This document shows positions 1-64,000 of a DNA stretch of 64,000 nt, piece after piece (position 1 is the first letter of the stretch; every line of letters starts with the position of its first letter). The stretch is from Bacteroidota bacterium (GTDB taxonomy: Bacteria; Bacteroidota; Bacteroidia; Chitinophagales; LD1), in contig JAPLES010000019.1 in the NCBI GenBank assembly GCA_026391075.1, positions 1-64,000 on the forward strand, read 5' to 3'. The notes beneath the pieces are model-generated. The model was given only the letters and a program-made list of their open reading frames with translations, was not told the DNA's origin and did no database searches. The translations under genes were made by a program, and so were the position numbers.

Positions 1-69
1 CGGGCAGGTAAGTTGTATTGCCTCCGGGTGTTCGAATCACAATCTTTGATATTCCTGTAGGAACTGAAT

Positions 70-267
70 ATGAACCGCAGAGGCTGGAGCGAGTTAGGTA
101 TTTTTACTCCTTTTCATGTTAACGATATTAAAAACTGCATTGATCATGGAGCACAATATCTCTTGATTAGAAAAGATTGCGACAATAGAATAGATGCAGA
201 AGCAACTGCGCTTTATGCTAAAAATTTAATTGCGACTGTAAATGGAATTAAAATTTATAAACTTTAG
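70..267 (+). CDS. C-terminal fragment of a membrane glycosyltransferase (GT39/PMT-like)
   Basis: This open frame ends 17 bases before the next glycosyltransferase. It looks like the extreme C-terminus of a large multi-membrane-segment glycosyltransferase: an NRRGW-type motif, then GAQYLLI, then a terminal 'NGIKIYKL', which resembles the last soluble strands of Bacteroidota GT39-like proteins. The same frame is open from base 1 but is interrupted by TAG at 58-60. The gene is therefore either broken there or truncated upstream with a base error. The in-frame ATG at 70 falls inside the conserved motif, so it is probably not a natural start. Frame 3 is also open from about 12 to 113 and may be the remains of a frameshift. 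The family call is by pattern recognition only. Confidence 0.4.
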   Translation: MNRRGWSELGIFTPFHVNDIKNCIDHGAQYLLIRKDCDNRIDAEATALYAKNLIATVNGIKIYKL

Positions 268-284
268 AAAACCGAAACATAAGT

Positions 285-1238
285 ATGAACCACCCACAAA
301 TATCCTTCATAGTTCCATTGTATAACGAGCAGGAAAGCTTTTCAATTTTGGTTGAACGCTTAAACAAACTGATGGATACTTGCTCGTCACAAAGCTTTGA
401 AGTGGTAATGGTGAACGATGGTTCAAAAGACCGCACCGCTGAATTAATGCAGGTAAATGCGTTGAACGATGCGCGATATCATTGCGTTTTTCTTTCAAGA
501 AATTTTGGTCATCAACTTGCGCTGAGTGCAGGACTTTCAGTAGCACGCGGAACTGAAGCGGTGATGTGCATTGATGGTGATTTGCAGGACCCGCCTGAAT
601 TGTTTACCGAGTTTTATAAACTTTTTAAAGAAGGAAATGAAGTGGTTTATGCCGTTCGCAGAAACCGAAAGGAAAATTGGTTTAAAAAATTTGCTTACCA
701 TTTTTATTACCGCTTGCTCAAAAAAATTTCGAACATAGAAGTGAATTTAGATAGCGGTGATTTTGCTTTGCTTAGCCGCAAGGTGGTTGACATTTTGAAT
801 CAACTGCCCGAAGAAAGCAGATACCTGCGTGGTTTGCGTTCGTGGGTAGGGTTTCAACAAACCAGTTTTGAATATGATAGGCCGGAACGCGCTGCGGGCG
901 AAACCAAATATTCACTCGGCATGCTTTATCGTTTAGCCTACAACGGCATTTTTAATTTCAGCGATTTCCCGGTAAAGTTTATTACCAATATGGGAATTGC
1001 AACCGTACTCATTTCACTTTCTTATTTCATCTACACCATCGTAAAACGATTTGTATTTCATGTTCCGGTGGTAGAAGGATTTACAGGTTTGCTTTTCACC
1101 ATCATACTTTTCAGCGGTGTGCAATTAATTTCTCTCGGAATTATTGGTGAGTATGTGCTGCGCATTTTCTTTCAGGTAAAAGGGCGACCGCTCTTTATTA
1201 TTAAGAACCGAATAGTTGACAAGAAAATTGTTGAGTAG
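285..1238 (+). CDS. Polyprenyl-phosphate glycosyltransferase, GtrB/DPM1-like (GT2)
   Basis: This 317-residue GT-A family 2 enzyme is expected to transfer a sugar from a nucleotide donor to undecaprenyl phosphate at the inner membrane. The substrate-binding VNDGS lies at residues 43-47. The metal-binding and acceptor motif DGDLQDPPE lies at 97-105. Two predicted membrane helices occupy roughly residues 230-255 and 265-295, followed by a short basic tail, as in GtrB/YfdH. The preceding GT39-like fragment uses polyprenyl-linked sugar donors in known systems, so the two probably form a pair. A hairpin at 1244-1284 follows the stop. Which sugar is transferred cannot be told from the sequence. Confidence 0.9.
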   Translation: MNHPQISFIVPLYNEQESFSILVERLNKLMDTCSSQSFEVVMVNDGSKDRTAELMQVNALNDARYHCVFLSRNFGHQLALSAGLSVARGTEAVMCIDGDLQDPPELFTEFYKLFKEGNEVVYAVRRNRKENWFKKFAYHFYYRLLKKISNIEVNLDSGDFALLSRKVVDILNQLPEESRYLRGLRSWVGFQQTSFEYDRPERAAGETKYSLGMLYRLAYNGIFNFSDFPVKFITNMGIATVLISLSYFIYTIVKRFVFHVPVVEGFTGLLFTIILFSGVQLISLGIIGEYVLRIFFQVKGRPLFIIKNRIVDKKIVE

Positions 1239-1243
1239 TCAAC

Positions 1244-1284
1244 AAAAAAAATGCGGATAGCAATCAAGCTATCCGCATTTTTTA
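1244..1284. terminator. Bidirectional intrinsic terminator
   Basis: A perfect 10-bp stem (ATGCGGATAG at 1251-1260 pairs with 1269-1278) has an 8-base loop and is flanked by an A run before and a T run after. It lies between two convergent genes and should work on both strands. Confidence 0.9.
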
Positions 1285-1311
1285 TTTCCGTTTCATCAAT
1301 CAAAACATTGT

Positions 1312-4300
1312 TTACCGAAGCAAACTAAAAGCTCCTTGCAACTTCACATCCTTCGTAGTTCCCGGATGATCAATATCGGGTTTGCGTACAATCAAGTAGT
1401 AAGCATAAGTACCGGCAGGTTGATCCTTATTATCAATTTTTCCATTCCAAGGTGTTACCTCACCATGCACACGTTGCCCCCAACGGTTGTAAATTCTAAA
1501 ATCAATTACCGTTTGGTAAGTACTGAATAAAACGGGATAGAAGAAATCATTTCGCCCATCACCATTTGGCGTAAAAGCATTAGGCACCGAAACCACATTT
1601 GGATAAACCACATACACAATAGTTTCTGCAGTATCTAAACAACCAAATTCATCATCGCGCACAATTACCGTGTAAGTTGTTTGCTCCTGAGGCGAAGCCG
1701 TTGGATTAGGAACATTGGCGTTACTTAATCCTGCCGAAGGTGTCCAGGTATAAGTCAGCCCGTTGAGATAATCGGTGCTTACATTCAACTGCGTAGAATC
1801 TTGAAAAATAATTGTATCGGGCACAGCGCTGGCGCTGGCGTTAATACATTTTATAGTTACGGTATTTCCGGCTGTTGCGGTGCAACCAAACGAGTTAGTT
1901 GCAGTTACTGAATAAACTTCCGTCAAATTATTAGTTGAGTTAATGGTGAGTGTAGAATCACCCGAATCATCGCTCCACAAATAAGTATAGTCGCTTCCCG
2001 GTGCAGGATTCAATACAACCGCCTGGCAACAACTTACCACAGGCAATAATTGAATTACCGGAGTATTTGCGGCTACAATATTGATAGAAGCAGAAGCAGA
2101 ACAATTAGCCGATGTAGCAATAACAGAATAGATTCCTGCTTGCGAAACCAAAATTGTATTCGTAGTTGCTCCACCCAAACTCCACACATAACCAACACCT
2201 GCCACACTTCCTGCATCGAGCGTGCTGGCACTTTGCCCCACACAAATAGATGGCGGTGTGGCAGTAATTACCGGAGTAGGATAAGGCGTGTTTGTAACCA
2301 AAGCACTGTCAGATGAAACTGCACAACCGTTGGTATCGGTAGCTGTGTAATAATAGTAACCGGTATCATTTACCGAAATGATTACACCTGTTGATGTGTT
2401 GTTCCAAACAATGTTCGATAAACCAGCATCGGCATTAATGTTCACTTGCTGACCGGCACAAACAGTAGTATCGTTATGTGCTTGCACATTTGTAGTTGCA
2501 AAAATTGAAAGAGTGAATGTGTCAGAAGAATAAATACAATTGCCATCACTAACGGTTACAGAATAATTACCGGCTGCCGTTACAGAAATTGTAGGTGTGG
2601 TTGCGTTCGTACTCCAAATCGAAGAAAAATAAGGCGCACCACTTGGTAAAAGAGTGATGGCTGTTCCAGCGCAAACAGTCGTGTCATTATTCAGCACCAC
2701 AGGTGCATGTGTTTTTTGGAAAACTTCTACGGTGTCGAAACTTGTGCAACTTCCTGCACTCACTTGCACTATATAAATTCCTGCAGTAGAAACGGTGATA
2801 GCCGAAGTAACTTCGTTCGTTGGCAACCATAAATAATTCAATCCGCTTATAGCTCCTGAATTTAATAATGCAGTTCCACCGGGGCAGAAAATAGTATCGG
2901 GAAGTGCTGTTGCATTTACAGCAGGTGGATTTACAAAGTTGACAAACGCAGTATCTGATTTTGCAGGGCAGCCATTAAAATCAGTCGAAGTATAAGAGTA
3001 AGCTCCCGAAGAGGTGACAGAAATGGTGAAAGAATTTGACCCGGTGTTCCAAGTAATAAAATCTAAACCGGGTTCTGAATTTAGATCAACTGTTTGACCT
3101 ACACACAGCGTTGTATCATCATAAGCATGAAAAGTTGTAGTCGGAAAATTAGAAAGCGTAAACGTATCGGAAGTGTAAGTGCAGCTACCATCATTCACTG
3201 CTACCCAGTAATCGCCAACGATATGCGCAACAATAGTGGTAGTAGTTTCAGTGGTGTTCCAAACATATGAAACCCAATTTCCCGAAACCGAAACTATAGC
3301 CGAATCACCAACACAAACTGAAACATCATTACTTACTACTGGTGTAGAATAAGGAAATTCATAAACAGTTACGGTATCTAAACTGGGACAGAAATTATCA
3401 CTAACACTCACCACATAAGTTCCGGCAGTTGTAACTGTAATGCTCGAAGTTATTTCGCCATTGGGTGACCATAAATAATTTAAACCGCTTAACGCACCTG
3501 AACTCAATGTTGAACTTCCGCCCTGTGCACAAATGGTATCGGGGCTTGCAGTTGCATTTACAACAGGCGGTGTGCCAACCGAAACCGTTGATGTATCAGA
3601 AGTAACCGAACATCCGTTTGCATCAGTAGCTGTGTAAGAATAATCACCCTCTACATCAACCAAAATGGAAAAGCTTTGACTTCCGTTACTCCAAACAATA
3701 TTGGTAAAGCCGTTTTGCGCAGCTAAAAAAATTGTTCCACCCAAACAGAATCCTGTATCGGGCAACGAAGCTATTGATGGAGGGAAAAGAGATAACGTAA
3801 ACGTATCGGAACTATAAGAACAATTGCCGTCATTAACCGTTACCCAATAACTTCCAATTGCATTTACATCTATAGTAGAAGTAGTTTCGGTTGTGTTCCA
3901 TAAATACGAAACAAAATCACTTGGATTAGTTACAACTGTCATGGCACTAACCACACAAACCGAAGTATCGTTATTCAACGTAACCGGTACATTCGGATAT
4001 TGGAAAACTTCCACCGTATCGCGCGAAGAACAGAAAGCGTCAGTTACTTCAACAATATATATTCCCGCGGTGTTTACAGTTATAGAAGAGGTTGTTTCAT
4101 TAGTTGGTGACCATAAATAACTCAATCCTGAAACTGCTCCAGAACTTAAAGTTGAGCTTGCTCCCAAACAAATAGTATCAGGACTTGCAGTTGCATTTAC
4201 CACCGGAGGGCTTGCAAGTGTTACCGTTGCAGTATCCGATGCGGTAGGACATCCATTCAAATCTAAAGCCGTGTAATAAAAAGTTCCGTTAGCTGAAACC

Positions 4301-6246
4301 GAAATAGAATTTGATGTGGCGCCATTGTTCCAAATTACATTGGTAAAACCTGCATCAGCTGCCAGCGTAACCGATTGACCGGGACACATTCCAGTATCAG
4401 CCAATGTTGGATACGTGATAGAATAGAAATGAATATTCACTGTGTTTGAAATGGCATCGCATATACCATTGTTCACCGTTACACTAAACGTTCCATCAGC
4501 CGTAACCGATAATGTTGGATTGGTTGAACCATCGGACCACAAATAAGTAATGTAAGGTCCACCTGCCACAGTCAACACATAAGGCGATTGATTAGCACAA
4601 AGATTTTGGTCAGTACCAATGGAAACTACTGGGCCAATAACTGCCACCACTGTTACTGAGCCTGTGGCGGTACAAGTTGATTGGTCAGTAACAGTCACTG
4701 TATAGGTTGTTGTAGCGACAGGTGTAGCTGTTGGGTTTGAAATAGTTGCATTCGAAGTTCCAGCTGACCAGCCATAAGTATAGCCTGGTGTACCACCACT
4801 TGCTGCTGCATCTAATTGAACAGTAGTACCCACACACACATCGGTGTTAGGTGTTACTGATGCTACAACCGAAGGACTAGGTTGAACATTTACTGTAACT
4901 GAATTTGATGCAGTGCAAATTCCTGTGGTTACAGTTACAGTATAAGTTTGTGTGGCAGAAACAGTTGCAGTGGTAGTACCTGCTGTAGGATTTGTTACCC
5001 CTGCTGTTGGTGACCACGAATAAGTATTACCTGCTACTCCGCCTGTAACGGTAAGTGTAGTAATTGAATTCGGGCAAATAGGATTTGGATTTGCCGATGC
5101 TGTTGTAACCGGAACATCATTAATATTCAATGTAGCAGTTGAATAAACAGTGCCATCACAAGGATTAAGAATTGTCAATGTTACAGTTTCCTGTCCTTCG
5201 GTTAATCCATCTTGTGTAGGAATAAGATTTACAGTAGCCGATGTTCCTCCAATGGGAATAGTTACACTTCCCGATAAATTTGTATAGTCAGTGCCGTTAG
5301 TTGCCGTTCCGCTCAGTGTATAGTTTACGGTTGTATTTGCTATAGCAGCGGTTGGTAGTGTAATGGTGAATGTTCCGTTTACGCAACCTTCGAAGGTACT
5401 TGAATATCCCGGAGTAGCCACTGCTGCAGTCACACTTGTTCCTTGCGACACAAATGAATTTCCTTCTAAAAAAACACCAGAGTCATAAGCTCCGTCACCC
5501 ACATCGGCAATAGCTAATTTTAAGTGATAAGTTTGACATGGAATTACATTTGCCTGTGCGGTAAACACACTCGTCCAACCATCGTACTGCACTTGCGCGC
5601 CTCCTGTGTTATCGTGATAGTAGGATGAATAAGCTAAGGAAGTACAAGTACCTCCTCCTGAGTTTGCACCTGCCACACCGGGATTTACAGTATTGATTGC
5701 CACGTGCAAACCTGTACTTGGAATTAAAGCAATGTTGTTGTTTGCATAATTTCCTCCACCCGGATTAGGGCCTGAAATAAAAAAAGCGAACACATCATTA
5801 AAGTTCGAGCAAACATATTCAGGATATTCTTCGGAGCCCATCACGTAACTGAAACTCATATTATTTCCAATGGGCACCACATCAAATTCCAACACGCAAG
5901 CATCTTGCGAGGAATTAGGTGTGGTAAGCGCATCAAGGTCAACATCACCACCAGTTCCATTGGCAGTTCCTACGCTCGGTGCGTTGTTAGGGCCTACTGC
6001 ATTTGCAACCTGGCCAGAAGTAAGCATGATACCGTTATTAAGATTGAGCGGTGTGCCTACAGCGGTGTAAGTTCCGCATGCATTTGCGGCACAATTCAAA
6101 TTTACATTGGTCACGGTTACTCCATTTCCTGCGAGTATTTGTGCCAAAGTGTTTCCGGTATTATTTCCGGCAACCGTAAGTTGACCGTAAACAGCTGTAA
6201 AACTGAAAAATAAAATAGTGAAAAAGGGGAGTAACTTTTTATTCAT
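1312..6246 (-). CDS. Large type IX-secreted adhesin-like protein (choice-of-anchor L, Calx-beta, Ig-like repeats, type B sorting domain)
   Basis: This 1644-residue protein has an N-terminal signal peptide of about 21 residues ending ...AVYG/Q. A choice-of-anchor L type domain follows (GSEEYPEY and FAFFISGP, roughly residues 60-280), then a Calx-beta domain (about 300-380; GTDYTNLSG). After that comes a long array of Cys-containing Ig/PKD-like domains. The C-terminus is a 'gliding motility-associated' CHU_C domain (PNAFTPNGDGRNDFF, RIYNRWGQRV), the type B signal for the type IX secretion system, so the protein should be surface-exposed. Three-domain blocks recur with a period of about 640 bp between 2.3 and 4.3 kb. 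It is transcribed convergently to the glycosyltransferase, and a perfect TAnnTTTG element lies 24 bases upstream of the ATG. A role in adhesion or gliding is inferred from family. Confidence 0.9.
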   Translation of the reverse strand: MNKKLLPFFTILFFSFTAVYGQLTVAGNNTGNTLAQILAGNGVTVTNVNLNCAANACGTYTAVGTPLNLNNGIMLTSGQVANAVGPNNAPSVGTANGTGGDVDLDALTTPNSSQDACVLEFDVVPIGNNMSFSYVMGSEEYPEYVCSNFNDVFAFFISGPNPGGGNYANNNIALIPSTGLHVAINTVNPGVAGANSGGGTCTSLAYSSYYHDNTGGAQVQYDGWTSVFTAQANVIPCQTYHLKLAIADVGDGAYDSGVFLEGNSFVSQGTSVTAAVATPGYSSTFEGCVNGTFTITLPTAAIANTTVNYTLSGTATNGTDYTNLSGSVTIPIGGTSATVNLIPTQDGLTEGQETVTLTILNPCDGTVYSTATLNINDVPVTTASANPNPICPNSITTLTVTGGVAGNTYSWSPTAGVTNPTAGTTTATVSATQTYTVTVTTGICTASNSVTVNVQPSPSVVASVTPNTDVCVGTTVQLDAAASGGTPGYTYGWSAGTSNATISNPTATPVATTTYTVTVTDQSTCTATGSVTVVAVIGPVVSIGTDQNLCANQSPYVLTVAGGPYITYLWSDGSTNPTLSVTADGTFSVTVNNGICDAISNTVNIHFYSITYPTLADTGMCPGQSVTLAADAGFTNVIWNNGATSNSISVSANGTFYYTALDLNGCPTASDTATVTLASPPVVNATASPDTICLGASSTLSSGAVSGLSYLWSPTNETTSSITVNTAGIYIVEVTDAFCSSRDTVEVFQYPNVPVTLNNDTSVCVVSAMTVVTNPSDFVSYLWNTTETTSTIDVNAIGSYWVTVNDGNCSYSSDTFTLSLFPPSIASLPDTGFCLGGTIFLAAQNGFTNIVWSNGSQSFSILVDVEGDYSYTATDANGCSVTSDTSTVSVGTPPVVNATASPDTICAQGGSSTLSSGALSGLNYLWSPNGEITSSITVTTAGTYVVSVSDNFCPSLDTVTVYEFPYSTPVVSNDVSVCVGDSAIVSVSGNWVSYVWNTTETTTTIVAHIVGDYWVAVNDGSCTYTSDTFTLSNFPTTTFHAYDDTTLCVGQTVDLNSEPGLDFITWNTGSNSFTISVTSSGAYSYTSTDFNGCPAKSDTAFVNFVNPPAVNATALPDTIFCPGGTALLNSGAISGLNYLWLPTNEVTSAITVSTAGIYIVQVSAGSCTSFDTVEVFQKTHAPVVLNNDTTVCAGTAITLLPSGAPYFSSIWSTNATTPTISVTAAGNYSVTVSDGNCIYSSDTFTLSIFATTNVQAHNDTTVCAGQQVNINADAGLSNIVWNNTSTGVIISVNDTGYYYYTATDTNGCAVSSDSALVTNTPYPTPVITATPPSICVGQSASTLDAGSVAGVGYVWSLGGATTNTILVSQAGIYSVIATSANCSASASINIVAANTPVIQLLPVVSCCQAVVLNPAPGSDYTYLWSDDSGDSTLTINSTNNLTEVYSVTATNSFGCTATAGNTVTIKCINASASAVPDTIIFQDSTQLNVSTDYLNGLTYTWTPSAGLSNANVPNPTASPQEQTTYTVIVRDDEFGCLDTAETIVYVVYPNVVSVPNAFTPNGDGRNDFFYPVLFSTYQTVIDFRIYNRWGQRVHGEVTPWNGKIDNKDQPAGTYAYYLIVRKPDIDHPGTTKDVKLQGAFSLLR
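2200..4400 (-). repeat. Three-domain higher-order repeat inside the type IX-secreted adhesin
   Basis: The block of three Ig-like domains (starting NATASPDTIC, then NNDTSVC, then a DTGFCLGG-type domain) recurs. The shared GTTGCATTTAC ends at 4200, 3561 and 2919, giving spacings of 639 and 642 bases. A diverged further copy begins near 2265. Confidence 0.75.
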
Positions 6247-6269
6247 TTCGCTTTTATTTTGAAAGAAAA

Positions 6270-6277
6270 CAAAAGTA
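6270..6277 (-). promoter_or_regulatory. Bacteroidota -7 element TACTTTTG
   Basis: A perfect TAnnTTTG match on the minus strand lies 23 bases before the ATG of the 1644-residue protein. No clear TTTG -33 box is visible at the usual spacing. Confidence 0.45.
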
Positions 6278-6309
6278 GCAGGAAAAGTGAAAAATTACCG
6301 ATGAGTAAA

Positions 6310-7968
6310 TCAGGCTACCAACTCTCTTGCATTAGCCATCGCAGCATCAGTTGGTTTTTCCCCGCTCAACATTTTTGCAATTTCAAGAATGCGCTCCTCT
6401 CCTTTTAATTCTTTAATGCGCGTATAGGTTTTTCCTGATGTAGTTTCTTTGTAAATGAAAAGATGCGAATCGGCAGTTCGTGCAATTTGAGGTAAGTGCG
6501 TAATAGAAATGAGTTGATGATTACGCGAAAGCGTTTTCATAATTTCACCCACTTTAAAAGCCACTTCACCCGAAATACCCGCGTCAATTTCATCGAACAG
6601 CATAGTAGGCAACGCGGCAGAATCTGCCATCAATGATTTTATACAAAGCATTAAGCGAGAAAGTTCACCACCACTGGCAACTTCTTTAATTTCTAGAGGT
6701 GCAAATCCTTTGTTGGCAGAGAAGAGAAATTTAATTTCAGATAATCCATTTTGATGGAGATGCTCCGGACGGTGCTTTCTGATATCTACTTTGAACGAAG
6801 CATTCGGCATTCCAACTTTAGTGAGTAGCACCACCACATTATTTTGAAACTCACGCAATACCTTTTCACGCGAAGCGTGAAGCCGGTCCGCAAGTGAAAT
6901 CAATTCTTTGAATTGTTTTTCGAGTGCAAGTTTCAGTTCTTCAATTTCATTAGAACCATTACTTACCGAATTTACTTTCTCCACCATGTCATTTTGAATC
7001 TTCATCAACTCTTCAGTAGTAGATACGTTGTGCTTCTTCTGCAAACGATAAATCAAATTCAATCGGGCGTTTACTTCTTCTAATCGTTCAGGGTCAAGTG
7101 CGGTGCTGTCTTGAATAGAATCAAATTCATTGGAAATATCTTTGAGTTCTTCCTGTGTACTGTGTATTCTTTCGGTTAATGCAAGAATATCCTTGTTCAA
7201 ATTTTTAACCGTTTTCAATTGACTTTGCACTTCGTTTAACTGGTCGAGAATATTGAGTTCTGCATTTGAAAGAATTTGCAATGCCATTTGAACGGCACGC
7301 TTTATTTCTTCGACATTAGTCAATGTGTTTTGCTCGGTTTCTAATTGCGGTTGTTCATTTGCTTCGAGTTTTGCCTCGCTCAATTCACTGAGTTGAAAAT
7401 TGAGATAATCTAATTCAGCAGAAGCCGCATTATTTTGTTCAATGAGTTCTGCAAAACGTTTGTGCTCTTTTTTGTAAGTAGAAAAGAGAGAAAAGTATTG
7501 TGCAAGTAGTTCTGTATTTTCCGCAAGTGTATCAATCACATTCAACTGAAATCCCGCCTTCGTCAATTCCAATGTCTCGTGTTGGTTGTGCAGGTTCACG
7601 AGTTTTTCTCCAAGGTCTTTGAGCACATGTAATGTCACAGGCGTATCATTAATAAAGGCGCGCGATTTTCCGCTTTGATTTATTTCTCTGCGAATAATCG
7701 TGTGTGCTTCAAAATCGAATTCGTGTTGACTAAAGAATGTCTTGAGCGAATACCCCGAGATGTCAAAATCAGCTTCCACAATACATTTCTCTTCCGAATT
7801 GTAAAGCACTTTGGTATCGGCACGTTCACCTAAGATTAAACTGAGTGCGCCTACAAGTATAGACTTGCCCGCACCTGTCTCCCCGGTAATAATGTTCATG
7901 CGCTCACAAAACTCAATATCGAGTTTGTCGATAATGGCATAGTTGCGTATGGAAAGGCGGTGAAGCAT
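6310..7968 (-). CDS. recN: DNA repair protein RecN
   Basis: This 552-residue SMC-like ATPase takes part in recombinational double-strand break repair. Walker A GETGAGKS is at residues 29-36. A long coiled-coil middle (about 150-380) is rich in Glu, Lys and Leu. The ABC signature SGGELSR is at about 432-438 and Walker B LFDEIDAGISG at about 457-467. Length and motif order match RecN. The protein begins MLHRLSIRNYAIID, the usual RecN start. A TAGATTTG element lies at 7985-7992, and a TATATTCG sequence ends only 4 bases before the ATG, so the leader may be very short. The gene is divergent from the SGNH/MBOAT operon. Confidence 0.97.
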   Translation of the reverse strand: MLHRLSIRNYAIIDKLDIEFCERMNIITGETGAGKSILVGALSLILGERADTKVLYNSEEKCIVEADFDISGYSLKTFFSQHEFDFEAHTIIRREINQSGKSRAFINDTPVTLHVLKDLGEKLVNLHNQHETLELTKAGFQLNVIDTLAENTELLAQYFSLFSTYKKEHKRFAELIEQNNAASAELDYLNFQLSELSEAKLEANEQPQLETEQNTLTNVEEIKRAVQMALQILSNAELNILDQLNEVQSQLKTVKNLNKDILALTERIHSTQEELKDISNEFDSIQDSTALDPERLEEVNARLNLIYRLQKKHNVSTTEELMKIQNDMVEKVNSVSNGSNEIEELKLALEKQFKELISLADRLHASREKVLREFQNNVVVLLTKVGMPNASFKVDIRKHRPEHLHQNGLSEIKFLFSANKGFAPLEIKEVASGGELSRLMLCIKSLMADSAALPTMLFDEIDAGISGEVAFKVGEIMKTLSRNHQLISITHLPQIARTADSHLFIYKETTSGKTYTRIKELKGEERILEIAKMLSGEKPTDAAMANARELVA

Positions 7969-7984
7969 GGGGCGAATATAATGG

Positions 7985-7992
7985 CAAATCTA
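7985..7992 (-). promoter_or_regulatory. Bacteroidota -7 element TAGATTTG upstream of recN
   Basis: A perfect TAnnTTTG match on the minus strand ends 16 bases before the recN ATG. A second, weaker candidate, TATATTCG, lies between it and the start. Confidence 0.4.
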
Positions 7993-8090
7993 TCGTCCAA
8001 AAATATTCTTTCGTTCACACACAATAACTCAAAACTCATTTGCGTTAAGTGATATCGCTCATTTTAATATCTCCACTTTCGCTCCTGTTT

Positions 8091-9410
8091 ATGCCTTCGC
8101 AAAATTATCTTCCACAAACGCTTAAAGGAACTGCTCTTGTTATCGCTTCGCTATTGGTGCTTGGTGTAATTCCTGAATTCGATTTAGGTAGTTTTCATTG
8201 GAAGCGCGTGAATATTCTCTCCGATATTTTTACGAAACAAAAAGCTATTGTAAAAATTGACTCATCACAAATACTGAAACCAATTTACGTTGACACTTGC
8301 AAGAAGGGCGTGCTATGTGTAGAAGATTACAGCAAAGATACCAGCGGATTAAATGTTTTTCTCTCCGCGCTTGATTCATCAAAAAAGAAATTAGTTCGCA
8401 TTGCCTGGTTTGGCGATTCGTATGTAGAGGGAGATATTCTCCTCGACCCGTTGCGTGATTCAATGCAGGCAATCTTTGGCGGAAGCGGAGTGGGTTTTGT
8501 GCCTATCACTTCCGAAGTAGCTGGCTTCCGCCAAACCATAATTCATTCGTATGATAACTGGAAAACTTTTGCAATAGTAGGCAACAGAGATGCGGAGCAT
8601 CCTCTCGGTCCTGCTGGTTTTTCTTTTGTAGGCGAAGAAGGAAATACGGTTTCTTACACTCCCGAAAAAAGAATTCGCCTCAACAATTTTCCTACTGCAA
8701 AATTATTTTACGGCAATGCAGATAGTGCAACGATAATCGTAAACGGTAATGAAATTGCTTTACCAAACGCAAAAGCAATTCATCAAAAAAACCTTGGAGA
8801 GAATCTTTCCTCATTAAAACTTTCTCTTCACGGCACAGCAGATTTATATGGTATTACCATGGAAAGCAAAACAGGAATTTGCCTGGACAATTTCTCTATG
8901 CGCGGTAATTCGGGAATAGGATTGAATTATGTGAACGAAAAAATGTTCCGCGATTTTGATTCCATTCATCCATACGATTTGATTGTGCTCAGTTACGGTT
9001 TGAATGTAGCCAACGAAAAATCTAAAAACTACGATTGGTATGTGCGCAGTATGAAACCCACTATTGCCATGATGAAGCGCGCTTTCCCTCACAGTTCTGT
9101 TTTAGTAATAGGTTGCAGTGACCGTGCCGAAAATATTGACGGTGAATTACAAACCATGCCTTCAGTAAAACGATTAATAAATGTTCAACGAAAAATGGCT
9201 GTGGATAACGAAGTTTGTTTTTGGAATTTATTTGAAGCGATGGGTGGCGACTCCACCATGATTCATTGGACAGATATGCCGAAACGCCCATTAGCAAATA
9301 AAGATTACACGCATTTAAGTTTTTACGGAGGAAGGAAAGTGGCGAACATTTTTTTACAAACGATTTTATACGAGAGAGAAAAATATGAAAGAAGGAAGAA
9401 GAGTAAATAG
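8091..9410 (+). CDS. Membrane-anchored SGNH/GDSL-like protein of an O-acylation operon
   Basis: The first of two tandem SGNH-fold proteins ahead of an MBOAT gene. The ATG at 8091 gives MPSQNYLPQTLKG followed by one hydrophobic segment (about residues 12-28), which suggests a signal anchor with the catalytic domain in the periplasm. A GTG at 8049 would add 14 residues. Block I is seen as AWFGDSYVEGD, an Asn-containing YGLNVANE, and a C-terminal DYTHLSFYGG carrying the Asp-x-x-His pair. These are the elements of SGNH acyl-transfer enzymes such as those paired with AlgI/DltB-type proteins. The probable role is moving acetyl groups onto, or off, an extracytoplasmic glycan. The substrate is unknown. 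Confidence 0.8.
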   Translation: MPSQNYLPQTLKGTALVIASLLVLGVIPEFDLGSFHWKRVNILSDIFTKQKAIVKIDSSQILKPIYVDTCKKGVLCVEDYSKDTSGLNVFLSALDSSKKKLVRIAWFGDSYVEGDILLDPLRDSMQAIFGGSGVGFVPITSEVAGFRQTIIHSYDNWKTFAIVGNRDAEHPLGPAGFSFVGEEGNTVSYTPEKRIRLNNFPTAKLFYGNADSATIIVNGNEIALPNAKAIHQKNLGENLSSLKLSLHGTADLYGITMESKTGICLDNFSMRGNSGIGLNYVNEKMFRDFDSIHPYDLIVLSYGLNVANEKSKNYDWYVRSMKPTIAMMKRAFPHSSVLVIGCSDRAENIDGELQTMPSVKRLINVQRKMAVDNEVCFWNLFEAMGGDSTMIHWTDMPKRPLANKDYTHLSFYGGRKVANIFLQTILYEREKYERRKKSK

Positions 9411-10644
9411 ACGACAGACGACAGACGACAGACGACAGAGAATTGCCCGGATTGCATTTACTGTGGTCTGCTGTCTGTGGTCTGTGGTCTGCGTTGCGCA
9501 AACGAAATATCCATTCATTCACGAAGAGCGCAATGAAATAGTTGGCGATAAAGTGCTCAATGGTTTTTTCGAAAAACTGTATCAGCAAAAAACACAGAAC
9601 AATCAACGCATCAATGTATTGCAGATTGGCGATTCGCATATTCAGGCAGATTTTCTAAGCGCGCAGGTGCGTACTAATTTTCAAAAAAATTTTGGTAATG
9701 CAGGACGAGGATTAGTAGTACCAATCAAAGTGGCGGGTAGCAACGAGCCGTTCAATTATCGTTTCACCAGCAATATAAAATGCTACGGCAAGCGTTGTGT
9801 TTACATAGGCGATTCGCTCGACTACGGCATTGGTGGTTTTGTGGTAAAGACCAGTGACGATACCGCTCAATTTCGCATTCGCACTTTCGATTATGGGGCT
9901 TTGAATTATTCGTTTCACAAAATCACTTTGTTCTATCAGCAGGATTCTTCGTACAACTTTTCGATTGAAGACACTTCAGGAAATCTTTTGGCCTCTATTC
10001 AAAAAGATTCTTCTACACGAAACGTTTCTACTACCACACTTTCTATAAACACAAACGATATTATCCTCAAAGCGCATCGCAACGATTCTTCTGAAAACAG
10101 CGCCACGCTTTACGGTTTAAATTTAGAGAACGACAGCAACGGAATTATTTATCATGCCATTGGTGTAAACGGAGCAGAGGCTTTTCAATATGTGCATGCG
10201 AAATATTTTGCCGAGCAAACACAAATGCTTCATCCCGATTTGTTGATTCTTTCTCTCGGCACCAACGAAGCCAACCGCAGACCATTCAACAAAGAACTCA
10301 CTGCTGCACGTTTAGATTCATTAGTAAAACAATTGCAGTTGTATAATCCGAATACACCAATTCTTTTGACCACTCCGCCCGATTCATACTACGGGCGCAA
10401 GTATTACAACCCCGCAGTTTCTGCTATGCACGTTATCCTCGTTGATTACAGCAAAGAACACGACTTGGCTGTATGGGATTTATTTTCCGCCAGCGGTGGG
10501 TTTAAAAGTTGTTATCAGTGGAAAAAATACAAGTTGATGCGCAAAGATGGCGTTCACTTTTCGCGCGCGGGTTATGAGTTACAGGGAAATCTTTTGTATG
10601 AAGCATTGATGAAATCTTACAACAAATATGTCAATGCGAAATAG
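9385..10644 (+). CDS. Second SGNH/GDSL-like protein, with a repeat-derived N-terminus
   Basis: This 419-residue SGNH-fold protein overlaps the end of the previous gene by 26 bases. Block I is LQIGDSHIQADF, the Asn block is LSLGTNEANRR, and the C-terminal DGVHFSRAGYE carries Asp and His. Its N-terminus is unusual. Residues 7-17 are encoded by four tandem 7-bp units (9411-9438). The hydrophobic stretch VVCCLWSVVCVAQ, which would serve as the signal peptide, is encoded by an imperfect inverted copy at 9461-9492. No other in-frame ATG precedes the mature domain, so the start at 9385 is required if this repeat is translated. The role is presumably shared with the neighbouring SGNH and MBOAT proteins in glycan O-acylation. 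Confidence 0.8.
   Translation: MKEGRRVNRRQTTDDRRQRIARIAFTVVCCLWSVVCVAQTKYPFIHEERNEIVGDKVLNGFFEKLYQQKTQNNQRINVLQIGDSHIQADFLSAQVRTNFQKNFGNAGRGLVVPIKVAGSNEPFNYRFTSNIKCYGKRCVYIGDSLDYGIGGFVVKTSDDTAQFRIRTFDYGALNYSFHKITLFYQQDSSYNFSIEDTSGNLLASIQKDSSTRNVSTTTLSINTNDIILKAHRNDSSENSATLYGLNLENDSNGIIYHAIGVNGAEAFQYVHAKYFAEQTQMLHPDLLILSLGTNEANRRPFNKELTAARLDSLVKQLQLYNPNTPILLTTPPDSYYGRKYYNPAVSAMHVILVDYSKEHDLAVWDLFSASGGFKSCYQWKKYKLMRKDGVHFSRAGYELQGNLLYEALMKSYNKYVNAK
9411..9492. repeat. AGACnnn-type 7-bp periodic repeat with inverted second arm
   Basis: Four exact tandem copies of ACGACAG occupy 9411-9438. A partly complementary run built on CTGTGGTCTG follows at 9461-9492, and 22 bases separate the arms. The pair can form an imperfect hairpin. 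Related AGACnnn arrays occur at 18471-18513 and 60768-60802. Confidence 0.8.
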
Positions 10645-10711
10645 TATTCATGCCATGACTAATGAGAAATGCTCGTTTAAGGGAAACTTCAAAATAGTCA
10701 TGGCATGAATA
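10645..10711. repeat. Long perfect inverted repeat between SGNH and MBOAT genes
   Basis: The arms at 10645-10661 and 10695-10711 are perfect 17-base reverse complements (TATTCATGCCATGACTA) with a 33-base spacer. The element begins directly after the stop codon of the SGNH gene and ends 29 bases before the MBOAT start. It lacks a T run, so it is not a typical intrinsic terminator. It could be a mobile mini-element, a processing site or an attenuator. Confidence 0.8.
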
Positions 10712-10740
10712 TTTGCCTTTAAATAAATTTCAAAAACCAA

Positions 10741-12210
10741 ATGTCAGCGTTCGACCTCAATAAATTCTTTTACCAGTTTGCGTATCACCGCAACGAGCCG
10801 TTGATTTTCAGCACGGGATTGTTCCTGTGGATGTTCCTGTTTTTCATTGGCGGCTTTTATCTGTTGCGTAAAAAGCGCGACCCGAAACTGATTTATGTAA
10901 TTCTGTTTTCGCTGTACTTCTATTACAAAAGCAGCGGTATTTATTTTCTGCTGCTGATACTTTCTACGGTGGTGGACTACACCCTCGCCAATTTCATTTA
11001 CAACGCCAATACGCAATGGAAGAAAAAATCCTGGCTTGTTTTCAGTTTGGTGTTGAACCTCGGTCTGCTCGCTTATTTCAAATACACCAATTTCCTCTAC
11101 GAAATTTTCTGCAACCTCACCCAACATCACTTCGACCCTTTCAGTATTTTCTTACCCGTAGGTGTTTCGTTCTTTACTTTTCAATCGTTGAGTTATACAA
11201 TCGAAATTTATCGTGGCGATTTAAAAACTGTGAAGCGCATTCTTGATTATGCCTTCTTTGTTTCCTTCTTTCCGCAACTCGTGGCGGGTCCTATTGTGCG
11301 CGCTAAAGATTTTCTACCGCAAATCAGTTTGCCGACTATTGTTACACAAGCTATGTTTGGCGAAGGCGTTTTTCTTATTGCCACCGGTTTGTTTAAGAAG
11401 GCAGTTATCTCCGATTTTATTTCCATCAATTTTGTAGATAGAATTTTTGACAACCCGACACTCTACACAGGTCTCGAAAATCTTTTTGGTGTGTATGGAT
11501 ACGCGCTGCAAATCTACTGTGACTTCAGCGGCTACAGCGATATGGCTATCGGCATTGCTCTGCTCTTCGGTTTCAAACTATGTTTGAATTTCGATTCACC
11601 TTATCAAAGCAGCAGCATCACCGAGTTCTGGAGGCGCTGGCATATTTCACTATCGAGTTGGCTGCGCGACTACCTCTATATTTCATTGGGCGGAAACCGC
11701 AAAGGTCGCCTGCGAACTTACTTCAATCAGTTCCTCACGATGCTGCTCGGTGGCTTGTGGCACGGTGCTGCTTTCAAATTTATTTTGTGGGGTGCGCTAC
11801 ATGGTGTGGCGTTGGGGGTTGATAAATTCATTAAGGAGCAATTCAAAATTCCTGATACCCGCTTTTTCAAAATCGCTGGTGTGTTCATCACCTTCCACTT
11901 TGTTTGTTTTTGTTGGATACTCTTCCGTGCCGATACGATGGCACTGGCAGGCGATGTGCTTTCGCAAATTGCTTTTCACTTTACGCCCTCTGTGTTTTTC
12001 AGTTTCATGGTGGGCTACAAAAACATTCTGCTCGTCATGCTGCTTGGCTACATTCTGCATTTTATTCCTAAAAACATCGAACTCAAAACCCGCGCATGGG
12101 TAACTGCTATACCGCTGCCTGCCAAAGTAGCTTTAATGGTCGCTGTGATTGTGCTGGTGATTCAGGTAAAGAGTTCAGAGATACAACCCTTTATTTATTT
12201 TCAATTTTGA
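10741..12210 (+). CDS. MBOAT-family O-acyltransferase (AlgI/DltB-like)
   Basis: This 489-residue polytopic membrane protein has many hydrophobic segments. Family features include FFPQLVAGPIVRA (about residues 178-190), a Trp-Arg-Arg-Trp-His-rich stretch (EFWRRWHISLSSWLRDYLY) and the region around GGLWHGAAF (about 336-345) with a second conserved His in GALHGV. The C-terminus PFIYFQF is typical of AlgI-like proteins in this phylum. Such proteins carry acyl groups, usually acetyl, across the membrane to a partner SGNH acyltransferase. The two upstream SGNH proteins fit that partnership. The target glycan is not indicated by the locus. Confidence 0.93.
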   Translation: MSAFDLNKFFYQFAYHRNEPLIFSTGLFLWMFLFFIGGFYLLRKKRDPKLIYVILFSLYFYYKSSGIYFLLLILSTVVDYTLANFIYNANTQWKKKSWLVFSLVLNLGLLAYFKYTNFLYEIFCNLTQHHFDPFSIFLPVGVSFFTFQSLSYTIEIYRGDLKTVKRILDYAFFVSFFPQLVAGPIVRAKDFLPQISLPTIVTQAMFGEGVFLIATGLFKKAVISDFISINFVDRIFDNPTLYTGLENLFGVYGYALQIYCDFSGYSDMAIGIALLFGFKLCLNFDSPYQSSSITEFWRRWHISLSSWLRDYLYISLGGNRKGRLRTYFNQFLTMLLGGLWHGAAFKFILWGALHGVALGVDKFIKEQFKIPDTRFFKIAGVFITFHFVCFCWILFRADTMALAGDVLSQIAFHFTPSVFFSFMVGYKNILLVMLLGYILHFIPKNIELKTRAWVTAIPLPAKVALMVAVIVLVIQVKSSEIQPFIYFQF

Positions 12211-12236
12211 GCGCTCGCATCGCTTTTCAAAACTCT

Positions 12237-13763
12237 TTACAATTCAAATTTTATTCCTTGTGCCAGTGGTAATTTTGTGCCGTAGTTAATCGTGTTGGTT
12301 TGTCTGCGCATATAATTTTTCCAGGCATCGCTTCCGCTTTCTCTTCCTCCGCCTGTTTCTTTTTCACCGCCAAATGCTCCGCCAATTTCCGCACCGCTTG
12401 TGCCAATGTTCACGTTGGCAATTCCGCAATCGCTGCCGTTTGTTGAAAGAAACAATTCTGCTTCGCGCATGTTCGTTGTCATGATACTCGAAGACAAACC
12501 CTGCACTACTCCGTTTTGTAAAGCAATGGCTTCATCCAGCGTTTTGTATTTCATGATGTACAGAACAGGAGCAAAAGTTTCGTGCTGAACAATGCTCATT
12601 TCATTTTTAGCTTCAATTACACATGGCTTTACGTAACAACCACTTTCAAAATTCTTTCCTTTCAACACACCGCCTTCTACCAAAACTTTTCCGCCTTCTT
12701 TCTTTGCCTTTGCAATTGCATCTTCATATAATTTCACCGCGTGTTTATCAATCAAAGGTCCTACATGATTTTTTTCATCCAACGGATTTCCGATTTTAAG
12801 TTGCGTGTATGCTTTCACAATTCGTTTCTTCAACTCTTCGTATTTGCTCTCGTGAATGATTAGTCTTCGTGTGGTAGTGCAACGTTGTCCGGCTGTTCCT
12901 ACTGCGCCAAATACAGTTGCCACCATAGCAATATCCAAATCAGCATCGGGAGTAATGATGATGGAATTGTTTCCTCCAAGTTCCAATAAACTTCTTCCCA
13001 ATCGTGCAGCTACATTTTGTGCAACCGCTTTTCCCATTCTTGTTGAACCCGTAGCAGAAACCAACGGAACATTCTTATCGTTCGAAAGCAACTCACCCAT
13101 TTTATAATCGCCATTGATTAAACACGAAATGCCTTCGGGCAAATCGTTGCGCTTGAAAACTTTCGCTATAATATTCTGGCAGGCAATGCCGCACAACGGT
13201 GTTTTCTCCGAGGGTTTCCATACACAAACATCACCACATACCCAGGCAAGCATCGCGTTCCAACTCCACACCGCTACCGGAAAATTAAACGCAGAAATAA
13301 TTCCCACAATTCCCATCGGGTGGTATTGCTCATACATGCGATGATTCGGTCTTTCGCTGTGCATCGTCAAACCATGCAACTGGCGCGAAAGCCCAACAGC
13401 AAAATCGCAGATGTCAATCATCTCTTGCACTTCGCCCAAGCCTTCCTGCAAACTTTTTCCCATTTCATACGAAACCAATTTTCCGAGCGGCTCTTTGTAT
13501 TTGCGCAACTCCTCTCCTATCTGTCTTACAATCTCTCCGCGCTTGGGTGCAGTAATATTTCTCCAAACTGTAAATGCTTTTTGCGCGGTGCGAATTACTT
13601 CGTGATATTCTTTTTCGGTAGAAGAAGATACCGCGCCAATCAGTTTGCCATCGACAGGTGAAAAAGATTTGAGTTCTTCTCCTTTGCTTTTAAACCATTT
13701 ATTGCCTGTGGAAGTTCCTGAATTGCTATTAGCAATGCCGAGTTGTTTTAAAACTTTTTTCAT
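12237..13763 (-). CDS. Aldehyde dehydrogenase, ALDH7 (aminoadipate-semialdehyde dehydrogenase-like)
   Basis: This 508-residue NAD-dependent aldehyde dehydrogenase contains ISAFNFPVAVWSWN, the general-base Glu in LELGGNN (about residue 262) and the catalytic Cys in AGQRCTTTRR (about 293). The stretch HSERPNHRMYEQYHPMG and the form of the Cys motif are characteristic of ALDH7/antiquitin, which oxidises alpha-aminoadipic semialdehyde in lysine breakdown and may act on other aldehydes. Full length compared with the family. No lysine-catabolism neighbours are present, so the physiological substrate is inferred from family only. It is convergent with the MBOAT gene, with 26 bases between stops. Confidence 0.9.
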   Translation of the reverse strand: MKKVLKQLGIANSNSGTSTGNKWFKSKGEELKSFSPVDGKLIGAVSSSTEKEYHEVIRTAQKAFTVWRNITAPKRGEIVRQIGEELRKYKEPLGKLVSYEMGKSLQEGLGEVQEMIDICDFAVGLSRQLHGLTMHSERPNHRMYEQYHPMGIVGIISAFNFPVAVWSWNAMLAWVCGDVCVWKPSEKTPLCGIACQNIIAKVFKRNDLPEGISCLINGDYKMGELLSNDKNVPLVSATGSTRMGKAVAQNVAARLGRSLLELGGNNSIIITPDADLDIAMVATVFGAVGTAGQRCTTTRRLIIHESKYEELKKRIVKAYTQLKIGNPLDEKNHVGPLIDKHAVKLYEDAIAKAKKEGGKVLVEGGVLKGKNFESGCYVKPCVIEAKNEMSIVQHETFAPVLYIMKYKTLDEAIALQNGVVQGLSSSIMTTNMREAELFLSTNGSDCGIANVNIGTSGAEIGGAFGGEKETGGGRESGSDAWKNYMRRQTNTINYGTKLPLAQGIKFEL

Positions 13764-13855
13764 AGTATAAAATTAAGGGCGCAATAATAAAGAATAGAAT
13801 GAAAGGCAAACGAAAACAGAATTTGCTTCACTAAAATTATTCTTAGTTTTAGGGA

Positions 13856-16411
13856 ATGAAGAGAAGTTTACTGGCTGCACTTTTATTTTTTTTCACTCGT
13901 GTTGTAATTGCGCAATACGTAAACGATTGGAACAACTACTTAATAGAACCAACACCTGTGAGTTGGTCTAGTCCTAGTTACCAAATCGATGTTGACTCAA
14001 TAGGCAATACCTATGTTCTTACCGGACTTAGTCAACAAATCACATCTAGAATTTGGAAGTTGAATAAATATGGTCTGCTGGAGTGGAGCAAAGAAATTTA
14101 TAGAGCCGATATTGGCGTAGGCAATCTGCTAGCTACCTCAAATGGGGTTTATTATAAAGACCTATATGGGTTAGGAAAAATTGATGCGCATGGGAATCAA
14201 CTTTGGTATGACTCATTGGGTTATCAGGCATTTGGAGAAGCCTCTGTTTCATTAGATGCATTTCAAAATGTAATTGCACTCACCGCTACTTCTTCAGGTG
14301 ATATTGTTACGGTAAGAAAATTTAACCCCGATGGAAACATCATTTATCAAACTTCTTTTGGAATAAATAATTTAATAGTTGTTCAATGCACTAGCGATAA
14401 GCACGGCAATGTTTTCTGTTCTGCTTCGGTAGATTCAATTGGTGTTTCAATCTATAAGGAAGAAATTTACAAAATAGATACGGCTGGAAATATTATTTGG
14501 AACAAAGAATTTTCGGGACCAAATTATGATTCCTATACCGGTAAAATTCAATTCGATAGTCATGAAAACTTAATCGTTCTTACACCTGGTAAAATTGACG
14601 CAATTCCGTACAACTTGATTTGCAATATTTACAAAAGAATTGACCCTGCCGGTAACACCATTAATGAGCTAGGCGGAACGCTACAAGGCGGTCACGCAAA
14701 TTTCATAGTACATGGTGACAGTATTATTTGCTTCATAGGTGGTTTGGCACGTGTAATTGATACGCTAGGGAGTCAACTTCATGCAAAATTACTATCGGCA
14801 ACCACATACACCAGAGGGATTATACCATTTGAGAATTCCTTTTTCATTTGGGCTATCGATATAGATACACCTCGATTAATTGTAACGCAATATGATTACA
14901 ACTTGCAACTCGTCAATCAAATACAACGCGATTTTACACAAGGCTATAGTGACCTAGCTATTTCAAAGCAGTACAACATTTCTGCAATGGCAAATTTTTA
15001 TCACAGTCCTGATAGTATTCCAGATTCCACTTTGGTAATTCACTTCTGTGCTGATTGTGAAACAAATATTGATGGCTATTGTTACGCTGATACAAATTTG
15101 AATTGCACCATTGACTTTCCTGAATTCAAATTTACACACCGTGCTATTCATTTACTGCCGAACAATATTTTTTCTTACACCGATGGAGATGGTAAATTTC
15201 AATTTTTACAACAAAATGGCACCTATACCATCACTGAATTATTGCCTCCTTACTGGTATCATGATTGTTGGGATACGATTACGACTACACTTGATTCCAC
15301 TCATTCAAATTCCATAGGCAACTCCTTTGGTTCTATTCCTATTCCCGGTATTCATGATAAACAAGTAGTGGTAAGTATAAGTCGCGCTATTCCCGGGTTT
15401 TTATCGCATCAAATAATTGATTTTGCAAATGTAGGTACCGAAGTAGAAAATGGTTTTGTAAGTTATACAATAGACTCCCACTTTCTCTTTCTTCAATCGA
15501 TACCGCCTTTTGATTCAGTTGATGGTCGCACACACTTTTGGAATTTTTCAAACCTTGAAGTACTCGAACACAGACATATTTTTGTAGAAGCAGTCCTTGC
15601 TACTTACACGACTTTGGATAGTTATGTTTCTTACTGTGCAACGGTAGAACCTATAGCAGGAGATACAACTCCGCAAAACAATATTGATTCTGGGAATCTA
15701 AGAGTACGCGGGTCTTTTGACCCTAACGATAAAACGTCTAAAGCCACCAACAAAAATGAAACAGGAAATCTTACCGATAGCAGTGTGCTTACATACACTA
15801 TTCGTTTTCAAAATACAGGAAATGATACTGCACATAAGGTTGTCGTTCTTGATTCGCTCGATACAGATTTAGATATTTCAACGCTGGAGGTTATTGCCTT
15901 TTCGCATTCGTATGAAATTGCGCTTTACGATAACCGTGTTTTGAAATTTACTTTCAACAATATTCTTTTGCCCGATAGCGGAGCCAATCAATTACTCAGC
16001 AACGGATTTATTGTTTACACCATTCACCCAAAGAAAAATCTTTTGCCCGGCACGCAGATTGATAACACTGCCGCTATTTATTTCGACTACAACGCAGGTG
16101 TACGCACCAACACCGTTTCTGATTGGGTGGAATTAAACCCAACAAGCATTTTTAAAATTCAGGATAAAGAACAACTACATCTTTTCTTATTCCCGAATCC
16201 ATCAAACAACATCGTAAACGTAATTGCAGATGAAAGCATGACGGGAAGTTCATTGAACGTTTATGACATAACCGGAAGAAAAATGTTGACGGCTCAACTC
16301 AGACTAACTAAAACACAACTCGCAACTTCTTCCTTTGCAAACGGTGTGTATTTAGTAAGTGTAGAAAATGAAAAAGGAAAAACTACAAGGAGGTTAGTAA
16401 TTCAGCATTAG
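13856..16411 (+). CDS. Type IX-secreted protein with DUF7619-like domain and type A sorting tail
   Basis: An 851-residue protein. The signal peptide ends near residue 19 (VVIAQ). Residues 40-400 form short beta-propeller-like repeats with DSIGN, DAHGN and DTAGN turns. A Cys-bearing region follows (CADCETNIDGYCYADTN, about 400-430). Next is the domain with the landmark SFDPNDKTSKA and YTIRFQNTGNDTA (about 620-760) common in Bacteroidota surface proteins. The last 75 residues are a type A sorting domain (LFPNPSNNIVNV, NVYDITGRK, FANGVYLVSV). It should be exported by Sec, then cleaved and anchored or released by type IX secretion. A TAGTTTTA sequence lies 4 bases before the ATG. A hairpin follows the stop. 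Function is unknown. Confidence 0.87.
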   Translation: MKRSLLAALLFFFTRVVIAQYVNDWNNYLIEPTPVSWSSPSYQIDVDSIGNTYVLTGLSQQITSRIWKLNKYGLLEWSKEIYRADIGVGNLLATSNGVYYKDLYGLGKIDAHGNQLWYDSLGYQAFGEASVSLDAFQNVIALTATSSGDIVTVRKFNPDGNIIYQTSFGINNLIVVQCTSDKHGNVFCSASVDSIGVSIYKEEIYKIDTAGNIIWNKEFSGPNYDSYTGKIQFDSHENLIVLTPGKIDAIPYNLICNIYKRIDPAGNTINELGGTLQGGHANFIVHGDSIICFIGGLARVIDTLGSQLHAKLLSATTYTRGIIPFENSFFIWAIDIDTPRLIVTQYDYNLQLVNQIQRDFTQGYSDLAISKQYNISAMANFYHSPDSIPDSTLVIHFCADCETNIDGYCYADTNLNCTIDFPEFKFTHRAIHLLPNNIFSYTDGDGKFQFLQQNGTYTITELLPPYWYHDCWDTITTTLDSTHSNSIGNSFGSIPIPGIHDKQVVVSISRAIPGFLSHQIIDFANVGTEVENGFVSYTIDSHFLFLQSIPPFDSVDGRTHFWNFSNLEVLEHRHIFVEAVLATYTTLDSYVSYCATVEPIAGDTTPQNNIDSGNLRVRGSFDPNDKTSKATNKNETGNLTDSSVLTYTIRFQNTGNDTAHKVVVLDSLDTDLDISTLEVIAFSHSYEIALYDNRVLKFTFNNILLPDSGANQLLSNGFIVYTIHPKKNLLPGTQIDNTAAIYFDYNAGVRTNTVSDWVELNPTSIFKIQDKEQLHLFLFPNPSNNIVNVIADESMTGSSLNVYDITGRKMLTAQLRLTKTQLATSSFANGVYLVSVENEKGKTTRRLVIQH

Positions 16412-16421
16412 ACACAAATGA

Positions 16422-16450
16422 CAAACCAACCAAGTGCCTTGGTTGGTTTG
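16422..16450. terminator. Strong hairpin between convergent genes
   Basis: A perfect 13-bp stem (CAAACCAACCAAG at 16422-16434 pairs with 16438-16450) has a 3-base loop. It starts 11 bases after the stop of the type IX-secreted protein and ends 7 bases before the end of the hepT pseudogene. There is no long T run, so it is a terminator by position and stability. Confidence 0.7.
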
Positions 16451-16456
16451 CTTTCA

Positions 16457-16795
16457 TCAATCAAATTTTATTTCGGAGAGTTGTTGTTTGAGTTTTGGGA
16501 TATCGTTTTGAGTAATGTCCCAAATAATTTTGTGGTCAAGACGAAAATATTCATGAGCTAAACGATTTCTGAATCCCCGAATTAAAACCCAATCAATTGA
16601 AGAATTTTTTTGCTTAAACTCATCAGGCAATCTGATTGCGGCTTCGCCAATGATTTCAAGGTTGCGCTCAACAGCTTTTTGAGTAACACGGCTCTATAAA
16701 TATTTTTGATAATCAAATTCGGAAACGAATTGAAGAGTTTCATCCACTGCCGACTGTATGTCTTGTATCAAATGTTGAGGAATGCGCTTAGACAT
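16457..16795 (-). pseudogene. hepT: HepT-family HEPN toxin (DUF86), interrupted by a nonsense codon
   Basis: Reading the minus strand from the ATG at 16793-16795 gives a complete 112-codon HepT-like frame, except for one TAG at 16694-16696 (codon 34, after YQKYL). The downstream part is intact and shows the family core: AVERNLEIIGEA and FRNRLAHEYF. The latter holds the HEPN RNase motif R-x4-H (R76, H81) and the adjacent Tyr (Y83) that MntA AMPylates in characterised systems. A single base change would restore the gene. It overlaps the end of mntA by 8 bases, the usual operon arrangement. It is either a recently inactivated toxin, a sequencing error or a recoded stop. Confidence 0.85.
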
Positions 16796-17078
16796 AAATA
16801 CGGTCTTTATTAATTTCCTGTAAATAATATTCTTGCACACCACCTGCCGAAACCAAATCAACTTTATTTTTTAAAACATCTTCTAATTCAAGAGCCATTC
16901 TTATAAAGCCAATTCCAATATTGCCATTGAATTCTACCATCACATCAATGTCGCTTTCCTCCGTAGCTTCATTGCGTGCATATGAACCAAACAACGCCAA
17001 CGATTGTATGGGATATTTTTTCATCAACTCGGGCTTGTAAGCTCTTAGAGTAGCAAGTATTTCTTCTCTGGTTTTCAT
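16788..17078 (-). CDS. mntA: MntA-family minimal nucleotidyltransferase antitoxin
   Basis: A 96-residue nucleotidyltransferase of the MNT type. The signature GS-x10-DxD is seen as G31-S32, D43 and D45, with a third acidic residue at D74 (KVDLVS). In studied MntA/HepT pairs, MntA neutralises HepT by transferring AMP to a Tyr near the HEPN active site. Here the catalytic residues are all present, while the toxin gene that overlaps its 3' end carries a nonsense codon. It lies 9 bases downstream of the M1 peptidase on the same strand, so it may share that transcript. Confidence 0.92.
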   Translation of the reverse strand: MKTREEILATLRAYKPELMKKYPIQSLALFGSYARNEATEESDIDVMVEFNGNIGIGFIRMALELEDVLKNKVDLVSAGGVQEYYLQEINKDRIYV

Positions 17079-17087
17079 GTTGCAAAT

Positions 17088-20000
17088 TTAACCAACAAAT
17101 CTTCTTATCAACTGCATAGGTTTTTGCATTTGCCACTTCAAGGTGAACGTAAATTTCTGATACCATTTGGTAATGCCCATCACCTTTTGATTTTCGGAAA
17201 TGTTTTTGGTGGTAACGAGCGGCAAGTGAATCTCCACCATATCTTTAATCAACACTAAACTCAAACCTACTTCGGCAGCCAGTTCTGCTTTCTTCAAATC
17301 GTTAAGCACCAGTGCTATGTTGGCGAATGGCTGAACGGGAAAGAAACGATGGGTGGTTGAAGTAATGTTGAGTGAAGTCAAAAATTTATTGGTTGCGCCA
17401 AAGGTGGTGAGTGAGCGAAAGGCTCCATCGGTCTTAGCAATTTGCCGTCCTAAAATATTATTGCGTCCGTTGCGGTCGAGGTAGTTTTCATCGAGCATGT
17501 AATCTTTTTGTAACCAGTATGCAAAGGTGTTGGTGGTGCCATTGCTCAAATAAAATTTAGGATTAGGCGCAGAAATATCATTTGACGGTTTTGAGTTGAT
17601 AATAAATCCACCTGCAAAAATGCGAACAGACAGACCTTCGTTTTTCTTTTTGTAGCTGATGGTAAAGTTGACTTCGGCAGAAAGATTCACAAACGAATTT
17701 CCTTCGCGCAAAGTCGCCTGCACATTAAACGGATTGCGTGTGGTGTTTCCTTCCACACGATACTTTATTTCGTTCACGAAATATTTTTGCGCTTCTTTTT
17801 TTCCGTTGTCAAAACGAATCCAGTCCACCCAGGCAATTACACTGCGCATATTAAGCGAGTGCGTAAATGGCGAACGCGGGTCGCGCTTTTTAAATTCCAC
17901 ATTAATGTAAGGTTCAATTTTGTTGAACATTAAATTTCGCGGTTCGCTCAAATACGAAAAACGTTTACCTGCCACACCAACCGTGATGCGCTGCATGTTG
18001 TTATCAGGATAAAAATTGTAACTCAATCTACCGAAACCGATAAATTGTTTTGACCCCGTGCCGAATGCAGGCACTAAGAGATAATTGAATTTGCGCTTTG
18101 GAATCAACGTGTTATAGAACGCCAAACCAATCTGAAACTTGTCGTAGTAATTACCACCGATATAAGGCGCAAAGAAAACCTGTGTGCGGTTTTGATTTTC
18201 TACAGAGCCTAGAAACTGAAAGCGAAGTTTTTCAAAATGATGTGCGGCTTTGTTCAGTTTGTAAGTATTGTTCCTTCTATTGATTTCAGGAATTTCCATC
18301 AGCGGGTCTATCTGAACTTTATCTCCGCCATCTGTATTTACTTCAATATTTTTCTTCCCCTCAAAACCATCTACCCAAATTGTTCTGAGAATGGAATCGT
18401 GTTTTAAAACAGAAACAGAAACGGGAGAATTTATTTCACCAATGTTTGATAGAGAAACAAATTTTGTATTTCTATCGTCTATAGTCTTTTGTCTATGGTC
18501 TATTCTGTAATCCACCTGCTTCTTCGTATTAATCAAATCATCAAAAAACCAACTGAGGTTTTTTCCTGTTTCGGTTTCAAACACATTGCGAATATCTTCC
18601 GGCTGCGGATGTTTGTATTGCCATGTTTCAAAATATTTTTTCATCACTTTGTCAAAAACTTCTGTGCCCAAGTAAGCTTCAAGATAACTGAAGATTAACA
18701 TGCTCTTTCCATACACCATTACACCATAATTAAAGTCCGTGAACTTTGAAGATGTTTGTTCCAATGCCTGGTCGTAGTTTTCACGCGCTTGAAACTGATA
18801 GCCCAAATCGTATAAATATTTGTGGCGATATTGATTTACATCAAATGCTTTTCCAATACCGTTTGAAATTCTACTCATCACTTTTTGATTAGGGTATTTA
18901 GTGCGGATGTATCGTTCTTCATAATAAGAATTGATGCCTTCGTCCATCCACGCATGGTCGCGCTCATTACTGCCGAGCATGCCATAAAACCAATTATGCC
19001 CCACCTCATGCGTAATCACATCATCCAATTCAAAAGCATTTCGCGATTCTCCAATTACGGTAACATTGGGATATTCCATTCCCCCACCCGCACTCAATGC
19101 ACCATCAATTGCTGTCACCTGCGCGTAAGGATATTCACCAATCCACTGACTGTAATAAAATATTGCCTCATGCAAATACTCGGGAGCTTTGCTCCACAAC
19201 TTCGCCTGATTATCGGTAAACAAACTCCAGGTGATTACTTTTTTCTTTGAGTACGGCAATTCCACTTCTCCCTTCAATACACGAAAACGTTTATCAGCAA
19301 ACCAACCGAAATCGTGAATGTTGGTTTGCTTGTAGTGAAGTGTTTTAGTTTCTTTTGAAGAAGCCGGAAATTTTTGATTCGGATTATCTACAAAGGTTAC
19401 AATTTTCTTCGTTGCCTCTGAAAGTGAATCGAGCCATTTCTTTTCATCTTCATTTTGCAAATCTCCTGTGGCACCAACCACATAATTCTTAGGCAAGGTT
19501 ATACTCACATCGAACGAACCGAACTCGCTGTAAAATTCTCCCTGGTCTAAATATGGAATAGGATGCCAGCCTGTTTTGTCAAACACCGCAGGCTTCGGGT
19601 ACCATTGCGAAATCTGATAGCTCTGACCAATATGCCCAAGGCGCGAAAATGTTTCGGGCAGCTTTACACGAAACGGAGTGGTGATGCGAACGCTCTCTCC
19701 CGTTTTTAGCGGAGCATTCAAATTCAGTTTTGCAATTTCAAGCGAAGCAGAATCATAATCCCATTTACACGCTTCTGCATTTGTTTTAAAATCTAAGTGG
19801 TCAATAAATCCACGTTGCTCAGGTTTGCTGAAGTAGAAATCCGTTTGACCATTTTCAAAAAGCTGTTTCGCAAACGGTGTGGTTTGGTCGCGGTATGCAT
19901 TAGGCCACAGGTGAAATAAAATATAGTCAAGGGTCTGCGGAGAATTATTTTTGTAATCAATAGTGATAAAACCATCGAGCGAATGAAGTGTATCGTTGAG

Positions 20001-20099
20001 CGTTACTTCAATTTTGTAATCAGTTTGCTGCTGGAAATACACTTGTGAAGAAGCAACAAGTGAGGAGATGATAAGTAAAAGCGCGAAGAGATGTTTCAT
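17088..20099 (-). CDS. Exported M1-family zinc metallopeptidase (aminopeptidase N-like)
   Basis: A 1003-residue protein with a Sec signal peptide of about 18 residues. The M1 fold shows an exopeptidase-type GGGMEYPN, the zinc motif HEVGH at about residues 364-368 and the third ligand Glu in MDEGIN about 19 residues later. The catalytic part ends near residue 530. The remaining 470 residues are a beta-rich C-terminal region of unassigned function that resembles outer-membrane-type strands. It probably degrades peptides in the periplasm or at the cell surface. Residues around RIDHRQKTIDDRN, near the end of the catalytic part, are encoded by an AGACnnn repeat (18471-18513), so they are likely an acquired insert. 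A TATTTTCG element lies 18 bases before the ATG. Confidence 0.92.
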   Translation of the reverse strand: MKHLFALLLIISSLVASSQVYFQQQTDYKIEVTLNDTLHSLDGFITIDYKNNSPQTLDYILFHLWPNAYRDQTTPFAKQLFENGQTDFYFSKPEQRGFIDHLDFKTNAEACKWDYDSASLEIAKLNLNAPLKTGESVRITTPFRVKLPETFSRLGHIGQSYQISQWYPKPAVFDKTGWHPIPYLDQGEFYSEFGSFDVSITLPKNYVVGATGDLQNEDEKKWLDSLSEATKKIVTFVDNPNQKFPASSKETKTLHYKQTNIHDFGWFADKRFRVLKGEVELPYSKKKVITWSLFTDNQAKLWSKAPEYLHEAIFYYSQWIGEYPYAQVTAIDGALSAGGGMEYPNVTVIGESRNAFELDDVITHEVGHNWFYGMLGSNERDHAWMDEGINSYYEERYIRTKYPNQKVMSRISNGIGKAFDVNQYRHKYLYDLGYQFQARENYDQALEQTSSKFTDFNYGVMVYGKSMLIFSYLEAYLGTEVFDKVMKKYFETWQYKHPQPEDIRNVFETETGKNLSWFFDDLINTKKQVDYRIDHRQKTIDDRNTKFVSLSNIGEINSPVSVSVLKHDSILRTIWVDGFEGKKNIEVNTDGGDKVQIDPLMEIPEINRRNNTYKLNKAAHHFEKLRFQFLGSVENQNRTQVFFAPYIGGNYYDKFQIGLAFYNTLIPKRKFNYLLVPAFGTGSKQFIGFGRLSYNFYPDNNMQRITVGVAGKRFSYLSEPRNLMFNKIEPYINVEFKKRDPRSPFTHSLNMRSVIAWVDWIRFDNGKKEAQKYFVNEIKYRVEGNTTRNPFNVQATLREGNSFVNLSAEVNFTISYKKKNEGLSVRIFAGGFIINSKPSNDISAPNPKFYLSNGTTNTFAYWLQKDYMLDENYLDRNGRNNILGRQIAKTDGAFRSLTTFGATNKFLTSLNITSTTHRFFPVQPFANIALVLNDLKKAELAAEVGLSLVLIKDMVEIHLPLVTTKNISENQKVMGITKWYQKFTFTLKWQMQKPMQLIRRFVG
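18471..18513 (-). repeat. AGACnnn 7-bp periodic repeat inside the M1 peptidase gene
   Basis: On the minus strand the units AGACCAT, AGACAAA, AGACTAT and AGACGAT follow one another with a strict 7-base period. They stay in frame with the peptidase and encode RIDHRQKTIDDRN. Confidence 0.75.
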
Positions 20100-20147
20100 A
20101 GTGTAACGGTAATGAAACGAAAATAGAAAAATAGAAGCGAGAAGAAA

Positions 20148-20609
20148 TTACTGATGAATGGTCAACACATCAGTTGTGATGGTGTTGCTTTCATTACCCT
20201 GACGGTCTTTAATGTAAATAGAATAAGTAGCAGTTTCAGAACTGTGACTGTCGTCAATAAATCCTTGTGCAGGTAATTCAAACGACTGATTGCCTTTGAT
20301 AATAATATTCGCGTTATCAGGAGCTAACTGTGGAATACGATACTCGTATGTAACGCTGTTGCGACTATCAGTGCAGAAAAGATTTTTTGCATCAGGTGTA
20401 TTATCGCCAAGGTCACCATCGCCATCGGTAAATTCAAAAGTGATAACTACTTTATCAGAATTTTTAAGTGCCGAAGACGGAGTCATCGAAATAAATTTGA
20501 TAGACGGCACCTTCGAAATTTCGACTTGCTTCTTAGTGGCATCGCTGCAACCTGAAACCATAAAAAGCAAAACAGCTACCGATAAAAAGAATACAAAATT
20601 TTTCTTCAT
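20148..20609 (-). CDS. Small lipoprotein of unknown function
   Basis: This 153-residue protein has a lipoprotein signal peptide with lipobox Val-Ser-Gly-Cys (C21). The mature part is one predicted beta-sandwich-like domain with TFEFTDGDGDLGDN, a calcium-binding-like acidic turn also seen in Bacteroidota surface lipoproteins. The last in a run of five exported-protein genes on the minus strand; the next gene upstream ends 18 bases before it. Probably attached to the outer membrane. No enzyme motif is visible. Confidence 0.8.
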   Translation of the reverse strand: MKKNFVFFLSVAVLLFMVSGCSDATKKQVEISKVPSIKFISMTPSSALKNSDKVVITFEFTDGDGDLGDNTPDAKNLFCTDSRNSVTYEYRIPQLAPDNANIIIKGNQSFELPAQGFIDDSHSSETATYSIYIKDRQGNESNTITTDVLTIHQ

Positions 20610-20627
20610 GTCTTTTTGAAATAAAAT

Positions 20628-21584
20628 TTACTGCCGTATAAAACTCCAAAACGTTTTGTAATAAAAAATAGTTTCTGTGCGCGGAAATTCTGTGTTGTTT
20701 GGATGGTGACCATCACTTACATAATAGCGCATAAACAAAGTATCGTTTGCCGGCAATAGACTAGCAGGTATTGTTGCTACTAAAAATGAATCTCCACCGG
20801 CTGCAAAGTATGTTGCTGTGTAAGAACTTGCGCTGCTAAAGTCATCTTCTTTTGTTGAAATTTTAAGCTTGTTATAGGTCAGGTTGCTCATACTTGTATG
20901 GTCATCACTTGCTTTCATAGCCATAAAAAAAGAAGTAACTGATAAAGGCACCACAAACGGACTATAAGGAATTGCTGTATCCATTCGAGTAACTGAATAA
21001 TAAGTTTGATAATCAGAACTAATACCAAAAACGAGAGGAGAAATTACCGGTTCTGCATCTGGCTCAGTCATTATATTCCCTGCTATATCGCGCGCACCGT
21101 GCATAATCCATGAAGCAATTAAGTTGATACTTGAATCGGGAAGCGGCACACCAATACCATCCTGTGGCATTCTGTCATCGGTGGTTACAAAACAGCAATT
21201 CGTTATTCGCTCGTACAAAACAGATCTATTCGTATCATTTGGAATTACTCGATACTTGAATTGATTAGCCACATTGTTTTTATTAATGAGCGCAAACACA
21301 AGCGTAGAAAAAGATGATTGTGGAGTTCTGAAATCTGGCTCAAAATTTCCTACGTGGCACCCGGGCAAAGCACAACGCGTAGACAAAACTTTTTTATGCA
21401 CGAAAGCAATCGTAAGTGAATCTAAAGGAATGCCATATGCAGTGGTATCACCTCGATGAATATCATCGTAAGGATTATGCGGCACTACATTTTCGTCAAT
21501 AGTTTTTGTGCATGAGTAAATGAGCAACGAACAGGTTGCAAAAAATACTGCGCCAATAAAAAACAAACGATGCTTCAAATTCAT
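20628..21584 (-). CDS. Lipoprotein with cytochrome c-like motif
   Basis: A 318-residue lipoprotein (signal peptide ending Ile-Tyr-Ser-Cys, C25). Residues 60-185 resemble a cytochrome c-like domain of the kind found in Planctomycete-type surface proteins. They include VLSTRCALPGCHVG, a C-x4-CH variant of the CxxCH heme site, and a later DDRMPQDG in which Met could be the distal ligand. The last 130 residues look like an Ig-like beta domain ending in a Trp-rich tail. It is co-oriented with an alkaline-phosphatase-superfamily protein 16 bases upstream. Heme binding is not certain because of the wider spacing between the Cys residues. Confidence 0.7.
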   Translation of the reverse strand: MNLKHRLFFIGAVFFATCSLLIYSCTKTIDENVVPHNPYDDIHRGDTTAYGIPLDSLTIAFVHKKVLSTRCALPGCHVGNFEPDFRTPQSSFSTLVFALINKNNVANQFKYRVIPNDTNRSVLYERITNCCFVTTDDRMPQDGIGVPLPDSSINLIASWIMHGARDIAGNIMTEPDAEPVISPLVFGISSDYQTYYSVTRMDTAIPYSPFVVPLSVTSFFMAMKASDDHTSMSNLTYNKLKISTKEDDFSSASSYTATYFAAGGDSFLVATIPASLLPANDTLFMRYYVSDGHHPNNTEFPRTETIFYYKTFWSFIRQ

Positions 21585-21600
21585 TTTCTATTTTTTTTAA

Positions 21601-22884
21601 TTAGGTGTAAGCTTCTGTTAAAATTCTTCCGCTTAACAATCCTGAACTTATGTCTGTATCGAAGCCCAAAATATTGGCAACTGTAGGAACTATATCAATA
21701 GTCTCTCCTTGAACAGCACTAATTACTTGCCCTTGTTTAATTCCAGCACCTGCCATCAAGCAAAATATTTCACGGCTCATGGTATCGTTATTATGGTCAA
21801 GCGCTTTTCTTCCGTAAGCATCTACAACAGTATTTGGCAATTGATTTCTTCCATGTTCCGGAACAACAATTAAGACGGTATCATTTGCTAAACCACTCGT
21901 AGTTTGAATAGTATTCCACAATTTGTAAAGTGCATAATCGGCAAGACCGATAGCATTTACATACTTAGTGTAATCAAAATGGGCAATATCAATATCGGTC
22001 ATGTTAATTACAGTGAGTTCCGGTTTAAAGCGTTCAAGAATTTTAGTGCCGAAATAAATATTTTTCATGTCTCCTGTCATACTTGAACCTACTCCCCACG
22101 GGTCCTGAACAGTTGGCAAAAGAGCCATCATGTCGTTCAAAAATAATTGCAAAAGTTCAGCATCGGCAGGAGAGTTTACCATGCCCGATGATGCCGCTTG
22201 TGTCGGAATTTTAAATTGACCATTGGCAAAATCGCGCATCATATCGCACTTTGTTTTTTCTGCAGCGGTAAACGAAACCGGATTCCCTAATGATGCATAT
22301 TGACTAAAAAATGAAAAAGGCTGAATCATATTTGCGCCATAAGCGGCACCGTAACCATCATACGAACTGTAATTCAAAAAAGGATAGGGCCCTAGAGAAT
22401 TACTCACCCACCAGGCATTGAGTGCATTATTCGTTGGCGAATTGTGTTTGCGGTAATACTCAAAAATAGTTGGAAACGGGGGCGGCTGTTTTAATTGAAT
22501 AGACTGGTCGCTATAAACACCGGTCATAAGTGCAGCATGTGCGTTGTAGTGACCCGTTGGTCCCGAAGCGTACTGAAATTTTTGAAAAAGTGTTCCTTGA
22601 CTTTGAAGGGTAGTGCCGGTTAACGTAGGCAACACGGTAACTCCCGGAGCAATATCGGGACTAATTGATTCGGTTCCGTTCAGCATGTTGCGCATCAGGT
22701 TTCCTTCGGCTTTGCCTACGCTTTCTAAATTTCTTACTCCACCTCCAAACACACAAACCACCACGTGATTGGCTATGCGCGAACCACTGCGAGCAAACAA
22801 TCTTCCGCTGGGCAGAATATACGGCAGCACCATACTTCCTGCTGCGGTGAGGGCTGCATTTTTTATAAACTGTTTTCTTTTCAT
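21601..22884 (-). CDS. Exported alkaline-phosphatase-superfamily (sulfatase/DUF1501-like) protein
   Basis: A 427-residue protein whose N-terminus MKRKQFIKNAALTAAGS is a Tat-like or Sec signal with a Lys-Arg-Lys start and a small-residue hydrophobic core, as in DUF1501 proteins. The fold is recognised by VVVCVFGGGVRN near the start (metal-site region, but without the usual Asp-Gly), NMTDIDIAHFDY and VLIVVPEHGRN (about 340-350, metal-ligand His), then DIVPTVANILGF. DUF1501-type proteins often sit beside cytochrome-containing DUF1549/DUF1553 proteins in Planctomycetes, and the present neighbourhood is similar. The substrate is unknown. Confidence 0.72.
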   Translation of the reverse strand: MKRKQFIKNAALTAAGSMVLPYILPSGRLFARSGSRIANHVVVCVFGGGVRNLESVGKAEGNLMRNMLNGTESISPDIAPGVTVLPTLTGTTLQSQGTLFQKFQYASGPTGHYNAHAALMTGVYSDQSIQLKQPPPFPTIFEYYRKHNSPTNNALNAWWVSNSLGPYPFLNYSSYDGYGAAYGANMIQPFSFFSQYASLGNPVSFTAAEKTKCDMMRDFANGQFKIPTQAASSGMVNSPADAELLQLFLNDMMALLPTVQDPWGVGSSMTGDMKNIYFGTKILERFKPELTVINMTDIDIAHFDYTKYVNAIGLADYALYKLWNTIQTTSGLANDTVLIVVPEHGRNQLPNTVVDAYGRKALDHNNDTMSREIFCLMAGAGIKQGQVISAVQGETIDIVPTVANILGFDTDISSGLLSGRILTEAYT

Positions 22885-22910
22885 GAGAGCCTATTAAGTA
22901 GTTTGTTTCA

Positions 22911-22930
22911 TCCCGCTTTTCTTAGCGGGA
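22911..22930. repeat. Short palindrome TCCCGCT/AGCGGGA
   Basis: A 7-bp perfect stem with a 6-base loop in the gap between two genes of the lipoprotein cluster. A similar CATCCCG...AGCG(A)GAAG sequence recurs at about 51691-51710, so this may be a dispersed element. Confidence 0.5.
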
Positions 22931-22961
22931 AGTAATTAGACAATACAATTCTTCTTTACTT

Positions 22962-22990
22962 CAGCATTCCGAATTCAACATTCAGCATTA
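22962..22990 (-). repeat. TGCTGAAT-type degenerate repeat abutting a stop codon
   Basis: On the minus strand a degenerate run of TGCTGAATGTTGAATTC and GGAATGCTGAAG starts directly at the TAA stop of the lipoprotein gene at 22988. It looks like a dispersed simple repeat that landed at a gene end. Confidence 0.45.
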
Positions 22991-23503
22991 ATAATACCTG
23001 TATTCATCACTTGTCATCAAGGTATAGTAAACCATCTTAGGAGTAATATCTGCATTTTTTTCAATCATGTCTTTCACTTTCCACGCTTCAAATTCATTCG
23101 GCTTTCGGTTGTAAAAACGCAGATAAGTATTTTGAACAAAGCTTGAAATATCGCTGCGCATAACGGTGTTAGAAGGAATAAGCGAATTTGCCTGCTGCAA
23201 AAAAGTTTTGATAATCATGTCCTCAATAATTTTTTTGTCGCCTAACGACTGATAAGCAATATCAAGCTTATTGAGTTGGTCGTTGGTAATGCTGGAATTA
23301 TTCAAATCGCTGTAAGCAATAGAAACGAATTGTGTGGTTGTTTTAAGTGTTTGCTTTTGCGAAGCACTTTGATAAATCTCTTTAGTCTGTATATCATAGA
23401 TGTATCGATCTTCAATTGTTTTTGTATTGCAACCTATATGCAGCATGGCAACCGAAAACAAAAGAACCATCAATCCTCTTCTAAATAGTTTAACCGTTTT
23501 CAT
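22988..23503 (-). CDS. Lipoprotein of unknown function (DUF4214-like C-terminus)
   Basis: A 171-residue protein with a lipoprotein signal peptide (lipobox His-Ile-Gly-Cys, C25). The C-terminal 70 residues are helical and contain FVQNTYLRFYNRKPNEFE and YYTLMTSDEYRYY. This pattern is reminiscent of DUF4214/DUF1549-like domains (Tyr...GReP...Ser-x-Glu-Tyr). The next gene upstream has a related segment, so the two are probably paralogous or partner subunits. No catalytic motif is visible. It lies in the middle of the five-gene exported cluster and is 29 bases from the next gene. Confidence 0.7.
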   Translation of the reverse strand: MKTVKLFRRGLMVLLFSVAMLHIGCNTKTIEDRYIYDIQTKEIYQSASQKQTLKTTTQFVSIAYSDLNNSSITNDQLNKLDIAYQSLGDKKIIEDMIIKTFLQQANSLIPSNTVMRSDISSFVQNTYLRFYNRKPNEFEAWKVKDMIEKNADITPKMVYYTLMTSDEYRYY

Positions 23504-23532
23504 CGTATCTGTTTTTGTTCGTGCAAAATGGA

Positions 23533-24408
23533 TTAGTGAATTCCTGCGTATTCATCCAGTGAAAAAATTTCGAGCTGCAAATCTTTATAGTTTTCGTTGG
23601 CTTTATAAATGCCGGCATAGTAGGCCATCTCCGCAGAATTCGGTTCTCGGAATAAATACTTTTTGTAGATATAACGCACCTGTCCTTCGTAAAAATCATT
23701 AGTGCGAAAAAAAATACCGAGGTAATCGTTTTTGTCTTTCCCCGTTTGCAGAAAGGCCAATGAGTTTTGTCCCTCAACCATTATCTTACAGTTAGTCAAT
23801 TCATATTCGGTCGGATATCGAAAAAGAAAATTTTGAAACGTGGAAACCACAAAGTTTTCGGTACCCATGTTCAACTGGTCGTAGAAATAATTGTTGGTGG
23901 TTCTCCGCAGCATCTCTCTATAATTACAAGTGCCCGCATTCATTTGTTGTAAAGTGGTTTGCAAAGTATCGAGTCGTGTAATCTCAAAACGAATAAGCGG
24001 ATAAAACGGAGCATAATCGGGAATAGTCAACCCATTTTGATAAACGAAAATTTGCTGAGCAATATCAAACGAATCAGTATTGCCTAAGTATTCACTTCGT
24101 GCAAGAATTACCAAATTGGAATTTACTTCTGGTCGGTTCAACAAAGCCTGAACAAACTGTTTTCGATCTGCTACCGAAAAATTATGTTGTCGCAAAACAA
24201 CAAGGGCATCGGTTCTTTCGCTACCTACAGGTTCTCGTCCAATAATATTGATGTAAGCTTTGTTCACATAAATATTGATGGTAGCAGAATCAATACTGTA
24301 ATCAGGCGGTGGCACGTTGCCGGGTATAATCACATCTCGATAAACGGTTTCTTTTTTGCAACTCGAAATGCAAAAAACAATTACAAGAAAATAGAAAAGA
24401 TGGCGCAT
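23533..24408 (-). CDS. Lipoprotein of unknown function (DUF1549/DUF4214-like repeats)
   Basis: A 291-residue protein with a lipoprotein signal peptide (lipobox Ile-Ser-Ser-Cys, C17). Two helical segments share the pattern of the preceding lipoprotein: VNKAYINIIGREPVGSERTD (residues about 49-68) and YIYKKYLFREPNSAEM near the C-terminus. DUF1549 proteins start in the same way and normally accompany cytochrome-like and DUF1501 proteins. It is the first gene of the minus-strand cluster, with a candidate promoter at 24427-24457. Placement in an outer-membrane complex is inferred from the shared signals and context. Confidence 0.7.
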   Translation of the reverse strand: MRHLFYFLVIVFCISSCKKETVYRDVIIPGNVPPPDYSIDSATINIYVNKAYINIIGREPVGSERTDALVVLRQHNFSVADRKQFVQALLNRPEVNSNLVILARSEYLGNTDSFDIAQQIFVYQNGLTIPDYAPFYPLIRFEITRLDTLQTTLQQMNAGTCNYREMLRRTTNNYFYDQLNMGTENFVVSTFQNFLFRYPTEYELTNCKIMVEGQNSLAFLQTGKDKNDYLGIFFRTNDFYEGQVRYIYKKYLFREPNSAEMAYYAGIYKANENYKDLQLEIFSLDEYAGIH

Positions 24409-24426
24409 AGGTTATTTCTGTAAAAC

Positions 24427-24457
24427 CAAAATATACGAAATGATTTAAGTAAACAAA
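24427..24457 (-). promoter_or_regulatory. Candidate promoter of the lipoprotein/cytochrome cluster
   Basis: On the minus strand a TTTG box (24454-24457) is followed 18 bases later by TATATTTTG (24427-24435), close to the Bacteroidota -33/-7 consensus. The ATG of the first lipoprotein is 18 bases downstream. Confidence 0.45.
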
Positions 24458-24484
24458 CAGAGTCATTTTATATTTTCGTTAATC

Positions 24485-25362
24485 ATGACCGTAGAAGAAA
24501 ACATTGCCAAACTTGATGCGCTCGTAAAAATTATCGCTCCGGGAATTTTTGCACTCACCGTGGCTATGGTTCTATTGGAAGTAGTAGTGCTCATGTTTCG
24601 CAAAGTTCAAATGAATCATAAAGGCGGAGCAGTGAGTTTAATTTCTGGTGTAGGCGTTTTTGGTTTCGAAGCAGTGGCTGATTTCCTTTTTTATCTCGCC
24701 CTTAGCTATTGGATGTATAACCACCGCATTTTCGAACTTGGCTTTGAGTGGTATGTATGGGTTGCTTGTTTTATGCTGTTCGATTTTATTTTTTATTGGA
24801 GCCATCGCATTCAACATGAAGTACGTTTGCTCTGGTGTTTTCATTCTCCGCATCACAGCACTCCCGAAATGCGGCTTTCCTCGGCAGTGCGCGGCTCTGT
24901 ATTTGCTGGATGTGTGCGCTGGGTATTCATCCGCTTATGTTCATTACCGTTCGCACTTTCTCTCGGGTGTGGGGAGTGCTCGAACATGTGCACGAATCAT
25001 TCGTGGGTTATCACCCCTGGCTCAACAAAATTTTTATTACGCCCGATGTGCATCGCGTGCATCATGGAACAAACATTCAATACTTAGACCGTAACTATTC
25101 AGAAATACTTTCCATTTGGGACAGGATGTTTGGCACCTATGAAGAGTATAACGAGAAACCCGTTTACGGCATCATGAAAAAAATTGACACTGATAATTTT
25201 GTGCAGGTACAAACTCATGCCTGGCTCGATTTACGTAACGATTTGAAACAAACAAGCGGATGGAAAAATAAATTGAAACTGCTTTACATGCCGCCTGGCT
25301 GGTTTCCCGATGGAAGAGATTTTACAGCAACAACGCTGAAGAAAAAATTACTATTGAGTTGA
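24485..25362 (+). pseudogene. Sterol desaturase / fatty acid hydroxylase family protein, frameshifted
   Basis: Two overlapping frames together make one complete integral-membrane di-iron hydroxylase. The first frame (from 24485) gives three hydrophobic segments and the His clusters SHRIQH and HSPHHS. The second frame (to 25362) continues with CALGIHPLMF, HVHESF and DVHRVHHG. The switch falls at about 24903-24912, where loss of one base explains the change (GSVF is followed by WMCALG one frame over). All His boxes needed for iron binding are present across the two parts. It is either a recent frameshift mutation or a base-calling error. A TATTTTCG element lies 6 bases before the ATG. The stop overlaps the end of the convergent TPR gene by 12 bases. 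Confidence 0.88.
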
Positions 25363-26274
25363 TTGAGTCCTCAATAGTTCTATTTCCTGCAAAAGTTCAT
25401 CGGCTTGTTTTAGCGAAGCTTGATTATCGAGGCGAACTAAAATTTCATGACACTTGCTTAGGTTATCAAGTGCAAGTGGAAATTGTTTTTTCTGTTTGTT
25501 CAACTCAGCAAGATTGAAATACGAAATTGCTAAATGCTCCGGAGTACCTACTTTGATTCTAAGATCAAGCGCTTTGTTTAAATACCCTTCAGCTTTTTCT
25601 AAATCGATCAATCGTAAATAACAGCCGCCCAAATTACTATAGCAGGCAGCCATGTTTTGAAGGTCGTAATCATCTTCATAAATTTTTAGTGCAGAAATAT
25701 AGTATGCCAATGCTTCTTCATAGTTACCCGCTCGTACACAAAAAGTTCCAATTCCGTTTAGGCTTGATGCTTTCCGCGTTGGAACAGATGCTGTCCCCGG
25801 CATTTCCAAAATTTGCTGCAAATATTCTATAGAAACTTTTGCTTCGCCCCCCCTATAGTGATTGTTAATAGCCAACGAATACAAAACATTTGTTTTTTGC
25901 GCATAGGGTACCGGTGAAAAATCTTCCAGCAGTTGAAGTGCTTGTAACAAATAGTTTTCGGCATGAGCATGTTCGCCAATATGCGCATATGCATGTCCCG
26001 TTACCCAATGATGTCTTTCTATTAACGAAACATGATCTGATTCTTTATATTTTTCAATTGCCTGCAAGGAATTTTCGATAGCCTTTGCGTACTGTGAGTA
26101 AAAATGAATTTGTGCCAAGCTTTGATTAAAGGCTAAACTCAACTGTACTTCTTCATCGGCATAATTGGAATACTGTAATGATAAATCATGCAACTCATTG
26201 AGCGCAAAATCGCTATTGCGTTGCAGATACTCTCGATTTGTTTTTAGTAATTCTAGAATTTGAGAACTAGTCAT
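25351..26274 (-). CDS. Tetratricopeptide-repeat protein
   Basis: This 307-residue protein is almost entirely helical and has no signal peptide. At least five TPR units are visible. The clearest are ASSLNGIGTFCVRAGNYEEA, MAACYSNLGGCYLRLIDLEK and AISYFNLAELNKQKKQFPLA, each with the Gly/Ala/Tyr spacing of TPRs. Proteins like this are often the sensor half of larger regulators, such as adenylate cyclases or LuxR/AraC regulators, but no output domain follows. It may be a free-standing adaptor. A TATATTCG sequence lies 15 bases before the ATG. The end overlaps the convergent hydroxylase pseudogene. Confidence 0.85.
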   Translation of the reverse strand: MTSSQILELLKTNREYLQRNSDFALNELHDLSLQYSNYADEEVQLSLAFNQSLAQIHFYSQYAKAIENSLQAIEKYKESDHVSLIERHHWVTGHAYAHIGEHAHAENYLLQALQLLEDFSPVPYAQKTNVLYSLAINNHYRGGEAKVSIEYLQQILEMPGTASVPTRKASSLNGIGTFCVRAGNYEEALAYYISALKIYEDDYDLQNMAACYSNLGGCYLRLIDLEKAEGYLNKALDLRIKVGTPEHLAISYFNLAELNKQKKQFPLALDNLSKCHEILVRLDNQASLKQADELLQEIELLRTQSTQ

Positions 26275-26351
26275 AAAAAATTAAGCAGGCGAATATATTA
26301 TAGTATTAACTATTCTTGAAACCAAAATCTCACGAGCATTGGGGATTCAAA

Positions 26352-26385
26352 AAAAAGTCCTTCGCATTACTGCAAAGGACTTTTT
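26352..26385. terminator. Bidirectional intrinsic terminator
   Basis: A perfect 11-bp stem (AAAAAGTCCTT at 26352-26362 pairs with 26375-26385) has flanking A and T runs. It lies 36 bases past the stop of the giant adhesin gene on the minus strand. Confidence 0.88.
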
Positions 26386-26420
26386 ACGAAAATCTTCTTA
26401 CTAAACTATAACGAAGTTGA

Positions 26421-29400
26421 TTACTTCATTAATGTTACGGTACTTGTAACATCCACCAATGAATCATCAAAATAGGTAATCTTAATCTTGTAAACGTACG
26501 TGTCAAACGGACAAATCTTTCCATCCTTTGTTCCATCCCATCCGCTGTTCTGGTTCATTCCGTTTACTTGATTATCGTTATGATAAACTACATCGCCCCA
26601 ACGCGTGTAAACAGTAACATCTAATTTTTTCGCGCCTAAAACATCAAATTCAAAACGGTCGTTCAATCCATCACCGTTAGGCGTAAATGCAGTTGGAATA
26701 AATTTAGAGGCTTCGTTGTTTACATAGATTGTAATGGTATCACTTGCATAGCATGAATCTGAATTCATTGCCAATACCATTAGCGTAGTTGTAGTGCGCG
26801 GTGCTGCAAATGGATTATCGCAAACAGCCGGATCGCATTGTGTAAAATCGAACAATGAATCAGGACTCCAGAAATAATTCAGAATGTGCTGAGCCGGGGT
26901 TACAGTAGCAAAAATTTGTGTTTGCATTCCTGTGAGAATGGTGTTTTGCTGCGTGCTTAGCGTAACTGTAAATGCAGCAGGTTGCGAAATAGTAAACGTA
27001 TCGGTGCCTTCGCATCCGTTGGCATCTGAAACAATTACAAGATAATTACCTGCACCCACACCAGTGAATGTGTTGGTCAACTGCGCCAAGCCATTTAACT
27101 CATAAATGTATGGAGCCAATCCACCGGTTACTGTCACTATTACTTTTCCGTCAGAAGTATTTGAACATTTTGTAGCCGTTGCATTTATATCTACAACAAT
27201 TGCCACAGGTTGACTGAGTGTTTGTGTAGCGGTGACAGTGCATCCTTTCGAATCGGTAACAGTAACGGTGTAATCACCAGCAGTTAAGTTCGAAGCAGAG
27301 GCATTTGTTTGTGCAGGAACTGTGCTCCATACATAAGTATAACCGGGAACTCCTTGTGAAGCTACTACCGACAGTGAACCATTTGTGCTTCCATTGCAAC
27401 TTGGTTCGTTGCTCAATAAGCTCAAATAAATCTCTGTAGGTTGCGTAATTGAATAAACCGCGGTCTTCGCACATCCTTTCGAATCAGTAACCATTACAGT
27501 ATCGTTTCCTGCCATAGCATTTATCAAATCTTCGTTTGTGCTTCCGCCAGTCCAAGCAAAAGTGTAAGTAGGTGTTCCGCCCAAAACAGTAATATCAATT
27601 GCGCCTGTAGTTCCACCGAAACAGATTTCATTCGTTACTGTTCCTGCAATAGAAATATCGGTTGGTTGCGATACATCGGCAGTATCTGAATTGTAACATC
27701 CAAATGAATCGGTCACTTGCAAAATGTAGTGTCCTGCCATGACATTGGCAATAGATTCTGTGGTATCAAATGTGCTCCAGAAATAACGGTAAGGTTGAAC
27801 TCCTCCTGTAGCAGAACCTGTAAGTGTTCCATCATTTCCACCGAAACAACTTACATCTGTAGCCGTTGCGTTCACCGCAATAGCAGCAGGGTTGACAAGT
27901 GTTTGTGTGAATTGAGCGATACATCCATGAGCATCTGAAGCGGTAACACGATACGTGCTATCTCCCTGAAGATTATATAAATCTTCGGTAGTGCCTCCAT
28001 CGTTCCAGGTAAAGCCATAAGGCAATGTTCCTCCGTAAGCGGTAACATCTACATAGCCATCGCTAAATCCATGACAAGTAGGGTTTCTATAGAAATCTGA
28101 AATAAAGAATGAACCCGGCTCCGTAACCAATATAGTGTCGTAAGCCTTGCAACCTCTTACATCAGTTACTATCACTGCATAAACTCCTGCACCAATTCCT
28201 GAAATATCTTCGGCAATTGAGATCACAGTTCCAGCACTATTTTTCCACTCGTAACTATAGCTAGGTGTTCCACCCGATGGAATTAAATCAATAGAACCAT
28301 TTGCATCGGCATTACACAATGGTGTTTGAATTACATTGTTCAAGGTGAGCAACGAAGGTCGGGCAATGTTTACCGAGTGCGAAGCAGTGCAACCATTAGC
28401 ATCGGTTACATCTACCACATAAACCGCATCGTTCAATCCTGTAATGTCTTGCGTAATTGCACCATTGCTCCATAAGTATGAATAGTTCTGCGTTCCACCA
28501 ACCACGCTGATGTAAATTGCACCATCATTATTGCTAAAGCAACTAATATTTGATGAAGAATCTACAGAAATAATTAGTGGTGAAGGTTCGTTGATAATGA
28601 CTGAATCGCGATGCGAACATCCGTTAGCATCGGTTATCAGCACATAGTAAATGCCTCCATCGAGGTTTGCAATGTTTTGCGAACCTTGGAAATTACTCCA
28701 GAAGAAAGTGTAAGGAAGAATTCCACCCGTAACGGTTAACGTAGCAGTTCCATTATTTGCGCCTTGGCACAATACATCGGTTCCGGTAACTGTCGAATTA
28801 ATTCCTGTAGGTTCAGTAATCGTATAGGTCGCAGTAACTGAACAACCATTTATATCATTCACCGTAACTGAATAAGTTCCTTGTGATAAATTCTGAACAT
28901 CTTCCGAAGTAGGACCATTGCTCCATGAATAAGAGTATGGAGTAGTTCCACCACCTACCGAAATATTTACTGACCCATCGTTACCGCCAGCGCAATGAAC
29001 ATTCGTTGCACTTCCTATAAGCGTTAAAGCTGTAGGTTGAATAATTGTTGCAGAAGCAGAAGCTGTGCAACCATTACCATCGGTAACTACTACAGTATAA
29101 GTTCCTGCAGCAACACCCGTAAGGTCTTCAGAAGATGCACCGTTATCCCATGCATAAGAATAGTTGAGCGTTCCACCGCTAACGGTTAAGTCAACATCGG
29201 CTGTTCCTCCGTTGCAAGAAATACTTGTTGCCGTAATTGAAAGAACTAAAGCCGAAGGTTCAGCAATAATCACTGAATCGCGATGAGTGCAACCATTAGC
29301 ATCTGTAATAATTACAAAATAAGTTCCTCCAGCTAAGTTGCTGATGTTTTGACTCACTTGGAAATTGCTCCAGGCAAAACTATAGTTAGGAGTTCCTCCG

Positions 29401-32400
29401 TTTACGATAAGAATTGCAGAACCGTTTGCTGCGCCATGACATGTAACATCAGTAGCAGCAGTAGTTGAAGTAATTAGTGTAGGTTCATCAATAGTAAACG
29501 AAGCAGTAACCGCACAACCGTTTCCATCTGTTGTGGTGCAAGTATAAGTTCCCGCAACTAATCCTGTCAAGTCTTCAGTATTTGTACCATTGCTCCATGC
29601 AAAAGTATATGGAACAACACCACCGCTAATGCTGATGTTGATGGTTCCGTTACTTCCACCATTACAACTTACATCGGTCGAATTTCCGGTAAGTAATAAA
29701 GCGGTAGGTTGTGTTATTGTTGCGCTTGCTGTAGCAGTACATCCGTTGCCATCTGTAATTGTTACGGTATAAGTTCCGGCAACTACGCTCACTAAATCTT
29801 CGCTGCTTGTTGAATTGCTCCAAGCGAATGAGTAATTACCAATGCCACCTGTTACAGTTAAATCAACCGAACCGTTTCCGCCATTGCATAAAACATTTGT
29901 TACAACCACCGTAGCCATAATAGCTGTAGGTTCAGCAACAACTTGTGAAGCTACTATGGAGCATCCGTTTGCATCATGAACAAGAACGGTGTATGTGCCA
30001 CCTGCTAAACCACTAAGGTCTTCAGTAGTTGAACCGTTTGTCCAGAAATAAGTGTAAGCCGGCACGCCTCCGGTTACTGTCAAATCAACAGCACCATCAT
30101 TTGCTCCATGGCAACTAACATCAGTTGCTGTAGTAGAAGCAGTAAGTGCTGCAGGTTCAGAAACAGTGAACGAAGCCGAAAGCGAACATCCGTTAGCATC
30201 TAAAATAGTTACTGAATAATTTCCTCCGCTTACGTTATGAATATCTTCTGTACTTGCTCCATTACTCCATGAATAAGCATAAGGGAATACGCCACCTTGT
30301 ACGGTAACATCTACCGAACCGTTTGCACCACCTGCGCAGGCAACATTAGTTATATTAGAGTTAAGCACCAATGCAGCGGGTTGTGTAACCGTTGCCGTAG
30401 CGCTTGCCGTGCATCCATTTCCATCGGTAATACTTACGGAATAATTTCCTGCAGCAACACCTGATAAATCTTCGATGGTGGCACCATTGCTCCAGGCATA
30501 ATTAATAGTTGGAGTTCCGCCATTCACTGTTACATCAACCGCTCCACTTGCATCGCCATTGCATAATACATTTGTAGTAAGAACCGAAATAGTAATAGCA
30601 GCCGGTTCCGTAATAATTACCGAATCGCGATGTGTACATCCGTTGGCGTCAGTAATAATTACACGATAAACTCCTCCGCTTAGGTTGGTAAGGTCTTCGG
30701 TATTATCAAAAGTATTCCATAAGAAAGTATAAGGCGTAACACCACCGCTTACAGTTAAGTCAGCTACACCACTACTATCACCATGACAAAGCACATTCGT
30801 TCCAACAACAGTTGAAGTAATAGCCGCAGGCTCAGCAATAGTAAATGCCGCAGATGCCGAACATAAATTAGCATCGGTAACAATTACAGAATATGGCCCT
30901 CCGCTCAATCCGCTGATATCTTCAGTTGTTGCACCGTTACTCCAGCTATATGAATAAGGAGTTGTTCCTCCTGCTACAGAAATATTGATTGCCCCGTTTG
31001 CTCCACCATTGCAATTTACATCGGTAGTTGTTCCACTTACCGTAAGTGCCGCTGGTTCAGTGACAGTAAATGTTGCAGTGGCTGTGCAAAGGTTAGCATC
31101 AAAAACAGTAACGCTATAAGTTCCAGCTACCACGTTACTTTGGTCTTCGCTACTGGTTTGATTGCTCCATACAAAAGTATATCCCGAAGTTCCTCCGCTT
31201 ACTGTTAGATCGATAAATCCATCACCCGCATTATTACAACTTAAATTAGTTACTACTCCGCTCACCACAATTTGTGTTGGCTGTGTAACAGTTGTTGTTG
31301 TAATTTTTTGACAGCCCTTTGCATCGGTTACAATCACCACATAATTTCCTGCAGTAAGCGATACAAGATCTTCGGTAGTAGCAAACGTTGACCATAAATA
31401 AGAGTAAGGACTTGTTCCTCCACTCACCGTCAAATCTGTGGCTCCATCATTTCCTCCAAAACAACTTACGTTAGTTGGAGTGATAGAGGCTGTAAGTGCA
31501 GCCGGTTCATTTACTATGGCCGATGCTGTAGTTAAACACCCGTTAGCATCGGTAATAGAAACTGTGTAAGTGCCTGCGCTTAATCCGCTAATGTCTTCGG
31601 TAGTTGGGCCATTGCTCCATACAAAAGAGTAAGGTTGCGTTCCACCGGTTACAGTAAGATTTATGCTTCCATTTGTACCTGCATTGCAACTTACATCAGT
31701 TACTACAACCGAAGTATTTAGAGCTTGTGCCGGTTGAGAAATAATTGCGCTGATTGAAGTGGTGCATCCGTTATTGTCATTCACAGTAACAGTATATGTT
31801 CCTGCGGTCAATCCTGAAATATCTTCGCTAGTTGCCAAATTACTCCAACTAAAACCATAACCCGGACTTCCTCCCGATACCGTTAAGTCAATTGCACCAT
31901 CGGTGGCTCCATTACATAATACATTAGTAATAGAAACAGAAAGTGCTATAGCTGTAGGTTCAGAAATAATTACTGAATCGCGTTTCGTACAACCATTTGC
32001 ATCGGTAACAATTACGTAGAAAGTTCCGCCACCAATATTGTTAAGGTCTTGTGTGTTTAGGAAATTACTCCATAAGTAAGTGTATGGCGGAGTTCCATCG
32101 CTCACCGTCAAATCAGCAGCACCATTTGCCGCACCGTGACAAGTTACATTGGTGCCAATAATAGAAGTGGTCATAGCCACAGGCTCCGAAACAGTGAATG
32201 ATGCAGTAAGCGAACAACCGTTAGCATCGGTAATAGTTACCGAATAATTTCCTCCACTCACATTATGAATGTCCTCGGTAGTTGCTGCATTGCTCCATCC
32301 ATAAGTATATGGGAACACACCACCTTGAACAGTAACATCAACTGAACCATTTGCTCCACCAGCACAACTTACATTGGTAACTGTTGAATTCATTACAAGT

Positions 32401-33068
32401 GCAGCAGGTTGAGTAACTGTTGCCGTTGCACTTGCTGTGCATCCGTTTCCATCGGTAATAGTTACAGAATAATTTCCTGCAACAACTCCCGATAAATCTT
32501 CAAGATTAGAACCATTACTCCATGCATAAGTAATAGTTGGAGTTCCGCCATTCACTGTAATATCTACACCACCGCTTGCATCGCCATTACAAAGGACATT
32601 TGTTGTAGCTACCGAAATTGTGATTGCCGCAGGCTCTGTGATAATTATTGAATCGCGTATCTGGCATCCGTTAACATCGGTAATAATGACACGATAAATT
32701 CCACCGCTCAGATTAGTTAAGTCTTCTGTATTTTGGAAAGTACTCCATAAGAAAGTATAAAGTTGCGTACCTCCGCTCACCGTCAAATCTGCCGAACCAT
32801 CTGCCGAACCATTACAGGTTACGTTAGTTCCAGCAACACTCGAAACAATCGGATTAGGTTCACTGATGGTATAAGAAGCCGATACAGTGCATCCATGTGC
32901 ATCAGTAATAGTAATACCGTAAGTTCCTCCTATTATTCCGTTTAAATCTTCGGTAGTCAACCCATTCGACCATACATAAACAAATGGACCAGTCCCTCCA
33001 GCGGCCGTTATATTAATAAAGCCATTCGAGTTGCCGCTGCAATTTACATTAGAAGTAACCGCAGACAC
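26421..33068 (-). CDS. SprB-like giant adhesin, C-terminal part (27 repeat units and type B sorting domain)
   Basis: A 2215-residue frame with no signal peptide. It consists of 27 SprB-type repeats of about 75 residues (pattern NVxCxGxxNGxxDLTVxGG ... DxNGC ... EP). The C-terminal type IX sorting domain of the gliding-associated family follows (PTAFTPNGDGLNDRFEF, YTRWGDVVYH). The assigned start is a GTG inside a repeat. The frame is actually open upstream to about 33250, through DITVTGG and YVWDNSS, and continues the repeats of the next gene. It is therefore the 3' part of a single ancestral gene broken near 33240. SprB in Flavobacterium is a mobile surface adhesin used for gliding; the same role is inferred here. 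Confidence 0.85.
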   Translation of the reverse strand: MSAVTSNVNCSGNSNGFINITAAGGTGPFVYVWSNGLTTEDLNGIIGGTYGITITDAHGCTVSASYTISEPNPIVSSVAGTNVTCNGSADGSADLTVSGGTQLYTFLWSTFQNTEDLTNLSGGIYRVIITDVNGCQIRDSIIITEPAAITISVATTNVLCNGDASGGVDITVNGGTPTITYAWSNGSNLEDLSGVVAGNYSVTITDGNGCTASATATVTQPAALVMNSTVTNVSCAGGANGSVDVTVQGGVFPYTYGWSNAATTEDIHNVSGGNYSVTITDANGCSLTASFTVSEPVAMTTSIIGTNVTCHGAANGAADLTVSDGTPPYTYLWSNFLNTQDLNNIGGGTFYVIVTDANGCTKRDSVIISEPTAIALSVSITNVLCNGATDGAIDLTVSGGSPGYGFSWSNLATSEDISGLTAGTYTVTVNDNNGCTTSISAIISQPAQALNTSVVVTDVSCNAGTNGSINLTVTGGTQPYSFVWSNGPTTEDISGLSAGTYTVSITDANGCLTTASAIVNEPAALTASITPTNVSCFGGNDGATDLTVSGGTSPYSYLWSTFATTEDLVSLTAGNYVVIVTDAKGCQKITTTTVTQPTQIVVSGVVTNLSCNNAGDGFIDLTVSGGTSGYTFVWSNQTSSEDQSNVVAGTYSVTVFDANLCTATATFTVTEPAALTVSGTTTDVNCNGGANGAINISVAGGTTPYSYSWSNGATTEDISGLSGGPYSVIVTDANLCSASAAFTIAEPAAITSTVVGTNVLCHGDSSGVADLTVSGGVTPYTFLWNTFDNTEDLTNLSGGVYRVIITDANGCTHRDSVIITEPAAITISVLTTNVLCNGDASGAVDVTVNGGTPTINYAWSNGATIEDLSGVAAGNYSVSITDGNGCTASATATVTQPAALVLNSNITNVACAGGANGSVDVTVQGGVFPYAYSWSNGASTEDIHNVSGGNYSVTILDANGCSLSASFTVSEPAALTASTTATDVSCHGANDGAVDLTVTGGVPAYTYFWTNGSTTEDLSGLAGGTYTVLVHDANGCSIVASQVVAEPTAIMATVVVTNVLCNGGNGSVDLTVTGGIGNYSFAWSNSTSSEDLVSVVAGTYTVTITDGNGCTATASATITQPTALLLTGNSTDVSCNGGSNGTINISISGGVVPYTFAWSNGTNTEDLTGLVAGTYTCTTTDGNGCAVTASFTIDEPTLITSTTAATDVTCHGAANGSAILIVNGGTPNYSFAWSNFQVSQNISNLAGGTYFVIITDANGCTHRDSVIIAEPSALVLSITATSISCNGGTADVDLTVSGGTLNYSYAWDNGASSEDLTGVAAGTYTVVVTDGNGCTASASATIIQPTALTLIGSATNVHCAGGNDGSVNISVGGGTTPYSYSWSNGPTSEDVQNLSQGTYSVTVNDINGCSVTATYTITEPTGINSTVTGTDVLCQGANNGTATLTVTGGILPYTFFWSNFQGSQNIANLDGGIYYVLITDANGCSHRDSVIINEPSPLIISVDSSSNISCFSNNDGAIYISVVGGTQNYSYLWSNGAITQDITGLNDAVYVVDVTDANGCTASHSVNIARPSLLTLNNVIQTPLCNADANGSIDLIPSGGTPSYSYEWKNSAGTVISIAEDISGIGAGVYAVIVTDVRGCKAYDTILVTEPGSFFISDFYRNPTCHGFSDGYVDVTAYGGTLPYGFTWNDGGTTEDLYNLQGDSTYRVTASDAHGCIAQFTQTLVNPAAIAVNATATDVSCFGGNDGTLTGSATGGVQPYRYFWSTFDTTESIANVMAGHYILQVTDSFGCYNSDTADVSQPTDISIAGTVTNEICFGGTTGAIDITVLGGTPTYTFAWTGGSTNEDLINAMAGNDTVMVTDSKGCAKTAVYSITQPTEIYLSLLSNEPSCNGSTNGSLSVVASQGVPGYTYVWSTVPAQTNASASNLTAGDYTVTVTDSKGCTVTATQTLSQPVAIVVDINATATKCSNTSDGKVIVTVTGGLAPYIYELNGLAQLTNTFTGVGAGNYLVIVSDANGCEGTDTFTISQPAAFTVTLSTQQNTILTGMQTQIFATVTPAQHILNYFWSPDSLFDFTQCDPAVCDNPFAAPRTTTTLMVLAMNSDSCYASDTITIYVNNEASKFIPTAFTPNGDGLNDRFEFDVLGAKKLDVTVYTRWGDVVYHNDNQVNGMNQNSGWDGTKDGKICPFDTYVYKIKITYFDDSLVDVTSTVTLMK

Positions 33069-35300
33069 ACTAAGAACAGCTGGTTCTGTAACTGTAAAAC
33101 TTGCTGTTGCAGTACAGCCATTGTCGTCAAATACGGTTACGTTATAAGTTCCTGCTACTAATGAACTCTGATCTTCGCTGGTAGATGAATTATCCCATAC
33201 ATAAGAATATCCCCCTTGTTGAGTACCCCCAGTAACAGTTATATCAATTTGGTGATTGTTTGACAGCCTTTGGAGTCGGTTACTATAGCGGTATAAGTTC
33301 CTGCCACAAGATTATTAAGTCCTGAAGTAGTAGCAAAGTTTGACCATAAAAAAGTGTAAGGAGGATTTCCACCGCCAACATACAATTGAATTCCGCCATC
33401 GTTACCACCATAGCAACTTACATCACCCGATGCAAAAGTAGTTTCCAACACTGCAGGTTCGTTCACAATTGAACTTCCGGTAACGGTACAGCCGTGAGAG
33501 TCGGTAATGGTAACTGTATAAGTGCCTCCACTTAATCCGCTGATATCTTCTGTTGTTGCACTATTACTCCATAAGAAAGTGTAAGCTTGTGTTCCGCCTG
33601 TTACAGTCAAATTCACGCTTCCGTTATTTGCACCAAAACAAGTTACAGCAGTTGGAGTTAAACTTCCACCTAAGGCTTGTGCAGGTTGTGTGATAGTTAT
33701 ACTCACACTCGAACTGCAACTATTGTTATCTGTTACTACTACAGAATATCCTCCGGCAGTTAATCCGGTTCTATCTTCATTAAGGTCACCATCGTTCCAA
33801 ACATAAGTATAGCCCGGTGTTCCACCTGTTACTGTCAAATCAACAGCGCCTGTTGCATTTCCAAAACAAAGCACATTGGTAATTGAAGTAGTTAATCCCA
33901 AACCTGTAGGTTGACTTACCGAAGTATTATTCGTATTAATACAACCGTGAGCATCGGTAATAATTACTGAATAAGTTCCGGCACTTACGTTTGTCAAGTC
34001 TTCATTCGTTGTGGCATTGCTCCATTGGAAAGTATATGGCAACGTTCCTCCATTTGGAGTTAAATCAACTGTTCCATTACTAACTCCATTACAAGAAACA
34101 CTTGAACCTTGAATAGTAGACGTGAGTTGAGTAGGTTCCGAAATTGTTTTTGTAATTATTTTTTCACAAAGATTATTGTCGTTAATAGTTACGGTATAAG
34201 TTCCCGCATGAAGCCCCGTTAAATCCTCGGTAGTTGCACCATTGCTCCATACATACGTGTATGCCGGCACACCACCGCTAACCGATACATCAATAGAACC
34301 GGTAGAGTCATTGTAACAATTCAGATTATGGAAAGAAGCAACGTTTACAAAAAGTTGAAGTGGTTGCGAAACAGTAGCACCAGTGAAAGCAGTGCATCCT
34401 TTTGAATCAGTGATTGTAGCTGTGTAAGTTCCCGCAAACAAGCTATCTACATCTTGTGTAGTATCTCCATTACTCCAGAAATAAGTGTATGGTGCAGTTC
34501 CTCCGTTTACACTAATAAAAATTTCACCGGTTGCTGTTCCATTACAACTAACACTGTTGACCACATCTACAATGGCTGAAAGTTGCGCTGGCTGAATAAT
34601 ACTTACGGGTTGAAAAGCAGTGCAGCCTTTCGAATCGCGAAGAATTACCACATAGTTTCCGGAAGTAAGCCCAGTGAACGTAGGCGAAGCAGAGAAGATA
34701 GTACCGTTGATAGAATATTGATAAGCAGGAATTCCTCCAACTATTTGAACTGTTACCGCTCCATTGCTTCCGCCAAAACAAGAAACATCTGTTTGCGAAA
34801 CAATGAAAGAAGAAACATTGTATGAGTCGTTGATTAGAACGTGCGAAGTATCAACGCAACCATTCACATCATATACATACACAACATAAGAACCCGATTG
34901 CAATCCTGTAAACTGACTTCCTACTTGTGTAGGTCCTCCGTTTAATGAGTATGCGTATGGAGCAACTCCACCCGAAGCAAACACATCTATTTTTCCGTCA
35001 AATACATTGGCACAACTCGCATCTGTAGCCGTAGAAGTATGGTCAAGAAGCGTTGGCTCGGTAACCACTACCGGATTTAATGCATATGGTGTAGAACAGG
35101 TTTGCACATCGCGTACAATTACTGTGTAATTTCCTGCAATGAGATTATTGAAGAAATTTGAAGATTGATAAGTAGCTCCGTTATCAATAGAGTAAGATAA
35201 TGGTGGAGTTCCGTTCGATGCATTTATAGTTATTGTTCCCGTGTTTCCACCAAAACATAAAACAGCTGTAGGAGAAACTGAATTAATAGCTGGAAGTGGA
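26960..35300 (-). repeat. SprB-type repeat array with trimeric higher-order period
   Basis: About 37 Cys-containing units of roughly 225 bp are spread over the two adhesin frames. In the C-terminal part every third unit carries an RDSVII(T/S)EP ending. The matching GAATCGCG string occurs at 28603, 29275, 30622, 31975 and 32650, giving spacings of 672, 1347, 1353 and 675 bases. These are one or two steps of a 675-bp trimer. Confidence 0.85.
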
Positions 35301-38300
35301 GTAACTGTAATTACAACTGTACTTGTAGCTGCTAAACAAGGACCCACGCCATCAGGATCATTCGTGGTTAACGTTAGCGTTACGTTACCTGATGTAATGG
35401 AAGGAGAATAAGTTGAAGTAAGGGAACTCGCATTAGAGAATGTTCCGGTTGGCGCACTCCACGTTGAACTTGTCGCACTTCCACCAATGCTACCGGCTAG
35501 TGTAACGGTTCCGTTTTGACAAACTGTTTGCGTACTTCCTGCATTTGCAGTAGCAGCCTGATTTACTGTTATTACAACCGTACTCACAGTTGCCGAACAT
35601 GGTCCAGCTCCATCCGGATCATTCGTAGTTAAGGTAAGTGTTACCGTTCCCGAAGTAATAGATGGGGTGTACGTTGAACCCAGAGAATTCACATCCGAAA
35701 AAGTTCCGCTTGGTGCGCTCCATGTTGACGAAACAGCACTTCCTCCAATTGTTCCCGATAAAGTAATTGTACTTCCTTGACAGGTTGTTTGGGGAACTCC
35801 TGCACTAGCAATAGCTGCAAGGTTCACAGTTATTACCACAATACTTGAAACTGCAGAACATGGTCCTGCGCCATCCGGGTCATTTGTAGTTAAGGTAAGT
35901 GTTACCGTTCCCGAAGAAATAGAAGGAGTATAAGTTGAAGTAAGTGAAGAAGCGTTTGAAAAACTTCCTGTTCCTGCACTCCATGTTGAACTCGTTGCAC
36001 TACCACCAATACTTCCTGTAAGGGTTATTGTTCCTCCACCACATACTGTTTGTGCACTTCCTGCACTCACTGTTGGTGCTTGATTTACGGTAATAACAAT
36101 TGTACTAATTGCAGCTGAACAAGGACCAACTCCATCAGGATCGTTTGTAGTTAATGTAAGCGTAACTGTTCCTGAAGAAATAGATGGTGTATAAGTTGAA
36201 GTAAGTGAACTTGCTAACGAGAAAGTTCCGCTTGGTGCAGTCCATGTAGATGAAGTTGCGCTTCCGCCAATGCTTCCTGCTAAAGTAACTGAACCTCCCT
36301 GACAAACTGTTTGCGCAAATCCAGCACTAGCTGTTGCCGCTAGATTCACTGTAATAACTACGGTACTTGAAACTGCAGAACACGGTCCCGCACCATCGGG
36401 GTCATTTGTAGTTAAAGTAAGTGTTACCGTTCCTGAAGAAATAGAAGGAGTATAAGTTGATGTAAGTGAAGAAGCGTTTGAAAAACTTCCTGTTCCTGCG
36501 CTCCATGTTGAACTTGTTGCACTTCCACCTCTAGTTCCTGCAAGCGTTACTGTGCCTCCGCCACAAACTGTTTGTGCACTTCCTGCACTCACTGTTGGTG
36601 CTAGGTTTACGGTAATAACAACTGTACTGGTTGCTGCAGAACAAGGACCTGCACCATCGGGGTCGTTTGTGGTTAACGTTAGTGTTACTGTGCCTGAAGT
36701 TATGCTGGGAGTATAAGTCGAAGTAAGTGAACTTGCTAATGAAAAAGTACCGCTTGGTGCAGTCCATGTAGATGAAGTTGCGCTTCCGCCAATACTTCCA
36801 GCTAAAGTAACTGAACCGCCTTGACAAACCGTTTGAGCAAAACCTGCATTGGCAGTAGCAGCAGCATTAACAGTAATAACCACTGTACTGGTAGCGGCCG
36901 AACATGGACCCGCTCCATCAGGGTCATTCGTAGTTAAGGTGAGCGTTACAGTTCCTGAAGATATAGAAGGGGTATACGTTGATGTGAGCGAAGAAGCATT
37001 TGAGAAACTTCCTGTACCCGAACTCCACGTTGATGAAGTTGCACTACCACCAATTATTCCAGCTAAAGTTACGGTTCCTCCCGCACAAACTGTTTGTGCA
37101 GTTCCAGCATTCGCAGTTGCCGCTTGGTTATTGGTAAGCACTACAGTACTGGTTGAATTTGTACACGGACCTCCAGTTGAAACTGTCCAAGTGAGCGTAG
37201 CACTAGTTCCAGCCGGAACACCGGTTATTGTTGAAGTTGCCGAATTGGGTGAAGTAATAGTTGCTGTTCCGCTCGTAAGTGTCCAGGTGCCTGTACCAAC
37301 AGACGGAGGGGTAGCAGCCATTGTAAACGTGCCATTGTTACACTGAGTTTGAGCCGATCCTGCAACTGAAGTAGAAGGAACTCCGTAAGCAGTAAATGAA
37401 GTAGTAAAACTACAAGCGCCTAACGTAGCACCTAAGGTTACTAATTGGCTACTTCCCGAAACTCCCAATGCCGTATAAACAACTCCTGAAATGGAACCCG
37501 GACCGGAAACAACTGACCAATTAAACGCGGGAGCGCCAGAAAAAGTGCCGCCATAAGTTACCGCTAAATTGCGAGTAGAACCATCTCCACAAATACTTGC
37601 AGTACTGGTAGCATTTGTAATAGTAGTGTTTTGTCGAACTTCAAGTAATGCAGAAGTACCAGGCCAAACTGAACCGCAAGCAAAGCGGTCAACCATTACT
37701 TTTACAGTACCTGTGAAATAAGCCGTCCAATCAAGCGATGCACGAGTAGTTGCGCAAACAGAACCATTATCATCATTGTAAAAAGTACCCCCTGCTGTTG
37801 GTGCCGTTTGACCAGAAGCAATAAAATTGTTTCCCGCATCGTAACCCGAAATTTCCGAATCCCATCCTGAAGCACAGGTAGAAACCGAATAATTTACTCC
37901 TGTAACCGCAGTAAAAGAGGCATAGGCTGTAGAAGGAATACTCAACTGTCCGCCAAAGCCATTGCAACCTGGGGTTACGTTACCTGCACTTGAACCTGTC
38001 AATGGACATGGTGGACCTATTGGTGGCGGTGGTGGTGGTGGTGCGGTTGCTGTAACATACATTGGCATACAGGTAGTATTCGAAATACAATTGTATTGGT
38101 CAATCAATACATTCATGGTGCCGCTATAACCAGCAGTAACTTGTAAACTTGAAGATAACCCGTTAGTGCCGCAAGCATCATCATTGTATCCTAACACAGT
38201 AGTTCCTGCAGCGTTATAAACCGTAATTTGAGAATCGAAAGCTGTAGACGAACAAGTAGAAAAAGTGTACGTACCACCTGCAACAACGGTCAATGTCATT

Positions 38301-38500
38301 AGATCACCTCCAAAAAAACAGCCGTTTGCTAAATGCGGAGCTCCGTCATAAACCGGAACATAATTGATGTAGAAGGTGTTGTTATATCCGCATTGTGCTA
38401 CACCTTTAGTTGGGGAGAGCAACAAGAACAACAAACCAAGAATAATTGTTGAGGAAAATAATTTTGTTGCACGCTGAGATAGAGAGTTGACGTTTATCAT
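33239..38500 (-). CDS. SprB-like giant adhesin, N-terminal part (PPC-like domains, Ig-like array, SprB repeats)
   Basis: A 1753-residue frame with a Sec signal peptide (about 35 residues, ending KGVAQ). Two tandem PPC-like domains follow (about 40-155 and 165-285; both with TFSTC/VSTC...WDSEI-type cores), joined by a Pro-rich linker. Then come a spacer Ig region, seven near-identical 87-residue Ig-like repeats, and nine SprB repeats. It stops abruptly in the tenth (DSKGCQTITKLI) without any sorting domain. Repeats continue in another frame to 26421. Compared with a normal unit, about 82 bases are missing at the junction. If intact, the protein would be about 4000 residues. As drawn, the product would lack a type IX signal and could not be secreted correctly. 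Confidence 0.85.
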   Translation of the reverse strand: MINVNSLSQRATKLFSSTIILGLLFLLLSPTKGVAQCGYNNTFYINYVPVYDGAPHLANGCFFGGDLMTLTVVAGGTYTFSTCSSTAFDSQITVYNAAGTTVLGYNDDACGTNGLSSSLQVTAGYSGTMNVLIDQYNCISNTTCMPMYVTATAPPPPPPPIGPPCPLTGSSAGNVTPGCNGFGGQLSIPSTAYASFTAVTGVNYSVSTCASGWDSEISGYDAGNNFIASGQTAPTAGGTFYNDDNGSVCATTRASLDWTAYFTGTVKVMVDRFACGSVWPGTSALLEVRQNTTITNATSTASICGDGSTRNLAVTYGGTFSGAPAFNWSVVSGPGSISGVVYTALGVSGSSQLVTLGATLGACSFTTSFTAYGVPSTSVAGSAQTQCNNGTFTMAATPPSVGTGTWTLTSGTATITSPNSATSTITGVPAGTSATLTWTVSTGGPCTNSTSTVVLTNNQAATANAGTAQTVCAGGTVTLAGIIGGSATSSTWSSGTGSFSNASSLTSTYTPSISSGTVTLTLTTNDPDGAGPCSAATSTVVITVNAAATANAGFAQTVCQGGSVTLAGSIGGSATSSTWTAPSGTFSLASSLTSTYTPSITSGTVTLTLTTNDPDGAGPCSAATSTVVITVNLAPTVSAGSAQTVCGGGTVTLAGTRGGSATSSTWSAGTGSFSNASSLTSTYTPSISSGTVTLTLTTNDPDGAGPCSAVSSTVVITVNLAATASAGFAQTVCQGGSVTLAGSIGGSATSSTWTAPSGTFSLASSLTSTYTPSISSGTVTLTLTTNDPDGVGPCSAAISTIVITVNQAPTVSAGSAQTVCGGGTITLTGSIGGSATSSTWSAGTGSFSNASSLTSTYTPSISSGTVTLTLTTNDPDGAGPCSAVSSIVVITVNLAAIASAGVPQTTCQGSTITLSGTIGGSAVSSTWSAPSGTFSDVNSLGSTYTPSITSGTVTLTLTTNDPDGAGPCSATVSTVVITVNQAATANAGSTQTVCQNGTVTLAGSIGGSATSSTWSAPTGTFSNASSLTSTYSPSITSGNVTLTLTTNDPDGVGPCLAATSTVVITVTPLPAINSVSPTAVLCFGGNTGTITINASNGTPPLSYSIDNGATYQSSNFFNNLIAGNYTVIVRDVQTCSTPYALNPVVVTEPTLLDHTSTATDASCANVFDGKIDVFASGGVAPYAYSLNGGPTQVGSQFTGLQSGSYVVYVYDVNGCVDTSHVLINDSYNVSSFIVSQTDVSCFGGSNGAVTVQIVGGIPAYQYSINGTIFSASPTFTGLTSGNYVVILRDSKGCTAFQPVSIIQPAQLSAIVDVVNSVSCNGTATGEIFISVNGGTAPYTYFWSNGDTTQDVDSLFAGTYTATITDSKGCTAFTGATVSQPLQLFVNVASFHNLNCYNDSTGSIDVSVSGGVPAYTYVWSNGATTEDLTGLHAGTYTVTINDNNLCEKIITKTISEPTQLTSTIQGSSVSCNGVSNGTVDLTPNGGTLPYTFQWSNATTNEDLTNVSAGTYSVIITDAHGCINTNNTSVSQPTGLGLTTSITNVLCFGNATGAVDLTVTGGTPGYTYVWNDGDLNEDRTGLTAGGYSVVVTDNNSCSSSVSITITQPAQALGGSLTPTAVTCFGANNGSVNLTVTGGTQAYTFLWSNSATTEDISGLSGGTYTVTITDSHGCTVTGSSIVNEPAVLETTFASGDVSCYGGNDGGIQLYVGGGNPPYTFLWSNFATTSGLNNLVAGTYTAIVTDSKGCQTITKLI
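35310..37135 (-). repeat. Seven near-identical 261-bp (87-residue) Ig-like repeats
   Basis: Each unit holds AGxxQTVCxGGTVTLAG, GGSATSSTW and TLTTNDPDGAGPCSA. The DPDG-coding site recurs about every 261 bases from 35345 to 36912. Units 2 and 4 are most alike, as are units 3 and 5, which suggests that a two-unit block was duplicated. Confidence 0.9.
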
Positions 38501-38903
38501 ACGAGGAGTTTTTGTGAGGTACCGGTAAAAGTTTTTGATTCCTTCTGCTTAATACTTTTGAGATAACAACCTATATTGGTTAAGTGTGTTTTTTAAAAAA
38601 AAGTGTGTGTCCAAATTTCGATTTTGTACTTGGATGAAAGTAATCGCTGGTTGTTATACCCGCAAAATAAGAGATGCGTGGACTAGAAAAAAAAGCAACC
38701 AAGTTACAGGCAGATTTATTTACCATAATAGTCTATATCAATCGAAGTTGTGTGTCAAGGACTTTTTAAAGCGAGATAATTATCCATAACTTTTTTCGTT
38801 TCACCAAACTTTGAACACTAAAACAAGATTTATACAGCTAGACTATTGCAGGTTTACACAAAATCCAAAATTCAATTAGGTTTGGCGCACTGAATTCGTT
38901 TGT
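38501..38903. other. 403-base divergent intergenic region
   Basis: This region separates the giant adhesin gene from the nitrilase operon. It is AT-rich. It holds a TAGGTTTG promoter element for the operon (38877-38884) and a plus-strand TACTTTTG at 38553-38560 with no convincing gene behind it. A 67-codon frame from a GTG at 38586 has no protein-like features. No RNA gene or palindrome was recognised. Confidence 0.6.
38877..38884 (+). promoter_or_regulatory. Bacteroidota -7 element TAGGTTTG
   Basis: A perfect TAnnTTTG match lies 19 bases before the nitrilase ATG. A TTT-containing -33 candidate (38853-38855) lies 21 bases upstream. It probably drives the three-gene operon. Confidence 0.5.
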
Positions 38904-39746
38904 ATGAAAAAACTAAAAATAGGCATGGCGCAATTACTCGTAGAAGGCACCGAGCCAGATCGAAATTTTGAACGTGCAGAAATTTTAGTAAAGAAGGCCA
39001 AACAAGAAAATTGTGATTTGGTTTTACTGCCAGAGACCATTGATTTTGCTTGGACTCATCCAAACGCCATTGAAAACGCACAACCTATTCCCGGAATTTA
39101 CAGCGATGTTTTTTGCCGCATAGCGCGTGAGCAACAAATTTTTATTTGCGTTGGCTTAACCGAATTGCGCAATGGAAAAAGATTCAACACCGCAATTTTG
39201 GTGGATGATAACGGAACCATTGTGTTGAAGTATTCCAAAATAAATTTGTTGGAAGTAGAATTTCCATTTTATGAAATAGGCACCACACTAAATGTGGTGG
39301 ATACAAAGGTTGGAAGAATAGGTATAAACATTTGTGCGGATAATTACATAGAGAGCACACACATAGGAAAAACACTTGCTTGTATGGGCGCTGACATTAT
39401 TCTTTCGCCCGCCAGTTGGACGGTCGATTATTCTATTACTGAAGCCGATGACCCGTATCGCGAAAAATGGATTAAGCCGCTGTCGAATATTGCGCGCTTG
39501 TATGATGTAACTGTAGTGAGTGCAACAAGCGTGGGTTATATTGTAGGAGGACCTTATGAAGGAAAAAAAATGGTTGGGTGTTCGCTGGCAGTAAATAAAG
39601 ACGGCATTATTGCGCAAGGGCAATTCAATGAATTTGCAGGGCAATTAGTTTGTTTCGAAACCGAAATAAAAACCGAAAAACTAAAAGGAACACAAATAGG
39701 AAAACGGGTAAAAGAGATGGGAGTTGATTTTGAGAAAACAATATAG
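38904..39746 (+). CDS. Carbon-nitrogen hydrolase (nitrilase superfamily)
   Basis: This 280-residue cytoplasmic amidohydrolase contains the Glu-Lys-Cys triad of the nitrilase superfamily: E44 in LLPET, K112 in KYSKINL and C144 in INICADN. It is the first gene of an operon with an N-acetyl-sugar amidotransferase (24 bases downstream) and a carbamoyltransferase. In NAD synthetases and similar enzymes, a nitrilase domain acts as a glutaminase and hands ammonia to a PP-loop ATPase. By analogy this protein may supply ammonia to the next gene's product, a job done in other loci by HisH-like glutaminases. Other amide substrates remain possible. Confidence 0.9.
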   Translation: MKKLKIGMAQLLVEGTEPDRNFERAEILVKKAKQENCDLVLLPETIDFAWTHPNAIENAQPIPGIYSDVFCRIAREQQIFICVGLTELRNGKRFNTAILVDDNGTIVLKYSKINLLEVEFPFYEIGTTLNVVDTKVGRIGINICADNYIESTHIGKTLACMGADIILSPASWTVDYSITEADDPYREKWIKPLSNIARLYDVTVVSATSVGYIVGGPYEGKKMVGCSLAVNKDGIIAQGQFNEFAGQLVCFETEIKTEKLKGTQIGKRVKEMGVDFEKTI

Positions 39747-39770
39747 AGAGCAATTCGTGGCAAGCAAATT

Positions 39771-40961
39771 ATGAGTGTAATTGTAAACGGAATAGAAAAG
39801 AACATCCCCATGCACATCTGCACGCGCTGTGTGCAGGACAGTACTGTCCCCGGAATTTGTTTCAACCAAAAAGGCGAATGCAATTTCTGTGAACTACACG
39901 ATAAAATGCAATTGCTTTTTCCTAATGGAGAAAAAGGCAAACAATATTTAGAGAAAACTTTTGCACGTGTGCGTGAAGAAGGCAAGGGAAAAAAATACGA
40001 TTGCATTGTAGGCATGAGTGGAGGAAGAGACAGCACTATTCTCCTCTGGAAAGTAGTGAAAGAATGGAAACTTCGACCGCTTGCCGTTCACTTTAACGAT
40101 GGCTTCGACAATCCGGTGGCGGGTGAAAACATGGTAAACGCAGTGAACAAATTAGGGGTAGAACTACGCACCATCACTTCCGACTGGCGCGAAGCGAAAG
40201 ATTTAAAAATTACTTTCCTAAAAGCATCTACACCTGATTTAAATTTAGGAACCGACATTGGTATTGCCTCATCTTTGTATCAAGCAGCTTATGTAGAAAA
40301 TGTAAAAACAATTTTAATCGGTCAATCATTTCGTACCGAAGGCGTGAAGCCTTTATCGTGGTCTTTTTTCGATGGTGATTATCTGCGAAACGTGCAAAAT
40401 CAATTCGGCACTGTAAAACTCCGTCCATGGAAACCCGAAGATCCGGGCTTTAATTTAGGCATGAAAGAACTTGCGTATTACACTGTGTGGAAAGGAATAA
40501 AAACCATCACCCCTATGTATTCCAGCGATTACATTCGCGAAGAAGCCGAGAAAATAATTGTACCTGAATTAGGTTGGGTTTATCCGGGCGCACATTATTT
40601 CGATGACCTTTATCACAGCTTGATAAAGTATGTTCATCGCGTAAAATTCAATATAGACATGAACATGAATTCAGATGCTGCCTTAGTGCGTAGCGGACAA
40701 TTAAATCGAGATATTGCATTAGCGCGTGCGCATGGCGTTTATCAAATTGAAAGCGAAAGAATAATTGATTTGTGTTTGAAACGTTTGAATATTTCGCGTG
40801 AAGAATTTGATGCGATGATGAAACTGCCTCCAAAAACTTTCAGAGATTATTCTACTTCGTATTCATTGATGCGATTATTCAAATATCCCATTTGGCTAGC
40901 TTCACGTTTGAACTTGGTGCCTAAAGTTGCTTACGACAAATACTTTAATTGCGGAGCATGA
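39771..40961 (+). CDS. N-acetyl-sugar amidotransferase (WbpG/PseA-like PP-loop ATPase)
   Basis: A 396-residue enzyme. An N-terminal zinc-ribbon-like region carries C17, C20, C37 and C40 (ICTRC and CNFC). The PP-loop SGGRDS is at residues 83-88 and binds ATP for adenylation of the substrate. The layout matches the family that converts an N-acetyl group of a nucleotide sugar to an acetamidino group (WbpG, PseA, LegG-like). Such enzymes normally use ammonia from HisH/HisF-type partners, and none is found here; the upstream nitrilase could replace them. The stop codon overlaps the start of the carbamoyltransferase in an ATGA arrangement. Confidence 0.9.
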   Translation: MSVIVNGIEKNIPMHICTRCVQDSTVPGICFNQKGECNFCELHDKMQLLFPNGEKGKQYLEKTFARVREEGKGKKYDCIVGMSGGRDSTILLWKVVKEWKLRPLAVHFNDGFDNPVAGENMVNAVNKLGVELRTITSDWREAKDLKITFLKASTPDLNLGTDIGIASSLYQAAYVENVKTILIGQSFRTEGVKPLSWSFFDGDYLRNVQNQFGTVKLRPWKPEDPGFNLGMKELAYYTVWKGIKTITPMYSSDYIREEAEKIIVPELGWVYPGAHYFDDLYHSLIKYVHRVKFNIDMNMNSDAALVRSGQLNRDIALARAHGVYQIESERIIDLCLKRLNISREEFDAMMKLPPKTFRDYSTSYSLMRLFKYPIWLASRLNLVPKVAYDKYFNCGA

Positions 40962-42571
40962 CGATACTTGGAATAAATGGCGGAGTGCGTGCGGGCTATC
41001 AGGATGTTTCAGCCGTGCTGCTTCGCGATGGAAAAATTATTGCAGCAGTGGAAGAAGAACGCCTCAGTCGCGTAAAACATTCACCCGGGCAGTTACCGTT
41101 TTTGGCTATGCATGAAGTGCTGAGTCTTGGCAATATTTCGATTCGTGATGTAGATATTATAGCCACACATGGCAGCACCTGGGGCGACCAATATGATGAA
41201 GTGCTGAACAGTTATTTCACAAACACTTTCGGTTTTTGTCCGCGCATTGTTCGCTATCATCATCATCAATGCCATGCTGCAAGCGCTTATTACGCCTCGG
41301 GTTTTGAAGAGACAATGATTCTAACTGTTGATGCTTCGGGCGATGGCATTTCTTTACAAAAAGCCATTGGTAAATGCGGAACAATAAATCTTATTGAACA
41401 AATTTCGCGCGATAACAGCATAGGAATTTTTTACGTCATGATGACACAGTTCTGCGGTTTTCATCGCGATACGGATGAATACAAATTGATGGGTCTTGCT
41501 CCTTACGGCAATGCCAACGAAATTGATTTGTCATTTTTGATTGAACGCTCGAATGGAGATTTTAAAACTAACAGCGACTACAAAATAAATTATGCTGCGG
41601 GGCAACCGCAAGGTTCGCGGCAGCAAGTAGTTTTTAATCAAAATTTAATTGACAAACTTGGTTCACCGCGAATTCCAAATAGTGAGGTGTCGCAATTTTA
41701 TAAAAACGTTGCCTCCTCTACACAGCAATTGCTGGAAGATGTTTTATGTGATGTGGTTAAGAAGTTTTCTACTGAAACAGGATTGAAGAAATTGTGTTTG
41801 GCTGGAGGTGTGACCTTGAACTGTGCAGCCAATCAAAAACTGTTGCAGTTAGATTGCATTGAAGAAATTTATGTTCAACCCGCAGCTGGTGATGCGGGAA
41901 TTTCCCTTGGTGCCGCATATCTCGCCTCTGCTGAATTTGATTGTGTTCCAGAAGCTATGACTACTGCAAAATTAGGTCGTGAATTCAGTGATGATGAAAT
42001 AGAAGCGCAACTGAAATTGCTTGGTATTAAATATGAAAAAGTAGCAGAATCATATGCAGTTGCTGCCGATTTAATTTTGCAAAACAAAATAATTGGTTGG
42101 GTAGAAGGCAGAGCAGAGTTTGGTCCGCGCGCTTTGGGCAGCAGAAGTATTCTCGCTTCTGCATTCAACCCAAACATGAAAGAAATTATCAACCAAAAAA
42201 TAAAATTTCGCGAAGGCTTCCGTCCGTTTTGTCCTTCGGTTTTAGAAGAAGATTTTTCAAAAGCATTTTTATCGAAACAAAAAAAACTGCCTTACATGAC
42301 AGTGAACGTGGATGTAGTTTCAGATGATTATCCATCGATCACACACGTCAACAAAACCGCGCGTGTGCAAACTGTTTCGAAAAATGAAGCAGGAAATTTT
42401 CCAAAATTGTTGCAAGCGATTCAACAACAAAAAGGAACGGGCATTGTAGTAAACACTAGTTTTAATCGCAACCGCGAACCCATGGTGTATAATACTATTG
42501 ATGCGGTATCTGCTTTTTATGGGAGTGGAATGGATGCGCTGTTGGTGGGAAGTTTTCTGGTAAAGAAGTAG
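40958..42571 (+). CDS. Carbamoyltransferase (NodU/CmcH family)
   Basis: A 537-residue O-carbamoyltransferase. The chosen ATG at 40958 overlaps the stop of the previous gene (ATGA); a TTG at 40949 would add three residues. The N-terminal Kae1-like domain begins TILGINGG and holds the His motif HHHQCHAASAYY and DASGDG. The C-terminal YrdC-like part contains LAGGVTLNCAANQ, EGRAEFGPRALGSRS and VNTSFNRNREPMV. Family members transfer a carbamoyl group from carbamoyl phosphate, via carbamoyl-AMP, to a hydroxyl on a sugar or antibiotic. In this operon the substrate is probably the same amidinated or acetylated sugar. Confidence 0.93.
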   Translation: MTILGINGGVRAGYQDVSAVLLRDGKIIAAVEEERLSRVKHSPGQLPFLAMHEVLSLGNISIRDVDIIATHGSTWGDQYDEVLNSYFTNTFGFCPRIVRYHHHQCHAASAYYASGFEETMILTVDASGDGISLQKAIGKCGTINLIEQISRDNSIGIFYVMMTQFCGFHRDTDEYKLMGLAPYGNANEIDLSFLIERSNGDFKTNSDYKINYAAGQPQGSRQQVVFNQNLIDKLGSPRIPNSEVSQFYKNVASSTQQLLEDVLCDVVKKFSTETGLKKLCLAGGVTLNCAANQKLLQLDCIEEIYVQPAAGDAGISLGAAYLASAEFDCVPEAMTTAKLGREFSDDEIEAQLKLLGIKYEKVAESYAVAADLILQNKIIGWVEGRAEFGPRALGSRSILASAFNPNMKEIINQKIKFREGFRPFCPSVLEEDFSKAFLSKQKKLPYMTVNVDVVSDDYPSITHVNKTARVQTVSKNEAGNFPKLLQAIQQQKGTGIVVNTSFNRNREPMVYNTIDAVSAFYGSGMDALLVGSFLVKK

Positions 42572-42583
42572 CAAATTCAAATT

Positions 42584-43798
42584 CTACTTTACTCCTGCCG
42601 CCTTGTATTTCCTCAATAAATAAACAACGGTTACAGCTCCAATCGCAAACATAATGACGGAAATAATTTCGCTTTGACGAAACTGAATTCCGAAGAAACC
42701 ATAGGTATCACGTCCGCTTACATCGCGCCATTGTTCAATGGCATAACGTTGCACTCCTATCAACATCATGAAAATGAAAAACAAAATGCCAGGTTGGTAA
42801 GTATATCGTTTGCGTAAACTCCATAGAATAAAAAAGATGAAAGTGCACATCAACAATTCATACAACGGAGTTGGATAAGCCGCATGCGATAAATAAGTAC
42901 AATGCTCTTCCATGCAATTTGGAAGCACAGTCATGGGTTCGGCATCAATAATATTGTGCGCATAATTATTGCTCCACAAAAATTGCGGAAACCACGATGG
43001 TTTGTTGTAAGGATTTGCTAAACCCCAATCGCCATCACCAGCAACATGGCAACCAATTCTTCCAATGCCGTTAGCGAGAATAAAACCCGGAGCTACCGAA
43101 TCAAAAAAATGCAGAATGTTGAATTTTTTCCAATACGCATAAATGCCAAAACCTAAACCTGCAAAAATCAATCCGCCATAAACTGAAAGCCCGCTGAACA
43201 TGGAACTAAATGGATCTTGCCAAAAGTTAGCATAGTCACCCGGGTTTTCTAAGTAGTTGAAAAAGTTTGCTCCCGTTACGCCTAACACAGCTGCAATCAC
43301 CACTAAATCTCCAATGCCATCAGAAGGGTAAAGAGTAATTTTTTTCTTTTGCGGGGCGGGCAGTCTCTCTTTATTTTTTGAGTGGTAGAAATACCAACAC
43401 AAACTAACAGCACCTATAATTCCGCCCACAAAACTTCCGAGGTTAAAAGATTTGAGATAATCTTTGAGGCTTAAAATTCCCGCGCTCATTTCGGGCTGGT
43501 AAACGAAAACACCAATGAGTTTAAAGAACACAACAAAGCCTATCAAAAAATAAATAACTAGTTCACTAATATTCGGTGCTTCACCAATAGTAATTTCTGC
43601 TTCATTCCCTTTGAGCAAACCTAAGGCTTCTCTTCTGCGCATCTCATTTACCGACAAGATTGATGCAACAAAAAAACCTGTAGCTACACAAAAACCATAG
43701 CTAAAAATAGGAATGAAACGATAGTCGGCCCATAAAGCATGATTGAAAAATTCGTAAATGAAATCAGTAATTTTAGGGTAACAGCGCAGAAGAATCAT
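42584..43798 (-). CDS. lgt: Prolipoprotein diacylglyceryl transferase
   Basis: This 404-residue polytopic membrane enzyme moves the diacylglyceryl group from phosphatidylglycerol to the lipobox Cys of prolipoproteins. The Lgt signature is seen as GIGRIGCHVAGDGDWG. The FYGLC-like motif lies near YGGLIFAGLGFG, and several membrane segments frame it. It is longer than typical Lgt (about 280 residues) because of an N-terminal extension and a soluble insert (AEITIGEAPN, about residues 65-75). The window has many lipoproteins that would need this enzyme. It is convergent with the carbamoyltransferase, with 12 bases between stops. Confidence 0.9.
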   Translation of the reverse strand: MILLRCYPKITDFIYEFFNHALWADYRFIPIFSYGFCVATGFFVASILSVNEMRRREALGLLKGNEAEITIGEAPNISELVIYFLIGFVVFFKLIGVFVYQPEMSAGILSLKDYLKSFNLGSFVGGIIGAVSLCWYFYHSKNKERLPAPQKKKITLYPSDGIGDLVVIAAVLGVTGANFFNYLENPGDYANFWQDPFSSMFSGLSVYGGLIFAGLGFGIYAYWKKFNILHFFDSVAPGFILANGIGRIGCHVAGDGDWGLANPYNKPSWFPQFLWSNNYAHNIIDAEPMTVLPNCMEEHCTYLSHAAYPTPLYELLMCTFIFFILWSLRKRYTYQPGILFFIFMMLIGVQRYAIEQWRDVSGRDTYGFFGIQFRQSEIISVIMFAIGAVTVVYLLRKYKAAGVK

Positions 43799-43852
43799 AG
43801 TAAATATTTAGCGGGGCGAATGAATGACTTCTATTCTTAGTTCCAAACAGTT

Positions 43853-44206
43853 TTACAACTTTCTTTTGCGAATAACATCTCTTTCAACAACAATGAACCA
43901 TCCAGTGATTTCAGTTTTATGTGTTACAAAGAAGTGCTTGAAAATATCGAACGGTTCTTCGGGATTTGCCGGATTAAATCGGAAGAACAGAACACCTTGA
44001 GGTGCGGGAATTTTTTCTTTAAAAATAAGATGCCCATAATCTTTATCAAAAGTCAAAATTATTTGCTTGTTAACTGCTGCATGGGCTAAAACAATTTTAT
44101 CGGAAACGGAAGCCATCACTTCCGAAACACTTTCTACTATAAAATTTTCTTCGCGCATCTTTCTGATGCTGGTAGTTGGAAAATTTTCGTTAGCAAGAAA
44201 CTTCAT
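43853..44206 (-). CDS. DUF5615 PIN-like protein, probable toxin
   Basis: A 117-residue protein. It begins MKFLANENFP and has FDKDYGHLIF in the middle, the acidic landmarks of DUF5615/Mut7-C-like PIN nucleases (N-terminal Asn-Glu in place of the usual Asp, central Asp pair). Its start overlaps the end of the DUF433 gene by 4 bases. DUF433/DUF5615 pairs are recurrent two-gene modules thought to be type II toxin-antitoxin systems. The toxin role is inferred. Confidence 0.85.
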   Translation of the reverse strand: MKFLANENFPTTSIRKMREENFIVESVSEVMASVSDKIVLAHAAVNKQIILTFDKDYGHLIFKEKIPAPQGVLFFRFNPANPEEPFDIFKHFFVTHKTEITGWFIVVERDVIRKRKL

Positions 44207-44430
44207 GCTCTGATGAGAATGAGTTCGTCTTTAATGCAATCTTGCAGGTAAGCAAAAACAGCCCGCAGGTCGTCTTGTGTTAGGCGAGGATAGTTGTCCA
44301 AAATTTGTTGTTCTGTCCAACCCGCTTCATACAAACCCAGGATAAATTCAACCGCTAAGCGAGTGCCTTTAATAGCAGGTTTACCCACCAAAACTTCGGG
44401 GTCGGCTTGAATATGGTTTCTCCAGTTCAT
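44203..44430 (-). CDS. DUF433 protein, probable antitoxin
   Basis: A 75-residue helical DNA-binding-like protein. It contains ADPEVLVGKPAIKGTRL and GWTEQQILDNYPRLTQDDLR, the family core. The ATG at 44430 is chosen over a TTG at 44448, which lies inside the promoter element. Upstream partner of the DUF5615 gene, with a 4-base overlap. A TAAATTTG element ends 15 bases before the ATG, which gives a short leader. Probably neutralises and autoregulates the pair. Confidence 0.87.
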   Translation of the reverse strand: MNWRNHIQADPEVLVGKPAIKGTRLAVEFILGLYEAGWTEQQILDNYPRLTQDDLRAVFAYLQDCIKDELILIRA

Positions 44431-44445
44431 GTTTCTTTGTTTCCA

Positions 44446-44453
44446 CAAATTTA
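44446..44453 (-). promoter_or_regulatory. Bacteroidota -7 element TAAATTTG
   Basis: A perfect TAnnTTTG match on the minus strand lies 15 bases before the DUF433 ATG. A T-rich -33 region lies about 19-23 bases further upstream. Confidence 0.5.
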
Positions 44454-44485
44454 ATCGCTCCTATAGAAATTAAAAACCCTGCTTT

Positions 44486-45853
44486 TTATGCAATCGAAAA
44501 TCCCAAATGCTTAGTACCCTTTACATAACCAAAATCGGAAACTTGATTGAGTGAAATTGTTTGAATGGTGTTCCACATTTCCTCTTCGTAAGGAATACCC
44601 ACTTTGATATAATTATCGGTGAAGCCGTATCGAATACCATTGTCATTTTCGGCTTCGAATAAAACTTTGCGTTCTGTATTCACATGTTCAGCATAAAATT
44701 TTCGTTTCTTCTTTTCAGAAAGTATGCGCAGCATTTTGTTGCGCTCTTTTCTTTCAGGTATGGGAACAACAGGAGAAATATTCAGCGCACGTGTATTAGC
44801 GCGTTCGCTGTACGTAAACACATGCAAATACGAAACATCAAGTTCGTTGATGAAGTTGTAAGTTTCTAAAAACTGTTCGTGCGTTTCGCCCGGAAAGCCG
44901 ACAATTACATCTACACCAATACAAGCGTGAGGCATTACGGCTTTTATTTTTTCAACCCGCTCTTTGTAAAGTTGTCGCAGATATTTTCTGCGCATCAATT
45001 TTAAAATTTTATCGCTTCCGCTTTGCAATGGAATATGGAAGTGCGGCATAAACTTGTTGCTGTTCGTTACAAAGTCTATGATTTCATTGGTCAACAAATT
45101 CGGTTCAATGGAAGAAATGCGGAAACGCTCTACATCAACATTTTTTTCTAATTCTTTTATCAAACCAAAAAAGTCTTCTGCATTTGGCTGTTCAAGTCCT
45201 TCTCCTTCGGAGAAGGATTTAGGATGAGGTGGCTGATTTTTTCCAAAGTCTCCAATGTTTACACCTGTTAATACAATTTCTTTTACTCCGGTACCCGCAA
45301 CCTTCTTAGCTAGTTCAACTGTATGTGCAATGGAGTTGCTTCTGCTTTTACCACGCGCTAGAGGAATGGTGCAGAACGAACAAAAATAATCGCAGCCATC
45401 CTGCACCTTTAAAAAACTGCGTGTACGTTCACCTTGCGAATAAGCATCGGCATAAAACTCAACATTATTTATATCGCCACTAATAACTAAAGGGGCTTGT
45501 TGGTCTTCGAGTTGTTCAAGGTATTCGTGAATCTTAAACTTCTCATTGGCACCAAGTACCAAATTCACTCCTTTAATTTTCGAAATTTCTTCGGGCTTTA
45601 ATTGAGCAAAGCATCCAACGATAATAATCTTCGCTTCGGGGTTTGTTTTCAAAGCTGTCTTTACTACATACTTGGTTTCTTTATCTGCATTTTCAGTAAC
45701 GCTACAAGTGTTGATGATATAGTAATCGGCTCTATCGCTGAATTCCACTTTCTGAAAACCCTGCTCTACCAGAATGCGCGCTATTGCCGAAGTTTCGGAG
45801 AAATTCAGTTTGCAGCCTATTGTGTGAAGAGCAACTTTACGATTGTAAAACAT
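44486..45853 (-). CDS. mtaB: tRNA t6A37 methylthiotransferase MtaB
   Basis: A 455-residue radical-SAM methylthiotransferase that makes ms2t6A at tRNA position 37. The ATG at 45853 is preferred; a TTG at 45877 would add 8 residues. The N-terminal cluster ligands are TIGCKLN, NTCSVTEN and IVGCFAQ. The radical-SAM motif is CDYFCSFC, and a TRAM-like domain closes the protein. Between GDFGK and DFFGLIKELE lies an extra stretch with PPHPKSFSEGEG, coded by a palindromic repeat at 45197-45217. Related proteins have only a short loop there. A TATTTTCG element lies 6 bases before the ATG. Confidence 0.95.
   Translation of the reverse strand: MFYNRKVALHTIGCKLNFSETSAIARILVEQGFQKVEFSDRADYYIINTCSVTENADKETKYVVKTALKTNPEAKIIIVGCFAQLKPEEISKIKGVNLVLGANEKFKIHEYLEQLEDQQAPLVISGDINNVEFYADAYSQGERTRSFLKVQDGCDYFCSFCTIPLARGKSRSNSIAHTVELAKKVAGTGVKEIVLTGVNIGDFGKNQPPHPKSFSEGEGLEQPNAEDFFGLIKELEKNVDVERFRISSIEPNLLTNEIIDFVTNSNKFMPHFHIPLQSGSDKILKLMRRKYLRQLYKERVEKIKAVMPHACIGVDVIVGFPGETHEQFLETYNFINELDVSYLHVFTYSERANTRALNISPVVPIPERKERNKMLRILSEKKKRKFYAEHVNTERKVLFEAENDNGIRYGFTDNYIKVGIPYEEEMWNTIQTISLNQVSDFGYVKGTKHLGFSIA
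45197..45217 (-). repeat. In-frame palindromic repeat inside mtaB
   Basis: A perfect 9-bp stem (TCCTTCTCC, 45197-45205, pairs with 45209-45217) has a 3-base loop. With its flank GGATTTAGGATGAGG it resembles the 'CTCATCCTAAATCCTT' repeats that recur in Bacteroidota genomes. It encodes PHPKSFSEGEG in the protein. Confidence 0.7.
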
Positions 45854-45880
45854 GGAGCGCGAAAATAGGAATGTCAACTA

Positions 45881-45910
45881 AAAAAACCGCCCCGAAAAAT
45901 TTCGGGGCGG
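45881..45910 (-). terminator. Intrinsic terminator
   Basis: A perfect 11-bp GC-rich stem (CCGCCCCGAAA at 45887-45897 pairs with 45900-45910) is followed on the minus strand by six T residues. It ends transcription of the type IX-secreted protein gene. Confidence 0.9.
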
Positions 45911-45934
45911 ATAAGCATAAAGCAGTTGAATGCT

Positions 45935-47371
45935 TTACCGTTGTATAACCAATCTTATGGTGCGCGAAATTTGCGGAGAAGTTACTCTGCACAAATACAC
46001 GGCATCGGCTAAATGCGAAACATTAAGCGTTGTAATATCATCGGGTTTCAATAATTGACGGGCAACTATTTCACCTTGTAAATTGTAAATCATTAGTTCG
46101 GCATCGGCACTTAAGTTCATCGCTTTTACATTCAGTTCGCTTCCGTTATTCGGGTTAGGAAATAACTGCAATTCCAAATCATCTGGGGCAGAAGTTGGAA
46201 TACCAGTAATGTTTCCGGTTTCATCGTTTTTGGCTGAGCCAAGTGTATTTGGACCAGTCCAAACTGTGGTATCGCACTGGCTGCAAACCTCGCGAACAAA
46301 CCAGGTGATATTACCCACCCCACCGCTAACAAAAAGTGCATGTGTAATAGTGTTACCGCTTATCAGTGTAGGTATCGTAACAGCAGTTTTTGTTCCCTGC
46401 GCTGCGTTACTAATACCCACGCCATAACTTATTTGGTAGGGTGTAGCGTTGTAAGTATTGTCTATCCAGCTAAGGTTCGCGTTTTGTGTATTAATAACAC
46501 TTGCAGTTTGGTTGCTTGGCGCAGCGCAACCGGGAGAAGTATAAGTAGTGTAACCATTTATCCACTGGCTATGACCGCTGGCAGAATAACCACAGTTTTC
46601 ACGAATGTAATAGTTGAAAAAACTGCCGGTTGGTAAGCACTTAATAGTGTCGCGCATGGGACTTCCGGTAATAGGTCCACTATGCCAGAATGTATCGGTA
46701 GTACCTTGCTTAATGAGCATGATTTGAAACGAAGTATTGCTGTAGCCGGGAGTCCAGCCAATGCGGGTACTGCTGCCCGTATTGCCTAGGTTTTGTAGCA
46801 CCGTAGGTGGATTACAATCTGTAGGAACAGTGGTAAACGCAGAACCGCTACTTTCGGCTGTGCTGCTTCCTGCATCGCAATGTTCTTGCAATGTAAGGCA
46901 ATAGTAAGCACCCGGGATAAGCCCTGAAATAACTATGCTGTTAAGTCCAACTGCACAAGGCCCTGAAGGGCTGCCGCCTGCAAAAGCGATGGAGTTGCAA
47001 CTGTCTCTTCTTATAAGAATGGTATACGAAGAACCGTAGTTGAAAGTAGTCCAGCTAAAGGTAGCCGTAGTTTGTGTAATGTTAGTTACTGTAGTATTAG
47101 TAACTACAATGGGGTTGCTGCATACCCTGGTATTACTAGCCCAGGCAAAACCATCGCCCTGACCGCCTTTCCAGATATTGAAATTTGTAGGGTTTGTATA
47201 TTCTGCTGAAGCAGCTCCATCAGCTGTGCCACCATTCCATACGCTGAACTCGCTAGAGTTGTTGTAGTAAGCAGAAGCAGCACCATCGTAACTGCCGCCT
47301 GCCCATATATTGGTTTGTGATTTGGCGTTATAGCATATAATGCTAAAGAGCGCCACAGTTATCCATTTCAT
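45935..47371 (-). CDS. Type IX-secreted protein with WxGGxxDGxA repeats and fibronectin-type domains
   Basis: A 478-residue protein with a signal peptide of about 18 residues. Three 22-residue repeats follow with the core (I/V)W-x-GG-x-x-DG-x-A (WAGGSYDGAA, WNGGTADGAA, WKGGQGDGFA). Then come two or three fibronectin type III-like domains (TNITQTTATFSWT; Cys-containing SAFTTVPTDCNPP). The C-terminus is a type A sorting domain (LFPNPNNGSELNV, MIYNLQGEIV, LADAVYLCRV). It is probably carried by type IX secretion to the outer surface. It is 27 bases downstream of the FGE-fold gene and may be co-transcribed with it. Function unknown. Confidence 0.85.
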   Translation of the reverse strand: MKWITVALFSIICYNAKSQTNIWAGGSYDGAASAYYNNSSEFSVWNGGTADGAASAEYTNPTNFNIWKGGQGDGFAWASNTRVCSNPIVVTNTTVTNITQTTATFSWTTFNYGSSYTILIRRDSCNSIAFAGGSPSGPCAVGLNSIVISGLIPGAYYCLTLQEHCDAGSSTAESSGSAFTTVPTDCNPPTVLQNLGNTGSSTRIGWTPGYSNTSFQIMLIKQGTTDTFWHSGPITGSPMRDTIKCLPTGSFFNYYIRENCGYSASGHSQWINGYTTYTSPGCAAPSNQTASVINTQNANLSWIDNTYNATPYQISYGVGISNAAQGTKTAVTIPTLISGNTITHALFVSGGVGNITWFVREVCSQCDTTVWTGPNTLGSAKNDETGNITGIPTSAPDDLELQLFPNPNNGSELNVKAMNLSADAELMIYNLQGEIVARQLLKPDDITTLNVSHLADAVYLCRVTSPQISRTIRLVIQR

Positions 47372-47398
47372 ATTTTTAGTTTTAGTTGATGAAATGAA

Positions 47399-48883
47399 TT
47401 ATTGAATTACTCCGCGTATAGCACAGGGAGCCACAGTCGTGAGCGTTGAGGTGGTGGCTGTATAATACGAAACGCGATTGTTGGTAGCAGTTTGACTTTG
47501 TACTTTAAGTTTAGTAGGAAATGTAGCTGGCAAGCCGTTGGTAATATTACCATCGCCTAGAGCAGAAGTAAAAGCGGTGGTGCCTAGTTCAAAACCATAA
47601 CCTGCATTTAATTCAGGTAAACTGTTACTCAATTCCATAATGCCATAGTAGGAGCCACCGCTTTGTTTACGGGTAGAAGTAGAAGTAGCAAACACTCCAT
47701 TTCTTATTGCCGTGGTAGTAACCAATGGACCATCCGAAACTGGCGTATAATTTTCATTAGCATTACCGGTGGTAGTGGTAGTAGGAGTAAAAGCATCCGT
47801 ACTTCCCCAGGCATATTCATTCAATACCGGAGTTGCAGTTCCGCGACAAGCTTTTTCATATTCGAAACCGCTCATCGGGCGCATGCCTGCCCAATCTAAA
47901 AACTGCAACACTGCACCGGGAGTGTTTACCCGCACCGCATTGTTTTGTGCATCGTCAAGTCCACTGCCCGCATAATCACCACTTAAGTCACAAATAAAAA
48001 TTAGCGGACCCGATACGGGAATAGTTGTACTCATAGTACGAATTCCCTGATTGTATAGAGGACTTGTAGAATTACTCATTACATAAGTATTGGCAACAGC
48101 TGTACTGCCAACCGATAAATTGATAGAAGGGTGAATAGCCGCATCTTGTTGCGTGCGTGTAAGGCAGTTTAAATAGGCCACATATAATTCCTGGCTCAAT
48201 TCATATTTCATCATCCAGTAACTAGAGTAACCTTTAGGAAAAGCGGCAGAAACAGTACCTCCTCCCACTCCATTATTCAAATTGCCAACGTTTGACCCCA
48301 CCGTTATAGCATTGTTCGATGAAACTACATAAGGATTGTTACCCCCTCCACCTGCATGTAAAGTAGTAGTGCCCGTGTTGCCATCACCTACTGAAAATGC
48401 ACCTGTCGGCACAAACACCATTTCTAAAGCAAATACTTTAAACGAAGGATTCACCGCACCCGGCACATACATATTAAAATCAGCCGTGCCGCTTATGGTG
48501 CCGGTGCCGGTATTAATAGTCTCGCGTGAAATAATAACCTTATCATATGCCGCTGCAGCAGGAGGTATGAAACCGGATTGAGTAAAATAGCTGTAACCGA
48601 AGTTTCCTACCCCTCCGTCAGGTGAGCCGAATCCACTGCCCACCGCAATTGACGCGGTGCGCCAGTTAGGGTCTAAGTTGTCCTTGTATTTAATAAACAG
48701 GAGTATGCCATCTGCAAATGTACCACCTGCGGCATTCATGTACCAGCTGTTATCAGAGCTAAAGGATACCGACAGCACACCAGTGGTATTGTTGTAATTA
48801 GTAACAGAGCATTGCACATTGTTTGCCCAATTAAAAAGCGGCAAGGCAAGCACCGCTACGAGAAGAAGAATTCTGTTTTTCAT
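47399..48883 (-). CDS. Exported FGE/SUMF1-fold protein
   Basis: A 494-residue protein with a signal peptide of about 20 residues. The first 150 residues form an uncharacterised beta domain (SDNSWYMNAAGG, LDPNWRTASI). The rest follows the formylglycine-generating-enzyme fold: MVFVPTGAFSVGDG, SYWMMKYELSQELYVAYLN, DWAGMRPMSGFEYEKACRG, NEYAWGSTDA, SYYGIMELSNSLPE and CAIRGVIQ. The paired Cys residues of a copper-dependent FGE are not evident, so a binding or structural role is more likely than sulfatase maturation. It is upstream of a type IX-secreted protein. Its own type IX tail is not seen. Confidence 0.8.
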   Translation of the reverse strand: MKNRILLLVAVLALPLFNWANNVQCSVTNYNNTTGVLSVSFSSDNSWYMNAAGGTFADGILLFIKYKDNLDPNWRTASIAVGSGFGSPDGGVGNFGYSYFTQSGFIPPAAAAYDKVIISRETINTGTGTISGTADFNMYVPGAVNPSFKVFALEMVFVPTGAFSVGDGNTGTTTLHAGGGGNNPYVVSSNNAITVGSNVGNLNNGVGGGTVSAAFPKGYSSYWMMKYELSQELYVAYLNCLTRTQQDAAIHPSINLSVGSTAVANTYVMSNSTSPLYNQGIRTMSTTIPVSGPLIFICDLSGDYAGSGLDDAQNNAVRVNTPGAVLQFLDWAGMRPMSGFEYEKACRGTATPVLNEYAWGSTDAFTPTTTTTGNANENYTPVSDGPLVTTTAIRNGVFATSTSTRKQSGGSYYGIMELSNSLPELNAGYGFELGTTAFTSALGDGNITNGLPATFPTKLKVQSQTATNNRVSYYTATTSTLTTVAPCAIRGVIQ

Positions 48884-49047
48884 TTTTGTTTGTTTTTTGG
48901 TTATACAAATTTTGATGATGCAAATGTGCGCCCTTACCCACTCTGCGGCAATCCGATTTTTTTTAAAATTAAAGGTTCAGAAAAACGGGTGGGCAGATTC
49001 CCGTGCTATAAAATAACCGATAGAGTTTACATATTCACTCTATAAAT

Positions 49048-50535
49048 ATGGATGCACTCCAGCAAATTATTCATTCGCTTACTCCTCCCGAAAAGCGTTA
49101 CTTCAAACTCTTTGCAATGACATTTAGAACCAATAGCGATTTGCTTTTAGTTTATGATGAGTTGGAAAAAGAAAAAGAAGTAGACGACAAGAAATTGAGC
49201 AAACAACTCGGCATCAAAAACATTGCTATGGCTAAAAGCAATTTGCGCGCTCTGCTTTTGAAAGCCATGCGCAACTTTCGCGAAGAGCATAACATAGGTG
49301 ACCGTATTCGCTCTTCGCTTTCCGAAATTGAATTTCTTACAAACAAGAACCTGAAAGCCGAAGCCCGCAAGGAAATTAAAAAGCTTACAAAGCTGGTTAA
49401 CGATTCTGAAAATCATTATGCCACAGCAGAACTGGCTATGCGCGATGTGCTGAACATGGAACCTATAAAAGACCGTGCAGAAATGTTCGCCTATGTAGAT
49501 GGAAAACAAGAGCAAATTGATAATGCGGCTAAAGGCATGGTAGAAATGTATGAAGCTATGTTGTTTCACACGCTCAGCTCGCGCTACATGAACGCTTATG
49601 ATTATGAGAACCCAAGTCTTCGAAAAAGCTATAGTGATTCATTTTTGAACAAAGCATTACAGCGCATGGAAACCGCTGTTACGCTGCGCGCCCGCCTGGT
49701 GTATACCGAAGTAGCGGCAGCACATTTGAATACCAATGGCGAATTCAAAAAAGCGGGAATCCTTTATGAAAAAAACATGAAGACATTCAAGGATAATCCT
49801 TCACTGCTTGAAACTTCCAAAACTCTTTTCTTCAGTAGCATTTCCAACTACCTTGTATTCTCGCTTGATACCAACCAACCGACACTCACTGCACAATTGC
49901 TCAACAAACTCGAAACCTGGGCAAGTAACTCGAAAACATTTTTTGCCAACAACCCCGATGTACTTATGCGCTATCGGTTACGCGTGCTCAGCACCAAAAC
50001 CTGGCTTTGTAAAAAGTTAAATCAACCTGTGCAAATGCTCGAGTTAGAGCAAGACTTGGAAGAATTGCTAAGCACCACCGGAAAAGAAACACAGCCCACT
50101 TTACCTGCTATCATCACCCTTCGGTTTACAGGTGTGTTGGTGCAAAATAACCTGTTTGAAAAGGGGCATTATTGGCTTGAAAAATATTTTGCTTTGCCCA
50201 GTGCTAAAAAAGTAAAGGTGATGTATCACATAGCAAGGTTGTTGGAAGTAATGTTGTTCTTTAACCTAGGTCAATTTGACCTTGCTGATTCTAAAGCAGT
50301 GAATTTTTATAAGACCATAAACGATACTGATATCAAAGAAGAGTTCTATCAACTACTTGGAAAGTTTTTGCGAAAGTTGTGCAAGTGGAATTTTAAACAA
50401 AAGAAAGATGCCGCTGAATGCAACAAGCTTATTGCTGAAATGGAAACTTTGCTTACACAAAAAAAGGACAGCACAGCCGACTTGTTTTTCGAAATCTACG
50501 ACTTGCGCCTTTGGTGGAAAGAACAACAGAAATAA
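49048..50535 (+). CDS. Conserved protein of unknown function, helical
   Basis: A 495-residue cytoplasmic protein without signal or membrane segments. It begins with a winged-helix-like stretch (LTPPEKRYFKLFAMTFRTNS and KKLSKQLGIKNIAMAKSNLR, residues 10-70). It continues as long amphipathic helices that resemble degenerate TPRs. I recognise this kind of protein as a recurrent Bacteroidota family but know no function. The N-terminal part could bind DNA or a protein partner. It stands alone between a divergent FGE-fold gene and the glycan island. Confidence 0.8.
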   Translation: MDALQQIIHSLTPPEKRYFKLFAMTFRTNSDLLLVYDELEKEKEVDDKKLSKQLGIKNIAMAKSNLRALLLKAMRNFREEHNIGDRIRSSLSEIEFLTNKNLKAEARKEIKKLTKLVNDSENHYATAELAMRDVLNMEPIKDRAEMFAYVDGKQEQIDNAAKGMVEMYEAMLFHTLSSRYMNAYDYENPSLRKSYSDSFLNKALQRMETAVTLRARLVYTEVAAAHLNTNGEFKKAGILYEKNMKTFKDNPSLLETSKTLFFSSISNYLVFSLDTNQPTLTAQLLNKLETWASNSKTFFANNPDVLMRYRLRVLSTKTWLCKKLNQPVQMLELEQDLEELLSTTGKETQPTLPAIITLRFTGVLVQNNLFEKGHYWLEKYFALPSAKKVKVMYHIARLLEVMLFFNLGQFDLADSKAVNFYKTINDTDIKEEFYQLLGKFLRKLCKWNFKQKKDAAECNKLIAEMETLLTQKKDSTADLFFEIYDLRLWWKEQQK

Positions 50536-50658
50536 AACCTAACGGCAGCAAAAATTTCTGCTTCACTTGTATCGCTATTTGTTCAATCCACAAATTTGGC
50601 TGTAAAGGATGTGAAGAAAAAAATCCATTGAGTTTAACCGTGCTTATACATTCGTTAC

Positions 50659-51672
50659 ATGGCAAAAGCAGTTCGGATAGGTATTTTTGGGGTGGGACAC
50701 CTCGGAAAAATTCACGTTAAACTTCTGAAAGAAATTTCGGGGTACACCATTGTGGGCTTCTATGACCCCGATGATAAAAATGCGAACAAGGCAGAGGAAG
50801 AATTCGGCATCAAACGTTTCGATTCTGCAAAAAAACTGATTGAGAGTTGCGATGCCATTGATATTGTTTCGCCTACCACCACACATTTTGAAATTGCAAA
50901 AGACGCTATCAAAAAAGCGAAGCATATTTTTATTGAAAAGCCTTTGTCAAGTACGGTTAAAGAAGCAAAGGAATTAGTGGAGTTAGTTGACGAAGCGCGC
51001 ATAAAAGCTATGGTTGGTCATGTAGAAAGATTTAATCCTGCTTTGCTTTCGCTCAACAAAAAAAACATGAAGCCCATGTTTATTGAAGTGCACAGGTTGG
51101 CAGAATTTAATCCGCGAGGCACTGATGTTTCGGTGGTGTTGGATTTAATGATTCACGACCTCGATATTATTTTGAGTTTGGTAAAAGCCAATGTGAAAAA
51201 AGTTTCAGCAAGCGGTGTGGCTATACTTTCTAAATCACCCGACATTGCAAACGCGCGAATTGAATTTGATAACGGTTGTGTTGCCAACGTTACCGCGAGC
51301 AGAATTTCGGTAAAGAGCATGCGCAAGATGCGCATCTTTCAGCCGGGGGCTTATATCAGTATGGATTTTTTGAAAAAGAAAAGCGATGTGTTTCGCATTG
51401 AAGATGCTCCGCCTTCAAACACCGAAACCAATCACTTTGAAATTGATTTGCCCGACAACAGCAAGAAATATATAACCTACGAAACTGCCGAGAAGAAAGA
51501 TGTGAACGCCATTCAAATGGAATTAGAATTGTTTCACAAATCAATTGCACAAAACAAACCGGTTGCGGTAAGCGTGCTTGAAGGGTACAACGCCATGCAT
51601 TTGGCACAACAAATTCTGGATAAAATAAATGCGCAGTTAGTAACCCCCAAACCCCCTAAAGGGGGCTTTTAA
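50659..51672 (+). CDS. Gfo/Idh/MocA-family oxidoreductase
   Basis: A 337-residue NAD(P)-dependent sugar oxidoreductase. The Rossmann motif GVGHLGKIH is at residues 11-19. The family FIEKPLSS follows at about 93-100, with the conserved Lys, and a GHVERFNPA lies in the catalytic domain. Members oxidise or epimerise sugars, often nucleotide sugars in polysaccharide loci. The last eight residues, PKPPKGGF, are encoded by a palindromic repeat (51652-51665), so the natural end probably lay shortly upstream. It is the first gene of the island that leads to the sugar-phosphate transferase. Confidence 0.93.
   Translation: MAKAVRIGIFGVGHLGKIHVKLLKEISGYTIVGFYDPDDKNANKAEEEFGIKRFDSAKKLIESCDAIDIVSPTTTHFEIAKDAIKKAKHIFIEKPLSSTVKEAKELVELVDEARIKAMVGHVERFNPALLSLNKKNMKPMFIEVHRLAEFNPRGTDVSVVLDLMIHDLDIILSLVKANVKKVSASGVAILSKSPDIANARIEFDNGCVANVTASRISVKSMRKMRIFQPGAYISMDFLKKKSDVFRIEDAPPSNTETNHFEIDLPDNSKKYITYETAEKKDVNAIQMELELFHKSIAQNKPVAVSVLEGYNAMHLAQQILDKINAQLVTPKPPKGGF
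51652..51665. repeat. CCCCCTAAAGGGGG palindromic repeat at a gene end
   Basis: The motif CCCCCTAAAGGGGG with flanking CCCAAA and CTTTT is a dispersed repeat type commonly seen in Bacteroidota. Here it supplies the C-terminal residues of the oxidoreductase and is followed directly by its TAA. Confidence 0.7.
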
Positions 51673-51797
51673 ATCCTTATCCTTTTTTTCCATCCCGTTT
51701 AGCGAGAAGGCGAAGGTGCCCGTAGGGCGGATGAGGTATTTTTTCTTTCTTCGCAATCTTTTTAAACGACTAGCGTTTATTGCCAGAACATTTGCGA

Positions 51798-52610
51798 ATG
51801 AGATTCATCATTTTATTTCTTCTTTTTGCTGCTGCTATTTGCTTCTCCCCTTCGTGCAATAAAATGCCGAATGGCGGTGTGCCATTTTACATGCGCATGG
51901 ATTCTGCTAAGGTTACTTTTCCTTCTGTCGGAGACAACGGCATTAAAGATGTTTGGGTAGAAGCCAACAGCACTAATTTAGGTGCCTATGAAATGCCCTG
52001 CAATTTTCCGGTGCTTGCCACAAGCACAGTGCGCTTTGTGGTGAGCGCGGGCGTTTATGAAAGCGGTCAATCAAGCGTTCGTGTAATTTATCCTTTCTAT
52101 CAACCCGATACTTTTACGATTACCGCGACAAACGCCAATCAATACGCACATCATCCTTCGTTCAGTTACAAAACCGGTGCAACCTTTCCTTTTCCGAATG
52201 AAACTTTTAGCCTGGCAAGTGGTTTTGGTGCAAAGATGCAGCGTATAGATACCCTTGGAATTTCGTTTGGAAGAATTACCGCACAAACAGATTCAAATGT
52301 TGAAGCCGCTCAAATAAATACATATGCCCTACCCTTTGATAGAGATGTGTGGCTAGAGTTTGATTACAAAAGTGAAGTGCCTTTTTACACGGGCTTTTAT
52401 GGCTCCTATTTGAGTGGTGCAAGTGTGGTGCGTTTTCCTGTTCTATTTCTTACACCGCGCGACAACTGGACAAAAATTTATTTGAAACTAGCCGACCAAA
52501 TTAATGCCGTGCGTGCTGATAAATACAATCTCTTTTTTGAAGCCCTTCGACCTTATGGCTCTGCGGGTGGCAGCGTAAGTATTGATAACGTAAAATTGGT
52601 TTATCTCTAA
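51798..52610 (+). CDS. Lipoprotein of unknown function
   Basis: A 270-residue protein. The ATG at 51798 gives a lipoprotein signal peptide MRFIILFLLFAAAICFSPSC (lipobox ending Pro-Ser-Cys, C20); a TTG at 51780 would add 6 residues. The mature part is beta-rich and resembles a carbohydrate-binding jelly roll near the C-terminus (VWLEFDYKSEVPFYTG, DNWTKIYLKLADQI, SIDNVKLVYL). It precedes the sugar-phosphate transferase by 10 bases, so the two are co-transcribed. A part in glycan handling at the outer membrane is inferred from position only. Confidence 0.8.
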   Translation: MRFIILFLLFAAAICFSPSCNKMPNGGVPFYMRMDSAKVTFPSVGDNGIKDVWVEANSTNLGAYEMPCNFPVLATSTVRFVVSAGVYESGQSSVRVIYPFYQPDTFTITATNANQYAHHPSFSYKTGATFPFPNETFSLASGFGAKMQRIDTLGISFGRITAQTDSNVEAAQINTYALPFDRDVWLEFDYKSEVPFYTGFYGSYLSGASVVRFPVLFLTPRDNWTKIYLKLADQINAVRADKYNLFFEALRPYGSAGGSVSIDNVKLVYL

Positions 52611-52620
52611 TTTTACTCGC

Positions 52621-54039
52621 ATGAAAAAAAGAAAATCAATTATTCCTCTCTACATTTTGTGCGATACCATAGCTTCGGTAGTGGCTTGGTATCTTCTTTT
52701 TCAGTTCCGGAAAATCACCATCGAAAATCTTCCGTTCAATTTCAATTTGCCCTTTGCCGATGATAAATTTTTTGTGGGCTTAGCAGCCATTCTTTTAATG
52801 TGGCTCAGCTTTCACTACATCACTGGAACTTACACCGACCTGTATAAAAAATCGCGTTTACAGGAACTAGCAAAAACTTTTATCGTTTCGTTTATCGGCA
52901 GCATCATCATCTTCTTTGCTTTTTTGCTCGATGATTTGGTTAGAAGATATTCCGATTACTATCTCACCTTCTTCGTTTTATTTTCTTTTCAGTTTTTGTT
53001 TACAGCTTTTTTTCGTTTAACTATTCTTCATTTTGTAAAGAAAAATATCCGCAAAGGCAAAACAGGTTTCAATACTTTAATGATTGGCAGCAGCGGAAGA
53101 GCCAACGAACTCTATGTTGAATTAAAGAAGAAAGAATTGGGTTTTGGATTTTATTTCGTTGGTTACATTGAACTAAACGGCAAAGCAAGAAACATACTCA
53201 CCACTGAACTTGCTGAACTCGGCAAGCTAACCGACCTCGAAAAAATTATTGACAGCAACCTTGAAATTGAAGAAGTAATTATTGCCATTGAATCATCAGA
53301 GCATCATCAGCTCAACGATATTCTCAATCGTTTAGCCGATAAAAATGTAACCATCAGAATCATCCCTGACATGTATGATATTCTCTCGGGAACGGTAAGA
53401 ATGAATCATGCTATTGGCGAAGCGTTCATTGAAATTCGTCCGCAGCTTTTAAATGAGTGGGAAAGAATTACAAAACGCTGGTTCGATATTGTCGCTTCCA
53501 TATTTGCTATTCTTATTACGCTGCCCATTACTATTCCTGTGGCCATTATAATATGGTCGATTGACCGTGGATCTGTTTTTTATTTTCAGGAACGTTTAGG
53601 TCAATATGGCAAGCCTTTCAACATCTATAAATTCCGTTCCATGAAGTTGAATGCAGAAAGCAGCGGACCACAACTCACCACAGAAAACGATGATCGCATT
53701 ACTTCCATCGGAAAAATAATTCGCAAGTACCGTATTGATGAACTGCCGCAATTCATCAACGTAATTAAAGGTGAAATGAGCATTGTGGGTCCGCGTGCCG
53801 AAAGGAAATTTTTTGCAGACCGCATTGTAAAACTTGCTCCTTACTACCGTCACGTTTTCAAAGTGCAGCCCGGCATTACCTCGCTAGGCATGGTTAAATA
53901 CGGCTACGCTTCTGATGTAACTGAAATGGTAAAGCGTTTGAAATACGATATCATTTACATTGAGAACATGAGCATTGCTATGGATTTGCGCGTAATGATT
54001 TACACTGTACTTACCATTCTTTACGGCAGAGGTCAATAG
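52621..54039 (+). CDS. Undecaprenyl-phosphate sugar phosphotransferase (WcaJ/WbaP-like)
   Basis: A 472-residue polyprenyl glycosylphosphotransferase that starts glycan assembly by putting a sugar-1-phosphate on undecaprenyl phosphate. Four N-terminal membrane helices (about residues 8-125) are followed by a nucleotide-binding-like domain (about 140-265). A membrane re-entrant segment (about 285-310) leads to the catalytic C-terminal domain with QERLGQYGKPF, YKFRSM, RKYRIDELPQFINV and VGPRAER. Length and domain order fit the WcaJ group. Which sugar is used cannot be deduced. Confidence 0.94.
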   Translation: MKKRKSIIPLYILCDTIASVVAWYLLFQFRKITIENLPFNFNLPFADDKFFVGLAAILLMWLSFHYITGTYTDLYKKSRLQELAKTFIVSFIGSIIIFFAFLLDDLVRRYSDYYLTFFVLFSFQFLFTAFFRLTILHFVKKNIRKGKTGFNTLMIGSSGRANELYVELKKKELGFGFYFVGYIELNGKARNILTTELAELGKLTDLEKIIDSNLEIEEVIIAIESSEHHQLNDILNRLADKNVTIRIIPDMYDILSGTVRMNHAIGEAFIEIRPQLLNEWERITKRWFDIVASIFAILITLPITIPVAIIIWSIDRGSVFYFQERLGQYGKPFNIYKFRSMKLNAESSGPQLTTENDDRITSIGKIIRKYRIDELPQFINVIKGEMSIVGPRAERKFFADRIVKLAPYYRHVFKVQPGITSLGMVKYGYASDVTEMVKRLKYDIIYIENMSIAMDLRVMIYTVLTILYGRGQ

Positions 54040-54103
54040 TTTTTCCTTTCGCACTCCACACTCAGAATTTGGAACGCACTCAACCTTTTATAAATTGCGT
54101 TCT

Positions 54104-54331
54104 ATGTTACTCGAAGAATTTGTAGAAAAATTTGCAGACTGTTTCAATCAAACAAGCCCGGCATCTTTCAAACCTGAAGCAGAATTTAAAAAGCTGAGTG
54201 AGTGGGGCTCTATGCTCGTGCTTATTGTAATTGCTATGGTTGATGCTGATTACGAAAAAGTGATTACTGCCGAAGATTTAAAATCTGCCGTAACAATCGA
54301 ACAACTTTTTGAAATTGTAAAAAGCAAATAG
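54104..54331 (+). CDS. Acyl carrier protein
   Basis: This 75-residue protein has the length and helical pattern of ACPs. The ATG at 54104 is preferred over a TTG at 54095. The phosphopantetheine Ser is in SEWGSMLVL, at the position where family members have (W)DSL; Gly replaces Asp. The C-terminal part AEDLKSAVTIEQLFEIV is standard. It lies one base upstream of the KAS III gene and should carry its acyl substrate. Confidence 0.9.
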   Translation: MLLEEFVEKFADCFNQTSPASFKPEAEFKKLSEWGSMLVLIVIAMVDADYEKVITAEDLKSAVTIEQLFEIVKSK

Positions 54332-54332
54332 C

Positions 54333-55385
54333 ATGTCAGTATTCTCAATACCGAATATTAAGTTGAGCGGATTGAGCGCTTGTTTGCCGAAGCGCACGGA
54401 GGACAACAAAAATTTCTCCCTTATTTCTGCAGAAGACCGCGAAACATTCATCAACACCGTTGGCATTCGTTTTAGAAGAATTGCAGCTGACGGTGTTACC
54501 GCTTCCGATTTATGTTTTACCGCTGCCGAAAAATTACTAAACGATTTAGATTGGATCCGGGAAGAAATAAAAATTCTAGTCTTCGTTACACAAACTCCCG
54601 ACTATTTAATTCCGAATACTTCATCGCTGTTGCAAGAAAAATTAAAGCTCTCAAAAAACTGTTTGGCATTTGATGTGAACCTCGGTTGCTCGGGTTATGT
54701 ATACGGTCTTTCGATTGTGTCGAGCTTGTTACAAAACATGCCAGGTGGTAAAGCTTTGCTTTTGGTGGGTGATATTTCAACCAGAACAATTTCTATGAAA
54801 GACAAAAGCACCGCTCCGCTTTTTTCAGATGCAGGCACTGCCACCGCACTTGAGTTTTCTGCCAAACAGCAAATTCATTTCAATTTACAAACGGATGGAA
54901 AAGAATTTGACGACATCATCATCACCGATGGTGGTTATCGAAATCCGGTTTCAGAAAATTCATTTACAGAGACTGAATACGAGAAGGGAATTGTGCGCAA
55001 TAATTTGCAGATGAAATTAGACGGAGCTAAAATTTTCAATTTCGCGCTGCGAGAAATAGCTCCAAACATAAGTACACTCTTGACCGAAAGGCAAATTGAA
55101 AAATCAACGATTGATCATTTTGTATTCCATCAAGCAAACAAATTGATGATTGAAAGCGTTCGTAAAAAATTGAAAGTAGAACCCGAGAAAGTGCCTTACA
55201 GTTTATACGACTTCGGTAATACAAGTTCTGCAACAGTTCCGTTGACCATGCTGGTAAAATTGCGCGAACAACTAGTTTCGCAAAAATTGAATTTACTTCT
55301 ATCGGGTTTTGGAGTTGGCTTATCGTGGGGCAGTTGTTATCTTGAAACCGAAAAAATTATTTGTTCTGAACTCATCGAAATTTAA
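54333..55385 (+). CDS. 3-oxoacyl-ACP synthase III-like enzyme (FabH family)
   Basis: A 350-residue thiolase-fold enzyme. The catalytic triad is complete: C119 in NLGCSGYVYG, H266 in HQANKL and N296 in GNTSSATVP. It condenses an acyl-CoA or acyl-ACP with malonyl-ACP. It is placed between an ACP and a glycosyltransferase in a glycan island rather than with other fatty-acid genes. It is therefore probably dedicated to making an acyl group for a sugar or lipid, not to housekeeping lipid synthesis. No ketoreductase or dehydratase is nearby. Confidence 0.92.
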   Translation: MSVFSIPNIKLSGLSACLPKRTEDNKNFSLISAEDRETFINTVGIRFRRIAADGVTASDLCFTAAEKLLNDLDWIREEIKILVFVTQTPDYLIPNTSSLLQEKLKLSKNCLAFDVNLGCSGYVYGLSIVSSLLQNMPGGKALLLVGDISTRTISMKDKSTAPLFSDAGTATALEFSAKQQIHFNLQTDGKEFDDIIITDGGYRNPVSENSFTETEYEKGIVRNNLQMKLDGAKIFNFALREIAPNISTLLTERQIEKSTIDHFVFHQANKLMIESVRKKLKVEPEKVPYSLYDFGNTSSATVPLTMLVKLREQLVSQKLNLLLSGFGVGLSWGSCYLETEKIICSELIEI

Positions 55386-55386
55386 A

Positions 55387-56316
55387 ATGAATTTCACACC
55401 TGATTATTCCATTGTAGTGCCTGTTTATAACAGCGAGAACACGCTGGAAGAATTATGCTTACGTGTGGAGGAGACTTTCAATAAAATGAATTCCACTTTC
55501 GAAATTATTTTAGTGAACGACATGAGTAGTGATGGAAGCTGGTGGAAAATAAAATTGCTGAAAGAAAAATATGGTGAGTGCCTCCTGGGCATTAATCTTC
55601 GAAAAAATTTCGGGCAACACAAAGCTTTGCTTTGTGGTTTTCAGTTTGCAAAAGGCAAATACATTGTAACCATCGATGATGATTTGCAATTTTTTCCTGA
55701 AGACATTTCACTGCTGATTGATTCTGCCAAATCCACCTCTGCCGATTTAGTTTATGGGATTTATGCTGAAGAACGCCAACACTCACCTGTGCGCAAATGG
55801 GGAAGTAATTTTGTGGGCTTCATGTTTGAAAAATTCGGAAACACCACGGGCCAAGGTTCAAGTTTCAAAGTAATTCATCATAGCGTTATTGATAAAATAA
55901 AAGACTACAACCACTCGTTCACTTTTGTAGATGAAATTCTTTCGTGGCACACCACAAAAATTGAATGGGTGCCTGTGCGACACGCCACGCGCAAAGATGG
56001 AAATTCGGGTTATAGCGTTCCTAAACTTACTTTGCTCTCACTCAATTTAATTCTTTCTTATACTACTATTCCGCTTCGCTTTATGACCTGGTTTGGTTTA
56101 ATTTCTTTTATCGTCAGTTTGATTTTAGTAGGAATTTTTATCTACCAGAAATTAGTCTACGGTTCGCCACTTGGTTTTACGGCACTCATCGTTTCTATTT
56201 TTATGTCGAGCGGTTTAATTCTTTTTTCCTTAGGCATTATTGGTGAGTACCTCAATCGTTTATTTGCTTTGCAGCATCGCAAACCACCTTATCAAATTCA
56301 GGAAATTTTGAGATGA
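55387..56316 (+). CDS. GT2 glycosyltransferase with two C-terminal membrane helices (GtrB-like)
   Basis: A 309-residue enzyme. The ATG at 55387 follows the previous stop by one base. VVPVYNSENT and the VNDMSSDGS motif open the GT-A domain, and TIDDDLQFFPED carries the metal-binding acidic cluster. Two helices at about 228-250 and 262-285 and GIIGEYLNRLF match the GtrB/DPM1 group, as in the first complete gene of the window. It may move a sugar to a polyprenyl phosphate. Its end overlaps the GNAT start by 4 bases (ATGA), so the two are translationally coupled. Confidence 0.9.
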   Translation: MNFTPDYSIVVPVYNSENTLEELCLRVEETFNKMNSTFEIILVNDMSSDGSWWKIKLLKEKYGECLLGINLRKNFGQHKALLCGFQFAKGKYIVTIDDDLQFFPEDISLLIDSAKSTSADLVYGIYAEERQHSPVRKWGSNFVGFMFEKFGNTTGQGSSFKVIHHSVIDKIKDYNHSFTFVDEILSWHTTKIEWVPVRHATRKDGNSGYSVPKLTLLSLNLILSYTTIPLRFMTWFGLISFIVSLILVGIFIYQKLVYGSPLGFTALIVSIFMSSGLILFSLGIIGEYLNRLFALQHRKPPYQIQEILR

Positions 56317-56987
56317 AAATTACCCGCTACGGAATTTCGTTACAACGTATGACGCAACACGATGCGGAACTTGTTCGCCAATGGCGCAACGACAAAAAGA
56401 TTTCGCAGTTCATGTTTTACAAAGGAGAAATCACCAAAAGCATGCAGGACGAATGGTTTGTTTCCATTGACAACGAACAGAATTTTTTCTTCATCATTAG
56501 CCATAAAAATGTTCCAGTAGGCTTAATCAATATTTCATCTATCGATTGGGAAAACAAAACCGCTTATACTGGTTTGTTTATTTACGAAGACAAATTTCTT
56601 AGCACCGATATTCCAGTAATGGCATCCCTCGCGATGCTCGATGTTTTTTTTCTGCTCTTCGATATTCAGTTGGTATATGCAAAAGTGAAAGGAAATAATA
56701 AGGTAGCGCATAACTATAATTCATCGCTTGGTTTTGCGCGCACTAAAAAAATTGAATTTGGTTTGGGCTACGAGTACATCTTGCAGAAAGAAATTTATTT
56801 GCTCGAAGCCAAACAAATTCGCAATGCCGCAATTCATTTGAAAGGAAACAAAACCACAATTGAATTAAGCTCCTCTCCTATTGACGAATGGTTGAAGAAA
56901 AAAATAAAAGCGGCAAAAAAGAATGTGTTTAAAAATTTGGAGGTGGATTTGAAGGTGTCAGACACTTCAAAAGTGTCAGACACCTAG
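56313..56987 (+). CDS. GNAT-family acyltransferase with repeat-derived C-terminus
   Basis: A 224-residue protein. Residues 1-150 form a GNAT domain like those of sugar N-acetyltransferases (LVRQWRNDKKISQFM, VPVGLINISSIDW, AHNYNSSLGFARTKK). A helical Lys-rich tail follows. The last 11 residues, KVSDTSKVSDT, and the TAG stop are encoded by a REP palindrome (56953-56985). The island also has an ACP and a KAS III, so this enzyme might use an acyl-ACP to N-acylate an amino sugar. Its stop codon and that of the convergent transposase share the CTAG at 56984-56987. Confidence 0.85.
   Translation: MKITRYGISLQRMTQHDAELVRQWRNDKKISQFMFYKGEITKSMQDEWFVSIDNEQNFFFIISHKNVPVGLINISSIDWENKTAYTGLFIYEDKFLSTDIPVMASLAMLDVFFLLFDIQLVYAKVKGNNKVAHNYNSSLGFARTKKIEFGLGYEYILQKEIYLLEAKQIRNAAIHLKGNKTTIELSSSPIDEWLKKKIKAAKKNVFKNLEVDLKVSDTSKVSDT
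56953..56985. repeat. REP palindrome, copy 1
   Basis: A 33-bp hairpin: two 7-bp stems (AGGTGTC/GACACCT and GACACTT/AAGTGTC) separated by one A-A mismatch, with a CAA loop. It is the exact reverse complement of copy 3 (59086-59118). It lies in the end of the GNAT gene and adjoins the RAYT stop codon. Confidence 0.93.
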
Positions 56988-57571
56988 TAAATTTTAGAAA
57001 CCAATTTCTCGTCTAAAGCCAAATAAGAATTTTCAATAAATTTTCCCATTTGCAATTCCAATTTATCAATTGCCATTTGCTTATTGCAAAGTTTCCCTTT
57101 CCTAAGTTCTGCATAATCTTTAAACGATGAGAACTCCCAATCCTCTAGTTTTTCTACCAACCCTGCCTTTACCGGGTTTTGATGTATGTAGTGAAAGGTA
57201 GTGAGAGAATAATCTTCTTTGTCTGTGTAAACAGATTTGCTTTTCGTTTTTTGCTGAAATAAATTTCCTGTTCGGTGCTCCTGAACATTGATTGCTTTTG
57301 AATAAGAACTAAGTGCCAATCGAAACCCTTCTACAAGATTTGAAACAGGTAGTGGTCTTTCCTTTATCAACTCACAACTTTTATCATTAGCGTGAATTAA
57401 AAAATGAAAATGATTTGGCATTAAACACCAAGCCAGAATATCGCAGTTGGGATAAATGTATTTTCTGATTTTTTCAAGGAAATAGAAATAATTCTCGTCC
57501 TTGAAAAAGATTGTTTGCTTGTTATTGCCTCTGTTGTAGATATGATAAATCTCCCCAGAATTAAACTGCAT
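56984..57571 (-). CDS. REP-associated tyrosine transposase (RAYT, IS200-like)
   Basis: A 195-residue HUH single-strand transposase. The His motif is MPNHFHFLIH (H54 and H56), the catalytic Tyr is in YIHQNPVKAGLV (Y128), and the N-terminus GEIYHIYNRGNNKQ is typical of the family. It is flanked on both sides by copies of the same 33-bp REP (56953-56985 and 57586-57618), the expected RAYT/REP arrangement. RAYTs cut and join REP-bearing single strands next to a GTAG-like tetranucleotide. It is probably the enzyme that spread the three copies seen here. The gene is full length with intact motifs. Confidence 0.95.
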   Translation of the reverse strand: MQFNSGEIYHIYNRGNNKQTIFFKDENYFYFLEKIRKYIYPNCDILAWCLMPNHFHFLIHANDKSCELIKERPLPVSNLVEGFRLALSSYSKAINVQEHRTGNLFQQKTKSKSVYTDKEDYSLTTFHYIHQNPVKAGLVEKLEDWEFSSFKDYAELRKGKLCNKQMAIDKLELQMGKFIENSYLALDEKLVSKIY

Positions 57572-57585
57572 TACTTATGATTTAC

Positions 57586-57618
57586 AGGTGTCTGACATCC
57601 TAAAGATGTCTGACACCT
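57586..57618. repeat. REP palindrome, copy 2 (variant)
   Basis: Same 33-bp layout as copies 1 and 3, with outer stem AGGTGTC/GACACCT. The inner stem is GACATCC/AGATGTC with one mismatch, and the loop is TAA. On the minus strand it is preceded by GTAG, whose TAG is the stop codon of the GH1 glucosidase. Confidence 0.9.
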
Positions 57619-59047
57619 ACTTTGACAAAAACTCACTAAACCATTTTCCGCTTGCTTTAATAGTTCGTTGTTGCGTTTTAAAATCAACGCCTACCAAACC
57701 AAATCGCGGACGGAAACCTTCAGCCCATTCGAAGTTATCCATGAAACTCCAAATGAAATACCCGCATACATTAACTCCTTCTTGTTTGGCTTTTAAAACC
57801 TGTTTCAAATAATCTTTAAGAAACTGAATGCGCTTGGTGTCGTTGATTTCACCGTTTACATTTTCATCGGGAAAGGCAGCGCCATTTTCAGTGATGATAA
57901 TTTTAGGTATGTTTCTATACGCGCCAAATTTTTTGATGAGGTTGTAAATTCCCTCGGGGTAAACTTCCCAACCCATATCGGTGGTATCATGTCCAAGCTT
58001 TTTTGCAGGAACATTTGCAAAATGAATGATGGGAATTAAACCGAGTTGATAAATCACCATACGCGAATAATTCTGCAAGCCAATAAAATCAAAATCGAAT
58101 TTCATTTTCTCTGCATCGCCATCGAGCATGTGCCTTTCAATATGCTTGCATGCCGGCAAATCCGCTTTAGGATAACCCAAACCCAACACAGGGTCAATGA
58201 ACAAACGATTGATGAAAGCATCTGCTCTTCGCGCAGCTTTTACATTGGCGGGTTTGTCGTTCTTTGCATCTACATGGCTGCACGAAAACGTAGTTCCAAT
58301 AGTTGCGCCCTTCACATTCGCTCGCAAAATTCTTCCGCCCGCACCGTGACTCATAGTAACATGATGCACGGCTTTATAAAATTTACTGAAGTTGACATAG
58401 CCTGGCGCATGCACACCAATCAAATATCCCAGTGGAACAAACGCCATTGGCTCGTTGAACACCATCCAGTTCTTCACTTTGTCGCCATACTCTTTTGAAA
58501 TTACGTTCACATATTCTTCAAACCATTTAATCGAATCGCGATTTGCCCAACCGCCTTTTTCTTCCAATGCCTGCGGCAAATCCCAATGGTAACAAGTCAC
58601 CCACGGCTCTACATTTTCTTTCAAACATTTATCAATAACCCGGTGGTAAAAATCAATACCCTTTTGGTTGACAGCACCAGTGCCCTGCGGCAAAACGCGT
58701 GACCAGCCAATAGAAAATCGCGATGCGGGAATATTCATTTTGTGCATCAGCTCAATATCGCTTTCGTAGCGGTGATAAAAATCGCAAGCCACATCGCCTG
58801 TTTCGTGCGTTTTTATTTTGCCTTTATGCTCATGAACAAAATGATCCCACACACTCTCGCCTTTACCATCTTCGTTCCAACCGCCTTCAATTTGATAAGC
58901 CGCGGTGGCGGTTCCCCAAATGAAATCTTTTCCAAAATCGTTTCGCTTCAATTCTTCAGGTGAAAATATTTCGGCTAATAAATTGTGAGGCAATAAAGTT
59001 CCTGCGGCAAGAATGGAACTGAGTTTTAGGTATTGTTCGCGGGTCAT
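57617..59047 (-). CDS. GH1 beta-glucosidase, probably exported
   Basis: This 476-residue glycoside hydrolase family 1 enzyme acts on beta-linked glucosides or related sugars with retention. The acid/base is E199 in VFNEP and the nucleophile E387 in ITENG. The sugar-binding FIWGTATAAYQIEGG lies near the N-terminus. The first 25 residues (MTREQYLKLSSILAAGTLLP) look like a Tat-like signal, unlike most cytoplasmic GH1 enzymes, which suggests a periplasmic location. The TAG stop belongs to the GTAG foot of a REP element at its 3' end. Confidence 0.93.
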   Translation of the reverse strand: MTREQYLKLSSILAAGTLLPHNLLAEIFSPEELKRNDFGKDFIWGTATAAYQIEGGWNEDGKGESVWDHFVHEHKGKIKTHETGDVACDFYHRYESDIELMHKMNIPASRFSIGWSRVLPQGTGAVNQKGIDFYHRVIDKCLKENVEPWVTCYHWDLPQALEEKGGWANRDSIKWFEEYVNVISKEYGDKVKNWMVFNEPMAFVPLGYLIGVHAPGYVNFSKFYKAVHHVTMSHGAGGRILRANVKGATIGTTFSCSHVDAKNDKPANVKAARRADAFINRLFIDPVLGLGYPKADLPACKHIERHMLDGDAEKMKFDFDFIGLQNYSRMVIYQLGLIPIIHFANVPAKKLGHDTTDMGWEVYPEGIYNLIKKFGAYRNIPKIIITENGAAFPDENVNGEINDTKRIQFLKDYLKQVLKAKQEGVNVCGYFIWSFMDNFEWAEGFRPRFGLVGVDFKTQQRTIKASGKWFSEFLSK

Positions 59048-59085
59048 TGGAAAAGTTTAAAGGTTTAAAAGGCTAAACGTTAATC

Positions 59086-59118
59086 AGGTGTCTGACACTT
59101 TTGAAGTGTCTGACACCT
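59086..59118. repeat. REP palindrome, copy 3
   Basis: The 33-bp sequence is identical to the reverse complement of copy 1. On the minus strand it is preceded by GTAG, whose TAG is the stop codon of holB. Confidence 0.93.
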
Positions 59119-60268
59119 ACTCCACAACTACTTCTTCATTCTTAAATACAGAAGCAATTTTGAAAGAATTGCTCACGAATAAAATTTTTGGATTGGCATT
59201 TCGCTCGATGTGGTAATACATACGATTGAAAATTTTCGCCATGGTTTCTGTTTGAACAGGATGAAGCAGTTTTGAAAATTTAGTAGCAAAAGCCAATTCC
59301 TCTCCATCCAATTTTTCTGAATTGCCTATCAAAGAAATCATAGCGCACTCGCGCAAAAAGAAAAGCGCGTATTTCAAAAACAGTTTTTGATTTTCTCTTC
59401 CCGCTTTCGAAAAATCCTCCACCCAATCAATTAAACTTTTAGTGTTGTCGCTACTTGGTTTTAGCTTCAAACTGTAACAGCAAAGCAACCAGGTGCGAAG
59501 CGTTTTATCATTTACATTTTCACCATCGGTCATGGAAAGTGCTGCATTAAAATTTCCATCTGCCATGCGCGAAATTCTTTTCGCGCTGCCTTCATCCATT
59601 TCAAATTTTTGGAGTAAAGCAAGTTTGATGTCTTCATCATCAATCTGATTCACTTTCAAAATCTGCACACGAGAGAGAATAGTACTTAATATATTTTCGC
59701 TGTTTTCTGCCAACAAAATAAAGATGGTATTGGATGGTGGTTCTTCTAATGATTTAAGAAGAATGTTTCCTGTAAGAGCCAAAAATTCAGTCAGCCAAAT
59801 GATTTGAATTTTATATCCACTCTCGTACGTTTTCAAACTTAGCTGATGAATGATTTGCCTGCATTCTTCAGCAGTAATGTTCCCTTGTTTATTCTCCGCA
59901 CCAATACTCTGCATCCAGTCGTAGTAACTCATGTAAGCGTTCTGCTGCAAGGCACTACGCCATTCCACAATAAAATCTGCGCTCACCCCAGGAGAATTTT
60001 TTCCATCCCTTTTATGAACCGGAAAAGTAAAATGCAAATCGGGATGAATGAATTTCTGATTCTTTAAACAAGCAGAACAAATTCCGCAAGAGTCATCTTG
60101 AGTTTTGTTTTCGCATTGAATAAATTGTGCAGTGGCAAGAGCCAACGCCAGGTTTCCATTGCCTTCGGGTCCTAGCAAAAGCAAAGCATGCGGAACTCTT
60201 CCCGCGCTCACCATGCCTATGAGTTTGCGCTTAACTTCTGTTTGCCCTATTACTTCTTTGAACTGCAT
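59117..60268 (-). CDS. holB: DNA polymerase III subunit delta' (clamp loader)
   Basis: A 383-residue AAA+ clamp-loader subunit. The P-loop is GPEGNGNLALA (from residue 33), with Asn in place of the catalytic Lys, as expected for the non-hydrolysing delta' subunit. The zinc-finger Cys residues are C52, C61, C64 and C67. Residues PHALLLLGPEG and KSLEEPPSNTIFILLAE complete the match. It sits 2 bases downstream of the thiol peroxidase gene and ends at a REP-borne TAG. Confidence 0.93.
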   Translation of the reverse strand: MQFKEVIGQTEVKRKLIGMVSAGRVPHALLLLGPEGNGNLALALATAQFIQCENKTQDDSCGICSACLKNQKFIHPDLHFTFPVHKRDGKNSPGVSADFIVEWRSALQQNAYMSYYDWMQSIGAENKQGNITAEECRQIIHQLSLKTYESGYKIQIIWLTEFLALTGNILLKSLEEPPSNTIFILLAENSENILSTILSRVQILKVNQIDDEDIKLALLQKFEMDEGSAKRISRMADGNFNAALSMTDGENVNDKTLRTWLLCCYSLKLKPSSDNTKSLIDWVEDFSKAGRENQKLFLKYALFFLRECAMISLIGNSEKLDGEELAFATKFSKLLHPVQTETMAKIFNRMYYHIERNANPKILFVSNSFKIASVFKNEEVVVE

Positions 60269-60270
60269 AT

Positions 60271-60750
60271 TTATTTTTCTATGAGGCTGATTACTTCTTC
60301 GCTCAACGGGTCAACCGGTGCGCCAAAAATTTTTATCACGTTTCCGTTTTCGTCAATCAGGTATTTCTGAAAATTCCATTTCACTTCGCTGTCGCGATAA
60401 CCATTGAGTTCTTTCTTCATCAAAAATTCATATAGCGGATGCGGATTGCTTCCGAGGATTTTCACTTTCTCTGTCAATGGAAATGTAACTCCGAAATTCA
60501 CTTCACAGAATTGCTCGATTTCTTTTTCTGTTCCGGGTTCCTGTTCACCAAAATCGTTGCAGGGCAAACCAATCACTTCAACTTTTTCTTTCAGATTCTG
60601 ATACAGCTCTTCCAACTGTTTGTATTGCGGAGTAAAACCGCAAGCAGAAGCAGTATTCACCAATAAAATTTTTTTGCCTTTGAATTTTGAAAGATTCATC
60701 TCATTGGCTTTGATGTCTTTCAGCTGATAATCGTAAACTGTTTTGCTCAT
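60271..60750 (-). CDS. Thiol-dependent glutathione peroxidase family protein
   Basis: A 159-residue thioredoxin-fold peroxidase that reduces hydroperoxides. The catalytic set is C37 (NTASACGFT), Q70 (NDFGEQEPG), W125 and N126 (VKWNFQKY). There is no selenocysteine. C64 in GLPCNDFG may be a resolving Cys or structural. The ATG at 60750 is preferred because the upstream extension to 60801 runs through a dispersed repeat. A TATTTTCA sequence lies 4 bases before the ATG. Confidence 0.94.
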   Translation of the reverse strand: MSKTVYDYQLKDIKANEMNLSKFKGKKILLVNTASACGFTPQYKQLEELYQNLKEKVEVIGLPCNDFGEQEPGTEKEIEQFCEVNFGVTFPLTEKVKILGSNPHPLYEFLMKKELNGYRDSEVKWNFQKYLIDENGNVIKIFGAPVDPLSEEVISLIEK

Positions 60751-60767
60751 GCCGTGAAAATAGAAAA

Positions 60768-60802
60768 AGACGATAGACCTTAGATGCGAGAGATTAGACA
60801 CT
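60768..60802. repeat. AGACnnn 7-bp periodic repeat, intergenic
   Basis: Five units with strict 7-base spacing (AGACGAT, AGACCTT, AGATGCG, AGAGATT, AGACACT) lie between divergent genes. This is the same family as the arrays inside the SGNH and M1 peptidase genes. Confidence 0.65.
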
Positions 60803-60810
60803 ACAATTTT

Positions 60811-60818
60811 TAGATTTG
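60811..60818 (+). promoter_or_regulatory. Bacteroidota -7 element TAGATTTG
   Basis: A perfect TAnnTTTG match ends 6 bases before the ATG at 60825, so the transcript may start at or within the start codon. Confidence 0.5.
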
Positions 60819-60824
60819 CGATAC

Positions 60825-61733
60825 ATGAAAATTGCTCACGTTGTCAATCCTGTAAAGTTCAAGCCTGCATCTGAACTAGCTGTGGCGCAGCCCATAAGTT
60901 TTGAGAGCATTCGTGTTGCAAAAGAATTTGCCCAAGGAAAAACGGAAGTGGAACTATTTGCTTTTAGTTATGAAGAAGACCGAGAAATTGTTCCGCAATT
61001 CTTTACTCAACTTCCGAATTTAAATCGCTCGGTTCTTGATTTTGGAAAGTTTTCAAATCCGAAAAAATATCCGTTGCTCAATGATGTGTTTCGTACTTTA
61101 TATAATGCCACCGATGCCGAGTATCTCATCTATACCAATATGGATATTGCACTAATGCCGCAGTTTTATGTAGCTGTTTCGGAAATTCTGAAACAGGGAT
61201 ATGATGCATTACTCATTAACCGAAGAGGAATTTCAACTCACTACAAAACTGCAGAAGAATTGCCGCTGATGTATTCTGATTTCGGAAAACCACATCCTGG
61301 CTTTGATTGCTTTGTTTTCAAAAGAGAATTGCTCAACAAAATTATTCTTGAAAATATTTGTCTTGGTGTTTCATTCAGTGAAGTGGCGGTGGTTCATAAT
61401 TTTATTGCCTATGCCGAAAATTTAAAATTGGTTGACGACCTGCATCTCACTTTTCACATCGGCACAGAGGTAATGCCACCGCTCGACCAGGAATATTATT
61501 GGCATAACAGAAACGAATACGAAAAGAAAATTTATCCGCGTATTAAGCATCTTCTCAACATTGAAAAATTTCCTTACAGCCATTTGCCGTTTCACAAACG
61601 CATATTGAAGTGGATGTTGAATCCGAATTTCAGAACGGAACAAGTAGTGGAACTCGAAGGCAAGAGTTTTGGCAGAAGACTGAAACACAAAATTGATTCA
61701 TTGCGGTTTTCATTGCTCGACAAAACCAAATAA
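60825..61733 (+). CDS. Predicted glycosyltransferase-like protein, unknown specificity
   Basis: A 302-residue cytoplasmic protein. The ATG at 60825 is preferred over a TTG at 60816. A DxD-like site is present in YLIYTNMDIALMPQFY (about residues 100-115), where nucleotide-sugar enzymes bind metal. HPGFDCFVFKRELL and a His-rich DDLHLTFHIGTE follow. The overall pattern resembles GT-A enzymes of unknown substrate in Bacteroidota. The Lys/Arg-rich C-terminus could contact membrane. The call is by weak similarity only. Confidence 0.6.
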   Translation: MKIAHVVNPVKFKPASELAVAQPISFESIRVAKEFAQGKTEVELFAFSYEEDREIVPQFFTQLPNLNRSVLDFGKFSNPKKYPLLNDVFRTLYNATDAEYLIYTNMDIALMPQFYVAVSEILKQGYDALLINRRGISTHYKTAEELPLMYSDFGKPHPGFDCFVFKRELLNKIILENICLGVSFSEVAVVHNFIAYAENLKLVDDLHLTFHIGTEVMPPLDQEYYWHNRNEYEKKIYPRIKHLLNIEKFPYSHLPFHKRILKWMLNPNFRTEQVVELEGKSFGRRLKHKIDSLRFSLLDKTK

Positions 61734-61757
61734 CCACTCAATCATTTTCTTCTTCCC

Positions 61758-63572
61758 ATGACTTCTGAAGAATTTAGAATTTACCGCGAATCGCTACCGA
61801 ATCAGCCGGGCATTTATAAATACCTCAATGAGCAGGGTGAAATTATTTACATAGGCAAAGCAAAAGATTTGAAGAAGCGCGTGAGTTCTTATTTCACCAA
61901 TAACATGCACTCGAACAGAATCAAGCGCATGATTCATTTTATTACCAAGTTTGAGTTTGTAATTGTTGATACAGAGCAAGACGCTTTTTTACTCGAGAAT
62001 TCACTTATTAAAAAATATCAGCCGCGCTACAACGTAATGCTAAAGGATGATAAGACCTACCCCTTCATTTGTATTAAGAAAGAACCTTTCCCGCGTGTGT
62101 TCTTTACACGCAGAGTAATAAAAGATGGCTCTGAATATCTGGGACCTTATACCTCTATGTATAACGCGCGAATTGTGTTGGATTTGATGCGCGAAATTTT
62201 TCCATTGCGTACCTGCACCTTAAACCTTACTCAAAAAAATATTGAAGCAGGAAAATTTAAAGTGTGTCTGGAATATCATTTGAAAAATTGTCTCGGTCCT
62301 TGTCAGGCATTGCAAACGGAGGAAGATTACGATGAAGAAATTCAACAAATCAGAAATATTCTAAAAAGCAATTTTGGTTCGGTGAAAAATTATTTGAAAA
62401 AGAAAATGACTGAATATGCCGACCAAACGCTTTTCGAAAAAGCAGAAGAGTTTCGGCAAAAACTGGAAATACTTACGGGTTTCGAAAACAAATCAACTAT
62501 CGTAAATCCGCGACTTACCGATATAGATGTGTACGGTTACACCGAAAATGAAACCGATGCTTTTATGAATTATCTGAAGATTGTAAACGGAACGGTGGTG
62601 AAAACACGCGCTATAGAAGTGAAGCGCGTGCTTGATGAAACCAAAGAAGAATTGTTGCTACGAGCAATTCTCGAACACTCGATGGAAGAAACAGAACCAG
62701 CCAGCGAATTGCTCGTGCCGTTTGAAATTGATTTTCCATTTGAAAACATAAAACTCACCGTGCCGCAGGCAGGTGATAAAAAGCGGTTGCTCGATTTAGC
62801 GGTGAAGAATGCGCTTTACATGCGGCAGGAGCGGGTGAAACAAAATATGACTGCCGAGGAAAAGAAACCGAGTTTCAGAATTATGAAAACGCTGAAAGAA
62901 GATTTGAAACTGAAAGACCTGCCGCGCCATATTGAATGCTTCGATAATTCAAATATTCAAGGGACAAATCCGGTGAGCGCATGCGTGGTTTTTAAAGATG
63001 CCAAACCATCTAAAAAAGACTACCGCCATTTCAATATTAAAACCGTGGAAGGTCCCGATGATTTCGCTTCTATGCACGAAGTGATTACGCGCAGATACAA
63101 ACGGATGATTGATGAAGAGCAGGAACTTCCGCAACTGATTATAGTAGATGGCGGCAAAGGGCAGTTAAGTAGTGCCGTAGATGCGCTGAAGCAATTGGAC
63201 TTATATGGAAAAATCCCCATCGTAGGAATTGCAAAACGATTAGAAGAAATTTATTTTCCCGAAGATTCATTACCGTTATACATCAACAAAAAATCTGAAT
63301 CGCTTAAGCTGATTCAGAAAATGCGCGATGAAGCCCATCGCTTTGGCATTACTCACCACCGCCTGCGCAGAAGCAATACTTCGCTCCATTCTGAATTGAT
63401 AGATATAAAAGGTGTAGGTGAAAAAACTTTTGAGCTGTTGATGAAAAAATACAAGAGCGTAAAGAAACTCCGCGAAGTTGAATTGACAGAATTGACAGAG
63501 TTGATTGGGGAGAACAGAGCAAAACTTTTGAAGGAATATTTTGCGGGGAACGAAACGAATACTTCTGAATAG
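61758..63572 (+). CDS. uvrC: Excinuclease ABC subunit C
   Basis: A 604-residue nucleotide-excision repair nuclease. The GIY-YIG domain is GIYKYLNEQGEIIYIGKAKD (from residue 13). Two Cys-containing segments follow (RTCTLN, NCLGPC). A UVR motif is near DQTLFEKAEEFRQKLE. The RNase H-like domain has ECFDNSNIQG and IIVDGGKGQLSSA, and helix-hairpin-helix motifs end the protein (IKGVGEKTFELL). Complete, with a length normal for UvrC. Confidence 0.97.
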   Translation: MTSEEFRIYRESLPNQPGIYKYLNEQGEIIYIGKAKDLKKRVSSYFTNNMHSNRIKRMIHFITKFEFVIVDTEQDAFLLENSLIKKYQPRYNVMLKDDKTYPFICIKKEPFPRVFFTRRVIKDGSEYLGPYTSMYNARIVLDLMREIFPLRTCTLNLTQKNIEAGKFKVCLEYHLKNCLGPCQALQTEEDYDEEIQQIRNILKSNFGSVKNYLKKKMTEYADQTLFEKAEEFRQKLEILTGFENKSTIVNPRLTDIDVYGYTENETDAFMNYLKIVNGTVVKTRAIEVKRVLDETKEELLLRAILEHSMEETEPASELLVPFEIDFPFENIKLTVPQAGDKKRLLDLAVKNALYMRQERVKQNMTAEEKKPSFRIMKTLKEDLKLKDLPRHIECFDNSNIQGTNPVSACVVFKDAKPSKKDYRHFNIKTVEGPDDFASMHEVITRRYKRMIDEEQELPQLIIVDGGKGQLSSAVDALKQLDLYGKIPIVGIAKRLEEIYFPEDSLPLYINKKSESLKLIQKMRDEAHRFGITHHRLRRSNTSLHSELIDIKGVGEKTFELLMKKYKSVKKLREVELTELTELIGENRAKLLKEYFAGNETNTSE

Positions 63573-63576
63573 TGAT

Positions 63577-64000
63577 TCAACTTTTTGCCACAATCAAATA
63601 ATGGTCGAAGAAAAATTCGTGTTTCAACCGAATTGATTTCAGAATTTTAATTCCCCGCCTTTCAAGAAATGATTGGTATTCCGCCAAATCGTATTGATGC
63701 GGATGAAGAATGTCTCCGGGAATCAAACGAAATAATTTTTTGAAGAAAGAATGATTGTGCGCATCTATGGTAAGCACTAAATTTCTTCGCTCGCCAACGC
63801 AGTTAACCAAAACATCCATCGCCTTTTCAAAATCGCGCACATGATTAATGGCATTCATACAAAAAACAAAATCAAATTTTTCTTTCGGTTCAAATTCCTC
63901 AATAGTTGATTTCACAAACTTCACGTTCTTAAAATTCTCTCTTCTAAAAAAAGGAATTTGCTTTTCGTATTCCTCTATTAAAGGGTCAACAGCAGTTACA
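63577..64000 (-). CDS. SAM-dependent methyltransferase, cut by the window edge
   Basis: The C-terminal 141 residues or so of a class I methyltransferase. The frame stays open to base 64000 (AVDPLIEEYEKQ), so the true start lies beyond the window; the apparent GTG at 63924 is internal. The AVDPL segment is the acidic end of motif I/II and KFDFVFCMNAINHV is the post-II motif. Motif I itself is outside the window. The substrate is unknown. It is convergent with uvrC, with 4 bases between stops. Confidence 0.85.
   Translation of the reverse strand, partial: VTAVDPLIEEYEKQIPFFRRENFKNVKFVKSTIEEFEPKEKFDFVFCMNAINHVRDFEKAMDVLVNCVGERRNLVLTIDAHNHSFFKKLFRLIPGDILHPHQYDLAEYQSFLERRGIKILKSIRLKHEFFFDHYLIVAKS

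Follow-up and report, generated by a model that had tools for sequence, protein, structure and literature searches.

The second SGNH gene and its N-terminus

The window analysed here is a 64,000-nucleotide stretch of DNA from a 3.6-Mb genome in 91 contigs. The nearest isolate that we found is Chryseosolibacter indicus, at 42% identity; those of its close relatives that could be named are uncultured Bacteroidetes MAGs. The window contains a pair of SGNH-type genes with an MBOAT gene beside them, suggesting a polysaccharide O-acylation cluster (Table 1). Because the 3' end of the upstream SGNH-like gene overlaps there, we placed the start of the second gene at ATG 9385; the overlap is kept in sister species. 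The N-terminus translated from this ATG, MKEGRRVN-RRQTTDDRRQ-RIARIAFT-VVCCLWSVVC-VAQTKYPF, fits a type I Sec layout of the Q-rule kind, with a basic n-region, a hydrophobic h-region, and cleavage between VA and Q, and the sister species show this layout too. Its VCVA-Q end matches the Bacteroidetes Q-rule for signal peptides (PMC10653852). We consider this N-terminus a putative export signal, from which we infer export of the protein.

Table 1. Positions of genes and repeat features in the window
Feature	Position	Strand	Basis or remark
Upstream SGNH-like gene	8049..9410	+	3' end overlaps start of second SGNH gene
SGNH/GDSL hydrolase gene, second of pair, putative signal peptide repeat-encoded	9385..10644	+	ORF; Pfam Lipase_GDSL_2, E=2.4e-14
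Predicted signal peptide, 38 aa, predicted cleavage between VCVA and Q (Q-rule)	9385..9498	+	Translation; length and AQ end kept in double-array sister species; PMC10653852
Left A-rich heptamer array (AGACGAC)4.4, n-region RRQTTDDRRQ	9409..9439	+	TRF, 100% match
Core between arms, includes GGATTGCATTT	9440..9465	+	Motif found beside other GTCT arrays of the genome too
Right T-rich array GTCTNNN, hydrophobic h-region VVCCLWSVVC	9466..9491	+	Mean Kyte-Doolittle 2.46
Downstream MBOAT O-acyltransferase gene	10741..12210	+	Pfam MBOAT, E=4.2e-29
Heptamer array AGACNAN in M1-peptidase-like gene (17088-20099, minus strand)	18471..18503	-	Site with other units in G010 and G015

The first-pass annotation had derived this N-terminus from a 7-bp array and its inverted partner, and we recovered both. 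The left array is the sole period-7 array that TRF reports within the window, and the inverted arm is spelled GTCTGCT-GTCTGTG-GTCTGTG-GTCTG; at the best register, the two arms are 89% Watson-Crick complementary. The annotation had also read the whole hydrophobic stretch as the translation of the inverted arm, which holds for VVCCLWSVVC, the only arm-encoded part, and not for the residues VAQ, which lie outside the repeat. The 5' coding RNA (positions 9385 to 9500) folds into a hairpin of -49.8 kcal/mol, which might slow translation; this pairing is absent in the sister species G004, G010, and G015.

If the true start lay downstream, the array would be an untranslated leader, and GTG codons do occur within the right arm. 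However, ATG 9385 is the only in-frame start that keeps a basic n-region, it is retained in G004, G010, G017, G001, and G016, and the frame and absence of stops are kept although the arrays changed. We consider a downstream start highly unlikely.

A 7-bp unit is not divisible by 3, and a heptamer array therefore encodes one and the same seven-residue cycle in every frame; AGACGAC gives RRQTTDD, and GTGGTCT gives VVCGLWS. An A-rich arm encodes a hydrophilic, often basic peptide and a T-rich arm a hydrophobic one, whichever frame is used, and a palindrome of the two therefore reads as an n-region plus an h-region.

Period-7 arrays across the genome

The repeat had been described as dispersed, and a search elsewhere in the genome confirmed this. 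In sampled stretches of the source genome (G000) totalling 853,693 b, on which all genome statistics rest, 47 period-7 arrays scored at least 12, along with 35 at the harmonic period 14 and 0 to 7 at other periods from 4 to 13. Markov-shuffled sequence (464 kb) gave no arrays at a score of at least 14, versus 23 in the real sequence. The dominance of period 7 and the shuffle result together show that the SGNH array is not a chance product, and they exclude an ordinary composition effect. With a 7-bp tandem period beyond chance, the arrays qualify as heptanucleotide long SSRs.

Open genes contain 34 of the 47 arrays, in many different units. The first 45 codons hold 12 of these 34 (11% expected; P=2e-4), and 7 of the 34 overlap signal-peptide h-regions (1.9% expected, about 11-fold; P=3e-6), figures that serve as guides, as hydrophobicity was judged by a crude rule, ORFs were called simply, and array thresholds were set by eye. 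The h-region arrays were all read on the GTCT strand (7/7), and the n-region and internal linker arrays of that family on the AGAC strand. This bias is the pattern expected from selection on the protein. Linkers with arrays were found in genes that, from their sequences, we take to be PrmC and leucyl-tRNA synthetase (LeuRS) and in what are presumably C-terminal secretion-domain linkers; other arrays encode N-termini such as MKKNVIVLSIVYCLLSIVYSC, MRKLALVYCLLSIVFYLFAQ, MKIAFALSIVFGLWSMVSAFS, and MKRAQQ...LVLSVVCCLFSMVCFSQ. A few unit families recur at many loci of the genome. The best other genomic copy of the second SGNH repeat matches it at 76% over about 83 bp, and copies share only the period and short motifs. 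The pattern is that of a genome-wide 7-bp repeat process filtered by selection, with products that survive in signal peptides and linkers.

Several further repeats were observed. A PaaD/SufT-like gene (L073, about 18900-19050) carries two different arrays, AGACNAN at the N terminus and ACTTCAG internally. At the start of a CaiB-like gene (L031, about 1490-1582), the unit changes along the array from AGACAAC to AGAGAAC and then AGAAAAC, a gradation that suggests copying in steps, with mutation. Positions 35307-37100 of the window hold 6.9 copies of a 261-bp tandem repeat, which probably encode a series of repeated domains in a protein.

Different units at the same sites in sister species

We compared the N-termini of orthologues of the second SGNH protein. 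Five sister species lack the same residues yet have different heptamer pairs in place: left CAGTTTG and right GTCTTGT in G004, left CGGTTTA and an eroded GTCTTGT-like right array in G010, AAGTCCG and GTCTATT in G015, GACGATT and GTCTATG in G017, and GGCTGAC and GTCTGTT in G001. In G016 there is a CTTGTGT-like array on the right and none on the left; in G012 the left-hand units are GTTTACG-like. The consensus sequences of all array-bearing orthologues keep the frame open despite the changed units. The double-array peptides have 36 to 38 residues before the Gln, the AQ end is kept, and G015 has a new ATG slightly downstream.

These data bear on phase variation, in which a heptamer slip would shift the frame and turn the secreted protein on or off, as in Neisseria opa. 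Such a switch would fit the near-perfect array, its unit length not divisible by 3, and its place at the 5' end of a gene whose product probably acts at the surface; the opa repeats also lie in a leader-peptide region (PMC3960869). However, every array-bearing orthologue seen is in frame, as judged from consensus sequences, and similar arrays occur in the housekeeping genes LeuRS and PrmC. We regard phase variation as unlikely.

The more distant orthologues in G006, G008, and G005 have ordinary signal peptides, which indicates that the repeat replaced an export signal and did not create one; the first-pass annotation had allowed either. In a four-gene tree, (G010,(G004,(G000,G015))), the G000-G015 grouping has support of 87/82 and the two nodes above it 100/100. 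G000 and G004 share 96% protein identity, and the mature SGNH proteins of the closest species are about 90% identical. The left arrays of G004 and G010 are in phase and look homologous, so, given this tree, those of G000 and G015 are most likely replacements. Sequence comparison thus supports replacement of the export signal of the second SGNH gene by the repeat, more than once.

Other sites behave similarly. Alignment of an EnvC-like gene from seven species gave AAAATCA/AAGTTCA, AAGTCCG, AATTACA, AATTTTA (weak), AAAGTTC, AATTTTC, and GAAATAC, five to seven units at one site. The M1-peptidase linker has AGACNAN in G000, AATTACA in G015, and AAAGTTC in G010. Among 32 orthologue pairs from G000 and G015, most array sites are common to both genomes with differing units; the exceptions are an identical array in a 768-aa protein, one low-scoring A-rich run that also matches, and a RecN array present only in G015.

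A PorG-like gene (L092, 1684-2568, minus strand; orthologues L165-L178) has an array-type signal peptide in G000 and G017 and an ordinary one, MKK.SPYCL.LL, in G004 and G015, so that the two types cut across the species tree. G050, which belongs to a different family of the order, has two same-sense GTCTTGT arrays in a signal-peptide region (L226, about 15900-16110). Genic arrays are not universal: G056 gave 461 pattern matches, of which the five distinct arrays inspected after aggressive de-duplication are intergenic, and G025, from a related genus, had no heptamer arrays in 60 kb.

Paired arrays, their possible origin, and related systems

Opposed arrays less than 50 bp apart were A-rich then T-rich in 15 cases and the reverse in none, including all five intergenic pairs, which form complementary hairpins; seven other neighbouring pairs are same-sense. 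Outside signal peptides, each of the six pairs that we tested is complementary. Together with the fold over the first 116 nt in G000, this could point to an RNA-level element, with the arm hairpin controlling translation or termination and the signal peptide incidental. However, the arms at the SGNH site pair strongly in G000, are also complementary in G017 and G001, and are not complementary in G004, G010, and G015, which rejects a conserved RNA hairpin there, and the arms of the EnvC-like orthologues tested are also not complementary, with the n- and h-region character kept at both genes. Because arm pairs at signal-peptide sites are so often noncomplementary, it appears from these alignments that the protein, not the RNA, is what is kept there. 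We consider an RNA-level element quite improbable.

Short words recur at the array junctions. AACAGCCG lies directly 3' of arrays in 4 of its 8 sampled copies in G015 (0.02 expected) and in 3 of 47 in G000 (0.11 expected) and was not found at this junction in the G017, G004, and G010 samples; TGCATTT lies upstream of 4 of 28 GTCT arrays in the genome (0.21 expected). Both words were chosen post hoc in few genomes and were missing from other samples, so a defined mobile element behind the arrays is a suggestion, not a result. A single conserved element was rejected: within the G000 sample, the full core AACAGCCGGATTTGYATTT (at most 4 mismatches) adjoins arrays in just two places, and when the genome was searched with a similar pattern, there were 67 matches versus 26 for the control, mostly unrelated.

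Pure local slippage in 7-nt steps would let arrays arise anywhere, with signal peptides and linkers merely tolerating them and no copying between loci. In most bacterial genomes, heptanucleotides outnumber the other long simple repeats, for which slippage is the explanation offered, according to the part of Mrazek (2007) related in PMC4679880. The arrays in the LeuRS, PrmC, and M1-peptidase linkers look merely tolerated, and the units of G010 and G004 have drifted in phase. The recurrence of the same few unit families at many loci, the words AACAGCCG and TGCATTT beside arrays, and the consistent A-then-T pairing argue against slippage alone, to which we give somewhat less than an even chance.

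Our own explanation starts from the short 7-bp arrays found dispersed in this genome and in those of its close relatives, frequently as an imperfect palindrome in which a loop of some 20-30 bp separates an A-rich array from a T-rich one. We propose that, where a pair of this kind opens the gene of a secreted protein, it reads as an n-region plus an h-region, and that selection retains pairs that keep the frame, are free of stops, and leave a cleavage site that can be used. Array turnover would be fast, through slippage and homogenisation within arrays plus replacement of whole arrays by another unit family, and the SGNH export signal would have been rewritten repeatedly, with the mature proteins of the closest species still about 90% identical. 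That heptamer arrays rewrite export signals under selection, with fast unit turnover, we think probable. The arrays themselves, their frame, their dispersal, and the survival of sites whose units differ are directly observed; the mechanism by which units are replaced or exchanged we infer from these patterns. A palindromic origin is not visible everywhere, with uncomplementary SGNH arms in three species and some same-sense pairs, and independent gains that recurred at a tolerant site could account for the family switch. A further, doubtful step would be a previously undescribed, dispersed element of palindromic form (A-rich heptamers, then a loop that often starts with AACAGCCG, then T-rich heptamers) that is copied around, with arrays swapped wholesale at fixed sites; as either orientation reads hydrophilic then hydrophobic, it would supply export signals ready-made.

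The likeness to Rickettsia palindromic elements (RPEs) that was first remarked on holds for the palindromic form, the dispersal, and the in-frame presence within unrelated protein genes, seen here for 34 of 47 arrays. It fails for the long conserved sequence: an RPE spans about 150 bp and encodes a conserved peptide (PMC10969869), whereas the elements here are about 85 bp, built of heptamers without a conserved unit sequence, and used as signal peptides. The CTCTT repeat of Neisseria opa is likewise tandem, with a unit that is not a multiple of 3, in a leader-peptide coding region (PMC3960869), but there one fixed unit switches frame, and here many units keep the frame in many unrelated genes and encode both n- and h-regions. 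The TAACTGA repeats of Beggiatoaceae and GGGNATC repeats of Xanthomonas and Nostoc share the 7-bp unit, the dispersal, and the patchy taxonomic distribution but lie mainly between genes and use one or few units (PMC4679880, PMC4692102), in contrast to the mostly genic arrays here, with many units that switch at fixed sites. Tandem repeats in Borg ORFs are also fast-evolving, independently formed, and A-enriched, and encode protein segments, often of extracellular proteins (PMC9879509); those mostly form disordered regions and are carried by extrachromosomal elements, whereas these form signal peptides and linkers of chromosomal genes. Among open-access papers, our searches turned up no description of sister species in which different heptamers have rewritten a signal peptide.

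The sequences of signal peptides are highly variable, and it is seldom visible where this variation comes from; here, repetitive DNA appears to be the raw material. One site in sister species shows successive rewrites, which makes export-signal replacement directly testable. These results raise the question of why 7-bp arrays accumulate in these uncultured Bacteroidota genomes and how their units exchange.
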